A stretch of DNA of 41,651 nt from an uncultured Clostridia bacterium. Lineage in GTDB: Bacteria; Bacillota; Clostridia; Oscillospirales; Oscillospiraceae. The first letter of the stretch is position 1. The number at the start of each line of letters is the position of its first letter. The notes below the pieces were generated by a model. The model did not search any database, was not told the origin of the DNA, and saw only the letters and a list, made by a program, of their open reading frames with translations. This document shows positions 1 to 41,651 of this stretch, piece by piece. The stretch covers positions 1 through 41,651 of the forward strand of contig CAMOXI010000010.1 of NCBI GenBank assembly GCA_946628965.1. Reading direction: 5' to 3'. A program made the position numbers and the translations under genes.

Positions 1-55
1 AGCCGTGCTCTTCCCAGAAGGCCTTGTTGTTGAGAGATTCGTTATTTAAAAACAT
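1..55 (-). CDS. uxuB: Fructuronate reductase / mannitol dehydrogenase family, N-terminal fragment
   Basis: Only the first 18 codons are inside the window. They read MFLNNESLNNKAFWEEHG, which resembles the start of Firmicutes mannitol dehydrogenase-type D-mannonate (fructuronate) oxidoreductases. These enzymes reduce D-fructuronate to D-mannonate with NADH, the step just before UxuA. The ATG at 55-53 is preceded on the minus strand by AGGAGG (70-65) at a good distance, so the start is well supported. The gene lies directly downstream of uxuA on the same strand, which is the usual uxuA-uxuB order. The identification leans mainly on this context because the visible fragment is short. Confidence 0.65.
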   Translation of the reverse strand, partial: MFLNNESLNNKAFWEEHG

Positions 56-76
56 TCTTATGTACCTCCTGCTTTT

Positions 77-144
77 GTAGGGGCGGCTATCAGCCGCCCG
101 TTAACTTGATACAGAGCTGGCGGGCGGCTGATAGCCGCCCCTAC
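77..144. repeat. REP-like pair (BIME) between uxuA and uxuB
   Basis: Two 24-nt arms (77-100 and 121-144) are perfect reverse complements of each other, separated by a 20-nt spacer. Each arm is also a hairpin by itself (GGGCGGCT/AGCCGCCC). The outer ends read GTAGGGG and CCCCTAC, the head shared with the other REP-like palindromes in this window. On the uxuAB transcript the pair would form either two short hairpins or one long one, and could affect relative stability of the two cistrons. That effect is inference. Confidence 0.85.
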
Positions 145-151
145 GGCTTTA

Positions 152-1234
152 TTATTCAGATTTGTCCATCATATCCCAGGCGCCCAGCATGTACATGATG
201 CCGAGGGCGCGGTCGTAGAGACCGTAGCCGGGGCGGACGTTGCCGGGCTTCTCGTCCCAGAGGTGACGGCCGTGGTCGGGGCGGATATAGCCCTCGTAGC
301 CGCAGTCGTGATAGGCGCGCAGGATGTCCAGGATACCGGTGTCGCCGTCACAGTCGCGGTGGCTGGCCTCGGAGAAGTCGCCGTTCGGGAAGTGCTTGAC
401 GTTGCGGATGTGGGCAAAGGCGATGCGGTCGCAGTGTTTGCGCACGATGGCGGCCACGTTGTTCTCGGGATTGGCGTTGAGGGAGCCGGAGCAGAGCGTC
501 AGGCAGTTGTAGGGATCGTCCACCATCTTGAGGAAGCGGTCGATGCTCTCAGCATCCACCAGCAGGCGGGGCAGACCGAAGATGTCCCAGGGGGGATCGT
601 CCATATGGACGGCCATCTTGATGTCACACTCGTGGCAGACGGGCATCAGGCGCTCCAGGAAGTACTTGAAGTTCTCCCACAGCTTCTCCTTGGTGACGGG
701 CCTGTAGGCTTCAAACAGCTCGTCCAGCTTCGCCATGCGCTCAGGCTCCCAGCCGGGGAAGGTCATGTGATACTTCTCGGTGAAGCTCATGACGTAATCG
801 GCCATCTCCTTGGGGTCGTCCTGGATCATGTCCTTCTGGTAGTAGAGGGCGGTGGAGCCGTCCCCCACCGGGTGGAACAGGTCGGAGCGGGTCCAGTCAA
901 AGATGGGCATGAAGTTGTAGCAGATCACCTTCACGCCGAAGGGGGCCAGGTTGCGGATGGTCTGGATGTAGTTGTCGATGTACTTGTCGCGGGTGGGCAG
1001 GCCGATCTTGATGTCGTCATGGACGTTGACGGACTCCACCACGTCGGCGTTGAAGCCGGCGGCGCGGATCTGGGAGACCACCTTCTCGATCTCCTCCGGC
1101 TGCCAGATTTCGCCGGGCATCTTGTCGTGCAGCGCCCAGACGATGGTGCTGACGCCGGGGATCTGGCGGATGTCACTCAGGCTGATTTTGTCGTTTCCTT
1201 CGCCGTACCAGCGAAAACCCATTTGCATTGCCAT
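152..1234 (-). CDS. uxuA: Mannonate dehydratase
   Basis: Cytoplasmic enzyme that dehydrates D-mannonate to 2-keto-3-deoxy-D-gluconate in glucuronate catabolism. The 360-residue length fits the Firmicutes family. Family signatures are present: AVHMDDPPW (H210), LCSGS (C248), AFAHIRNV (H275) and IRPDHGR (D320, H321), which provide the metal-binding set of the TIM-barrel fold. The start at 1234 follows GGAGG with a six-nucleotide spacer. A second in-frame ATG at codon 3 is possible but less well spaced. uxuB follows 96 bp downstream across a REP-like palindrome pair. A candidate GntR operator lies about 70 bp upstream of the start. Confidence 0.96.
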   Translation of the reverse strand: MAMQMGFRWYGEGNDKISLSDIRQIPGVSTIVWALHDKMPGEIWQPEEIEKVVSQIRAAGFNADVVESVNVHDDIKIGLPTRDKYIDNYIQTIRNLAPFGVKVICYNFMPIFDWTRSDLFHPVGDGSTALYYQKDMIQDDPKEMADYVMSFTEKYHMTFPGWEPERMAKLDELFEAYRPVTKEKLWENFKYFLERLMPVCHECDIKMAVHMDDPPWDIFGLPRLLVDAESIDRFLKMVDDPYNCLTLCSGSLNANPENNVAAIVRKHCDRIAFAHIRNVKHFPNGDFSEASHRDCDGDTGILDILRAYHDCGYEGYIRPDHGRHLWDEKPGNVRPGYGLYDRALGIMYMLGAWDMMDKSE

Positions 1235-1305
1235 GTGCTACCTCCATGTTGTTTGTTTTATATCTGATGGTCGCAGTGAATCTACTCTTGTGCTCTACTG
1301 ACATT

Positions 1306-1317
1306 CTAATATATCAG
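1306..1317. promoter_or_regulatory. Candidate GntR/FCD operator upstream of uxuA
   Basis: CTAATATATCAG is nearly palindromic, with two G-T type mismatches. It lies upstream of uxuA in an AT-rich patch. A very similar string occurs at 2980-2992 next to the promoter of the nearby GntR-family gene. FCD-subfamily regulators such as UxuR control hexuronate genes in other bacteria. I could not assign a convincing -35/-10 pair for uxuA, so the exact position relative to the promoter is unknown. Confidence 0.45.
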
Positions 1318-1331
1318 TTGTGAAAAAGCAA

Positions 1332-1358
1332 GACCGCAATCTGTACAGAATTGCGGTC
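1332..1358 (-). terminator. Hairpin with T-tract, possible terminator upstream of uxuA
   Basis: GACCGCAAT (1332-1340) pairs perfectly with ATTGCGGTC (1350-1358) around a 9-nt loop. On the minus strand the hairpin is followed by TTGCTTTTT. It could stop read-through from upstream into the uxuA leader. No minus-strand gene ends immediately before it, so an attenuator or insulator role is equally possible. Confidence 0.45.
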
Positions 1359-1508
1359 GCTTCTTTGTGCATTGTGGTGAAAATGGCGGTGCGGCGCGGG
1401 TTTTGCGTTATTCTGAGGTGGTGCGGCCGACAAAGCAGCTCTTATCCGTCCTGCAGATCGAGCAATTCGCCTTCATCTTTTTTCAAGTTCCTGTGGTATC
1501 ATGAATAT

Positions 1509-1535
1509 CGGGCCGTCGGGGACGCCGGCCCCTAC
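1509..1535. repeat. REP-like palindrome, CCCCTAC-tailed
   Basis: GGGCCGTCGGGG...CCGGCCCCTAC forms an imperfect hairpin ending in CCCCTAC, the reverse of the GTAGGGG head of this window's REP-like family. The stretch from about 1380 to 1680 between uxuA and the RAYT gene otherwise shows no gene. Confidence 0.7.
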
Positions 1536-1631
1536 ATCGAAGACGCCTTATCGTGTTTCTTCGCAATGTCCGCATCATAAATGGAGCAATAATGCTTCGT
1601 CATTTTCGGTGGATCGTGGTATAATCAATTC

Positions 1632-1658
1632 CGGGCCTTCGGGGGCGTCGGCCCCTAC
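1632..1658. repeat. REP-like palindrome, CCCCTAC-tailed, just upstream of RAYT
   Basis: Closely related to the copy at 1509-1535 (GGGCCTTCGGGGGCGTCGG then CCCCTAC). It ends 22 bp before the RAYT start codon. A related palindrome in the equivalent position lies upstream of the second RAYT gene (41280-41306), so it probably belongs to the transposable unit. Confidence 0.75.
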
Positions 1659-1680
1659 AGTGAAGGACAGCGGTGATTTC

Positions 1681-2205
1681 GTGGACCTGCCCAAGCGAAA
1701 ACAGATCCGCCTGCCGGAGTATGATTATTCTTCTCCCGGCGCGTATTTTGTCACGATCTGCACCCATAACAGAAGATGTCTCCTCTCGGACATCGCCGTA
1801 GGGGCGCTTCACGAAGCGCCCGCTGTCTCTGTAAAACTCACAGAGATCGGCCAGGTCGTAGATGAGGTCATTCAATCTCTTACGGCGAGGTATCCAAATC
1901 TGACGATTGATCATTACGTGATCATGCCGAACCATGTCCATTTGCTCCTGCGAATCGAGGTGGGCCGGGCGCTTCGTGAAGCGCCCCTACGCGCGGACGG
2001 AACACGGTCGCTTCTGTCTAAAGCGGTTGGTTATCTGAAAATGAACAGCAGCAAGCGGATCCATGAGAATCACCCGGAAATACAAATCTGGCAGCGCGGG
2101 TATTACGAGCACGTGATCCGCGGGGAAAAAGAGTATCTGGAGATCTGGGAATATATCGACGCGAACCCCGCCAGATGGGCGGAGGATCGCTATTATTGTG
2201 AATGA
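1681..2205 (+). CDS. REP-associated tyrosine transposase (RAYT, IS200-like HUH family), copy 1
   Basis: A 174-residue Y1-type transposase. The HUH motif is NHVHLLL (H85, H87) and the probable nucleophile is Y158 in the YIDANP motif near the C-terminus. The GTG start at 1681 is chosen because the protein then begins DLPKRKQIRLPEYDY, as does the second copy (40732-41256), which has the same length. The longer in-frame extension upstream runs through REP-like repeats and is unlikely to be protein. Two REP-like palindromes lie in frame inside the gene and encode VGALHEAP (residues 40-47) and RALREAPLR (96-104). The two copies are very similar. RAYTs in Proteobacteria cut and mobilise REP sequences; the same relation is inferred here. 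Confidence 0.88.
   Translation: MDLPKRKQIRLPEYDYSSPGAYFVTICTHNRRCLLSDIAVGALHEAPAVSVKLTEIGQVVDEVIQSLTARYPNLTIDHYVIMPNHVHLLLRIEVGRALREAPLRADGTRSLLSKAVGYLKMNSSKRIHENHPEIQIWQRGYYEHVIRGEKEYLEIWEYIDANPARWAEDRYYCE
1798..1822. repeat. REP-like palindrome inside RAYT copy 1 (first)
   Basis: GTAGGGGCGCTTC followed by ACGAAGCGCCCG forms a short-loop hairpin with the family GTAGGGG head. It is read in frame as VGALHEAP. The same palindrome is at the same codons in RAYT copy 2 (41115-41139). Confidence 0.9.
1966..1990. repeat. REP-like palindrome inside RAYT copy 1 (second, inverted)
   Basis: CGGGCGCTTCGTG then AAGCGCCCCTAC is nearly the exact reverse complement of the palindrome at 1798-1822. It is read in frame as RALREAPLR. 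The two form a BIME-like inverted pair inside the coding region; RAYT copy 2 has the matching element at 40947-40971. Confidence 0.9.
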
Positions 2206-2210
2206 CAAGA

Positions 2211-2233
2211 GCGCGTCCCGCAAAGGGGCGCGC
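2211..2233. terminator. Hairpin between convergent RAYT and GntR genes
   Basis: GCGCGTCCC (2211-2219) pairs with GGGGCGCGC (2225-2233) with one G-T wobble and a 5-nt loop. It lies just after the RAYT stop and before the convergent GntR stop. Only a weak T-tract follows, so termination is plausible but not assured. Confidence 0.5.
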
Positions 2234-2251
2234 CCGTTTGTATCTTACATT

Positions 2252-2959
2252 TCAGCCCAGGGAGAAATAGTCCGGGAACTTCTCCTCCAGCAGGCGCAGG
2301 TTGTCCCGATAGCGGTTCAGGTGCGTCTCCAGATGCCGGAGGGCTTCTTCGCTGTCTCCGGCGAGGATGGCGGCGCTGATGGCCCGGTGATCCGCCAGCG
2401 TCTCCTGCTGCGCCATGCCCAGATTTGAGAGGACGCGCATGCGCTCCACGTGCTGCAGGCCCTCCATCATGTGGAAATAATTGTCCTCCCGACCCACGGC
2501 CTGGAAGGCGATGCGGTGAAAGTCGTTGTCCAGCTCCAGAAGCCGGCGCAGATCCGGCTGCTCCTGCGCGGCATAGTGGGCAAAGGCGCGCAGATTCTCC
2601 TCGTAGCGCCACTGCAGATCCGCGTCCGGCTTTTCACAGCAGAGGTGCACGATCTCCTTCTCCACGGCGCAGCGGGCAAACTGCTCCATCTCCATGCGCC
2701 GGACGTCGATGGGGGCGACGAAGGTGCCCACCTGGGGGCGCAGCACCACCATGTTGGCCGCAGCCAGCAGGATCAGCGCCTCCCGCACCGGGGTGCGGCT
2801 CATGTTCAGCTGCTCGGCCAGCTGCTTGTCGCTGAGCGCCTCGCCGGGTTTGAAATCCAGAAAAATGATCCCGTCCCGCAGGATCTGATAGGCGGTCTCC
2901 CGGGCGTTGCCGCCCTGGGCGGCGCGGCCGCGCCAGCCTCTTCCGCTGTTCTCGTTCAT
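2252..2959 (-). CDS. GntR family transcriptional regulator, FCD (FadR) subfamily
   Basis: A 235-residue DNA-binding regulator. Residues of about 15-80 form the GntR winged helix-turn-helix, with the recognition segment LAEQLNMSRTPVREAL followed by the wing VLRPQVGTFV. The rest is the helical FCD ligand-binding domain, with D and H residues (DNDFHRIAF, DHRAI, HLETHLNRY) matching the usual metal/effector pocket. The ATG at 2959 follows GAGGA with about 8 nt; an upstream in-frame start would overlap the promoter and is rejected. FCD regulators often respond to sugar acids. With uxuAB nearby and a shared candidate operator, a role as the hexuronate-operon regulator (UxuR-like) is likely but inferred. 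Confidence 0.9.
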   Translation of the reverse strand: MNENSGRGWRGRAAQGGNARETAYQILRDGIIFLDFKPGEALSDKQLAEQLNMSRTPVREALILLAAANMVVLRPQVGTFVAPIDVRRMEMEQFARCAVEKEIVHLCCEKPDADLQWRYEENLRAFAHYAAQEQPDLRRLLELDNDFHRIAFQAVGREDNYFHMMEGLQHVERMRVLSNLGMAQQETLADHRAISAAILAGDSEEALRHLETHLNRYRDNLRLLEEKFPDYFSLG

Positions 2960-2979
2960 GGGCTTGTCCTCGCTTTTGT

Positions 2980-2992
2980 CTGATATACTAAT
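2980..2992. promoter_or_regulatory. Candidate autoregulatory operator of the GntR gene
   Basis: CTGATATACTAAT closely resembles the site at 1306-1317 upstream of uxuA. It begins at the -10 box of the GntR promoter and covers the predicted transcription start, a classic position for self-repression. Confidence 0.45.
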
Positions 2993-3019
2993 ATTAAACG
3001 GGCGCCCCGCGGCTGTCAA
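2991..3019 (-). promoter_or_regulatory. Promoter of the GntR regulator
   Basis: On the minus strand, TTGACA (3019-3014) is separated by exactly 17 bp from TAATAT (2996-2991). This is a near-consensus housekeeping sigma promoter reading toward the ATG at 2959. Confidence 0.75.
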
Positions 3020-3039
3020 CTTTTTTCTGAATCCACTCT

Positions 3040-3067
3040 TTCACAAGCGGTCAGATTGTGCTAAGAT
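3040..3067 (+). promoter_or_regulatory. Probable promoter of the DMT permease
   Basis: TTCACA (3040-3045) and TAAGAT (3062-3067) are separated by 16 bp, upstream of the ATG at 3099. The boxes are moderate matches. Confidence 0.4.
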
Positions 3068-3098
3068 AGGGCGCAGTCTGCTTCGGAGGCTTTTTCTC

Positions 3099-3941
3099 AT
3101 GCTCTATCTGTTTCTGGCCATGCTGGGAAGCGCGGCCATGTCCCTGGTTCTGAAGGCCTTTCGCGCCCAGAAGGGCAACCGCTACGGCATCATTCTCGGC
3201 AACTACATCACCTGCGTGCTGGTGGGGCTTCTCATGATGCCCGACCGCTCTCTCCTGCTTCACGGCAGCCTGAGCACGCTGATATGCGGCGTGATCGGCG
3301 GCTTTTTCTTCGTGGCGGGGCTCACCGCCATGCAGTCCAGTATCCGGGCAAACGGCGCGGCGCTGACCGCGGCCTTCGCCAAGCTGGGTCTGGTGGTGAC
3401 GCTGGGCGTCAGCATCCTCTGCTTTGGGGAGCGGCCCGGGTCGATGCAGCTCGTCGGCATCGCGCTGGTGTTCGCGGCGCTGCTGCTGATTCACGGCGGC
3501 GCGGAAAAGGCGGCGGGCGGCTCTTTCCTGCTGCTTGTGCTGGTGCTGCTCACGGGCGGCGGGGGCGATGCCATGTCCAAGGTCTTTGAGCAGCTGGGCG
3601 GTGAGGGCGAGGGTACGCTCTACTTCTTCTGGCTGTTTCTGACAGCCGGCCTGCTCGCGGCCCTGCTGGCCTGGCGGGAATACCGGCAGACCGGGCTGAA
3701 GCTGCTGCCCGGAGAGCTCGCCGCCGGTATCTTGGTGGGTCTCCCCAACTACTTCTCCTCCCTGCTTCTGCTGCTGGCGCTGGAACGCATGCCCGCGCTG
3801 GTGGTCTATCCCGCGGCCAGCACCGGCACGATCCTGCTGGTCACAGTGCTGAGCGCGCTGCTGTTTCACGAGCGCATCTCGCGGCGGCAGGCGGCCGGAA
3901 TGGCGCTGATTCTGGCGGCGCTGGTTCTGCTGAATGCTTGA
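3099..3941 (+). CDS. EamA/DMT superfamily permease
   Basis: A 280-residue integral membrane protein with about nine or ten hydrophobic helices in two related halves, as in the EamA (drug/metabolite transporter) fold. Helix-end features include a conserved GERP loop at the end of the first half and FHERISRRQAAGMALILAA in the last helices, where DMT proteins typically have ExxxxxQxxG. The ATG at 3099 follows GGAGG with nine nucleotides. The substrate cannot be told from sequence. It is divergently arranged with the GntR gene and might be co-controlled with it. The downstream promoter's -35 overlaps its stop codon. Confidence 0.85.
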   Translation: MLYLFLAMLGSAAMSLVLKAFRAQKGNRYGIILGNYITCVLVGLLMMPDRSLLLHGSLSTLICGVIGGFFFVAGLTAMQSSIRANGAALTAAFAKLGLVVTLGVSILCFGERPGSMQLVGIALVFAALLLIHGGAEKAAGGSFLLLVLVLLTGGGGDAMSKVFEQLGGEGEGTLYFFWLFLTAGLLAALLAWREYRQTGLKLLPGELAAGILVGLPNYFSSLLLLLALERMPALVVYPAASTGTILLVTVLSALLFHERISRRQAAGMALILAALVLLNA

Positions 3942-3966
3942 CAGAAAAACGTTCATACATTACAAT
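3938..3966 (+). promoter_or_regulatory. Strong promoter of the GH2-esterase operon
   Basis: TTGACA (3938-3943), 17-bp spacer, TACAAT (3961-3966). The -35 box overlaps the permease stop codon. The predicted start near 3973 leaves a leader of about 78 nt containing the hairpin at 3981-4016. Confidence 0.8.
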
Positions 3967-3980
3967 ATTATTACTATTTC

Positions 3981-4016
3981 ACGGAGAACCTGCACCGTCC
4001 CGGCGCTGTTCTCCGT
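3981..4016 (+). promoter_or_regulatory. Leader hairpin upstream of the GH2 gene
   Basis: ACGGAGAAC (3981-3989) pairs perfectly with GTTCTCCGT (4008-4016). It lies between the promoter and the first ribosome binding site. No T-tract follows, so a leader structure or mRNA-stabilising stem is more likely than a terminator. Confidence 0.45.
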
Positions 4017-4036
4017 TCGGCATATTTGAGGAAAGG

Positions 4037-4054
4037 ATGAACGGCGCAGGATGA
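4037..4054 (+). CDS. Possible five-codon leader ORF (MNGAG) coupled to the GH2 gene
   Basis: An ATG at 4037 directly follows GAGGAAAGG and encodes MNGAG; its stop overlaps the GH2 start as ATGA (4051-4054). The GH2 ATG has no well-spaced Shine-Dalgarno of its own: the AGG abuts it and GAGGAAAGG is about 14 nt away. Translational coupling through this mini-ORF would explain the arrangement. It could also be chance. Confidence 0.3.
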   Translation: MNGAG

Positions 4055-6441
4055 AAAAGTACGATTTCAATCATGACTGGCTCTGCCGCGCACTGAAGGA
4101 CGGCGCAGAAGCGGTGCCGGTCACGCTGCCCCACGACGCGATGCGTACCGAAGCACGCATCGAGGGGAGCCTGGGTGAAGGCAACATCGGCTGGTTCGAG
4201 GCAAACGATTACGAGTACTGTAAGCGCTTCACGCTCACCGAGGAGCAGGCAAAGGCGGAGCATCTGACGCTGGAGTTTGAGAGCGTCTACCGCCACGCGG
4301 AGGTCTGGATCAACGGCGAGAAGGCCGCCTTCCGCCCCTACGGCTACACGAATTTCTATGTGGAGCTCCGGCCCTTCCTGCAGGAGGGGGAGAACGAGAT
4401 CCGCGTCGTCGCCCGCAACGCCGACCAGCCCAACTCCCGCTGGTACTCCGGCACGGGCATCTTCCGCCCGGTCTGGCTCTGGGCTTACGGGGACAAGCAC
4501 GTCCTCATGAATTCTGTGAAGATCGACACGCTGGACATCCGCCCGGCCAAGATCCGCGTCCGGGCCGAGACCTCCATCCCCGGGGACATGCGGGTGGAGA
4601 TCCTGGACGGGGAAAAGTGCCTCGCAAAGACGGAGGGCGCTGGCCCCTTCACCATCAAGCTGCCCGAGGCGGAGCTCTGGTGCCCAGAGAACCCGAAGCT
4701 CTACACCTGCCGGGTGACCTTCGCGGGCGACGTGTGCGAGGAGAGCTTCGGCATCCGCACGCTGGGCTGGTCGCCGGAGAAGGGCGTGACACTCAACGGC
4801 GAGCGCATCGTGATCCGCGGCGCCTGCATCCACCACGACAACGGTCTGCTCGGCGCGGCAAGCTACCCCGAAGTCGAGGAGCGGCGCATCCGCATCCTGC
4901 AGCAGGCGGGCTACAACGCCGTGCGCTCGGCCCACAACCCCTGCTCCAAGTATCAGCTGGAGGCCTGCGACAGGCTGGGCATGCTGATGATGGACGAGTA
5001 CGTGGACTGCTGGTATATGCACAAGACCCAGTACGACTACGCCACCTGGGTCACCGACTGGTGGAAGCAGGATCTGAAGGACATGGTGGACAAGGACTAC
5101 AACCACCCCTGCGTCATCCTGTACTCCACCGGCAACGAGGTGGCCGAGACCGCCCAGGAAAAGGGCATCGCCCTGCAGAAGGAATACACCGCGTTTCTGC
5201 ACGGCCTGGACCCCAGCCGCCCCGTGACCTGCGGCATCAACATTTTCTTCAACTTCCTCTCCTCCGCGGGCTTCGGTGTCTACAGCGATGAGAAGGCCAA
5301 GCAGCAGGCCGAGGCCGCGAAGAAGGCCGCCGAGAACGCCCAGGCCAAAAAGCCCAAGAAGAAGGCCGTGGGCTCGGAGTTTTACAATCTGCTGGCCGCC
5401 GCCGTGGGCTGCGATTTCATGAAGTTCGGCGCGACGCTGCCGCCCTGCGACTGGAAAACAAAGGACGCCTTCGCCGCCATGGACATCGCGGGCTACAACT
5501 ACGGCAACTGGCGCTACCGGCACGACGCGAAGAAGTATCCGCACCGCCTGATCCTGGGCTCTGAAACCCTGATCGGCGACGCTTATGACTTCTGGGAGAT
5601 CGCGAAGGACACCCCCCAGGTGGTGGGCGACTTCGTATGGATCGCATGGGACTACATCGGCGAGTGCGGCGCGGGCGACAACGGCCCCGAATTCGGCGAG
5701 TACAAGACCGGCCGTGTCTTCGACTGCATCCGCGGCGGCCCCGGGCGCGTGGACGTGACCGGCAAGCTCACGCCGGAGGCGGACTACACCCGCATCTGCT
5801 TTGAGCTGGAGAAGGGGCCGAAGCTGGCCGTCTTCCCGGTCAATCAGGCAAAGAAGCTGAACATGACCGACTGGACCATGAGCCGCGCCATGCGCAGCTG
5901 GAGCTGGCCGGGCTGCGAGGGGAAGGCCGCCACCGTGGAGGTCTACGCCCGGGCGGCGTCGGTGGAGCTCTTTGTGAACGGCAGGTCCGTGGGCAAAAAG
6001 AAGCCCCGGAAGGCCCGCGCGATCTTCCGCACGGTCTATGAGCCGGGCGAGCTGACCGCCGTGTCCTACGACCTGGGCGGCCGGGAAATCGGGCGCGACA
6101 CGCTGCGCTCGGCCGGACCGGAGACAGAGCTGCGGCTGGAGCCGGAGAGCGAAAGCTGCAAACCGGGCGAGATGGTCTACTTCCGCATGCGCTACACCGA
6201 CTCGAAGGGCGAGGTAAAGCCGCTGGAGCGGCACCGCATCAAGGTGGCGGCCGAAAACGGCACGGTCATGGGCACGGCCAACGCCAGCGTCTATTTTGAG
6301 GGGAATTACGCGCAGAGCGAGGTGCCCAGCTACTTCGGCGAGGCGCAGACCGTGGTGCAGGCAGGCTCGGCCGGTGTACTCCGCGTCACCGTCAGCGACG
6401 GGGTGCGGACCGTCACGGCCGAACTCCCCTGCAAAGCATAA
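4051..6441 (+). CDS. Glycoside hydrolase family 2 (beta-galactosidase-like)
   Basis: A 796-residue enzyme with the GH2 order: N-terminal sugar-binding jelly-roll (about 1-150), Ig-like domain (about 160-245), TIM-barrel (about 250-580) and C-terminal Ig-like domains, the first of which resembles DUF4982. The acid/base is E363 in STGNEVAE and the nucleophile E505 in LGSETLIGD. The N-x-K motif that marks beta-glucuronidases is not evident, so galactosidase-type activity is favoured, but the exact sugar is uncertain. There is no signal peptide, so it acts in the cytoplasm on imported oligosaccharides. A Lys/Ala-rich stretch (about 412-440) interrupts the barrel and is unusual. The esterase gene follows 12 bp downstream. 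Confidence 0.93.
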   Translation: MKKYDFNHDWLCRALKDGAEAVPVTLPHDAMRTEARIEGSLGEGNIGWFEANDYEYCKRFTLTEEQAKAEHLTLEFESVYRHAEVWINGEKAAFRPYGYTNFYVELRPFLQEGENEIRVVARNADQPNSRWYSGTGIFRPVWLWAYGDKHVLMNSVKIDTLDIRPAKIRVRAETSIPGDMRVEILDGEKCLAKTEGAGPFTIKLPEAELWCPENPKLYTCRVTFAGDVCEESFGIRTLGWSPEKGVTLNGERIVIRGACIHHDNGLLGAASYPEVEERRIRILQQAGYNAVRSAHNPCSKYQLEACDRLGMLMMDEYVDCWYMHKTQYDYATWVTDWWKQDLKDMVDKDYNHPCVILYSTGNEVAETAQEKGIALQKEYTAFLHGLDPSRPVTCGINIFFNFLSSAGFGVYSDEKAKQQAEAAKKAAENAQAKKPKKKAVGSEFYNLLAAAVGCDFMKFGATLPPCDWKTKDAFAAMDIAGYNYGNWRYRHDAKKYPHRLILGSETLIGDAYDFWEIAKDTPQVVGDFVWIAWDYIGECGAGDNGPEFGEYKTGRVFDCIRGGPGRVDVTGKLTPEADYTRICFELEKGPKLAVFPVNQAKKLNMTDWTMSRAMRSWSWPGCEGKAATVEVYARAASVELFVNGRSVGKKKPRKARAIFRTVYEPGELTAVSYDLGGREIGRDTLRSAGPETELRLEPESESCKPGEMVYFRMRYTDSKGEVKPLERHRIKVAAENGTVMGTANASVYFEGNYAQSEVPSYFGEAQTVVQAGSAGVLRVTVSDGVRTVTAELPCKA

Positions 6442-6453
6442 AGGAGAAGCAAC

Positions 6454-7434
6454 ATGAAAAAAGGATGGATCATCCTGCTCGCCGTGCTGCTGGTGCTGGC
6501 ACTGGTGATCGGGATCAACCACAATCTGGCCTATACCCTGTGGAAAAACTGGTTCCCCGAAAAGCTCACGCTGGACGAGAGCACCGAGTGGGCGGGCGGC
6601 ACGAGCTATGAGCGCACGCCCTACGGCGAATCCCCGGCCCAGTATCTGGATCTGTACATCCCCGACGGGGTGGAGAATCCCCCGCTCTTCGTGATGATCC
6701 ACGGCGGCGGCTTCATCGCCAACGACTCCCAGTCCCGCCAGGCCCAGCTCTTCTACCGCTACTTCCGGGATCACGGCTTCGCCTGCGCCAGCGTCAACTA
6801 CCGTCTGGCCGCCGAGGCCCCCTGGCCCGCCTCCATTGAGGACGTGCGCAGCGCCATCGCCTTTCTCGCAGAGCATGGGGAGGACTACGGCTACGACGCC
6901 TCCCAGTGCGCGGTCTGGGGCGAGTCCGCGGGCGGCTATCTTGCCTGCATCACGGCCGTGACCGAACAGGCCATCCCCGTGAAGGCCCTGGTGGACTATT
7001 ACGGCATCGTGGACTTTGCCACCACCGACCGGCAGTTTGCGGAGCAGGGCATCCCCTCCTGGGTGCGCAAGATCGCAAACGGCTGGGCCAGTCCCGATCT
7101 GCTGGGCGGCTTCAACTCCTGTGAGGAGTTCTGGGTACGCAAGGCCTATGCCGACTGGACCGAGGAGGATCTGAAGAACTTCAGCGTGCCTTATCATGCT
7201 TCCCTGGGTCTCAATCCGGAGCTCAAGAGCATGCTCCTGCACGGCGACGCGGACATCACGGTGCCGAACGCCCAGTCCGCCGAGATGCTGGACGCGCTGG
7301 TCGCCGTCGGCGGGGCGGCGAACGCGGAGCTCTATACCCTGCATGGTCTGATGCACGCGGCCGACGCCTTCTATACCGACGCGCAGCTCGGCCGGGTGGA
7401 AAGCTTTGTGCGCAGCGCTATGGGGATCTCCTGA
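6454..7434 (+). CDS. Membrane-anchored alpha/beta hydrolase (esterase, HSL/BD-FAE-like)
   Basis: A 326-residue serine hydrolase. Residues 1-22 are an uncleaved signal anchor or signal peptide, so the catalytic domain faces outside. The oxyanion motif is HGGGF (H83-G86), the nucleophile S158 in GESAGG, the acid probably D265 or D267 in HGDADITVP, and the base probably H301 in LMHAAD. This is the layout of hormone-sensitive-lipase and carbohydrate-ester esterases. It follows the GH2 gene by 12 bp with its own AAGGAG site, so the two are co-transcribed. A role in de-esterifying carbohydrate substrates is inferred from the pairing. Confidence 0.9.
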   Translation: MKKGWIILLAVLLVLALVIGINHNLAYTLWKNWFPEKLTLDESTEWAGGTSYERTPYGESPAQYLDLYIPDGVENPPLFVMIHGGGFIANDSQSRQAQLFYRYFRDHGFACASVNYRLAAEAPWPASIEDVRSAIAFLAEHGEDYGYDASQCAVWGESAGGYLACITAVTEQAIPVKALVDYYGIVDFATTDRQFAEQGIPSWVRKIANGWASPDLLGGFNSCEEFWVRKAYADWTEEDLKNFSVPYHASLGLNPELKSMLLHGDADITVPNAQSAEMLDALVAVGGAANAELYTLHGLMHAADAFYTDAQLGRVESFVRSAMGIS

Positions 7435-7496
7435 TTTCCTCGGTCAGGAAAGGTGAGCTGCGAACGGTAAATAACTGCGCAGCATGCAGTTTCACA

Positions 7497-7524
7497 GTAG
7501 GGGCGGTGGCTTGTCCCCGCCCGG
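7497..7524. repeat. REP-like palindrome, GTAGGGG-headed
   Basis: GTAGGGGCGGTGGC followed by TTGTCCCCGCCCGG. It pairs in inverted orientation with the copy at 7618-7641, flanking the terminator hairpin between the convergent esterase and anti-sigma genes. Confidence 0.75.
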
Positions 7525-7548
7525 CAGTGCAGCGCAAAATCGCAGAAG

Positions 7549-7594
7549 AAATGTTCGGCAAATTCGTAAGATCTTGCGAATTCGCCGAACATTT
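7549..7594. terminator. Bidirectional terminator between esterase and anti-sigma genes
   Basis: A stem of about 22 bp with two mismatches: AAATGTTCGGC at the left pairs with GCCGAACATTT at the right, and the stem continues inward to GATC. It is flanked by A- and T-rich ends, so it can serve both convergent transcripts. Confidence 0.7.
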
Positions 7595-7617
7595 TTAGGA
7601 TATTTTGTGGGATGCCG

Positions 7618-7641
7618 CCGGGAGGAGCAAGCCTCCCCTAC
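7618..7641. repeat. REP-like palindrome, CCCCTAC-tailed
   Basis: CCGGGAGGAGCAAG then CCTCCCCTAC, the inverted partner of the copy at 7497-7524. The stem differs in sequence from the partner but keeps the CCCCTAC end. Confidence 0.7.
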
Positions 7642-7692
7642 GGCTAAGACCAGGCTTTATACAATTTCGTGCAGTCTCTCGTCTTTCCCGGA

Positions 7693-8784
7693 TCAGGCCT
7701 GCTTCTCCACGCTGCTTGCGATGGCGAGCAGCTCCTCGTCGGAGAGCCGGGTGGGATTGTCGCAGAGCTCAAAGCACAGGCCCTGCGCCATGTCCACCCA
7801 GACGATGTCGGTCACGCCGCCCTTATGGGAAATGCCGCCGGGCAGGCCGCAGACCTCCAGAAATCCCACATCGTCCGCGTCGCTCAGCGCGTGCAGGATC
7901 AGCGTCTCCGCGTCCAGCGGATCCGCCGGGTCGAGCGCGAAGGGCTCGTAGGTAAAATAGAGCGTGGCGTTTTGTGCCTTGTCGGTATACCAATAGCGCA
8001 CATAGCCGTACCAGGAACCCTCCGGGACGGGGACGCCCGCCGCGTCGGTTCTCTCATAACCCGCCGGCAGCACGGTCAGCCGATAGTCGCCGAACTGGGC
8101 CCGTGCCTCGTCCAGCTTTGATGCATTGGTGGGCGTGAGGGCGGTCTGCTGTTCCCGGACGCTGCGTGCAATGGCCGCCAGATCCAGCGTCATGTCCTCG
8201 CTGCTCATAAAGAAGCCAATGCCCCGCTCCTCCCTCGCCCAGGCCAGCACCTGGTATTCGCCGCCGTTCTCGCCGGCACAGCGGTACAGGGTGCCCTCGG
8301 CGCCGTCAATGTCCACCGTCTCCTGCGAGACGGGGCGCATCACCATTTCGCCGCCCGGCCCGGCCTTCTGTACCACCAGGTCAAAGCTCTGCCCTGCGGC
8401 GTTGGTGAAGACCAGGCGCTGCGTGCCCATCTGGGTATCGGAAATAAAGGTGTTTTCGTAGCCCTCCGGGATCTCCTCGGGGTACCAGCTGCCGAGCTCG
8501 ATATAGTCCTCGTCCGTGCGCTGAAAATCCACCTGGGCGAATTCTCCCCAGGTATCGACATGAGTGCGCACCCGGCTCACGACCATCCAGCCCGCGGCCG
8601 CCAGCAGCAGCGCCGCCGCGGCAGCCAGGGCCGCGATCATCGCCCGGGACAGGCGTTTTTTTGTTGTTTGTTTCATGGGGACGACCTCCTTGTCCGCCGC
8701 GCGCAGCAGGGCGTCCAGAATGCGCCGGTCCGCCGCGTCGGAGAGCGAGATCTGATCCATGGTCTTCCGGTATTCTTCGATCAT
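7693..8784 (-). CDS. Membrane-bound anti-sigma factor-like protein (DUF4367-like)
   Basis: A 363-residue protein with a short cytoplasmic N-terminus (about 1-43), one membrane helix (about 46-68) and a large extracytoplasmic part. That part seems to contain two similar modules, each with the LPAGY/IPEGYE...W pattern and beta-strand-rich sequence of DUF4367 proteins. Such proteins are commonly encoded after ECF sigma genes in Clostridia and are thought to hold the sigma factor inactive until an envelope signal is sensed. Its start codon overlaps the sigma stop as ATGA (8784-8781), so expression is coupled. The signal is unknown. Confidence 0.82.
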   Translation of the reverse strand: MIEEYRKTMDQISLSDAADRRILDALLRAADKEVVPMKQTTKKRLSRAMIAALAAAAALLLAAAGWMVVSRVRTHVDTWGEFAQVDFQRTDEDYIELGSWYPEEIPEGYENTFISDTQMGTQRLVFTNAAGQSFDLVVQKAGPGGEMVMRPVSQETVDIDGAEGTLYRCAGENGGEYQVLAWAREERGIGFFMSSEDMTLDLAAIARSVREQQTALTPTNASKLDEARAQFGDYRLTVLPAGYERTDAAGVPVPEGSWYGYVRYWYTDKAQNATLYFTYEPFALDPADPLDAETLILHALSDADDVGFLEVCGLPGGISHKGGVTDIVWVDMAQGLCFELCDNPTRLSDEELLAIASSVEKQA

Positions 8785-9239
8785 CTGTCTGCCTCCAATC
8801 TGCTGCGCAGTTGTCTGCGGGCTCTCCCCAAGCGGGTGGTCACCGCCGTCTGACTGATCGAGAGGATCTTTGCGATCTCCTTCGTGGCATAGCCCTCGTA
8901 GTAGTACAGATAGACCGCAGCCCGCTCCTTCGCGTTCAGGCTCATGACTGCAGAGAAGAGCTCCCGCTGCTCCCCGGTTTCAAACGGGATATTCTCGCTC
9001 AGCTCCTCCTCCAGGCGATAGGCCGCCGAACGCAGGCGGTTTTTACAGAGGTTCGCCGTCACCGTGCAGAGCCAGGCTTTTTCCTTTCCGGGCTGCAGCT
9101 CTGTGAGGTGCTCCAGGCAGCGGAGAAAGACGTCCTGGCAGATATCCTCCGCGTCGGCAGTTGAATGGAGATAGCTCAGGGCCAAGCGGTAGACCGTCTG
9201 TTTATGGCTTTGATACAGCTCGATGATGTCCGTGGGGAT
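8781..9239 (-). CDS. ECF-type RNA polymerase sigma factor, apparently with an ATC start
   Basis: The protein has sigma region 2 (LYQSHKQTVYRLALSYL then ADAEDICQDVFLRCL, residues of about 8-42) and region 4 (LNAKERAAVYLYYYEGYATKEIAKILSISQ, about 100-130). The first conventional start in frame is TTG at 9185, but this would delete half of region 2.1. The reading frame continues back to an AGGAGG at 9248-9243, with an in-frame stop just beyond it, and contains no ATG, GTG or TTG in between. Candidate starts are ATC at 9239 (3-nt spacer) or ACG at 9233 (9-nt spacer). I give 9239, for 152 residues. The gene overlaps the anti-sigma gene by 4 bp. Confidence 0.85.
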   Translation of the reverse strand: MPTDIIELYQSHKQTVYRLALSYLHSTADAEDICQDVFLRCLEHLTELQPGKEKAWLCTVTANLCKNRLRSAAYRLEEELSENIPFETGEQRELFSAVMSLNAKERAAVYLYYYEGYATKEIAKILSISQTAVTTRLGRARRQLRSRLEADR

Positions 9240-9256
9240 TTCCCTCCTTCTCTATG

Positions 9257-9418
9257 AGTAAACGCTGATTCATGCGCCTTCGGCGTTTGCCGGCAAATCA
9301 TTCGCCATTTCTGCGTTACAAAAACTTGAAATACACAAAGTATTCCTGCGTTTTTGTGCCTTGATCTGACGAAGATTTGCGCGGCACTCGCTCTCACCGC
9401 ATGGAACCATCGTTTACT
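9257..9418. repeat. Hairpin-rich intergenic element, 162 bp
   Basis: This gene-free stretch is bounded by AGTAAACG (9257-9264) and its exact reverse complement CGTTTACT (9411-9418). Inside are a perfect 12-bp palindrome TTTGCCGGCAAA (9286-9297) and nested inverted repeats: ACAAAAAC/GTTTTTGT (9318-9325, 9350-9357) around AATAC/GTATT (9330-9334, 9340-9344). It looks like a small dispersed non-coding element. No promoter for the sigma gene could be assigned within it. Confidence 0.5.
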
Positions 9419-9478
9419 TGAGGCCTCGTCTATATAACAAGTCAGCGCCCGCATTTGTCACATCGCTTCAGAAAAAAA

Positions 9479-9505
9479 ACAGATTTGCGATAATCGCAAA
9501 TCTGT
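9479..9505. terminator. Terminator of the minus-strand MATE gene
   Basis: ACAGATTTGCGA (9479-9490) pairs perfectly with TCGCAAATCTGT (9494-9505) around a 3-nt loop. It is flanked by an A8 run on the left (T-run on the minus strand) and by T6 on the right, so it is a strong bidirectional terminator just after the MATE stop codon at 9511. Confidence 0.9.
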
Positions 9506-9510
9506 ATTTT

Positions 9511-10872
9511 TTATGCTGCTTCCGCTGCGCTGCGGATGGTTTTGCCGATGACGGAGCCCTTGAAATAGAAGATGGTCATCACGAGGGAGCTGAGCATCCA
9601 CGACAGGGGATAGCAGAGATAGACGACCCGGATATCCTGAAAAATGGGCAGCATGGTGAAGATCCAGGCGATGCGGAACACACAGATGCAGAGCGCGGTG
9701 ATGAGCGTGACCTTGCCGGCCTGGCCCGCGCCGCGGATCGCGCCGCCCAGCACATCCGAAAAGCCCAGGGTCCAGCCGAAGGGGGCCAGGAAGGGCATCA
9801 CGCCGAGGGAGACCTGACGCGTGGCTTCATCCGTCGTAAAGAGAGACAGGAGCGGCCGGGCGAAGAGGATGATGCACAGCCCCACCGCGAGGCTCGAGAG
9901 CGCGCCGGCCCAGACGCCGAAGCGGATGCCTTTCTTGACGCGCCCGAACTTGCCCGCGCCGATGTTCTGCCCCACATAGGTGGAGATGGCGAGGCTCAGC
10001 GCACCCATGGGCATGTAGATAAAGGCGTCCAGCTTGTAGTAGGTGGTGACGCCCGCCACGGCGACGGCGCCGAAGCCGTTGATGCTGGCCTGCACCAGGA
10101 GATTGGAGATATTGTACATGGAGCCCTGCAGTCCGCAGGGGATGGAGATGCGCACCACGTCCCAGAGCGCGAGGCCGTGGAAATCCGGGTGCAGCAGATC
10201 CAGGCGGTAGGCGGGGTCCAGCTTCGTAAGCCGCAGGATCACCAGCACGGCGGAGATGGCCTGGGCCGCCACCGTGGCAATGGCCGCACCGGCGGCGCCC
10301 CAGTGGAGTACCGCCACCATCAGCACGTCCAGCACCAGATTGCTCAGCCCGCCGACGACCAGATAAACAAGGGGCCGCCGGGAGTCGCCCTCGGCGCGGA
10401 TCATGCCGGCGCCCACGTTATAGAACATGGTGGCGAGCGTCCCTGCGAAGATGATCTGCAGATAGAGCACCGCGTCCGGCAGCAGTTCCTCCGGCGTGCC
10501 CATCCAGCGCAGCAGGTCTTCGGAAAAGACCATGCCCACCACGGAGATCAGCAGACCGCAGAGCGCGGAGAGCAGCATGGCCGCGTCGATGAGCTTCTTG
10601 AGGCCCGGCTTGTCCCCCGCGCCGTAGTGCATGGCGTAGAGCACGCTGGCGCCGGTAGCGATGCCGAGGAAAAAGCCGATCAGCAGATTGATGAGCGAGC
10701 CCGCCACGCCCACGGCGCCCAGCGGCGTCGGCCCGGCGAAGCGGCCCAGCACGGCCACGTCGATGGAGTTATAGAGCTGCTGGAACAGATTGGACAGCAG
10801 GATGGGGATCGAGTATTCGATCAGGTCCCGGACGATGGGGCCCTCGGTCAGATTCAGGGTATCGGTCTTGAT
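9511..10872 (-). CDS. MATE family efflux transporter, apparently with an ATC start
   Basis: A MATE (multidrug and toxic compound extrusion) membrane protein with about 12 helices in two homologous halves, using a sodium or proton gradient. Family features are LSNLFQQLYNSIDV in helix 1-2 and the matching GLQGSMYNISNLLVQASING at the start of the second half. The only conventional start, TTG at 10938, is the -35 box of the gene's own promoter, so it cannot be translated. Downstream of the predicted transcription start the frame has no ATG, GTG or TTG. ATC at 10872, eight nt after GAAGG, gives a 453-residue protein beginning KTDTLNLTEGPIVRDL, a normal MATE length and start. Substrate unknown. Confidence 0.88.
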   Translation of the reverse strand: MKTDTLNLTEGPIVRDLIEYSIPILLSNLFQQLYNSIDVAVLGRFAGPTPLGAVGVAGSLINLLIGFFLGIATGASVLYAMHYGAGDKPGLKKLIDAAMLLSALCGLLISVVGMVFSEDLLRWMGTPEELLPDAVLYLQIIFAGTLATMFYNVGAGMIRAEGDSRRPLVYLVVGGLSNLVLDVLMVAVLHWGAAGAAIATVAAQAISAVLVILRLTKLDPAYRLDLLHPDFHGLALWDVVRISIPCGLQGSMYNISNLLVQASINGFGAVAVAGVTTYYKLDAFIYMPMGALSLAISTYVGQNIGAGKFGRVKKGIRFGVWAGALSSLAVGLCIILFARPLLSLFTTDEATRQVSLGVMPFLAPFGWTLGFSDVLGGAIRGAGQAGKVTLITALCICVFRIAWIFTMLPIFQDIRVVYLCYPLSWMLSSLVMTIFYFKGSVIGKTIRSAAEAA

Positions 10873-10909
10873 GGGAAACGCCTTCTTTTTTTCAATCGGA
10901 ATCCACAGA

Positions 10910-10938
10910 AATCTACACCCGCCGGGCCGGAATGTCAA
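10910..10938 (-). promoter_or_regulatory. Promoter of the minus-strand MATE gene
   Basis: TTGACA (10938-10933), 17-bp spacer, TAGATT (10915-10910) on the minus strand. Its -35 box is only 9 bp from the -35 box of the divergent promoter at 10948. Confidence 0.75.
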
Positions 10939-10947
10939 CAGATTTGT

Positions 10948-10976
10948 TTGTAATCCCGGGAAGCTTGTGATAGACT
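10948..10976 (+). promoter_or_regulatory. Promoter of the plus-strand MATE gene, leaderless type
   Basis: TTGTAA (10948-10953), 17-bp spacer, then TAGACT (10971-10976) with an extended TGA in front (TGnTAnnnT). The predicted transcription start near 10983 is about 3 nt before the ATG at 10986, and no Shine-Dalgarno is present, so the mRNA is probably leaderless. Confidence 0.65.
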
Positions 10977-10985
10977 GTAAATATT

Positions 10986-12377
10986 ATGGATAATAAACAG
11001 AAAAACAGAATCTTTGTCTGGTCGCTGCTGCCGGCAGTGATCTCCCTGGCCTGGCCCACCATGCTAGAGCAGCTGATGCAGACCGCCGTACAGTATATCG
11101 ACACGGCCATGGTCGGCTCCCTCGGCACCAGCGCCACGGCCGCTGTGGGCAGCACCGTCACGGTCAACTGGCTCATCGGCAGCACGGTCTCCGCCTTCGG
11201 CGTGGGCTTTCTCAGTCACATCTCCCAGGCCATCGGCGCCGGGGAGCACGAACGGGCGCGCAGGGTCGCCGCCCAGTCGGTGCTGATGGTGCTGGTGGTC
11301 GGCCTCTTCTTTACGGCGGTAACGCTGGGGCTCAGCGGCCAGGTGCCGGTCTGGATGCAGGTGGCGCCCTCCCTGCGGCAGGTGGCCTCCCGCTACTTCT
11401 TCATTCTCTATCTGCCCATGCTGGCCCGGACGGCCAGCATCATCTTCGGCACGGTCCTGCGCGCCGCCGGGGACACCAAAACCCCCATGCGGGTCGGCAT
11501 CCGGGTGAACCTCATCAACGTCACGCTGAACTATCTGATGATCTATCCCACCCGCAGTGTCGCGCTCTTCGGCCGCAGCCTCACGATCTGGGGCGCGGGC
11601 TGGGGCGTGGTGGGCGCGGCGGCAGCCAGCGCCGTATCCTTCGTCTACGGCGGGCTCGCCATCACGCGGGCCTTCTATCGCCACCCGATGATCTCGCCGA
11701 AGGGTCTGCCCCTGAAGCCGGACGGAACGGTGCTGCGGCCCTGCCTGCGGGTGGCCTTCCCCAACATGCTGCAGCGCTTCGGCACCTCTCTGGGCTATGT
11801 GGCCTTTGCCGCCATGATCAACGCCCTGGGGGAGACCGCCACCGCCGCCCACACCATCGCGAACACCGTCGAGTCCGCCTTCTACATCCCGGGCTACGGC
11901 ATGCAGACCGCGGCCGCCACTCTCACCGGCAACGCCATCGGCGCCGGGGATCGGCAGCGGCAGAGGGATCTGGCCCGGCTCATTTTCCTGTGCGAGATCA
12001 TGCTGATGCTCCTCTCCGGCGCGCTGCTCTTCGCCTTTGCGCCGACGATGGTGGGGCTTTTCAGCCGGGACGCGGCGGTCATCCTCCTGGGCAGCACCGT
12101 ACTGCGCATGGTGGCCTGCTCGGAGCCGTTCTACGGCGTGTCCATCATCATCGAGGGCATGCTGCAGGGAGCCGGGCGCACCATGGTGCCCTTCGTGTTC
12201 AACATCATCGGCATGTGGGGCGTGCGCATCGTGGGCACCTTTATCTGCACGCGGCTTCTGGGTATGGGGCTGGTCTCCGCCTGGGGCTGCATGATCGGGC
12301 ATAACATGCTGCTCTTCGTGCTGTTTGTCTGCTACTATCTGCGCGGGCGCTGGAACCCGCTGGAGGCGAGACGATGA
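10986..12377 (+). CDS. MATE family efflux transporter
   Basis: A 463-residue MATE transporter with about 12 membrane helices. It has the family pattern LAWPTMLEQLMQTAVQYIDTAMVG in helix 1 and AFPNMLQRFGTSLGYVAF at the start of the second half; the second half also has an EGMLQGAGRT loop like the first half's GTVLRAAGDTKTP. It is divergent from a second MATE gene, and the two are only moderately similar, so they are not a recent duplication. The ATG at 10986 lacks a Shine-Dalgarno. Its stop overlaps the start of the HD-domain gene (ATGA, 12374-12377), so the two are translationally coupled. Confidence 0.93.
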   Translation: MDNKQKNRIFVWSLLPAVISLAWPTMLEQLMQTAVQYIDTAMVGSLGTSATAAVGSTVTVNWLIGSTVSAFGVGFLSHISQAIGAGEHERARRVAAQSVLMVLVVGLFFTAVTLGLSGQVPVWMQVAPSLRQVASRYFFILYLPMLARTASIIFGTVLRAAGDTKTPMRVGIRVNLINVTLNYLMIYPTRSVALFGRSLTIWGAGWGVVGAAAASAVSFVYGGLAITRAFYRHPMISPKGLPLKPDGTVLRPCLRVAFPNMLQRFGTSLGYVAFAAMINALGETATAAHTIANTVESAFYIPGYGMQTAAATLTGNAIGAGDRQRQRDLARLIFLCEIMLMLLSGALLFAFAPTMVGLFSRDAAVILLGSTVLRMVACSEPFYGVSIIIEGMLQGAGRTMVPFVFNIIGMWGVRIVGTFICTRLLGMGLVSAWGCMIGHNMLLFVLFVCYYLRGRWNPLEARR

Positions 12378-13015
12378 AAAAAGAGCTGCTGCTCCCGGCG
12401 CTGCTGCAGAGCGGCTGGGACGATGAGCGCGGGTGGCTGGCCCCGTTTCGCAAAAGCGAATATTACAAACTTCTGATGACCGCCTATGCTGATTTGCGGG
12501 TGGATACGCTCTATCAGAGCGGTCTTCACGGCCCCGGCCATATTGAGCGGGTACTGCTGCTGGGCGCCCTGATCGCCCGGAACGAGGGCCTCTCCCCTGC
12601 CGACGCGCGGCTTTTGCTGCGCTGCTGCGCCTACCATGACCTGGGCCGCGTGGACGACTGGGAGGATCCCGACCACGGGGCAAGGTCTGCCTCCATGCTG
12701 GCCTCCGAGGCCTTCGCCTTCGCCCGGCAGGATCTTTCGGCAGCGGAGCTGCCGATCCTCTATGCCGCAGTTGCGGCCCACTCGCGCAGCGGGAAGCAGC
12801 GCCGCGTGCTGGGAGAGCGCTACGGCGTATCCTCGGCCGACTTCGCCCGTTACGAGGAGATCGCCGCCTGCCTCAAGGACGCCGACAACCTGGACCGGGT
12901 CCGGCTGTATGATCTGGACCCCTTCCGCCTGCGGCACGAGGAGAGTCTGGCGCTGATCCCGCTGGCGGAGGAGCTGTACCGGAAATACCGGGCGCTTGCC
13001 GGCAGCAATACCTGA
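12374..13015 (+). CDS. HD-domain phosphohydrolase-like protein
   Basis: A 213-residue cytoplasmic protein with the HD metal-binding signature: H52/H56 in LHGPGHIERV, H88-D89 in CAYHDLGRVDDW, and a later D in LKDADNLDRVRL. HD proteins hydrolyse phosphomonoesters or phosphodiesters, often nucleotides. The substrate cannot be deduced. It overlaps the MATE gene by 4 bp, so the pair forms one operon, and it sits 42 bp before the kinase-TIR gene. Whether it belongs functionally to that module is unknown. Confidence 0.85.
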   Translation: MKKELLLPALLQSGWDDERGWLAPFRKSEYYKLLMTAYADLRVDTLYQSGLHGPGHIERVLLLGALIARNEGLSPADARLLLRCCAYHDLGRVDDWEDPDHGARSASMLASEAFAFARQDLSAAELPILYAAVAAHSRSGKQRRVLGERYGVSSADFARYEEIAACLKDADNLDRVRLYDLDPFRLRHEESLALIPLAEELYRKYRALAGSNT

Positions 13016-13057
13016 TGCATAAATCATGATCGACCAGATCCCGAAAGGAGGAGCACC

Positions 13058-15589
13058 ATGAAGCTCAGCAGATGCAGCAGAGGCCATTTTTATGACGCGG
13101 ATACTTACACAGTCTGTCCGTTTTGCAGCGCGGTCCTGCCTGTCGTTCCGTCTCCCGGCAAGCCGACTCACAGTGCGGATCCCAGGATCGCTCCGTCCTT
13201 CCTCCGTTACGGAACGCCGGAGTTCTGCGGCAGAGGGAGCAGCGGCGTGGTCTATAAGCTGGTGCCGAAGCCGGCGGAATATGTGGTCAAAGTCGTCCGC
13301 TGTGAGACCGCGGCGCAGGAAGAAACCGTCCTGCACGAGCTTTCCATGGGCAGCCGCCTGCACACGCTCAAAGGCCTTGTGCAGATAGAAGGCTACGACA
13401 TGCAGCGCGAGGGCCGCGTGACTTACTGGTCCATTCTGGAGCACGCCTGCTCTCCCCTGCCGGAATGCATGCAGCTGGCGCCTCTCACGGAGGAAGAGGT
13501 ACTTTCCCTGGGGATTCAGCTCTGTGATACGCTGCTTTCCGTGCAGCGCTCCGGCTGCCTGCACATGGATCTGCAGCCGAAAAACGTCTTCCGTGATCAA
13601 AAGGGGAACTGGCTGCTGGGCGATCTCGGCGGAATCTATCCCCTAGAGGAACTGGCGTCCGGGAAGCGGATCGGCACCCCCGCCTTTATGGCGCCGGAGG
13701 TGTATCGGGACGGCGCATGCAGCGAGAAGGCCGTGGTATACTCACTGGGCATGCTGCTCTACGCTGTCCTCCACCAGGGAAAGCTCCCACTGGAGGATCG
13801 CTATCCCGCAGAAACTGCGGTCCGGAAGCGTCTGAGCGGCGAAGCCTTTCTCTTCCCTGCGCAGAAGGAACCCGGTCTGCGGTATCTGACCCCGGCTCTG
13901 CTTTCGGACCCGTCCGCGCGGCCGGGTCTCGCGGAATACCGGGAGCTGCTCACAGACTGTCAAAACCAGAGGAGCGATGCGGCCCCCGTGCCCTTCGACG
14001 CCGCAGTCTCCGTGCCCTCCCCGGCGCCTGTGACGGATACGCTGACCCCCGGCCTTTCCCCCGTTTCCAGCAAAGACACACTGACGCCCGACGATCAGGC
14101 GCCGCACGCCTCTCTGTGGGGGGCTCCCTATGAGAGCGCCGGGTATGCAGCAGCCGACGCCGGATCCGCAGCTGCGTCTGATGCGTTCTGGGATGACGTG
14201 GATCTGGGGATGCCCGCGCAGACCCAGGCCCCGGCCGCGCCCGACCCGTTCTGGGATGACTTTTTCCCGGGTATGTCCACACCTGCTCCGTCCGCCCCGG
14301 TCTCAGATGCGCCCGACCCGTTCTGGGGTGACATGGAACCGGGGATGCCCGCCCAGGCCTCCGGTGCGCCCGATCCGTCCTATACCGACGAGGACATAGC
14401 GATGTTCTCCCCGCCCTCGTTTATTTCCGATATTCACTGGGAAGCGGATCTCAATGACAGCGAGGACTCCATGCCGGAGCCCACAGCCCACGCTCCCGTC
14501 TCCGGAACTGCCGCCGGGATGGCATCCCGCCCGGCGTGGCTTGACCGGGAGGACGCCGCCCCCGCGCCGCCAAGGCCAGCGGCTCCAATGCCTCCCGCAC
14601 CGCCCCGGCCCGCGGCCCCGATGCCTCCCGCACCGCCCCGGCCCGCGGCCCCAATGCCGCCCGCGCCGCCTGCCCCCAGGGCCGAGAAAGCCGGCGGCTT
14701 CTTTGGCCGTCTCTTCGGCGGAAAGAAGGATAAAAAGCCGGAAGCCTCCCCTGTCCAGAGCGCTCCCGCCCCCGCGCCGAAGCCGCTGCCCCGGCTCAGC
14801 GAGGTGCAGTTTTCCGCTGTGTTCCCCAACCGCTTTGTCAAGGGCGAGTATTCCATCCTGGAAATGTTTCTCTACGAGGAAGAGTACCACCGCGTGGTGG
14901 AGCAGGCCATCGCCGCGGCTGAGACCGCGGTGAAGGAATCCCGCAGCGGCATCCTGCAGATCACCGAAAAGGCTGACGTCTGCGTGCTGCTGGAGTGCGC
15001 CGACCAGAGCGTGGAGATCGACGGCAATGGGGAGCATCAGACCTGGTACGGCAAGTATCTGAAGTTCGACTTCTCCGTCTTTCTGCCGGAGGCCTATGCC
15101 CGGCGGCAGGTCATGTTCACCGCCACCGTGTTCTTTAACGGCGTGCCCGCGTCGAAGCTGCGCTTTACCGCTATGTGCAATACCCTGCGCGAGCAGAAAC
15201 TGGAACTGATGCGGGAGGACATCCTCACCGCCTTCGTCTCCTATGCCAGCCAGGACCGCAGCCGTGTCGCCACGATCATCCAGGGTATGAAAAAGGCCCG
15301 CCCGGATATGGACATCTTCTTTGATGTGGAGACGCTGCGCAGCGGCATGGACTGGGAGAGGGCGCTTCGCGCCGAGATCGAGCGGCGCGACGTTCTGTTC
15401 CTCTGCTGGTCCCTGGCTGCGCGGGAATCCAGCTGGGTGGATCGGGAATGGCGCTATGCCATGAGCAACAAGGGCATCGAGTGCATCGAGCCGATCCCCC
15501 TCGACCCGCCGGATCGCTGCCCGCCCCCTGCGGAACTGGCCTCCAAGTGTTTCCAGGATCGGGAGCTTCTGTACATCAAACCCGAATGA
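13058..15589 (+). CDS. Zinc ribbon - Ser/Thr protein kinase - TIR domain fusion protein
   Basis: An 843-residue multidomain protein. A zinc ribbon (C6, H10, C20, C23) is followed by a eukaryotic-type kinase (about 50-300) with G-loop GRGSSG (58-63), ATP lysine K78, catalytic loop HMDLQPKN (H169, D171, N176), DLG at 189-191 and APE at 212-214; all key residues are present. A disordered linker (about 310-575) holds three repeats of a PDPFWDD..PGMPAQ unit and three of PPRPAAPMPPA. A beta-rich domain (about 577-720) then precedes a C-terminal TIR domain (725-840) starting AFVSYASQDRS. The glutamate E797 in SSWVDREW aligns with the catalytic glutamate of NAD-cleaving TIRs. Start: ATG after AAAGGAGGAG. 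Kinase and NADase activities, and any role in signalling or defence, are inferred. Confidence 0.9.
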   Translation: MKLSRCSRGHFYDADTYTVCPFCSAVLPVVPSPGKPTHSADPRIAPSFLRYGTPEFCGRGSSGVVYKLVPKPAEYVVKVVRCETAAQEETVLHELSMGSRLHTLKGLVQIEGYDMQREGRVTYWSILEHACSPLPECMQLAPLTEEEVLSLGIQLCDTLLSVQRSGCLHMDLQPKNVFRDQKGNWLLGDLGGIYPLEELASGKRIGTPAFMAPEVYRDGACSEKAVVYSLGMLLYAVLHQGKLPLEDRYPAETAVRKRLSGEAFLFPAQKEPGLRYLTPALLSDPSARPGLAEYRELLTDCQNQRSDAAPVPFDAAVSVPSPAPVTDTLTPGLSPVSSKDTLTPDDQAPHASLWGAPYESAGYAAADAGSAAASDAFWDDVDLGMPAQTQAPAAPDPFWDDFFPGMSTPAPSAPVSDAPDPFWGDMEPGMPAQASGAPDPSYTDEDIAMFSPPSFISDIHWEADLNDSEDSMPEPTAHAPVSGTAAGMASRPAWLDREDAAPAPPRPAAPMPPAPPRPAAPMPPAPPRPAAPMPPAPPAPRAEKAGGFFGRLFGGKKDKKPEASPVQSAPAPAPKPLPRLSEVQFSAVFPNRFVKGEYSILEMFLYEEEYHRVVEQAIAAAETAVKESRSGILQITEKADVCVLLECADQSVEIDGNGEHQTWYGKYLKFDFSVFLPEAYARRQVMFTATVFFNGVPASKLRFTAMCNTLREQKLELMREDILTAFVSYASQDRSRVATIIQGMKKARPDMDIFFDVETLRSGMDWERALRAEIERRDVLFLCWSLAARESSWVDREWRYAMSNKGIECIEPIPLDPPDRCPPPAELASKCFQDRELLYIKPE

Positions 15590-15630
15590 GCCCCTTATCG
15601 GCTGCATTTTAACCCAATAACCCAATACAA

Positions 15631-15668
15631 AACCGAAGAGAATCTGAGACGCTTCTCTTCGGTTTTTC
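15631..15668 (+). terminator. Intrinsic terminator after the kinase-TIR gene
   Basis: AACCGAAGAGAA (15631-15642) pairs perfectly with TTCTCTTCGGTT (15653-15664), followed by TTTCTT. This strong terminator separates the kinase-TIR gene from the membrane protein gene. Confidence 0.92.
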
Positions 15669-15740
15669 TTGCATTTCAGGGAACGATTCTCGATTTACTG
15701 CGTCAAAAGTATATATCCGCACTGCGGGAACCGCCCTTTT

Positions 15741-15770
15741 TTGACCTTTTTCTATGATTCAAGAAATAAT
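15741..15770 (+). promoter_or_regulatory. Probable promoter for the membrane protein and sigma factor genes
   Basis: TTGACC (15741-15746), 18-bp spacer, AATAAT (15765-15770). It precedes the ATG at 15912 by about 140 bp of leader in which I see no recognisable riboswitch. Confidence 0.45.
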
Positions 15771-15911
15771 AAAGGGAAAATGAAAAACAGGTCGTATATA
15801 GCTTTTGTCGGTTTTCCGTCAGGAAGGTGGTATCCTGTGAAGCATTCTGAATGTAAGGGAAAGCTTCGAGCTCCCGACGAAGCTTACAGCAGACGAGAGG
15901 AGGCACGCACA

Positions 15912-16658
15912 ATGGATGAATGGAAAGAAACAAAGGGGCTGGCCGCCTGGGAGCGCGGCTATGCCGCGGCCGAGGCGGAATACGAAGCCGTGGAGGAGGA
16001 AAGCGTGGCAAAAACGCGCCGCAGACCCTTTTTCCACTGGGGCATGGCTCTGTTCTTCCTGTTTGGCTTTCTGGGCCTGTCGGTGTATTCCTATTGCAGT
16101 CTCCGGGAGTACTGGACGCCCGGGGATTGGGTCTTCAACGCCCTGCTCTGGGCGATGGGGGTGCTGAACATTGGCCTTTCGATCTATCTCGCGCTGCGGG
16201 ATTTCGGCGTCTCCCACTATCTCAAGCCGATGCGGGCCTTCTGCGCCAGGCTGGAAAAGCTGCGCCGGGAGCTCGACACGGAAGAGGAAAGCGCCGGCCC
16301 GGGCCTTTCCCGCTTTTATGATGACTGCGAAGAGGCGCGCCGGACCTGGATGCGCGGGCTGCTGCTGTTTCGGGACGAGTACCGGAGCTATGCGGAACTG
16401 CTGCCGCTGTTTGCCCTTCTGCTCGCCGCAGGGCTTGTGCCGCTGGTTCTCGCCGGCCTGTGCAGCGCCTGGGATCCGATCAACTGGGTCAACAACCTGC
16501 TGCTGATGGCTGGCGCCTGTATTCTGACCGGCCTGAACCTCTGTCTGGAGCTGATCCACCGGCGCGATACCAAGGATTATCAGGTCACAGAGGAGTATCT
16601 TACGGCTCTCAAACGCGCCCATGAGCTGTATCTGCACAGCGCGCCGCGGCAAGACTGA
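15912..16658 (+). CDS. Uncharacterised four-helix membrane protein
   Basis: I do not recognise this 248-residue protein. It has a charged, acidic N-terminus (about 1-45), a pair of membrane helices (about 48-70 and 80-98), a charged cytoplasmic-looking middle rich in E, R and K (about 105-155), a second helix pair (about 160-182 and 190-210) and a charged C-terminal tail. The ATG at 15912 is chosen because GAGAGGAGG lies 10 nt upstream; an open frame extends back to 15669 but lacks a binding site. The next gene, an RpoD-like sigma factor, starts 59 bp downstream, so the two are probably co-transcribed. A membrane sensor or sigma regulator is possible but unproven. Confidence 0.75.
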   Translation: MDEWKETKGLAAWERGYAAAEAEYEAVEEESVAKTRRRPFFHWGMALFFLFGFLGLSVYSYCSLREYWTPGDWVFNALLWAMGVLNIGLSIYLALRDFGVSHYLKPMRAFCARLEKLRRELDTEEESAGPGLSRFYDDCEEARRTWMRGLLLFRDEYRSYAELLPLFALLLAAGLVPLVLAGLCSAWDPINWVNNLLLMAGACILTGLNLCLELIHRRDTKDYQVTEEYLTALKRAHELYLHSAPRQD

Positions 16659-16717
16659 GCCGCGGCCTGTAGGAGGAAACACAAACTGCACCGGGCAACA
16701 GAAAGGAGTGCATGCGT

Positions 16718-17710
16718 ATGAGGAGAGAAAACGAAGAAAATCTGTCCGACGAGCTGGATCTGATCGATGAGGAGCAGGTCGACCGGGAATGCTTTGCGGC
16801 TGAGGCCGACGAGGAAGCGGAGGGCCCTTTCCCCGCATACGGTGATGCGGAGCAGGACAAGGCGCAGGATCCGCAGCTTGCCCGCGACGGTCTGCGCGCC
16901 TATCTCCGGGACATCGGCCGCAGCCAGATCCTCTCACAGGAGGAGGTGCTCGCGCTGACCGCGCGCATCCGGCAGGGTGATGAGAAGGCCCGGGAGCAGA
17001 TGATCGCGTCCAACCTGCGGCTGGTGGTATCGATTGCCAAGCGCTATCAGAACCTGGGGCTGGATCTGCCGGATCTGATCCAGGAGGGCAATATCGGTCT
17101 GATGAAGGCGGTCATGAAGTTTGACCCCGCGAAGGGCTACCGCTTCTCCACCTATGCGACCTGGTGGGTCCGTCAGGCCATCACCCGTTCCCTGTCCAAA
17201 GACAGCCGGGCCATCCGCATCCCGGTACATATGGTCACCGCGGTGTACAAGGTCCGCCGCGTAAGGCTCCTGCTGATGCACATGCTTCGGCGTGAACCCG
17301 GGGTGGAAGAGCTGGCCCGGGAGCTGGGCATGCCTGAGAAGAAGGTGAAGGACTGCCTGGCCTGTCTGGGCGACACGGTCTCTCTGGAGACTCCCATCGG
17401 GGAGGAAGACGACTCCGAGCTGGGCGACTTCCTAGCCGACGAGCATTTCCCCGATCCCGCGGACATCGTCGGCAACCGTCTGCTGCGCGGGCAGATCGAC
17501 CGAGTCCTGGACACCCTGGAGGAGCGGGAGCGCGAGGTCATCCGGCTGCGCTTCGGCCTGTTAGACGGCAAGGTGTACACCCTGGAGCAGGTCGGCAAAC
17601 GCTTTGGCGTGACCCGCGAGCGCGTCCGGCAGATCGAGAGCAAGGCGCTGCGGAAGCTGCGCCATCCCTCCCGTTCCCGCTATCTGGAGGACTGGCGGCA
17701 CAGCGCATAA
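16718..17710 (+). CDS. RpoD-like sigma-70 factor (probably group 2)
   Basis: A 330-residue sigma factor with an acidic N-terminus, region 1.2 (DGLRAYLRDIGRSQILSQEE), region 2 (NLRLVVSIAKRY, DLIQEGNIGLMKAV, FSTYATWWVRQAI), region 3 and region 4 (ERVRQIESKALRKLRHPSR). Region 2.4/3.0 reads SLSKDSRAIRIPVHM where the primary RpoD has AIADQARTIRIPVHM, so the -10 contacts are close but not identical. With no long region 1.1 this looks like an alternative RpoD paralogue, not the primary factor. ATG 16718 is favoured over the earlier 16712 because AAGGAG (16703-16708) is 9 nt rather than 3 nt away. Its regulon is unknown. Confidence 0.9.
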   Translation: MRRENEENLSDELDLIDEEQVDRECFAAEADEEAEGPFPAYGDAEQDKAQDPQLARDGLRAYLRDIGRSQILSQEEVLALTARIRQGDEKAREQMIASNLRLVVSIAKRYQNLGLDLPDLIQEGNIGLMKAVMKFDPAKGYRFSTYATWWVRQAITRSLSKDSRAIRIPVHMVTAVYKVRRVRLLLMHMLRREPGVEELARELGMPEKKVKDCLACLGDTVSLETPIGEEDDSELGDFLADEHFPDPADIVGNRLLRGQIDRVLDTLEEREREVIRLRFGLLDGKVYTLEQVGKRFGVTRERVRQIESKALRKLRHPSRSRYLEDWRHSA

Positions 17711-17715
17711 AAAGG

Positions 17716-17746
17716 CACAGGGGATGTGTTGATCACATCCCCTGTG
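17716..17746 (+). terminator. Intrinsic terminator after the sigma factor gene
   Basis: CACAGGGGATGTG (17716-17728) pairs perfectly with CACATCCCCTGTG (17734-17746), followed by TTATTCTCTT. The convergent rluD gene ends at 17809. Confidence 0.92.
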
Positions 17747-17808
17747 TTATTCTCTTATATAGTTTTTCTTTGAAAGTCGATCAAAAGGCTTTTTGCCGAA
17801 GCTCGGCG

Positions 17809-18735
17809 TTACTGTTCCGCGCCCAGGCGGGAGAGCACCTCTTCAAAATACGGCGGCAGGGGCGACTCCAGCTCCACATGCTCCCCGCTGCGGGGATGCA
17901 CGAACTTCAGCCGCCTCGCGTGCAGGCACTGGCCCTCCAGCCCCTTGTCCGGCGAGGGCGCGCCGTAGGTGAAGTCCCCCAGCAGCGGATGGCCGATGCT
18001 GGCCATGTGCACGCGGATCTGGTGGGTGCGCCCGGTCTCCAGGATACAGCGGATATGGGTGTAGCCCCGATAGCGGGCGATGACCTCCCAGTGCGTCACG
18101 GCGGGGCGGCTGTTTTTCTCGGTCACGGCCATGCGCTTGCGGTCCGTGGGGTGGCGGCCGATGGGTCTCGCCACCGTACCGGCATCCTCCCGAAAGCCGC
18201 CGCGGGCCACCGCCTCATAGACGCGGGAGAGGCTTCGGTCGCTCAGCTGGGCCGAGAGGGCCTGATGGGCAAAGTCGTTCTTCGCCACGATCAGCAGGCC
18301 CGAGGTATCCTTGTCGATGCGGTGCACGATGCCCGGGCGCTTCTCCCCGCCGATGCCGGAGAGGCTGTCCCCGCAGTGCCAGAGCAGGGCGTTGACCAGC
18401 GTCCCGTCCGGATGGCCGGGCGCCGGGTGCACCACCATGCCCCGGGGCTTGTTCACAACGATCACATCCGCATCCTCAAAGACCACGTCCAGCGGGATCT
18501 CCTGGGCGATCAGCGGCACATCCTCCGCCGCGGGCAGACAGACGGTAAAGCAGTCCCCCGCCGCGCATTTGTAGTTTTTCCTCACCGGGCTGCTGCCGAG
18601 GAGCACGCGCCCCTCCTCCAGCAGCCGCTGGGCCGCGCTGCGGCTCAAATCCCCCACCATACGAGCAAGGAGAGCGTCGATGCGATCGCCGCTCTCCTCT
18701 GCTTTGATGATGAGGACAGAATCCCTCTCATCCAT
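17809..18735 (-). CDS. rluD: Ribosomal large-subunit pseudouridine synthase, RluD family
   Basis: A 308-residue enzyme that isomerises specific uridines of 23S rRNA to pseudouridine. An N-terminal S4 RNA-binding domain (about 15-75, SRSAAQRLLEEGRVLL) precedes the RluA/RluD catalytic domain with the signature GIVHRIDKDTSGLL, in which D141 is the catalytic aspartate. LETGRTHQIRVHMASIGHPLLGD is another family hallmark. The ATG lies 6 bp after the lspA stop, in the common lspA-rluD pairing; no good Shine-Dalgarno is visible, so translation may be coupled to lspA. RluD assignment over other RluA paralogues comes from the S4 domain and context. Confidence 0.93.
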   Translation of the reverse strand: MDERDSVLIIKAEESGDRIDALLARMVGDLSRSAAQRLLEEGRVLLGSSPVRKNYKCAAGDCFTVCLPAAEDVPLIAQEIPLDVVFEDADVIVVNKPRGMVVHPAPGHPDGTLVNALLWHCGDSLSGIGGEKRPGIVHRIDKDTSGLLIVAKNDFAHQALSAQLSDRSLSRVYEAVARGGFREDAGTVARPIGRHPTDRKRMAVTEKNSRPAVTHWEVIARYRGYTHIRCILETGRTHQIRVHMASIGHPLLGDFTYGAPSPDKGLEGQCLHARRLKFVHPRSGEHVELESPLPPYFEEVLSRLGAEQ

Positions 18736-18741
18736 TGCTTT

Positions 18742-19779
18742 TTACTTGAATTCCGCCAGGATGTCTTCCAGGGAGAACTCCTCGGAAATCTCCGCCTCGG
18801 GGGCCGGGGCCGGCTTCGCAGCGGGCTTGGGGGCAGGCGCGGCGGGCTTGGCGGCGGGCGTTGCAGGCCTGGCCGCGGGCGCTGCGGGCTTGGCCGCAGG
18901 CGCGGTGGGACGGGCTACGGGCTGGGCCGGACGCTGGGCCGCGGGTCTGGAAGCGGGAGAGGCGCTGCGCTGCTCGCCCTGCACGCGGGCGTTGGCGCGC
19001 TCCCACTCGGCGAAGGGATCGGCCTCGGCGCTCTCCGACTTGCGGGCGGGAGCCGCAGCGGCGGGACGCTGCTGGACGGGACGCTGCTGGGCCGCAGGCT
19101 TGGCCGCGGGCTGGGACTGCTGGCGCTGACGCGCGGCGCGGGCAGCCTTGTACTCCTCATACTCGTCGTCCTCGCGGTCGCGGCGGGCCTTCTTGCTGGC
19201 CTTGGCCTCGGCGGCCTCCGCCTTGGCGGCCACGCGGGCGGCGCGGCGCTCCTTGGCGCTGGGACGGCGGGGCAGATCCTCGTCCTCATCCTCGTCATAG
19301 AGATCATCGTAATCCTCGTCCTCGTCGCGCTCGCGCTCGAAGAGGATGGCCAGCACGAAGATCAGGCAGAAGACGGTGATGAACACGTCTGCCAGGTTGA
19401 ACACGGGGAAGTTGATGAACTCGGTCTTGAACATATCCTGCACGTAGCCGTTCATGACCCGGTCGATGCAGTTGGACAGGCCGCCGGCCGCAACCAGCAC
19501 GATGCTCCAGCGGGCAAGCCGGCCGGAGATGAAATTCGTCGCCAGCGCAATGATGACCGCCAGGACGAACACGCCCGTCAGGATGATAAAGTAGATTCTG
19601 GCGCCGCCGCCTGCCAGGAAACTGAAAGCAGCACCGTCATTGTGAACGTTCACAAGACTGAGGATACCGGGGATGAGTTCCTTCGAGCCGCCGTCCAGCA
19701 GCGCGACATTGCTCTGAACGCCGAACTTGACCCACTGGTCGGCGATGATGACCAATACGGCAACAATTGCGTACAGCAT
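18742..19779 (-). CDS. lspA: Signal peptidase II with a long low-complexity C-terminal tail
   Basis: Residues 1-148 are a complete prolipoprotein signal peptidase: four membrane helices, and catalytic aspartates D106 in SNCIDRV and D131 in FNLADVF. It cleaves lipoprotein signal peptides after lipid attachment. Unlike typical LspA (about 150-170 residues), it continues for about 195 more: a very acidic segment (150-168), a Lys/Arg/Ala segment (about 172-225), a Pro/Ala-rich region (about 226-328) and an ending EFSLEDILAEFK. The reading frame is intact and the final amphipathic motif is not repetitive, so the tail looks genuine. It should lie in the cytoplasm. The ATG follows AGGAG with a short spacer. 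Confidence 0.92.
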   Translation of the reverse strand: MLYAIVAVLVIIADQWVKFGVQSNVALLDGGSKELIPGILSLVNVHNDGAAFSFLAGGGARIYFIILTGVFVLAVIIALATNFISGRLARWSIVLVAAGGLSNCIDRVMNGYVQDMFKTEFINFPVFNLADVFITVFCLIFVLAILFERERDEDEDYDDLYDEDEDEDLPRRPSAKERRAARVAAKAEAAEAKASKKARRDREDDEYEEYKAARAARQRQQSQPAAKPAAQQRPVQQRPAAAAPARKSESAEADPFAEWERANARVQGEQRSASPASRPAAQRPAQPVARPTAPAAKPAAPAARPATPAAKPAAPAPKPAAKPAPAPEAEISEEFSLEDILAEFK

Positions 19780-19853
19780 ACTTTTCTCCTATCCGCCCCG
19801 GAGACCGGGGCCGCAGATTTGCTAAAGAGGTTTTCCTTATTGTATACCAGGTT

Positions 19854-22655
19854 TTAAAGTTTTGCAACCACAGATGCGCAGCGCGGGCAAAGTCCCGTCT
19901 CGGGATCGGCGTTGAGGGAGTGCTTCCAGCAGCGGGGGCACTTGACGCCCGGCGCCTCGAAGACGGAGATGTTCAGCCCGGGGATCCGGCTGCTCGCGCC
20001 GGAGGCGGCGGTCTCGCCCTCGCCGGCGTCATCACTGATCAGGCACTCGGACACGATGAAGAGCTCCGCCAGATCCATGTCGGACAGGCGCGCAGCCGCA
20101 GCCCTGGCTTCCGCATTCCCGGTGTGCAGGGTGACGGCGGCTTCCAGCGGCTTGCCGATGCGCTTGGCGGCACGGGCGGTCTCGATGACGCCGTTGACGT
20201 CGTTCCTGAGGGCGATCAGCTCGTCCCAGCGGGCCATCTCCTCAGCGGGGAGGGCATAGTCCGCAAAGGGCTTGTTCATCTGGTTGAGCACCACGTTGCG
20301 GGCATCGTCGCCCTCTCTGTGGGGCATGGCCAGCCAGATCTCATCGCAGGTGAAGGCCAGGATCGGCGCGAACATCCTGGTCAGGGTATCCAGGATCAGG
20401 TACAGGGCGGTCTGGGCGCTGCGGCGCTTGAGGCCGTTCTTCTCCTCGCAGTAGAGGCGGTCCTTGATGATATCCAGGTAGAAGCTGGAGAGCTCGACCA
20501 CGCAGAAGTCGTTGATGGCGTGGGAGATCACATGGAACTCGTAATCCTTGTACGCCGCCTCGACCTTCTCGATCAGCTCGTTGAGCTTGGTGACGGCCCA
20601 GCGGTCCAGAGGCAGCATGTCGGCCGGCGCGACCAGGTCGTTTGCGTCAAAGCCGTCCAGGTTGCCCAGGCAATAGCGGGCGGTGTTGCGGAACTTCAGG
20701 TAGTTCTGGCTCAGCTGCTTGAAGATCTCCTTGGAGCATCTGACGTCCACATGGTAGTCGGCGGAGCCGGCCCAGAGGCGGATCATATCGGCGCCGAATT
20801 CCTTGATGATGTCGGCGGGATCCACGCCGTTGCCGAGGGACTTGTGCATGGCCTTGCCCTCGCCGTCCACGGTCCAGCCGTGGGTCAGGCACTCCTGATA
20901 GGGGGCGCCCATGCCCAGCGCGCCGACGGCCACCAGCAGAGAGGACTGGAACCAGCCGCGGTACTGGTCGCCGCCCTCCATGTACATGGAGGAGGGCCAG
21001 AAGCCCTGATCGCGCTTCATGGCGGCGTAGTGGGTGGAGCCGGAGTCAAACCAGCCGTCCAGTGTGTCGGTCTCCTGGGTGAAGTGCTTGCCGCCGCAGT
21101 GCGGGCAGGTGAAGCCTTCGGGCAGGATGTCGGAAGCGGGGCGGTCAAACCAGGCGTTGCTGCCTTCCTTCTCGAAGAGGGAGGCCACGGCCTCGATGCT
21201 CTCCTCGGTGCAGACGGGTTTGCCGCAGTCGTCGCAGTAGAACACGGGGATGGGCAGACCCCAGCGGCGCTGACGGGAGATGCACCAGTCGGCGCGCTCG
21301 CGGATCATGGCGCCCATGCGCTCCTTGCCCCAGGCGGGCAGCCACCGTACGTTCTCGCAGGCGGCGATGGCCTCCTCCTTGAAGGAGTCGACCGAGCAGA
21401 ACCACTGCGGGGTGGCGCGGAAGATGATGGGCTTCTTGCAGCGCCAGCAGTGGGGATAGCTGTGCATGATGTCCTCGCTGGCGAAGAGAGCGCCGCTCTC
21501 CTTCATGTCGGCGAGGATGACGGGGTTGGATTCCTCGGTGCCGAGCCCGGCGTACTTGCCGGCGTACTCGGTGTGGCGGCCCTGATCGTCCACGGGCACC
21601 ACCATATCGGTGCCGTAGCGCATGCAGGTGACATAGTCGTCGGCGCCGAAGCCGGGGGCAGTGTGCACGCAGCCGGTACCGGAGTCCATGGTGACATAGT
21701 CGGCCAGCATCAGCAGGCTGGTCTTGGGCAGGAAGGGATGGTCGGCCAGCATGTACTCGAAGAAGGAGCCCTCATGGGTCTCCACGATCTCGTAGCTGTC
21801 GATCTTGCCGGCCTTCATGACGGCGGGGACCAGCGCCTCGGCGATGACGTACATCTCGCCGTTGGGGACTCTGACGATGGCGTAGCTGTCGCCCGGGGAG
21901 AGGGTGATGCCCAGGTTGCCGGGCAGGGTCCAGATGGTGGTGGTCCAGATCAGGAAGTAGAGCTTCGAAAGATCCAGATGGGCCAGCTTGCCCTTGTCGT
22001 CATGGATGGGAAACTTGACGTAGACCGTGGTGACCGGGTCGTCCTGATACTCGATCTCGGCCTCGGCCAGGGCGGTCTCGTCGTGGGCGCACCAGTAGAC
22101 GGGCTTGAGGCCCTTGTAGATGTGCCCGTTCTGATACATCTTGCCGAAGATACGCACTTCGTCAGACTCAAAGCCCTTGTTCATCGTGGTGTAGGGATGC
22201 TCCCAGTCCGCGATGACGCCCAGGCGCTTGAAGCCCTCGCGCTGCCGGTCGATGTACTTGTTGGCATAGGCCTCGCAGGCGGAGCGGAAATCCGCCACGC
22301 TCATGGCCTTGTGGTTGAGCTTCTGCTCCTTGATGATGGCAGACTCGATGGGCATGCCGTGGTTGTCCCAGCCGGGGATGTAGGGCACATGGTAGCCGCG
22401 CATCATGTAGCTGCGGTTGATGAAGTCCTTGATGGACTTATTGAGGGCGTGGCCCATATGAATGTCGCCGTTGGAGAAGGGAGGGCCGTCATGCAGGTTA
22501 AAGAGCGGCAGGCCCTCGCTCTTTTTCAGATGCTCGTTGTAAATATCCAGTTCTTCCCAGTGTCTGAGCATATCCGGCTCCCGCTTGGGCAGGCCGGCGC
22601 GCATGGGAAAGTCGGTTTTCGGCAGGTTCAGGGTGGCGTTGAAATCTTTGGACAT
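19854..22655 (-). CDS. ileS: Isoleucyl-tRNA synthetase
   Basis: A 933-residue class I synthetase charging tRNA-Ile. The HIGH motif is HMGH (66-69, in SNGDIHMGHALN). The KMSKS position reads KAMHKS (601-606), so the loop is A-M-H-K-S. The editing (CP1) domain, anticodon-binding domain and C-terminal zinc knuckle (CPRCWKH...CPRCASVV) are all present. The ATG follows AGGAGA by 7 nt. It lies between divIVA and lspA, as in many Firmicutes. No T-box (no TGGNACCGCG-type antiterminator) is visible in the 300 bp upstream on this strand. Confidence 0.97.
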   Translation of the reverse strand: MSKDFNATLNLPKTDFPMRAGLPKREPDMLRHWEELDIYNEHLKKSEGLPLFNLHDGPPFSNGDIHMGHALNKSIKDFINRSYMMRGYHVPYIPGWDNHGMPIESAIIKEQKLNHKAMSVADFRSACEAYANKYIDRQREGFKRLGVIADWEHPYTTMNKGFESDEVRIFGKMYQNGHIYKGLKPVYWCAHDETALAEAEIEYQDDPVTTVYVKFPIHDDKGKLAHLDLSKLYFLIWTTTIWTLPGNLGITLSPGDSYAIVRVPNGEMYVIAEALVPAVMKAGKIDSYEIVETHEGSFFEYMLADHPFLPKTSLLMLADYVTMDSGTGCVHTAPGFGADDYVTCMRYGTDMVVPVDDQGRHTEYAGKYAGLGTEESNPVILADMKESGALFASEDIMHSYPHCWRCKKPIIFRATPQWFCSVDSFKEEAIAACENVRWLPAWGKERMGAMIRERADWCISRQRRWGLPIPVFYCDDCGKPVCTEESIEAVASLFEKEGSNAWFDRPASDILPEGFTCPHCGGKHFTQETDTLDGWFDSGSTHYAAMKRDQGFWPSSMYMEGGDQYRGWFQSSLLVAVGALGMGAPYQECLTHGWTVDGEGKAMHKSLGNGVDPADIIKEFGADMIRLWAGSADYHVDVRCSKEIFKQLSQNYLKFRNTARYCLGNLDGFDANDLVAPADMLPLDRWAVTKLNELIEKVEAAYKDYEFHVISHAINDFCVVELSSFYLDIIKDRLYCEEKNGLKRRSAQTALYLILDTLTRMFAPILAFTCDEIWLAMPHREGDDARNVVLNQMNKPFADYALPAEEMARWDELIALRNDVNGVIETARAAKRIGKPLEAAVTLHTGNAEARAAAARLSDMDLAELFIVSECLISDDAGEGETAASGASSRIPGLNISVFEAPGVKCPRCWKHSLNADPETGLCPRCASVVAKL

Positions 22656-22679
22656 AAGCGTATCTCCTATACAAGTAGA

Positions 22680-22905
22680 ATCGGGGAGAAAAGGGTAGCT
22701 GTATTACAGGAAATGCAGGAACAAGCACGTTTGTTGCCCCGAAGGAGTTTTGAATTGTTATTGACGGGGCTTTGCCTCGGCAATAACTCCCTGAGGCGAG
22801 CGCTGCGAGCCCTCGCTTCGACCAAACGAGCCGTCTCCCGCACGGCGAGTGCGATAAAAGCGAGTATCTCCATCGTAAAACATCGTTTTACGATGGAAGG
22901 GAAAA
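22680..22905. repeat. Stem-loop-rich intergenic element upstream of ileS
   Basis: The 300-bp gap between divIVA and ileS holds several hairpins: GTTATTG/CAATAAC (22757-22763, 22781-22787) with an inner CGGGGC/GCCTCG stem, GCCGT/ACGGC near 22828-22845, and a perfect 12-bp stem CCATCGTAAAAC/GTTTTACGATGG (22870-22881, 22885-22896). An 83-codon minus-strand frame (22918-22667) spans it, but it begins inside the divIVA terminator and lacks a ribosome binding site. I regard the region as a non-coding repeat element. Confidence 0.5.
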
Positions 22906-22907
22906 GC

Positions 22908-22935
22908 GGGGCGCGCACCTGATGGTGCCCGCCCC
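22908..22935 (-). terminator. Terminator after divIVA
   Basis: GGGGCGCGCACC (22908-22919) pairs with GGTGCCCGCCCC (22924-22935) with a single mismatch. On the minus strand it is followed by GCTTTTCCC, consistent with intrinsic termination. ileS may therefore need its own promoter. Confidence 0.7.
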
Positions 22936-22957
22936 GTACTATGCAGATGGCAGAGGC

Positions 22958-23581
22958 TCAGACCGTGAAGGGCTGAGTGCTCTCTAAGCTGACAGCAGGC
23001 TCCTCGGCGGGACCGAGATCAAGGGCGAAGTTCATCTCCGGCTGGATCTTGGAGGCAGAGTCCTCAATGCTGCGCACGGTCTCTTCCACGGCGGCAGCAC
23101 CGGCGGCCTCATCGGCCTCCGGCTGGGGTATGTAGTCCTGGCTGATGGTCTCGAGCTGAGCGATCTGGCCCTCGCACAGGGCGCGGACGCTGTCAAAATA
23201 CTTGGCGGTGGCGGCCTTCGCCTCTTCGAGGCGGCGCTCATACATGGCGGTCTCTTCCTCGATGGAACCGACGCGGGCCTTGACCTGCTCCTCGGCTTCG
23301 GCGAGCATGGCGGCGGCGCGCTTGCGGGCGTCCTGCTCGATCTGGACGGCCAGCTTCTGGGCGGAGAGGATGGCGGAGGAGAGGGTCTCTTCCCCGGCGC
23401 GGTACTCCTCGATCTTGTCGACGAGGACCTTCATCTTGCTCTTGAGAACGGCGTTCTCCTTCTGGTAAGCGGTAACGGAATCGGCCAGCTCTTCCAGGAA
23501 GTCGTCCACGGAAGCCATATCGTAGCCACTGAGGCGGGATTTCTCAAAGGTTTTTTCACGGATGTCCTGAGCGGTAATCAT
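22958..23581 (-). CDS. divIVA: DivIVA-family cell division/polarity protein
   Basis: A 207-residue coiled-coil protein. Residues 1-60 form the DivIVA lipid-binding N-domain (ITAQDIREKTFEKSRLSGYDMASVDDFLEEL), followed by a long coiled coil (about 35-150) and a disordered acidic tail. DivIVA proteins gather at curved membrane and organise division or growth zones. The ATG at 23581 is chosen because AAAGGTGG is 8 nt upstream; an earlier GTG overlaps that binding site. It follows sepF by about 30 bp, in the conserved yggS-sepF-divIVA-ileS order. Confidence 0.93.
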   Translation of the reverse strand: MITAQDIREKTFEKSRLSGYDMASVDDFLEELADSVTAYQKENAVLKSKMKVLVDKIEEYRAGEETLSSAILSAQKLAVQIEQDARKRAAAMLAEAEEQVKARVGSIEEETAMYERRLEEAKAATAKYFDSVRALCEGQIAQLETISQDYIPQPEADEAAGAAAVEETVRSIEDSASKIQPEMNFALDLGPAEEPAVSLESTQPFTV

Positions 23582-23613
23582 AACTTTATCCACCTTTCAA
23601 AATTTTCTCTGTA

Positions 23614-24210
23614 TCAAAGAAGCTGGCCGTCGCTCTCGGCTTCCCCGGCCTGGGATCCCAGAACGTCCACATTCTGGGGGGTGACGAAATAAGTCTTTGC
23701 GGAGATCGGCGTGATCTTGCCGTGCAGCGCGAAGGTGATGCCGGACAGGAAGTCCAGCAGCCGACGGGCAAAGTCCGTCTGCACGCCCTCCAGCGTCATG
23801 ACCACGGAGCGGCCCTGGCTCAGATGGCTCACCAGCTCCCCGGCCTCGTCGAAGCTCTTGGGATTGAAGAGGATCACCTGCTGCTCGCTGCCGCCGAATT
23901 CCACGACGCGCTCGCGCCGGGCCTTGGCCCCCTTCTTGAAGCCGAGTGCGCTGAAGAGGCCACCGCCGCCGCTGCCGCCCGCATTGCCTGCGGCCGCGGG
24001 CTGCTGTGCGGGCTTGGGCTGCTCCTCCTTCGGGGCGTCCTCCGGCTCGATCTTTGCGCCGGCGTCCTCGCCGAACGCGTTTTCAAACTGTATCTGCGCG
24101 GCGCTGGGCTGCTGGGCCTGGGGCCTCAGATTCGTCTCGGCGCCTTCAAAGAAATCATCCTCGTCGTCATACGGTTGGGTGAGCTTACGCAGTTCATCCA
24201 AGAAACCCAT
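23614..24210 (-). CDS. sepF: Cell division protein SepF
   Basis: A 198-residue protein of the division ring. The N-terminal amphipathic membrane-targeting helix (MGFLDELRKLTQP) is followed by an acidic, Gln/Pro/Gly-rich linker (about 20-95) and the C-terminal SepF domain (about 98-185), which contains FGGSEQQVILFNPKSFDEA and RLLDFLSGITFALHG. SepF binds FtsZ and tethers it to the membrane. The ATG follows CCGGAGG with a suitable spacer. It is in one operon with yggS upstream (35 bp) and divIVA downstream. Confidence 0.95.
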   Translation of the reverse strand: MGFLDELRKLTQPYDDEDDFFEGAETNLRPQAQQPSAAQIQFENAFGEDAGAKIEPEDAPKEEQPKPAQQPAAAGNAGGSGGGGLFSALGFKKGAKARRERVVEFGGSEQQVILFNPKSFDEAGELVSHLSQGRSVVMTLEGVQTDFARRLLDFLSGITFALHGKITPISAKTYFVTPQNVDVLGSQAGEAESDGQLL

Positions 24211-24245
24211 GGTTTTGCCTCCGGAAATGCGATTTGGTTATTTAT

Positions 24246-24947
24246 CTATTTATGGTAAACACGGGCGCCGAAGATGGCCGTGCCCACCCGGACCATGTTG
24301 GCCCCGCAGGCGATTGCGGCCGGATAATCCCCGGACATGCCCATAGACAAAAAATCCATGGATACATTATCGTATTTTTTTCTCCCATTGTCAACAAAAA
24401 GCTTCCGCATTGCGAGAAAAAAAGGGCGGTTTTCGTCGGGACTATGGCAGATGGGAGGAATTGCCATCAGCCCGCGCACGGAAATCCCGCCAAAAGCGGA
24501 AGCTGCTTCCAGCGCCGCCGGGATCTCCTCCGGGGCAAAGCCGGATTTGGAGGGCTCCGCTCCGATGTTGATCTCCAGCAGCACCTCCTGCACGAGACCG
24601 CGCTTCTGCGCCTCGCGGGAGATCGCCTCCAGCAGGCTGAGGCTGTCCACGCCGTGGATCAGCGATGCCAGGCCCACCACCTGCTTCACTTTGTTTTTCT
24701 GCAGATGGCCGATGAAGTGCAGCGGCGCGCCCTCGTAGGCGCCCTGCGCCTGCTTTTCCAGCATCTCCTGCACCCGGTTTTCCCCGCAGATATCCACACC
24801 GGCGGCGATCGCCTCGCGCACGCGGCCGGCGTCGTTCATCTTGGTGGCCGCCACGAGCAGGATCTCCTTCGGATCCCGACCCGCGGCGAGGGCCGCCGCC
24901 TCGATCTCGGCGCGCACCCGCGCCACATTTTCCGTGATGCTGCTCAT
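24246..24947 (-). CDS. yggS: PLP homeostasis protein, YggS/PROSC family
   Basis: A 233-residue single-domain TIM-barrel protein that binds pyridoxal phosphate, probably through K36 in LLVAATK. Other family motifs are GENRVQEMLEK, HFIGHLQKNKVK, LEINIGAEPSKSG, GLMAIPP and the phosphate-binding SMGMSGDYPAAIACGANMVRVGTAIFG. It helps balance vitamin B6 and amino/keto acid pools rather than having a clear enzyme activity. The start is 4 bp after the stop of the upstream membrane-anchored gene, so the two are coupled. Confidence 0.95.
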   Translation of the reverse strand: MSSITENVARVRAEIEAAALAAGRDPKEILLVAATKMNDAGRVREAIAAGVDICGENRVQEMLEKQAQGAYEGAPLHFIGHLQKNKVKQVVGLASLIHGVDSLSLLEAISREAQKRGLVQEVLLEINIGAEPSKSGFAPEEIPAALEAASAFGGISVRGLMAIPPICHSPDENRPFFLAMRKLFVDNGRKKYDNVSMDFLSMGMSGDYPAAIACGANMVRVGTAIFGARVYHK

Positions 24948-24951
24948 ACTT

Positions 24952-25542
24952 TCAGCTTCTTTCTATCTCAGCTTCGATCAAGCGAATGTTCAGATACGCT
25001 CCGCCCTCCGTCAGGCGAAAGAGCAGGAGCGTCTCTCCCCCGCTCTCCCGCACCTCCAGCAGGCGGGCGGGCACGGCGCGGGAAAAGCCCGCAAAGCGCA
25101 GGCGGCAGGGGCCGGGCGCCGGGCAGTCCCCGGTTTGGAGACAGGCCGCGTAATACCAGACCATGTCCTCCACGATCCGGGCCTCGCCGGTGCTCTCCGG
25201 CTCCCTTTCCTCCAGGGCGGCAAGCGCCTGCGGCGTGAGCTCTTCCAGATCTTCCGGCCGCAGGGATTCCAAGCCGTCGCAGGCGGAGAAATACACGCCC
25301 GACCCGGGCAGCTTTTTCCCCTCCGCCGCACCGGGGATCGGTGCGATCACCCGCTCCCGCCGGACGGCGACGCCGCGCAGCGGATACGTGCTCTCCGCCA
25401 GAACGGGCAGCGGCCTCTGCCGCAGGGCGGCCAGCCCCTCATACAGGAAGACGCCCAGATACGCGCAGGCGCCCAGAAACAGCAGGGCCGCCACTGCCAG
25501 GAGGAAAGGGCTCTCCCGGGACTTATGTATCGACCGACTCAA
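24952..25542 (-). CDS. Membrane-anchored extracytoplasmic protein, unknown function
   Basis: A 196-residue protein with a short positive N-terminus, one membrane helix (about 12-38) and a predicted extracellular remainder. Similar small HlyD-like proteins precede yggS/sepF in Clostridia, which I recall only in general terms. The only reasonable start is TTG at 25542, inside the end of hfq (20-bp overlap); no good Shine-Dalgarno is seen, so translation probably depends on ribosomes terminating hfq. The Cys pair in [15 protein letters not shown] could form a disulfide. A role in division or envelope is suggested only by position. Confidence 0.7.
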
Positions 25543-25753
25543 GATTCAGCGGCCGGGGCGGCACGACGGTGGAGATGGCATGCTTGTAGATGAGCTGCTG
25601 CTTCCCGTCGGAATCCAGCACCACGGTAAAGCCGTCGAAGCCCCTGACCACGCCGTGCAGCTGAAAGCCGTTCATCAGAAACATGGTCACGTTGAGCCGG
25701 TCGCGCCGGGCCTGGTTGAGAAAAGCGTCCTGGAGATTGATTTGTTTTTGCAT
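25523..25753 (-). CDS. hfq: RNA chaperone Hfq
   Basis: A 76-residue Sm-like protein that forms hexamers and pairs small RNAs with mRNAs. Sm1 ([30 protein letters not shown], compressed here into the first half) is followed by Sm2 ending in [10 protein letters not shown], the conserved [YF]KHA motif. The tail is short, as usual in Firmicutes. It lies after miaA, matching the widespread miaA-hfq order, and its end overlaps the next gene. Confidence 0.96.
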
Positions 25754-25825
25754 TTGTCTGTTGCTCCTTCTGTCTTGTAGTTTCCGCCGTGGGCGGTCAC
25801 TCCATGATAGCGCGGAGCAAGCGGA

Positions 25826-26764
25826 TTATTCTGTCGAAAGCAGGCGGAGGATTTCTTCCTCTGCGGCGTCAAAGTCCGGGCGGCGATCCCAGCGAAACCA
25901 GTGAGCCGAAGGATTCCGGCCGAACCAGGTGAGCTGCCGCTTGGCATAGCGGCGGCTGTTCAGCTTGATAAGCTCCGCGGCATCACCGCGGCTCATCTCG
26001 CCCCGGAGCGCCAGCGCCGCCTCCTTGTAGCCGATGGCCTGCATGGCTGTGCACTCGGCGGAGAGGCCCTCCTTGAGCAGGCCCTCCACCTCGTCAAAGA
26101 GCCCCTCGGCGACCATGGCGTCCACCCGGCTGTCGATGCGCTCGTAGAGGTCTGCCCGGTCCAGGTACGTCAGCGCCGCCGTGAAAGCCCTATAGCGGGG
26201 CGGGCGGGCGCGGGTCTCCGCGTCGTGCGCGGTGATGGTCTTGCCGGTGAGGCGGTAGATCTCGATGGCGCGGACGATGCGGCGCCTGTCCGCCGGGTGG
26301 AGCTTTGCCGCCCGTTCGGGGTCAAAGGTGCGCAGTGTCTCCAGCATGGCTTCCCCGCCGCGCTCGTCGTATTCGGCGTCCAGGGCCGTGCGCAGGCTCT
26401 CATCCCCGGTGTCCCGCTCAGCAAAGTCCCGGCCGGAGAGCAGGGAGTCGATATAGAGCCCGGTGCCACCCACGAGGATCGGCGTTTTGCCCGCGGCGAG
26501 GAGCATGTCGCAGACCTGCCCCGCCTCCTGCACATAGCGGGAGACGGAATAGTCCTCCCAGGGCTCCGCCACGTCGAGCATGTGGTGGGGCACTCTGGCG
26601 CGCTCCTCGGCGGTGGCCTTGGCAGTGCCGATGTCCATGCGGCGGTAGATCTGCATGGAGTCGGCCGAGACGATCTCCCCGTTCAGTTGTTCCGCCAGCT
26701 CGATGCCGAGCCGGGTCTTGCCCGTGGCCGTCGGCCCGCAGACAACGATGATTTGTGGTTTCAT
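25826..26764 (-). CDS. miaA: tRNA dimethylallyltransferase
   Basis: A 312-residue enzyme that transfers dimethylallyl from DMAPP to the N6 of A37 in tRNAs reading UNN codons. The P-loop is GPTATGKT near the N-terminus; DSMQIYRRMDIGTAKA and LVGGTGLYIDSLLSG are family motifs. The ATG at 26764 starts MKPQIIVVCG; an alternative ATG seven codons earlier (26785) cannot be excluded, as neither has a strong Shine-Dalgarno. MiaB, which completes the ms2i6A37 modification, is encoded on the opposite strand at 29732. Confidence 0.95.
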   Translation of the reverse strand: MKPQIIVVCGPTATGKTRLGIELAEQLNGEIVSADSMQIYRRMDIGTAKATAEERARVPHHMLDVAEPWEDYSVSRYVQEAGQVCDMLLAAGKTPILVGGTGLYIDSLLSGRDFAERDTGDESLRTALDAEYDERGGEAMLETLRTFDPERAAKLHPADRRRIVRAIEIYRLTGKTITAHDAETRARPPRYRAFTAALTYLDRADLYERIDSRVDAMVAEGLFDEVEGLLKEGLSAECTAMQAIGYKEAALALRGEMSRGDAAELIKLNSRRYAKRQLTWFGRNPSAHWFRWDRRPDFDAAEEEILRLLSTE

Positions 26765-26842
26765 GGTGTTTTTGGTTTCCTGCATGTTCGGAAACGTGTA
26801 CTTTTATATCCGCCTGTTCACAGTCGTCAGGCTGCGTGTTTC

Positions 26843-27273
26843 AAGAACCATTTCTCTTTCCTGTTCGCGGAAAGAGAAACGGTTCTTACACTCCAAAGAG
26901 AAAGGCGACCAGAGGAAGGGTTCCTCTGGACTCCTCTCCTAAAAGGGGAGTCCAAGGGCAGAACATAGGTCGCCGCTGCGTCAGACGAAGCTCGTTCCGC
27001 TTCACTTCCATGGTTTGCGAAAGAGCCATGAAAGCTGCGCATCCACTCCCTCCGTCTTCCTTTCAACTTCAAAGCAATCGCTTTGAAGTTGTGAAACTGC
27101 CCGCATGTCCCCGCGGCTCGTCAGTCAATCGACCAGGCAGCGCCGCGAGCGTAAGCGAAGCCTCACGCGGATGGCGATGCGCAGGAACGTATGGGTCCTT
27201 GGGAGCGCCCTTTTCTTTCTTACACCGGGCGCGGCGCTATCTTTCTTTTCGGGCAAGATCGAAAAGAAAGATA
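26843..27273. repeat. Chain of hairpins between mutL and miaA
   Basis: The 550-bp gene-free gap holds at least five stems: AAGAACC..TTTCC at 26843-26861 with 26869-26887 (19 bp, one mismatch); AGAGGAA/TTCCTCT (26911-26927); TGGACTCC/GGAGTCCA (26927-26954); CAACTTCAAAGC/GCTTTGAAGTTG (27064-27091, perfect 12 bp); TATCTTTCTTTTCG/CGAAAAGAAAGATA (27238-27273, perfect 14 bp). The last is related to the hairpin at 40386-40420. No convincing gene is present; frames crossing the gap lack ribosome binding sites. Confidence 0.65.
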
Positions 27274-27332
27274 GGGGGGGCGCATACCGCAGGTTATCGT
27301 TTGCAAACACGGATAAAGCATCGTACGCTCTT

Positions 27333-29276
27333 TTACATGATTCTCTTGAACATCTTATCCAGATCCTTCCGCGTCAGGATCGCGGAGACCGGGCGACCGT
27401 GGGGGCAGTACTTGACGCGGCCCGAGAGCACCTCGCGCACGATGCGCTCCCGCTCGGCGGCGCTGGTGTCCCAGCCCGCCTTGATGGCGGCCTTGCAGGC
27501 CACCGTGTGCAGGATCTCGTCCCGGGCGCTCTGCCTGTCCGGCGCCTTGCCCCGGCGCAGCTTCTCCAGGATCTCCTCCACGGCGGGCACCGCGTCGGCA
27601 AAAAGAATGTCCGCCGGGACGGCGCGGATCACAAAATCCGTCTCGCCGAAGGGCTCGATCTCAAAGCCCAGCTCAGCGAGGAGCTCGCCGTTTCGCTCCA
27701 GAAGCTCCGCGTCCCCGGCGCTCAGCTTCAGGGGCGCGGGCGCCAGCAGGGACTGGGACATGATCTGGCGGTCCATGGCTTTGAGCCTGTCAAAATTCAT
27801 GCGCTCGTGGGCGGCGTGCTTGTCGATGAGCATCAGCTCCCCGCCCACTTCGACCAGAATATAAGTCTTCATGGTCTCGCCCAGGATCTTATAATCCGGG
27901 AGAGCCGGTTTTTCCACATTTTGAACAGGTTTTTCCACAGAGTCCTCGGTTTTTTCTGTCGAATCCTGTACTTTTTCCTCGAATTTCTCGATCTTCTGCA
28001 CCGCGGAGAGGTCCAGGCGGGTCTGTTCCAGGGGCGAGGAGGTGTGCAGCGAGGCAAAAGTCTGGGAAAAGGTGGGTCGCCGATCCTCGAATGAAGCGGC
28101 CGGAACCCGCGCGGGAGCCGGGTTTTCGGACACGGCGCGGCTTGGCGCGGCCGCCGGGGCGGCGCCCTTCTTCTCCACCGCGTAGCCGTTCTGCCGGAAA
28201 TCCTCCGCGCGCATGCTGCGGTAGAAATCGGGCTTCGGCTCCGTCACTTTCCGGGTGGAGGGCGAGAGCTCCACGGCGGCGGTGCGGTTTTCACTCTCCA
28301 GCGAGAGCTTCACCGCGTTATAGACCAGGTCAAAGACCTTCTTCTCGTAGGAAAACTTGACCTCCACCTTGGCCGGGTGGACGTTTACGTCCACGCTTGC
28401 GCAGCTTAAGTCCAGATACAGGACGCAGGCCGGGTAGCGCCCGGTGAGCAGCGTGTTCTTATAGGCCTGCTCCAGCGCCGCCTGCAAAAGCTGGGAGCGG
28501 ATGTAGCGGCCGTTGCAGAAGAAATACTGGGCGCTGCGGTTGCCGCGGCCCGCCGAGGGGGAGGACACGAAGCCCGTGACCCTGACGCCCTCGTCCTCGC
28601 TGACGCAGCGCAGCATGGAAGAGGCAAGCTCCCTGCCCAGCAGGGTATAGACGCAGGAGTCCTCCCGCCCGTCGCCGGGGGAGAAGAACTCCTCCTTCCC
28701 GTCGCGCAGCATGCGCACGGAGATCTCGGGCCGCCCCAGGGCGCAGCGCAGCGCCGTCTGTACGCAGGCGCCGGCCTCTGCCCGGTCGGATTTCAGGAAT
28801 TTCAGGCGGGCGGGGGTGTTGAAGAACAGATCCCGCACGATCATGGTGGTGCCCTCCGGGCAGCCCACGGGCGACATCTCCTGAATGTCCCCGGCGGTGA
28901 GCGTCACCAGCGTGCCGCTCTCGCTCCCCTTCTGGCGGGTGTGCAGCTCCACATGGGACACGGCGGAGATGGCGGCCAGCGCCTCACCGCGAAAGCCCAT
29001 GGTGCTGATGGCCTCCAGGCCCCGCTCGTCCTGCAGCTTGGAGGTGGCGTGGCGCAGGAAGGCCACGCCCGCGTCCTCGGGTGCCATGCCGCAGCCGTCG
29101 TCGGTGACGCGGATGTAGGGCGCGCCGCCCCCGCGGATCTCCACGGTCACGTTTTTGGCCCCGGCATCGAAGGCGTTCTCCATCAGCTCCTTGATGACGG
29201 AGGCCGGGCGCTCCACCACCTCGCCGGCGGCGATCATATCCGCCACATGCGGGGAAAGTATGTTAATGACTGGCAT
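27333..29276 (-). CDS. mutL: DNA mismatch repair protein MutL
   Basis: A 647-residue protein. The N-terminal GHKL ATPase (about 1-330) has IAAGEVVERPASVIKELMENAFDAG, DDGCGM and GFRGEAL. A linker rich in E, K and V follows (about 340-450), then the C-terminal dimerisation/endonuclease domain. Its metal motif is DKHAAHE (485-491) followed by D where many have E (usual form DQHAxxExxxxE); ACKAAIKAG and CPHGRPVSAIL are the other conserved blocks. The latent nicking activity is therefore probably kept, as in bacteria without MutH. The ATG follows AAGGAAGTGA. MutS is encoded nearby on the other strand. Confidence 0.97.
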   Translation of the reverse strand: MPVINILSPHVADMIAAGEVVERPASVIKELMENAFDAGAKNVTVEIRGGGAPYIRVTDDGCGMAPEDAGVAFLRHATSKLQDERGLEAISTMGFRGEALAAISAVSHVELHTRQKGSESGTLVTLTAGDIQEMSPVGCPEGTTMIVRDLFFNTPARLKFLKSDRAEAGACVQTALRCALGRPEISVRMLRDGKEEFFSPGDGREDSCVYTLLGRELASSMLRCVSEDEGVRVTGFVSSPSAGRGNRSAQYFFCNGRYIRSQLLQAALEQAYKNTLLTGRYPACVLYLDLSCASVDVNVHPAKVEVKFSYEKKVFDLVYNAVKLSLESENRTAAVELSPSTRKVTEPKPDFYRSMRAEDFRQNGYAVEKKGAAPAAAPSRAVSENPAPARVPAASFEDRRPTFSQTFASLHTSSPLEQTRLDLSAVQKIEKFEEKVQDSTEKTEDSVEKPVQNVEKPALPDYKILGETMKTYILVEVGGELMLIDKHAAHERMNFDRLKAMDRQIMSQSLLAPAPLKLSAGDAELLERNGELLAELGFEIEPFGETDFVIRAVPADILFADAVPAVEEILEKLRRGKAPDRQSARDEILHTVACKAAIKAGWDTSAAERERIVREVLSGRVKYCPHGRPVSAILTRKDLDKMFKRIM

Positions 29277-29293
29277 AAAATCACTTCCTTATA

Positions 29294-29433
29294 GGCTTCC
29301 CCCTTGGGGGAAGCTGTCCGCGAAGCGGACTGATGAGGGGCGTTCGTTATCTGAGTACTTCTTTCGAAGCGATGTCCGTTGTCCGCCAACCCCTCCGGCG
29401 CTGTAGCGCCACCTCCCCTTTCGCAGGGGAGGC
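29294..29433. repeat. Inverted-repeat element, 140 bp
   Basis: Two hairpin-bearing arms in opposite orientation: 29294-29340 (GCTTCCCCC/GGGGGAAGC, then GTCCGC/GCGGAC, ending GATGAGGGG) and 29389-29433 (CCCCTC, GGCGCT/AGCGCC, then ACCTCCCC..GGGGAGGC). The same arrangement read from both ends suggests a miniature dispersed element. From memory this type is frequent in Clostridia genomes, but I could not search. Confidence 0.6.
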
Positions 29434-29461
29434 ATAGCGGATTCTGTTATTATAATGACTC

Positions 29462-29537
29462 AGATAGCGAAAAGCTGAACAGCTTTTCGCCGCGCCGCTT
29501 TGCAGCGCAGCAAAACAGCTCGGCTGTTTTGCTATCT
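29462..29537. other. Cloverleaf-like nested palindrome 1 (mutL-miaB intergenic)
   Basis: A closing stem AGATAGC/GCTATCT (29462-29468, 29531-29537) encloses three hairpins: GAAAAGCTG/CAGCTTTTC (29469-29488), GCGCCGC/GCAGCGC (one mismatch) and GCAAAACAGC/GCTGTTTTGC (29511-29532, perfect; shares two bases with the closing stem). The layout is a four-way junction. It could be a structured RNA or a DNA element that extrudes a cruciform. Confidence 0.55.
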
Positions 29538-29546
29538 ATTCATTGC

Positions 29547-29651
29547 AATGAGCATCGGGCGAATGATTCACAAGATCATTCGCTGTCAAACCTATCGTTT
29601 GGCAGCGAAATCAATCGGATCCTCGATCGATTTCGCTGACCGATGCTCATT
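29547..29651. other. Cloverleaf-like nested palindrome 2 (mutL-miaB intergenic)
   Basis: A perfect 12-bp closing stem AATGAGCATCGG/CCGATGCTCATT (29547-29558, 29640-29651) encloses three hairpins: GCGAATGAT/ATCATTCGC (29559-29583), TGTCAAAC/GTTTGGCA (29584-29604, one wobble) and AGCGAAATCAATCG/CGATCGATTTCGCT (29604-29637, one wobble). The three hairpins abut with almost no unpaired bases, so the four-way junction design is compact. It ends 15 bp before the miaB promoter. Confidence 0.65.
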
Positions 29652-29665
29652 ATAATTGATTTTTA

Positions 29666-29695
29666 TTGAAACTTCCATACCTTTTGTGTTAAAAT
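29666..29695 (+). promoter_or_regulatory. Promoter of miaB-mutS operon
   Basis: TTGAAA (29666-29671), 18-bp spacer, TAAAAT (29690-29695) preceded by TGT (extended -10). It lies 37 bp before the ATG at 29732. Confidence 0.6.
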
Positions 29696-29731
29696 CATTT
29701 GGATATTCACACAGAACTGAGGAACCTGTTT

Positions 29732-31156
29732 ATGCCTTACGAGAGAAAAGTGATCGCCCCGGAGAAGATCCGCGAGCAGGAGGCGATCTGTCACCGAATT
29801 TTTGACCGCGTCACCGCGGACGGCGCCCGCCCCCTGGCCATGGTGGACACCTACGGCTGCCAGCAGAATGAGGCCGACAGCGAGAAGATCCGCGGGTATC
29901 TGGCCGAGATGGGCTACGGCTTCACACAGGACGAATTCCAGGCGGACGTGATCGTGATCAACACCTGCGCCGTGCGCGAGCACGCGGAGATGCGGGTGCT
30001 GGGGAACGTGGGCGCGCTGAACCACTCCAAGAAGGCCCGCCCCGGCCAGATCATCGCCGTCTGCGGCTGCATGGTGCAGCAGGAGCATATGGCGCAGAAG
30101 ATCAAGATGTCCTACCCCGTGGTGGATCTGGTCTTCGGCCCCCACGAGCTCTGGCGCTTTCCGGCGCTTCTGGAGCGCGTGATGCAGAGCGGCAAGCGCG
30201 TTTTCGCCGCCGAGAAGGATCTGGGCGCCGTGGCCGAGGGCATCCCCCAGAAGCGGGACGGCAGTGTGAAGGCCTGGCTCTCCATCATGTACGGCTGCAA
30301 CAACTTCTGCACCTACTGCGTGGTGCCCTACGTGCGCGGGCGGGAGCGCTCCCGCCGGCCCGAGGACGTGGTGGCGGAGGCCCGCGAGCTGGTGGCCGCC
30401 GGCTATAAGGACATCACCCTGCTGGGCCAGAACGTGAACTCCTACGGCAAGGACCTGGACTGCGGCGTGGACTTTGCCGACCTGATCGCCATGGTCAATG
30501 CCATCCCCGGCGATTTCCGCATCCGCTTCATGACGAGCCACCCGAAGGACGCCACCGAGAAGCTCTTCCGGACCATGGCCGCCTGCGAGAAGTGCACGCA
30601 CCAGCTGCATCTGCCCGTCCAGTCCGGCAGCGACCGGATCCTGAAGGCCATGAACCGCAGCTACAACCGGGAAAAATACCTGCAGCAGGTACGGCTTGCC
30701 CGGCAGTATATGCCCGATCTGGTGCTCACCACCGACATCATCGTGGGCTTTCCCGGCGAGACGGAGGAGGACTTTGCCGACACCCTCTCCCTGGTGGAGG
30801 AGGTGCGCTACGACGCCATGTTCACCTTCATCTACTCCAAGCGGGTGGGCACCCCCGCGGCCTCCATGCCGGATCCCTACACCCGGGCAGAGAAGCAGGT
30901 GCATTTCGATCAGCTCACGGAGCTTGCCAACCGCATCTCCGGCGAGAAGCACAAGGAATATGAGGGGAAGACCGTCCGCGTCCTCATCGACGGGGAGACC
31001 GGCAAGCCCGAATATAACCTCTCCAGCCGCACCGACGGCGGGCGCCTCGTGCATCTGCACGGCGATCACGCTCTGATCGGGCAGTTTGCGGACGTGGAGA
31101 TCACGTCCAGCAACACCTGGGCGCTGTACGGAAAAATCGTGGCCAGAGATCAGTGA
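29732..31156 (+). CDS. miaB: tRNA-2-methylthio-N6-dimethylallyladenosine synthase
   Basis: A 474-residue radical-SAM methylthiotransferase that adds the 2-methylthio group to i6A37 of tRNA. The N-terminal UPF0004 domain has VDTYGCQQNEADSEK and further cysteines for the auxiliary 4Fe-4S cluster. The radical-SAM cluster is YGCNNFCTYCVVPYVRGRERSR (CxxxCxxC). A C-terminal TRAM domain follows. The ATG at 29732 is chosen over an upstream TTG because GAGGA lies 8 nt before it. The gene precedes mutS by 70 bp on the same strand. Confidence 0.96.
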   Translation: MPYERKVIAPEKIREQEAICHRIFDRVTADGARPLAMVDTYGCQQNEADSEKIRGYLAEMGYGFTQDEFQADVIVINTCAVREHAEMRVLGNVGALNHSKKARPGQIIAVCGCMVQQEHMAQKIKMSYPVVDLVFGPHELWRFPALLERVMQSGKRVFAAEKDLGAVAEGIPQKRDGSVKAWLSIMYGCNNFCTYCVVPYVRGRERSRRPEDVVAEARELVAAGYKDITLLGQNVNSYGKDLDCGVDFADLIAMVNAIPGDFRIRFMTSHPKDATEKLFRTMAACEKCTHQLHLPVQSGSDRILKAMNRSYNREKYLQQVRLARQYMPDLVLTTDIIVGFPGETEEDFADTLSLVEEVRYDAMFTFIYSKRVGTPAASMPDPYTRAEKQVHFDQLTELANRISGEKHKEYEGKTVRVLIDGETGKPEYNLSSRTDGGRLVHLHGDHALIGQFADVEITSSNTWALYGKIVARDQ

Positions 31157-31210
31157 TCAGCGGCCAGAAATCATAAACTGCTGACCACTGGCCACTGGCC
31201 ACTGATCACT
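31152..31210. repeat. Inverted repeat at the miaB-mutS junction
   Basis: A 16-bp arm beginning AGTGATCAGC (31152-31167) pairs with CTGGCCACTGATCACT (31195-31210) with one mismatch. The loop carries a further CTGGCCA repeat. It starts in the last codons of miaB. The mutS ribosome site CGGAGG follows in an AAAACC..GGTTTT mini-stem. Confidence 0.65.
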
Positions 31211-31226
31211 AAAACCGGAGGTTTTT

Positions 31227-33824
31227 ATGGCTGAACTGACGCCCATGAAGCGGCAATATCTGGACATTAAGCAGCAGCACCAGGACTGCCTGCTGTTCTT
31301 CCGCCTGGGCGATTTTTACGAGATGTTCGACGACGACGCCAAAGTCGCCTCCCGGGAGCTGGATCTGGCGCTCACCACCCGCGACCGCAACGTGGAGGAT
31401 CCGGAGGAGCGCACGCCCATGTGCGGCATCCCCTACCACAGCGCGGAGGCCTACATCGCGCGGCTCATCGCCAAGGGCTACAAGGTGGCCATCTGCGAGC
31501 AGACCGAGGACCCGGCCCTGGCCAAGGGCCTGGTGTCCCGCGAAGTGATCCGCATCATCACCCCCGGCACCGTGACCGAGAGCTCCATGCTGGAGGAGGG
31601 GCGCTCCAACTACATCTGCGCCGTGCATCTCTCGAACGGCCGGGGCGGCGCCGCCTTCTGCGACATCTCCACCGGCGAATTCTGCTGCGCGGCCTATGAG
31701 ACCGACCCCGTGTCCCATATCTTAAACGAGCTTGGGCGCTTTTCGCCCCGGGAGGCCGTGCTCTCCGGCCCGGCGCTGGACGCGGAGGAGATCCCTTCCT
31801 TTCTCAAGCAGAAGCTGAACGCCATGCTGGAGTTCGGCGGCACGATGTTCGAATACATGCCCGCCGCCGCGCGGGTCTGCGAGCGCTTCGGCTTCGCGGA
31901 CATCGACGAGAGCGGCCTGGGCGACGCGCCGGAGGCGGTCGCCTCCGCGGGCGCGCTGCTGGCCTATATCCAGGAGACGCAGAAATTTGACTTAAGCCAC
32001 ATCCGCCGCATGGACGTGTTCTACGGCGGCCGCTATATGGAGCTGGACTGGACCACCCGCCGCTCCCTGGAGCTGACCGAGTCCCTGCGCAGCGGGGAAA
32101 AGCGGGGCTCCCTCCTCTGGGTGCTGGACAAGACGAAGACTCCCATGGGCGGGCGCATGCTGCGCGCCTGGGTAGAGCGGCCGCTGCTGTCGGTGGTGGC
32201 GATCAAGCGCCGCCTCGCCGCCGTGGGCGAGCTTGCGAAAAACCACGTGGCCCGCAGCGAGCTGATGCTGGCCTTAAAGGACATCAGCGACATGCAGCGC
32301 CTGGTGGGCCGGGCCGTCTACGGCACCGCCGGCGGCCGGGATCTGCGTACGCTCTGCAACTGCGCGGCGGTGCTGCCCCGGCTCAAGGAGCTGACAGGCG
32401 GCTTTGGCTGCGCGGAGCTGCGGGATATCTGCGCCATGGACGCGCTGGAGGACATGCGTGCGGAGATCGACCGCGCCATCGCCGACGAGCCCCCCTTCTC
32501 CGTCCGCGAGGGCGGCATTTTGCGGGAGGGCTACTCCGAGGAAGTGGACCGGCTGCGCAACGTGCGCGACAACGGCGCCCAGATGGTCACCGAGCTGGAG
32601 GCCCGGGAGCGCGAGCGCACCGGCATCAAAAAGCTCAAGGTCGGCTACAACAAGGTCTTCGGCTACTACATCGACGTGCCGCGCTCGGCGGGGCTCGAGA
32701 ACGTGCCGGAGGACTATATCCGCAAGCAGACCCTGGTCTCCAACGAGCGCTACTTCACCCAGGAGCTCAAGGAGCTGGAGAACACGCTCCTGACCGCCCG
32801 GGACCGGATCAACGAGCTCGAGTACCAGTACTTCTGCGAGGTGCGCGACAGCGTGGCCGCCAAGGTCGCCCGCATCCAGGCCTCCTCTGAGGCCGTGGCG
32901 AAGCTGGACGTGCTCTGCTCTCTGGCCGAGGTCGCCGTCCGCAACAACTACACCTGCCCGGAGGTGGACGCCTCCCGCGAGCTGCACATTCTGGAGGGCC
33001 GCCACCCGGTGGTGGAGCAGACCCTGAAGGACGTGCTCTTCGTCCCGAACGACACCTACTTAAACGACGGGGACGACCGCGTCGCCATCGTGACCGGCCC
33101 CAACATGGCCGGCAAATCCACCTACATGCGCCAGACGGCGCTCATCGCCCTGATGGCGCAGATGGGCTCCTTCGTCCCGGCGCGCTCGGCCACCATCGGC
33201 GTCGTCGACCGGGTCTTCACCCGTATCGGCGCCTCCGACGACCTGGCCGCCGGCCAGTCCACCTTCATGGTGGAGATGAACGAGATGGCGGAGATCCTGA
33301 AGCACGCCACCGCAGCTTCCCTGTTGATCCTCGACGAGATCGGCCGCGGCACCTCCACCTTCGACGGCATGGCCATCGCCCGCGCGGTGCTGGAATACTG
33401 CGCGGACAAGCGCAAGCTCGGCGCGAAAACCATGTTCGCCACCCACTACCACGAGCTCTCCGCGCTGGAGGGCGAGGTCGGCGGCGTGCGCAACTACAAC
33501 ATCACCGCCAAAAAGCAGGGCGGCACCCTGGTCTTCCTGCGCAAGATCGTGCGCGGCGCGGCGGACGACAGCTACGGCATCGAAGTGGCTAAGCTCGCCG
33601 GCCTGCCGGACTCGGTGATCCGCAAGGCCAAGGAATACCTGAAGGAGCTGGAGACGGAGGGCATTTCCGCCCCGGCCGTCGACGCAGGGGATGATCAGAT
33701 CAGCTTTTCCGACATCGGTGCCGACGAGGTGCGGCGCGCGCTGCTGGAGATCGATCTGAACACGCTGACTCCCATCGAGGGCATGAACCTGCTCTTCGAG
33801 CTGCAGCGGAAAGCGAGGGCCTGA
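31227..33824 (+). CDS. mutS: DNA mismatch repair protein MutS
   Basis: An 865-residue mismatch recognition ATPase. The mismatch-contacting F-x-E motif is at F30-Y31-E32 (GDFYEMF). The connector, lever and clamp domains occupy the middle. The ABC-type ATPase has Walker A GPNMAGKST (624-632), the signature region AAGQSTFMVEMNE and Walker B LLILDEIGRGTSTFDG, followed by THYHEL. The length fits MutS1. The ATG follows CGGAGG. MutL is encoded divergently, one gene away. The stop overlaps the next start by one base (TGATG). Confidence 0.98.
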   Translation: MAELTPMKRQYLDIKQQHQDCLLFFRLGDFYEMFDDDAKVASRELDLALTTRDRNVEDPEERTPMCGIPYHSAEAYIARLIAKGYKVAICEQTEDPALAKGLVSREVIRIITPGTVTESSMLEEGRSNYICAVHLSNGRGGAAFCDISTGEFCCAAYETDPVSHILNELGRFSPREAVLSGPALDAEEIPSFLKQKLNAMLEFGGTMFEYMPAAARVCERFGFADIDESGLGDAPEAVASAGALLAYIQETQKFDLSHIRRMDVFYGGRYMELDWTTRRSLELTESLRSGEKRGSLLWVLDKTKTPMGGRMLRAWVERPLLSVVAIKRRLAAVGELAKNHVARSELMLALKDISDMQRLVGRAVYGTAGGRDLRTLCNCAAVLPRLKELTGGFGCAELRDICAMDALEDMRAEIDRAIADEPPFSVREGGILREGYSEEVDRLRNVRDNGAQMVTELEARERERTGIKKLKVGYNKVFGYYIDVPRSAGLENVPEDYIRKQTLVSNERYFTQELKELENTLLTARDRINELEYQYFCEVRDSVAAKVARIQASSEAVAKLDVLCSLAEVAVRNNYTCPEVDASRELHILEGRHPVVEQTLKDVLFVPNDTYLNDGDDRVAIVTGPNMAGKSTYMRQTALIALMAQMGSFVPARSATIGVVDRVFTRIGASDDLAAGQSTFMVEMNEMAEILKHATAASLLILDEIGRGTSTFDGMAIARAVLEYCADKRKLGAKTMFATHYHELSALEGEVGGVRNYNITAKKQGGTLVFLRKIVRGAADDSYGIEVAKLAGLPDSVIRKAKEYLKELETEGISAPAVDAGDDQISFSDIGADEVRRALLEIDLNTLTPIEGMNLLFELQRKARA

Positions 33825-34528
33825 TGTACAGACGCGATCTCCCCGAATTTACGAGCCGCCTCGGCACCGTCCCCGCGATCCTGGCGATCCTGTGGCTGCC
33901 GGTACACGTGTTCGGCCTGCCCTGGATCCTGGTCCGCGTTTTCGGTATCCGGGACGACGTGCAGATCAATTTTATCACCTATGTCATCGGTGCAGTTTTC
34001 ATGCTCGTGATCGGTTTCCGCTTCCTGCGGCGGGATTTTGACGCCGTCTGCGACCGCCCGGGCCGCGTCTTTCTCCAGGTGCTGGGCTGTTATGCGGCCA
34101 TGATGCTGATGAACATGGCGGTCTCCGGCATCCTGATGCTCTTTGTGGACGAGGCGGAGAACCCGAACAACGCCGCCGTGATGGATCTGGTCAGCGTGCA
34201 GTCGAACAAGATGAGCGTCATCGCCATCTTTCTCGCCCCCTTCGTGGAGGAGATGATCTTCCGGGCCGGCGTCTTCGGCACCATCCGGCAAAAAAGCAGG
34301 CTGGCCGCCTATCTGGTCAGCATCGCGCTCTTCTCCGTCTACCACGTCTGGGGCTACGCGCTGGACGATCCCATGAGCTGGCTGTATCTGCTGCAGTATC
34401 TGCCGGCCTCCTGGCTGCTCTGCCGCTGCTATGAGTACTGCGACAGCATCTGGGGAAGCCTGGCCTTTCATATGCTGACAAACTACATTTCGCTCCAGGC
34501 CCTGAGCCTGGCGGAGGAACTGCTGTGA
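33824..34528 (+). CDS. CPBP family intramembrane metalloprotease
   Basis: A 234-residue membrane protein with about six or seven helices. It has the CAAX/CPBP (Abi) signature: E142-E143-x3-R147 in FVEEMIFRAGVFG, H174 in FSVYHVWGY, and H216..N220 in AFHMLTNY. These glutamates and histidines form the zinc-type active site in the family. Targets are unknown; bacterial members act in peptide modification, immunity to bacteriocins or envelope regulation. It starts at the mutS stop (TGATG) and overlaps trmO by 4 bp, so all are co-transcribed. Confidence 0.9.
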   Translation: MYRRDLPEFTSRLGTVPAILAILWLPVHVFGLPWILVRVFGIRDDVQINFITYVIGAVFMLVIGFRFLRRDFDAVCDRPGRVFLQVLGCYAAMMLMNMAVSGILMLFVDEAENPNNAAVMDLVSVQSNKMSVIAIFLAPFVEEMIFRAGVFGTIRQKSRLAAYLVSIALFSVYHVWGYALDDPMSWLYLLQYLPASWLLCRCYEYCDSIWGSLAFHMLTNYISLQALSLAEELL

Positions 34529-35205
34529 GCGATGATTTTGTGATCCGCCCCATTGCCCGGCTGCACAGCGATCTGAAGGAAAAGTTCGGCGTGCCGCGGC
34601 AGGCCGGGATCGTGGAGGCACTGGAGGGCCGCATCGTCTTCGAACCGGAATACCGGAGCCCGGACGCGCTGCGCGGCATTGAGGGCTTTTCCCACCTCTG
34701 GCTGATCTGGCAGTTTTCCTGCGCCCTGCGGACAGAGTTCTCCCCCACGGTGCGCCCGCCCCGCCTGGGCGGGAACGAGCGCGTGGGCGTCTTCGCCACC
34801 CGCTCCCCCTTCCGGCCCAATTCTCTGGGCCTGAGCTGTGTGCGGCTGCTGCGCCTGGAGACAGACGCGCAGCTGGGCACGGTCCTCGTCGTGGGCGGCG
34901 CCGACCTGGTGGACGGCACGCCGATCTTCGACATCAAGCCCTATATCCCCTACGCCGACTGTAAACCGGAGGCGCTCTCGGGCTTCGCGCCGGATCCCGG
35001 CAGAACCCTCGGCGTCGTGTTCCTCCCGGGCGTGGAGGAGCGGATCCCCGCCGAGAAGCGGGAGGCGCTGCGCGGTGTGCTGGCAAACGACCCGCGCCCC
35101 CGCTATCAGGACGACCCCGAGCGCATTTATGGGCTGGACTTTGCCGGGAAAAACGTGAAATTCCGCGTGGAAGGCGATATCCTCACCGTGATCGCGGTGG
35201 AATAG
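34525..35205 (+). CDS. trmO: tRNA (t6A37) N6-methyltransferase TrmO
   Basis: A 226-residue UPF0066-family enzyme. TrmO uses SAM to methylate t6A37 to m6t6A in tRNA-Thr. Signatures are IEGFSHLWLIWQF, VGVFATRSPFRPNSLGLS and DLVDGTPIFDIKPYIPYAD. A C-terminal domain follows, giving normal length. The GTG start at 34525 overlaps the CPBP gene stop (GTGA) and is preceded by GGAGG. tRNA-Thr is encoded 5 kb away, which is coincidental context. Confidence 0.95.
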   Translation: MSDDFVIRPIARLHSDLKEKFGVPRQAGIVEALEGRIVFEPEYRSPDALRGIEGFSHLWLIWQFSCALRTEFSPTVRPPRLGGNERVGVFATRSPFRPNSLGLSCVRLLRLETDAQLGTVLVVGGADLVDGTPIFDIKPYIPYADCKPEALSGFAPDPGRTLGVVFLPGVEERIPAEKREALRGVLANDPRPRYQDDPERIYGLDFAGKNVKFRVEGDILTVIAVE

Positions 35206-35217
35206 ACTATATAATAA

Positions 35218-35361
35218 AAAGAAACGGATTGCCACACCAGTGACATCGGTCACTGGTTCGCAATGACAGACGATTGGTTTTGATGATCTTGTGAACATCG
35301 TACCGCGTCAACTCTTGTCATTGCGAACCAGTGCGCACACTGGCGTGGCAATCCGTTCTTT
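35218..35361. mobile_element. MITE-like inverted-repeat element after trmO
   Basis: Arms at 35218-35268 and 35316-35361 are near-perfect inverted copies of about 46-51 bp, each reading from AAAGAA(A)CGGATTGCCAC to CACTGGTTCGCAATGACA. Each arm carries an inner hairpin of CCAGTG-CACTGG type. The 47-bp centre is unrelated and non-coding. The structure fits a non-autonomous miniature transposable element; no target-site duplication could be assigned with confidence. Confidence 0.7.
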
Positions 35362-35384
35362 CCTTACAGGATTATAAGCCGCAA

Positions 35385-35432
35385 AACGCCCCGGGTGAAT
35401 CCGTAACAAAGTACGAATCCGTCCGGGGCGTT
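35385..35432 (-). terminator. Hairpin, possible terminator of the M28 operon
   Basis: AACGCCCCGG (35385-35394) pairs perfectly with CCGGGGCGTT (35423-35432). On the minus strand it is followed by TTTTGCGG. The loop holds two GAATCCGT copies. Confidence 0.5.
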
Positions 35433-35465
35433 CCTATGTTCCTATCTTTCCTCCTGTGCCGCGCG

Positions 35466-35490
35466 GATGGTCGGGGGCGTCGGCCCCAGC
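35466..35490. repeat. Degraded REP-like palindrome
   Basis: GGATGGTCGGGGGCGTCGG followed by CCCCAGC matches the palindrome at 1632-1658 except that the final CCCCTAC has decayed to CCCCAGC and the left arm is altered. It appears to be an old copy of the family. Confidence 0.5.
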
Positions 35491-35521
35491 AATACAATCC
35501 CGTCGCGAAGCGACTTTTCAA

Positions 35522-36439
35522 TTATTCATTCTTCATTTTCTCAGCAAGTCTTTTTGCCCCCTCGGCGAAATAGGCCAGGTTCTCCTCCTGCAGGACGGTG
35601 TCCTTCGAGGTGTGGATGCGGCTCATATATAGGCCCAGTACGGGCTTTCGCTGCAGCGCCGCGACGCCTACGCCCACCGGGAAGTTGGCCTGGTCGGAGG
35701 GGTAGAAGGCCGAGAGCGTGCTCTCAAAGTGCAGCGTCTTGCCCGGCGTCTCCGCAAAGGCTGCCTGCAGCGCCTCGCCGTAGTGTTTGCGCGCCTTCCG
35801 GGACTGGACGAAGAGGAAATCGTCCCCGTCCGAGACGCAGTCGAAATTCACGAGGAGCTTGTCCTTCATGGCCTTCCTGTGTTTGGAGGCAAACCAGCCG
35901 GAGCCCAGCAGGCCGTTTTCCTCCTGGTCGAAGAAGACGAAGGCGCAGTTCGCCCGCTCCTCCTCGCTCATGCAGGCGATGGCCTCCACCAGCGTTAGCA
36001 CGCCGGAGGTGTTGTCGTTGACCGTGTGGGGATTGGCAGGGCCCAGCAGGAACACATAGAGCATGGCGCCGAAGCCCAGCAGCAGCCCCAGAAACATCCC
36101 GGCCACGCCGATCCGCGGCGCGAGCAGCGCGGCAAGGCCGAACATCAGTACCACAAAGGGCAGCGAGATCAGCAGGCTGTAGCCCAGATAGATCAGCAGA
36201 TTCTTCGGCGTGACAACATTCGGGAAGGGCAGCCTTGCGCAGGTGTCATAGTGGGCGGTAAAGATCACCTTCGCCGTCTCCACATCGCCCAGCACCAGGT
36301 TGCGGCAGCGGGGAAAGCCGCCTTCTTCTACCTGCAGGCCGGGGATGCGGCTCTTCATCATCTCGATAAAGGCCAGCTTCTGGGCCTTCGTTTTCCGTAC
36401 CTGCCAGTTCTGCAGGATCTCATGGCTCAGCCCGTCCAT
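35522..36439 (-). CDS. M28 family metallopeptidase with membrane insertion
   Basis: A 305-residue zinc peptidase. Ligand motifs of M28 aminopeptidases are present: H63/D65 in AHYDTCAR, D142 in VNDNTSG, E173-E174 in FDQEENGLLGS, an Asp in VNFDCVSDGDD and His in MSRIHTSKDT. Two or more membrane helices (about 81-105 and 112-132) sit between the first and second motif, splitting the catalytic domain; this membrane insertion is unusual for secreted M28 enzymes. The ATG at 36439 overlaps the stop of the upstream gene as TGATG, so translation is coupled. Confidence 0.88.
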   Translation of the reverse strand: MDGLSHEILQNWQVRKTKAQKLAFIEMMKSRIPGLQVEEGGFPRCRNLVLGDVETAKVIFTAHYDTCARLPFPNVVTPKNLLIYLGYSLLISLPFVVLMFGLAALLAPRIGVAGMFLGLLLGFGAMLYVFLLGPANPHTVNDNTSGVLTLVEAIACMSEEERANCAFVFFDQEENGLLGSGWFASKHRKAMKDKLLVNFDCVSDGDDFLFVQSRKARKHYGEALQAAFAETPGKTLHFESTLSAFYPSDQANFPVGVGVAALQRKPVLGLYMSRIHTSKDTVLQEENLAYFAEGAKRLAEKMKNE

Positions 36440-37173
36440 CAGCGCGATACCGTGAACGTGCCGCCGCACTCGATGACGGGGATGTCCATGCCGCCATAGG
36501 TGCCGCCCCAGTGCCACTCGGTCTGCAGATCCAGATCGCGGGAGCTGCCCTCCGGCAGCTGCACCGTAAAGGACTGGCTGGCAAGCGGGGTGCTGAGGAG
36601 CGAGGTGTTGCTGTCATAGTGGATCTCGGGGGAGTCCAGCGACACATACTGCCCGTTCAGCGCGATCATGACAGAGCCGGGCAGGGCATTGACGTGGATG
36701 CTGTAGGAATTGAGCGTGACCGTGACCGCCACACTGATCTCATTCTCGCCGGAGATGCGGGCCTCCCAGTCGGTGCGGATATCGATGTGCGCGCCGGTGC
36801 GGGAGGTAAAGCTGCCGCTGCCGAGCAGCGTCCCCAGGCCCACCACGCCGCCGGGGGCGCTGTTTTCGACCGGCACGGGCACCGGCGTCTCCATCACGGC
36901 GGGCTCCGGCGTACTCTCCACCGCCGGGGCGGCGGGCGCGGGCGTCGCGATCACGGCGCTGCCCTGGGTGGGCGCCTCATAGGGGGCGGCGCTGGCCGTG
37001 ACCGGGGCCTCCGTGGGGGCCGGGGTGTTCTCCGTCACCACCACGTCGTTGTTCACGGGCTGGTTGGCCTCCGCCTCCCGGCGGCGGTCCAGGCTGGTCA
37101 GGAAGGTGAAGACGACAGCCACCACCAGCAAAAAGACAAGAATAAACAGCACTGCTGTGATTTTCCCTTTCAT
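36439..37173 (-). CDS. Membrane-anchored extracytoplasmic protein, unknown function
   Basis: A 244-residue protein with a positive N-terminus and one membrane helix (about 4-27), then a Pro/Ala/Thr-rich low-complexity stalk (about 40-110) and a beta-rich C-terminal domain (about 115-244) ending WHWGGTYGGMDIPVIECGG. I do not recognise the domain. The ATG at 37173 is preferred over an earlier frame extension because AGGAGG (37190-37185) precedes it and the helix then starts properly. It is co-transcribed with the M28 peptidase; a surface-display or substrate-binding partner role is possible. Confidence 0.78.
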   Translation of the reverse strand: MKGKITAVLFILVFLLVVAVVFTFLTSLDRRREAEANQPVNNDVVVTENTPAPTEAPVTASAAPYEAPTQGSAVIATPAPAAPAVESTPEPAVMETPVPVPVENSAPGGVVGLGTLLGSGSFTSRTGAHIDIRTDWEARISGENEISVAVTVTLNSYSIHVNALPGSVMIALNGQYVSLDSPEIHYDSNTSLLSTPLASQSFTVQLPEGSSRDLDLQTEWHWGGTYGGMDIPVIECGGTFTVSR

Positions 37174-37254
37174 AGGTGAAAAAACCTCCTCTTTTCCGTC
37201 CCGGCGCGCCGCCTTTTCCGGCAGACGCACAGCCGGTTTCAAAAAGTTACAAAC

Positions 37255-37283
37255 AGTATACAATAAATGTCGAAAAATGTCCA
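37255..37283 (-). promoter_or_regulatory. Promoter of the stalk protein-M28 operon
   Basis: On the minus strand TGGACA (37283-37278), 17-bp spacer, TATACT (37260-37255). Both boxes match consensus at five of six positions. Confidence 0.65.
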
Positions 37284-37487
37284 GTCCTGCGGCAGCTATC
37301 TTCAGATTTTTTCAGATTTTTCGCCGGATCCCGCCCGGCAGTCGCCTGGCCGGAGCACGTGCAGCGGCGAAATCACAGTCCCCCGCCGGGCCTTCTTTTG
37401 GGGACAGCTCCCAGGAAGGAAGTGCATTCTCGTCTCACTTTTGGCAATAAAGCACAAAAAGCGGGGCAAAACTTCGGCAGAAAGGCT

Positions 37488-37517
37488 ATAACAAACCGAG
37501 GGCAATACAGGTATAAT
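37488..37517 (+). promoter_or_regulatory. Promoter of iorAB
   Basis: A perfect TATAAT (37512-37517) with a weak -35 (ATAACA, 37488-37493, 18-bp spacer), 46 bp before the iorA ATG. The 37284-37487 stretch shows no gene and no clear structure. Confidence 0.55.
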
Positions 37518-37563
37518 ATCTCTATAGAATCCATCAGCTTAAACATGATTCCGGAGGTTAACC

Positions 37564-39312
37564 ATGAAAGTACTGCTGTCCGGCAACGAGGCCATCGCCC
37601 GCGGCGCCTACGAGGCGGGCGTGCGGCTCGGCGCCGCCTATCCCGGCACACCCAGCACGGAAATCTTTGAGCAGCTTCCCCAGTATAAGGACGCCCTCTA
37701 CTGCGAGTGGGCGCCCAACGAGAAGGTGGCCACGGAGGTGGCCTACGGCGCGTCCATCGCGGGGCTGAGGAGCATCACCGCCATGAAGCACGTGGGGCTC
37801 AACGTGGCGGCTGACCCCATGTTCACCGCGGCCTACAACGGCGTCAACGGCGGCTTCGTCATCGTCACAGCCGACGACCCCAGCATGCACTCCTCCCAGA
37901 ACGAGCAGGACAACCGCTACTATGCCCGCGCGGCCAAGATCGCCCTGGTGGAGCCCTCGGACTCCCAGGAGTGCAAGGACTTCCTGCGGGAGGCCTACAA
38001 GATCTCCGAGCAGTTCGACATGCCCGTGCTCTTCCGCACCACCACCCGCGTCTCCCACTCCAAGAGCCTGGTGGAGCTGGGCGAACGCACCGAGGTGGAG
38101 CCGAAGCCCTACAAGCGCGATCTCTTCAAGAATAACTGCGCGCCGGCCAACGCCTACCGCAAGCACCCCAAGGTGGAGCAGATGCTGGCGGCCCTGGCCG
38201 AGTACGGCAACACCTGTCCCCTGAACAAAGTTGAGATGGGCGACGGCGAGGTGGGCGTCATCACCGCCTCCATCGCTTATCAGTACGCCAAGGAGGTCTT
38301 CCCGGAGGGCACCAGCTTCCTGAAGCTGGGCCTGACCTTCCCGCTGCCCATGGATCTGATCCGGGACTTTGCCTCCAAGGTCAAGACCCTCTACGTCATC
38401 GAGGAGCTGGAGGGCTTCATGGAACAGCAGATCAAGGCCGCCGGCATCGACTGCATCGGCAAGGAGAAGGTCAGCCCCCTCTATGAGCTCAACCCCCAGC
38501 GCCTGCGCCAGATGCTCTTCGGTACGGAGCCGGAAACCAAAGAGCTCCCGGTCAAGGCCGTGTCCCGGCCGCCCGCCCTCTGTCCCGGCTGCCCGCACCG
38601 CGGCTTCTTCTACGTCATGTCCAAGCGGCGCGACTATGTGATCGCGGGCGACATCGGCTGTTACACGCTGGGCGCGGTACCGCCCCTCGGCGCGATGGAC
38701 ACTTGCGTCTGCATGGGCGCGGGCTTCTCCGTCGGCGCGGGCATGGCCAAGGCCTTCGAACTGATGGGCGAGAACAAAAAGGTCTTCGGCGTGGTGGGCG
38801 ACTCCACCTTCTTCCACAGCGGCATGACCGGTGCGGCCGAGATCCTCTACAACAAGGCCCGCATCATCCCCGTGGTGCTGGATAACCACATCACCGGCAT
38901 GACCGGCCACCAGGACAACCCCGGCTCCGGCTACAACCTGCTGGGCGAGGTGGCGGCGGCCATTCCGATCGAGAAGGTGCTGGCGTCCTTCGGCTTTGAA
39001 AACATCCTCATCGTGGATCCGCAGGATCTCACGGCCATGCAGAAGGCCGTGGACGATGCACTTGCCTCCCAGGTCCCGGCGGCCATCATCTGCCGCCGCC
39101 CCTGCCTGCTCATCAAGCGGATGAAGCACGAGAAGGCGCTCTGCGCGGTGGATACGGCGAAATGTATCGGCTGCCGCAAATGCCTGAGCGTGGGCTGCCC
39201 GGCCCTGAATTTCAAGAACAAAAAATCCGCCATTGACCCGACGCTCTGCGTCGGCTGCACGGTGTGCGCCCAGGTCTGCCCCGTGGGCGCCATCGCCCGG
39301 AAGGAGGACTGA
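37564..39312 (+). CDS. iorA: Indolepyruvate ferredoxin oxidoreductase, alpha subunit
   Basis: A 582-residue subunit of the oxygen-sensitive complex that oxidatively decarboxylates aryl-pyruvates (from Trp, Tyr, Phe) to aryl-acetyl-CoA, reducing ferredoxin. The N-terminal pyrimidine-binding domain (LLSGNEAIARGAYEAGVRLGAAYPGTPSTEI) and the TPP-binding domain (GDIGCYTLGAVPP, then GDSTFFHSGMTG, and DNHITGMTGHQDNPG) are clear. Two C-terminal 4Fe-4S clusters use cysteines from C534 (CIGCRKC) and C562 (CVGCTVCAQVCP). The ATG follows GGAGG. iorB follows after 3 bp. The pair indicates anaerobic amino-acid metabolism. Confidence 0.97.
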   Translation: MKVLLSGNEAIARGAYEAGVRLGAAYPGTPSTEIFEQLPQYKDALYCEWAPNEKVATEVAYGASIAGLRSITAMKHVGLNVAADPMFTAAYNGVNGGFVIVTADDPSMHSSQNEQDNRYYARAAKIALVEPSDSQECKDFLREAYKISEQFDMPVLFRTTTRVSHSKSLVELGERTEVEPKPYKRDLFKNNCAPANAYRKHPKVEQMLAALAEYGNTCPLNKVEMGDGEVGVITASIAYQYAKEVFPEGTSFLKLGLTFPLPMDLIRDFASKVKTLYVIEELEGFMEQQIKAAGIDCIGKEKVSPLYELNPQRLRQMLFGTEPETKELPVKAVSRPPALCPGCPHRGFFYVMSKRRDYVIAGDIGCYTLGAVPPLGAMDTCVCMGAGFSVGAGMAKAFELMGENKKVFGVVGDSTFFHSGMTGAAEILYNKARIIPVVLDNHITGMTGHQDNPGSGYNLLGEVAAAIPIEKVLASFGFENILIVDPQDLTAMQKAVDDALASQVPAAIICRRPCLLIKRMKHEKALCAVDTAKCIGCRKCLSVGCPALNFKNKKSAIDPTLCVGCTVCAQVCPVGAIARKED

Positions 39313-39315
39313 GCC

Positions 39316-39888
39316 ATGAAAAAGAGCGTGATTCTCGTTGGCGTGGGCGGTCAGGGCGCGATCCTGACGGCCAAGATCCTGGTCAACGGTCTCATTCGGA
39401 AGGGCTATGACGTGAAGATGTCCGAGGTGCACGGCATGAGCCAGCGCGGCGGCAGCGTCTCCACCCAGGTGCATTTCGGCGACAAGGTCTACGCCCCGGT
39501 GATCGGCCTGGGCGAGGCGGACATCATGGTGGCCTTCGAGAAGATGGAGGCCGTGCGCTACGCGGAGTTTCTGAAGCCCGACGGCATCGCCGTCATCAAC
39601 GACTACGCCATGGAGAGCGCCACCACCGCGGCGGGCCTGGCCGAATACCCGGAGGGCTGCGTGGAGGCCATGCAGGGCGCCTTCACCTGCCATGTGCTGG
39701 ACGCGGCGGACATTGCCATGAAGCTGGGCAATCCCAAGTGCATGAACGTGGTGCTCTTCGGCGCCATGACCAAGGTGCTGGGGCTGGAGGATATCGACTG
39801 GGAGGCGGTCATCCGCGAGACCGTGCCCGCCAAGTTCGTGGAGCTGAACCTGCGTGCCTATGAGGCGGGCCGCGCCGCGATCTGCTGA
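39316..39888 (+). CDS. iorB: Indolepyruvate ferredoxin oxidoreductase, beta subunit
   Basis: A 190-residue subunit of the same complex, from the 2-oxoacid:ferredoxin oxidoreductase gamma/delta family. Its start LVGVGGQGAILTAKILVNGL is the conserved nucleotide-type loop; SEVHGMSQRGGSVSTQVHFGD is the other family hallmark. It begins 3 bp after iorA with a GGAGGA site within the iorA end, so the two are translated together. Confidence 0.96.
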   Translation: MKKSVILVGVGGQGAILTAKILVNGLIRKGYDVKMSEVHGMSQRGGSVSTQVHFGDKVYAPVIGLGEADIMVAFEKMEAVRYAEFLKPDGIAVINDYAMESATTAAGLAEYPEGCVEAMQGAFTCHVLDAADIAMKLGNPKCMNVVLFGAMTKVLGLEDIDWEAVIRETVPAKFVELNLRAYEAGRAAIC

Positions 39889-39916
39889 CACGGCTTCGTT
39901 TCGTACGGGTATTGAC

Positions 39917-39948
39917 AAAACTCTCCGGGTTCAGGCCCGGAGAGTTTT
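39917..39948 (+). terminator. Terminator after iorAB
   Basis: AAAACTCTCCGGG (39917-39929) pairs perfectly with CCCGGAGAGTTTT (39936-39948). A T5 run lies at 39960-39965. Confidence 0.85.
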
Positions 39949-39975
39949 GCGCCGGAGAATTTTTTAAAAAAAGTG

Positions 39976-40004
39976 TTGACAAACGGGTAATTGTTTGGTA
40001 TTCT
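39976..40004 (+). promoter_or_regulatory. Promoter of the tRNA pair
   Basis: TTGACA (39976-39981), 17-bp spacer, TATTCT (39999-40004), 16 bp before the tRNA-Asp 5' end. This is typical of stable RNA promoters. Confidence 0.8.
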
Positions 40005-40020
40005 TACAGAGCTGATTGAT

Positions 40021-40097
40021 GGCCATGTAGTTCAGTCGGTTAGAACGCCGGCCTGTCACGCCGGAGGTCGAGGGTTCAAGTCCCTTCTCGGTCGCCA
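40021..40097 (+). tRNA. tRNA-Asp (GTC)
   Basis: The 77-nt sequence folds with D-stem GTTC/GAAC, anticodon stem CCGGC/GCCGG around CTGTCAC (anticodon GTC), T-arm GAGGG/CCCTT and encoded CCA. The acceptor pairs GGCCATG with CTCGGTC, which leaves mismatches at positions 5-68 (A-C) and 6-67 (T-T). The rest is canonical, so the gene is called functional with that reservation. Confidence 0.88.
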
Positions 40098-40098
40098 C

Positions 40099-40122
40099 TA
40101 TGCCCCTTCCAAAAGGGGCATA
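40099..40122 (+). other. Hairpin between the two tRNAs
   Basis: TATGCCCC (40099-40106) pairs perfectly with GGGGCATA (40115-40122). It is probably a processing signal or weak terminator in the bicistronic precursor. Confidence 0.5.
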
Positions 40123-40128
40123 AAATTT

Positions 40129-40190
<62 letters not shown>

Positions 40191-40204
<14 letters not shown>

Positions 40205-40256
40205 AGTAAAAGAGCCAGTCCGAAAGGACTGGCTCTTTTACTTGGAGCTGCTGGGC
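40191..40256 (+). terminator. Perfect 31-bp inverted repeat spanning the tRNA-Thr 3' end
   Basis: The arm 40191-40221 is an exact reverse complement of 40226-40256, with a GAAA loop. The inner part (AAGTAAAAGAGCCAGTCC and complement) acts as a terminator-type stem. The outer 13-14 bp duplicate the tRNA acceptor/T-arm in inverted form at 40243-40256. In the precursor RNA this could compete with the tRNA acceptor stem. Confidence 0.8.
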
Positions 40257-40706
40257 TTTTGGTACGACGTGCTCTGCCGAAGGCAGATTGCAGCGACGGC
40301 GGCGCAGCCGCCTAGTCCCCGAAGGGGATTCGAATCTGCCGCGGTATCGTATCAGCCCCCAGTGCAAACACTGGTCGATACCGCTATTTCTTTTCGCGTC
40401 TCCCGCAAGCGAAAAGAAATGCATGCGAATGTGCCCGGCAGCTCTTGCGCAAAAGTAAGAACCTGTCATTCTGAGCGAAGCGAAGAATCTCAGAAGCCGG
40501 GCTTTGTCTATGGTCAGACCTCATCCTTACCAAGGATGAGGTCTTTGCTTTCTGGCCGTGAGGAGACGATCCTTCTTTCTTTTGCCTGTCCAAAAGAAAG
40601 AAGGCAAAGAAAACGACACCCGGGAGGGGAAGATTTCGGTTTCTTCCCCTCCCGGGGCCCTCCCCAATTGAAACGACCAGAAGGGGGCCTGCGGGCCCCC
40701 TTCTGG
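40257..40706. repeat. Chain of perfect hairpins after tRNA-Thr, with tRNA-derived pieces
   Basis: No gene is visible here. Structures in order: an outer stem GGCAGATT/AATCTGCC (40282-40289, 40333-40340) enclosing GGCGGC/GCCGCC and TCCCC/GGGGA; GCGGTATCG/CGATACCGC (40341-40384) enclosing CCAGTG/CACTGG; ATTTCTTTTCGC/GCGAAAAGAAAT (40386-40420); GACCTCATCCTT/AAGGATGAGGTC (40517-40543); a 14-bp stem at 40571-40604; a 15-bp stem at 40619-40656; a 13-bp stem at 40677-40706. Positions 40517-40538 are an exact reverse complement of tRNA-Thr 40155-40176, and 40329-40340 copies the T-arm TTCGAATCTGCC. Confidence 0.75.
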
Positions 40707-40731
40707 AAATCCCCCCGGGCGCATATTTTGC

Positions 40732-41256
40732 TTATTCGCCGTAATAGCGATCCTCTGCCCATCTGGCGGGGTTCGTGTCGATGTAATTCCAGATTTCCAG
40801 ATAGTCCTCTCCCCCGCGGATCACGTGTTCGTAATAACCGCGCTGGAAGACTTGCAATCCCGGCCGATTCCCATGGATTCGCTTGCTGCAGTTCATTTTC
40901 AGATAACCAACCGCTTTAGACAGAAGCGACCGTGTTTCGCCCTCCCGTAGGGGCGCTTCACGAAGCGCCCGTTCCGCCTCAATTCGCAGGAGCAAATGAA
41001 TGTGGTTCGGCATGATCACGTAATGATCAACCGTCATATTTGAATACCGCGCCGGAAGAGATTGAATGACCTGATCAACGACTCGGCCGATCTCTGTGAG
41101 TCTTACTGAGACGACGGGCGCTTCGTGAAGCGCCCCTACAGTGATATCCGAGAGGATGCATCTTCTGTCATGGGTGCAGATCGTGACGAAATAGGCGCCG
41201 GGAGTCGAATAATCATACTCCGGCAGGCGGATCTGTTTTCGCTTGGGCAGGTCCAA
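40732..41256 (-). CDS. REP-associated tyrosine transposase (RAYT), copy 2
   Basis: A 174-residue paralogue of the RAYT at 1681-2205, same length and closely similar throughout. HUH motif NHIHLLL and terminal Tyr in YIDTNP are kept, so it is probably active. The TTG at 41256 is chosen because the protein then begins DLPKRKQIRLPEYDY like copy 1, where the equivalent codon is GTG. Both in-frame REP-like insertions occur at the same codons as in copy 1 (VGALHEAP, RALREAPLR), so they predate the duplication or transposition. Confidence 0.88.
   Translation of the reverse strand: MDLPKRKQIRLPEYDYSTPGAYFVTICTHDRRCILSDITVGALHEAPVVSVRLTEIGRVVDQVIQSLPARYSNMTVDHYVIMPNHIHLLLRIEAERALREAPLREGETRSLLSKAVGYLKMNCSKRIHGNRPGLQVFQRGYYEHVIRGGEDYLEIWNYIDTNPARWAEDRYYGE
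40947..40971. repeat. REP-like palindrome inside RAYT copy 2
   Basis: GTAGGGGCGCTTC followed by ACGAAGCGCCCG, identical in form to 1798-1822; on the coding (minus) strand it encodes RALREAPLR. Confidence 0.9.
41115..41139. repeat. REP-like palindrome inside RAYT copy 2 (inverted)
   Basis: CGGGCGCTTCGTG followed by AAGCGCCCCTAC; on the minus strand it encodes VGALHEAP. It forms an inverted pair with 40947-40971. Confidence 0.9.
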
Positions 41257-41279
41257 CGCGGTCACCCCCGTTCTTCCTT

Positions 41280-41306
41280 GTAGGGGCCGGCACCCCCGAC
41301 GGCCCG
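41280..41306. repeat. REP-like palindrome upstream of RAYT copy 2
   Basis: GTAGGGGCCGGCACCC then CCGACGGCCCG. In RAYT orientation this is the equivalent of the palindrome at 1632-1658 (and closest in sequence to 1509-1535). Confidence 0.75.
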
Positions 41307-41315
41307 GTTTTCTTT

Positions 41316-41335
41316 GTAGGGGAGGGGCTTCTGCC
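41316..41335. repeat. Partial REP-like element
   Basis: GTAGGGGAGGGGCTTCTGCC carries the family head but only a weak second arm. It lies 10 bp from the previous element. Confidence 0.5.
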
Positions 41336-41359
41336 AATACCCATAAGAGAGTTTTGAAA

Positions 41360-41470
41360 CGAAATGACGTGGTAGCTGTCTGACAGGATTGAAAAAAGTG
41401 GGGTATTTCAGCTTTCTGAGTATCCCACTTTTTTGCTTTTTTGATGTAGGTTTGAATCCTACGCATTTCG
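41360..41470. other. Nested structure with terminator and T-arm-like hairpin
   Basis: An outer stem CGAAATG/CATTTCG (41360-41366, 41464-41470) encloses a perfect 11-bp stem AAAAAAGTGGG/CCCACTTTTTT (41392-41402, 41424-41434), which by itself is a good bidirectional terminator, and a hairpin GTAGG-TTTGAAT-CCTAC (41446-41462) with the exact geometry of a tRNA T-arm. No complete tRNA can be drawn. It may be a tRNA-like relic or simply another multi-branched intergenic element. Confidence 0.45.
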
Positions 41471-41510
41471 CTGACCTTGCACGCTAACTTTAACAGAATG
41501 ATAGGGGCGG

Positions 41511-41651
41511 GTTGCAACCAACGGAAAAACGGGTTGCATTTCCGCTGAGGCCGGTTTCACTTTTGAAGAAGCCGGTTGCATTTTTGTCGGGGCGGCTGCA
41601 TTTCGGGGAAACCGTGGTGCAGTTTGAAGACAGATGGTTCGTATTCCCGCC
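41511..41651. repeat. Degenerate 21-bp tandem repeat array running to the window end
   Basis: Units start with GTTGCA-like hexamers at 41511, 41533, 41554 (GTTTCA), 41575, 41595 (GCTGCA), 41616 (GGTGCA) and possibly 41637, spaced 22, 21, 21, 20, 21 and 21 bp. The later part of several units reads ATTT..G..GRRGCCG. A 21-bp step equals two helical turns, as for iterated protein-binding sites. The array continues beyond the window, so its partner gene is not visible. Confidence 0.6.

Follow-up and report, generated by a model that had tools for sequence, protein, structure and literature searches.

In-frame inverted REP pairs within RAYT genes of an uncultured Clostridia bacterium and its relatives

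RAYT genes and REPs of the window

The window, here the whole analysed stretch of 41,651 nucleotides from an uncultured Clostridia bacterium of the gut, contains two genes for REP-associated tyrosine transposases (RAYTs). Copy 1 (1681..2205, plus strand) begins with GTG and copy 2 (40732..41256, minus strand) with TTG; each encodes 174 aa, the protein of copy 2 is 82% identical to that of copy 1, and a repeat search of the window found the two genes as inverted arms of 522 nt with 89% complementarity. Seven RAYT loci, whole or broken (eight matches), are present in the source genome. The product of copy 1 is a Y1/HUH transposase of the REP-associated kind. The HUH motif (codons at 1933-1941, plus strand) and the single catalytic Tyr of the Y1 transposase fold (codon at 2152-2154, plus strand) are both present, and the gene apparently encodes an intact HUH single-strand nuclease. 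The best-scoring NCBIfam family for both copies is the equivalog REP_Tyr_transpos, with 74.1 and 63.9 bits, below its cut-off of 80; judged by sequence, the window proteins are RAYT relatives outside this curated equivalog. The GTAG-recognition region, described in E. coli as W94, Q95, E100, H101 and R104 (PMC6006769), corresponds through alignment to W137, Q138, E143, H144 and R147 of the window protein. These residues are conserved across the 181 homologous ORFs described below (Q in 181, R in 180, D or E in 180, H in 167, and W in 159, with F in 22).

Both genes carry two in-frame palindromes, as the original prediction had it. In copy 1 they are exact reverse complements, GTAGGGGCGCTTCACGAAGCGCCC at 1798-1821 (site 1, plus orientation, codons 40-47), where a GTAG foot and hairpin have the GTAG on the coding strand, and its inverse at 1967-1990 (site 2, minus orientation, codons 96-104), where the GTAG is on the template strand. 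An inverted-repeat search found arms of 26 nt (1797-1822 and 1966-1991) that are 100% complementary. The same 24-mers lie in copy 2 at 41116-41139 (site 1, minus strand) and 40947-40970 (site 2, plus strand). In copy 1 the palindromes are read in frame as AVGALHEAPAV at site 1 and as VGRALREAPLRA at site 2. The 24-nt element is built from a GTAG foot and, after it, a hairpin of 9 bp with a loop of 2 nt (GTAG-GGGCGCTTC-AC-GAAGCGCCC); TnpAREP is described as recognising REPs of this architecture, in which GTAG stands at the hairpin foot (PMC8266576).

The window holds 15 copies of the heptamer GTAGGGG where 2.86 are expected, and none of 100 shuffles attained that count of 15. The original prediction had named an absence of further genomic copies of the palindrome as counting against it, and the family proved to be dispersed. 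The source genome (2.18 Mb in 134 contigs, about 75% complete) holds 5 exact copies, four of which are the in-gene REPs of the window, while the fifth, at C43:16446, lies in a gap that looks intergenic on reading by eye; when GCGATTC and one mismatch are allowed, the count is 24. The element thus has the traits of a GTAG-family REP, namely a GTAG foot, a hairpin, many dispersed copies and frequent inverted pairs, together with an extragenic position that was judged by eye for one copy.

In the structure model of the copy 1 protein (12 rows, mean pLDDT 75.6), both REP-coded stretches are predicted loops, with pLDDT below 50 for residues 40-45 and 99-104. The site 1 loop follows the first long strand (20-28) and precedes the first long helix (55-70); the site 2 loop connects the HUH strand (85-92) with helix 111-128. 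In this model, the two REP sites seem to be positions where extra residues are tolerated.

Other repeats are present in the window. The stretch 7497-7641, apparently between genes, holds a near-perfect palindrome of about 46 bp bracketed by two inverted GTAG-tagged imperfect palindromes, and a perfect 31-bp inverted repeat with a 4-nt loop (40191-40256) adjoins RAYT copy 2. A frame near position 13669 codes for IGTPAFMAPEV, which we take to resemble a Ser/Thr protein kinase motif.

Distribution of in-gene REPs among homologues

Of 102 genomes of the genus, 48 gave homologues, as did 69 of 295 from the order. A named genome collection gave at least 480 confirmed places, the best 80 of which were kept, while the order contributed 30 loci and the genus a part of its matches. 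Partial ORFs were left out (109 reduced to 82, and 113 to 110), seven duplicate loci were skipped, and later duplicates were removed (192 reduced to 181). The aligned set of 181 distinct full-length ORFs, the window's included, is a sample biased to relatives of the window protein and no census; its 'genus' group takes in one locus of another family (L029). REPs were detected as GTAGG with a hairpin of at least 7 pairs.

A REP is present at site 1 in 139 of the 181 ORFs (70/82 and 69/99 by subset) and at site 2 in 146 (67/82 and 79/99), with minus orientation in 145; elsewhere in the reading frame, a single weak one was found in 1/181. The split architecture of the window genes, with plus orientation at site 1 and minus at site 2, occurs in 125 ORFs. 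Relatives lacking one or both inserts, which the original prediction had proposed to look for, do exist, and the pair is not essential: by the strict detector, 12 ORFs have a REP at site 2 only, 11 at site 1 only, and 22 at neither, although at least two of the last (L151 and L173) hold a double-foot REP that this detector missed. The remaining classes have both feet at site 2 (8 ORFs), both at site 1 (2) or a reversed split (1). Residues H85, H87, Q138 and Y158 are retained in the ORFs without in-gene REPs.

Two of the split genes are those of the window, 82 come from genomes of its order (18 genus codes), and 41 are named records, 40 of them from Bacillota and one without a phylum. An artefact of metagenome-assembled genomes was rejected as their source, the split form being present also in a single-contig genome (G343) and in records not titled as MAGs. 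Chance palindromes or codon bias were likewise rejected, as 20 rounds of synonymous recoding of the 125 split genes gave a mean of 0.95 GTAG hairpins and a maximum of 4, against 254 observed. For contrast, 299 genomes of the phylum were searched with the NCBIfam RAYT family, and none of the 30 best-scoring loci (0/30) has an in-ORF REP. These loci belong to other subgroups, 28 of the 30 lie in open frames of at least 210 codons, and 29 lack any GTAGG hairpin, so that the set gives no evidence of RAYTs avoiding available REPs.

The apparent pairs at site 2 in distant phyla turned out on inspection to be mostly one double-foot REP. This one-site form was found in 7 genes by script, and in L167 by reading, from several phyla other than Bacillota; it forms a well-supported group in the FastTree tree, with members from Chloroflexota, Planctomycetota, Pseudomonadota, Spirochaetota and others. 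Loci L081, L060, L061 and L193 have tandem REP readings with short linkers at site 2 (GPSGTPAPTRETGT repeated in L081, GDGRQVAAI in L193), which shows that the insert can grow in frame. In L104 and L105, two non-identical REPs lie within one site in reversed order, with their tags inward.

Matched, dispersed and flanking REPs

In the 125 split genes, the REPs of sites 1 and 2 are on average 96.1% identical within a gene, whereas those of different genes are 66.6% identical; the best of 10,000 permutations of the matching gave 71.4%. The two are exactly the same in 60 genes, against 3.3 expected. With types cut at 90% identity, which gives about 30 types, both sites have an equal type in 113/125 genes, and the twelve genes with differing types show that the matching is not absolute. 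Among gene pairs of 45-55% protein identity, only 8% have a site-1 type in common. A tree built without the two sites requires 30 type changes for site 1 and 32 for site 2, and 33 when both are taken jointly, which means that most type changes at the two sites fall together. About 30 types with 30-33 changes also indicate that types mostly follow RAYT clades, and frequent swapping of REP types between clades was not seen. Common descent was considered as a full account of the matching; it holds for the two window copies, but the matching extends across clades with different REP types.

The peptides encoded at the two sites look unrelated: VGALHEAP at site 1 goes with RALREAPL at site 2, VGADALGG with GPPRASAPT, VGAAISRP with GRLIAAPT, and RRGDPCGRP with RATARVAPT. 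By their sequences, the members of each pair arise from reading one palindrome in its two orientations. A role at the level of the protein, whereby the encoded peptides would form DNA-binding or dimer loops and the likeness of the DNA would be a by-product, is nevertheless conceivable, as site 2 comes immediately after the HUH strand, REP type varies with RAYT clade, and most genes keep one reading phase (115 and 10 of the 125 at site 1; 95, 29 and 1 at site 2). We regard it as very improbable, given the dissimilarity of peptides such as VGALHEAP, VGADALGG and RRGDPCGRP, some read in other frames, and the conservation of H85, H87, Q138 and Y158 in ORFs that have no REPs. The ratio pN/pS, which is 0.80, 0.55 and 0.99 for the REPs in three identity bins as against 0.23, 0.27 and 0.36 elsewhere in the genes, and the rarity of silent changes in the two close bins also speak against it.

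These ratios derive from Nei-Gojobori counts. Among gene pairs of at least 80% protein identity, pS and pN are 0.023 and 0.018 in the REPs and 0.378 and 0.086 elsewhere; at 70-80% identity they are 0.046 and 0.025 in the REPs and 0.645 and 0.173 elsewhere, and of the codons with the same residue in both genes 2.4% differ in the REPs versus 45.3% elsewhere. At 60-70% identity, where types differ more often, the REPs change freely (pS 0.279 and pN 0.277, against 0.738 and 0.263), and their pN is no lower than elsewhere. The low pS among close genes indicates that the REP is kept as DNA by near relatives and replaced wholesale between clades; outside the REPs, the gene shows the usual selection on protein. 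The low silent divergence in the REPs could also result from homogenisation instead of selection; the counts fit either.

Constraint at silent sites would also fit autoregulation, an idea raised in the original prediction, in which the RAYT would bind the GTAG hairpin in its own mRNA or in the transiently single-stranded gene and thereby lower its own expression. The REP-to-REP stretch folds much better than shuffled sequences (z of -8.2 as DNA and -10.1 as RNA), with the two REPs pairing together, but any exact inverted repeat gives a strong fold. Moreover, the flanking REPs of other RAYTs need not be in the mRNA, and TnpAREP is described as acting on single-stranded DNA, with no mention of RNA binding in the sections of PMC8266576 consulted. 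Autoregulation appears unlikely.

The relation between the RAYTs and dispersed REPs was surveyed for three REP types, investigator-chosen from the approximately 30, in 102 draft genomes, with RAYT types assigned by hand and two copies subtracted per RAYT. Where a genome encodes a full-length RAYT of the type, copies lying outside RAYT genes were present in 13/13, 13/13 and 8/9 cases (medians 19, 15 and 12); for genomes that lack one, the fractions were 30/89, 27/89 and 20/93 (medians 0). Across the 27 genomes with any such RAYT, the median was 14 for cognate and 0.5 for non-cognate cells. The cognacy is imperfect; in the source genome, type A has one exact dispersed copy. Together with the family scores and the alignment, this search bears out the earlier identification of the gene as a RAYT and of its palindromes as REPs, of the type that goes with its clade.

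A dispersed inverted pair of type GTAGGGGCGGCTATCAGCCGCCC at 77..144 of the window (77-99 and 122-144) has the same head-out topology as the in-gene pair. In five genomes, and for one REP type, 21 of 34 dispersed neighbours no more than 200 bp apart are head-out inverted pairs, and all six in-gene pairs of these genomes are head-out. This shared topology would be expected if the REP-to-REP stretch were a mobile REPIN, excised or copied as a unit with RAYT coding sequence as its spacer, and the degenerate locus L247, which retains only the REP-to-REP segment and part of the 5' flank, could be read in the same way. However, the dispersed head-out pairs are shorter (40-129 bp from start to start within the 200-bp limit, against 171 or 186 in genes). 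A search of the 102 genomes with an inner-segment profile, its places compared by eye with a whole-protein search, gave 97 matches and no clear free-standing REP-to-REP copy: 94 lie at places with the outer RAYT parts, two cover the HUH strand only (16-17 positions), and one is a degenerate RAYT. The L247 locus looks like decay in place, because the RAYT 5'-flank sequence is kept. A mobile unit of this kind is scarcely probable at all, and the earlier suggestion that the gene itself may serve as a BIME-type substrate gained no clear support from these matches. In place of its outer RAYT coding parts, L247 (G062:C30:4700-6400) has a patchwork of other REPs, a pattern reminiscent of breakage at REPs.

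Next to the window RAYTs, no cognate flanking REPs were found, copy 2 lying 395 bp from the contig end; only non-matching palindromes lie upstream. Those of copy 1 (1510..1535 and 1633..1658, both on the minus strand) share a type unlike the in-gene one, and that of copy 2 (41280..41305, plus strand) is also of another type. The window RAYTs thus fall outside the definition of a REPtron as a RAYT gene flanked by cognate REPs. Among the homologues, a REP lies within 300 bp of the gene in 22/119 split genes versus 13/21 genes without an in-gene REP, 9 of the latter having REPs on both sides (Fisher p 1e-4, for genes that share ancestry); without L151 and L173 the latter fraction is 12/19 (p 1.3e-4). 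At the ends of loci, a REP was present in 4/254 windows. Within 500 bp of the 119 split genes, REPs occur upstream in 28 (16 matching) and downstream in 11 (7 matching). The intermediate classes have flanking REPs in 4/11 genes with site 1 only, 6/11 with site 2 only and 3/7 with both feet at site 2, the last of which does not fit a strict trade-off between REPs inside the gene and beside it. The greater frequency of flanking REPs in RAYTs without in-gene REPs suggests that the cognate REPs that usually lie beside a RAYT sit inside the gene here, and that cis-borne REPs are important for RAYT genes. L099, L085, L083 and the first RAYT of L077 form a clade without in-gene REPs, in which both flanks have REPs of another foot, GTAGCGCCG...

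This difference in flanks is not predicted if the in-gene REPs are tolerated insertions without function, that is, if REPs moved by active RAYTs enter two permissive loops and are kept palindromic and alike by mutation or conversion, either through template switching between inverted repeats or through overwriting from dispersed copies. The low pLDDT of both predicted loops fits such an origin, as do the argument for loop tolerance made in PMC6006769, the REPs known inside unrelated genes (PMC3733652), and the variable number of REPs per gene, from zero or one to more than the usual pair. The REPs at site 1 of G088 are identical to the prevailing dispersed variant, as overwriting would have it. 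Conversely, the loop is CCCTC in both in-gene copies of G062 and CCCCC in 10/13 exact copies, and the site-2 variant of G061 and G088 is rare among dispersed copies, which shows that some in-gene copies are not simply overwritten from the dispersed pool. With the same two sites and orientation recurring in 125/181 ORFs, across the 18 genus codes and 41 named records, insertion without function is, in our view, rather unlikely.

A possible cis role of the pair and comparison with known systems

We somewhat favour the explanation that the window RAYT is a REPtron whose inverted cognate REP pair is inside the gene, where it would do the job of flanking REPs. The reading frame would carry, in two loops, an inverted pair of the enzyme's own cognate GTAG-hairpin REP. 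TnpAREP proteins of groups 2 and 3 are described as binding the REP single strand and not its inverse, with GTAG having a role in strand discrimination in one group and a more limited one in group 2 (PMC8266576). Because the TnpAREP studied so far bind single-stranded REPs in this strand-specific manner, the inverted pair would offer one recognisable single-strand site on each strand of the RAYT gene. It would represent a cis-borne set of cognate REPs, in the role of those usually flanking a RAYT, and the specificity of the enzyme and the REP type would then be inherited, transferred and changed together. The window RAYTs would thus work like a REPtron, with the REPs inside. Support at the level of sequence comes from the conservation of the pair as DNA among close relatives, the joint switching of type by its two copies, the agreement of this type with the RAYT clade and with dispersed REPs of the same genome, and the more frequent flanking REPs in RAYTs that lack the pair. 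Our confidence is lowered by the class with both feet at site 2, which lies off the trade-off, and because the strand specificity is known from other RAYT groups.

More tentatively, and with considerable doubt, RAYT genes in general may depend on having, in cis, one cognate REP hairpin per strand, which could be beside the gene, inside it as one double-foot REP, or split over two loops; the in-gene pair would then be a specificity label co-selected with the DNA-binding surface, and the recognition code might be read from more than 100 RAYT genes. The joint change of the two in-gene REPs across relatives suggests a gene labelled with its own target.

Bertels and Rainey asked, as an open question, what holds RAYTs and REPs together (PMC3116915), and Nunvar et al. 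proposed that a RAYT acts preferentially on REPs adjoining its own gene (PMC3686654). REPs inside the gene would represent an extreme case of this proposal and would tie specificity and target in inheritance. Genes with their own cognate REP provide a large set of labelled enzyme-target pairs, the specificity of which can be tested by in vitro swaps, and their REPs show a coding stretch conserved as DNA where the protein constraint looks weak.

The original prediction had taken REPs within the transposase gene to be an arrangement not yet described; this does not hold, since Quentin et al. (2018) reported in-frame REPs, with GTAG feet and dispersed copies, inside tnpAREP genes of subclass 2.4, which they equated with RAYT group 4 of Bertels et al. 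2017 (PMC6006769). In literature searches covering parts of the sources, no other report of REPs inside tnpAREP genes was found beyond that paper. Likewise, the RAYT/REP literature covered in this way made no mention of an insertion at site 1, a split matched pair or an inside-or-flank trade-off, although Figure S10 of PMC6006769 could show site-1 insertions. A REP inserted after the HUH strand, a trait of subclass 2.4, is present as the site-2 REP in 146/181 ORFs. The motifs tabulated for the subclass (NH[IFV]H, WQ and YIxNNP; PMC6006769) occur in 169, 160 and 43 of the 181, respectively, and YI..NP in 164; copy 1 has NHVH, WQ and YIDANP. The window gene is probably a RAYT of subclass 2.4 or its sister. 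GTAG feet and dispersed REPs are common to both. However, as far as the subclass is described in the parts of PMC6006769 consulted, its in-gene REPs occur besides flanking ones and double-foot REPs are mentioned, whereas the window type has one single-foot REP after strand 1 and its inverted partner after the HUH strand, with flanking REPs mostly absent.

The REPtrons of E. coli and Pseudomonas, as described in PMC2817692 and PMC3116915, share with the window RAYTs an HUH/Y1 transposase, cognate inverted REPs in cis and dispersed copies, but have their REPs beside the coding sequence instead of within it. Di Nocera et al. 2013 described other genes with GTAG REPs in them, as well as REPs on the flanks of RAYT genes (PMC3733652). 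Such intragenic GTAG REPs and the Rickettsia palindromic elements (RPE) are, like the REPs of the window, short in-frame palindromes in protein genes; from the account in that paper, they hit unrelated genes, mostly at differing sites, whereas the host gene here encodes the cognate transposase and holds a matched pair that recurs. The occurrence of REPs inside tnpAREP genes is thus already known, and the arrangement in the window is a variant of it.
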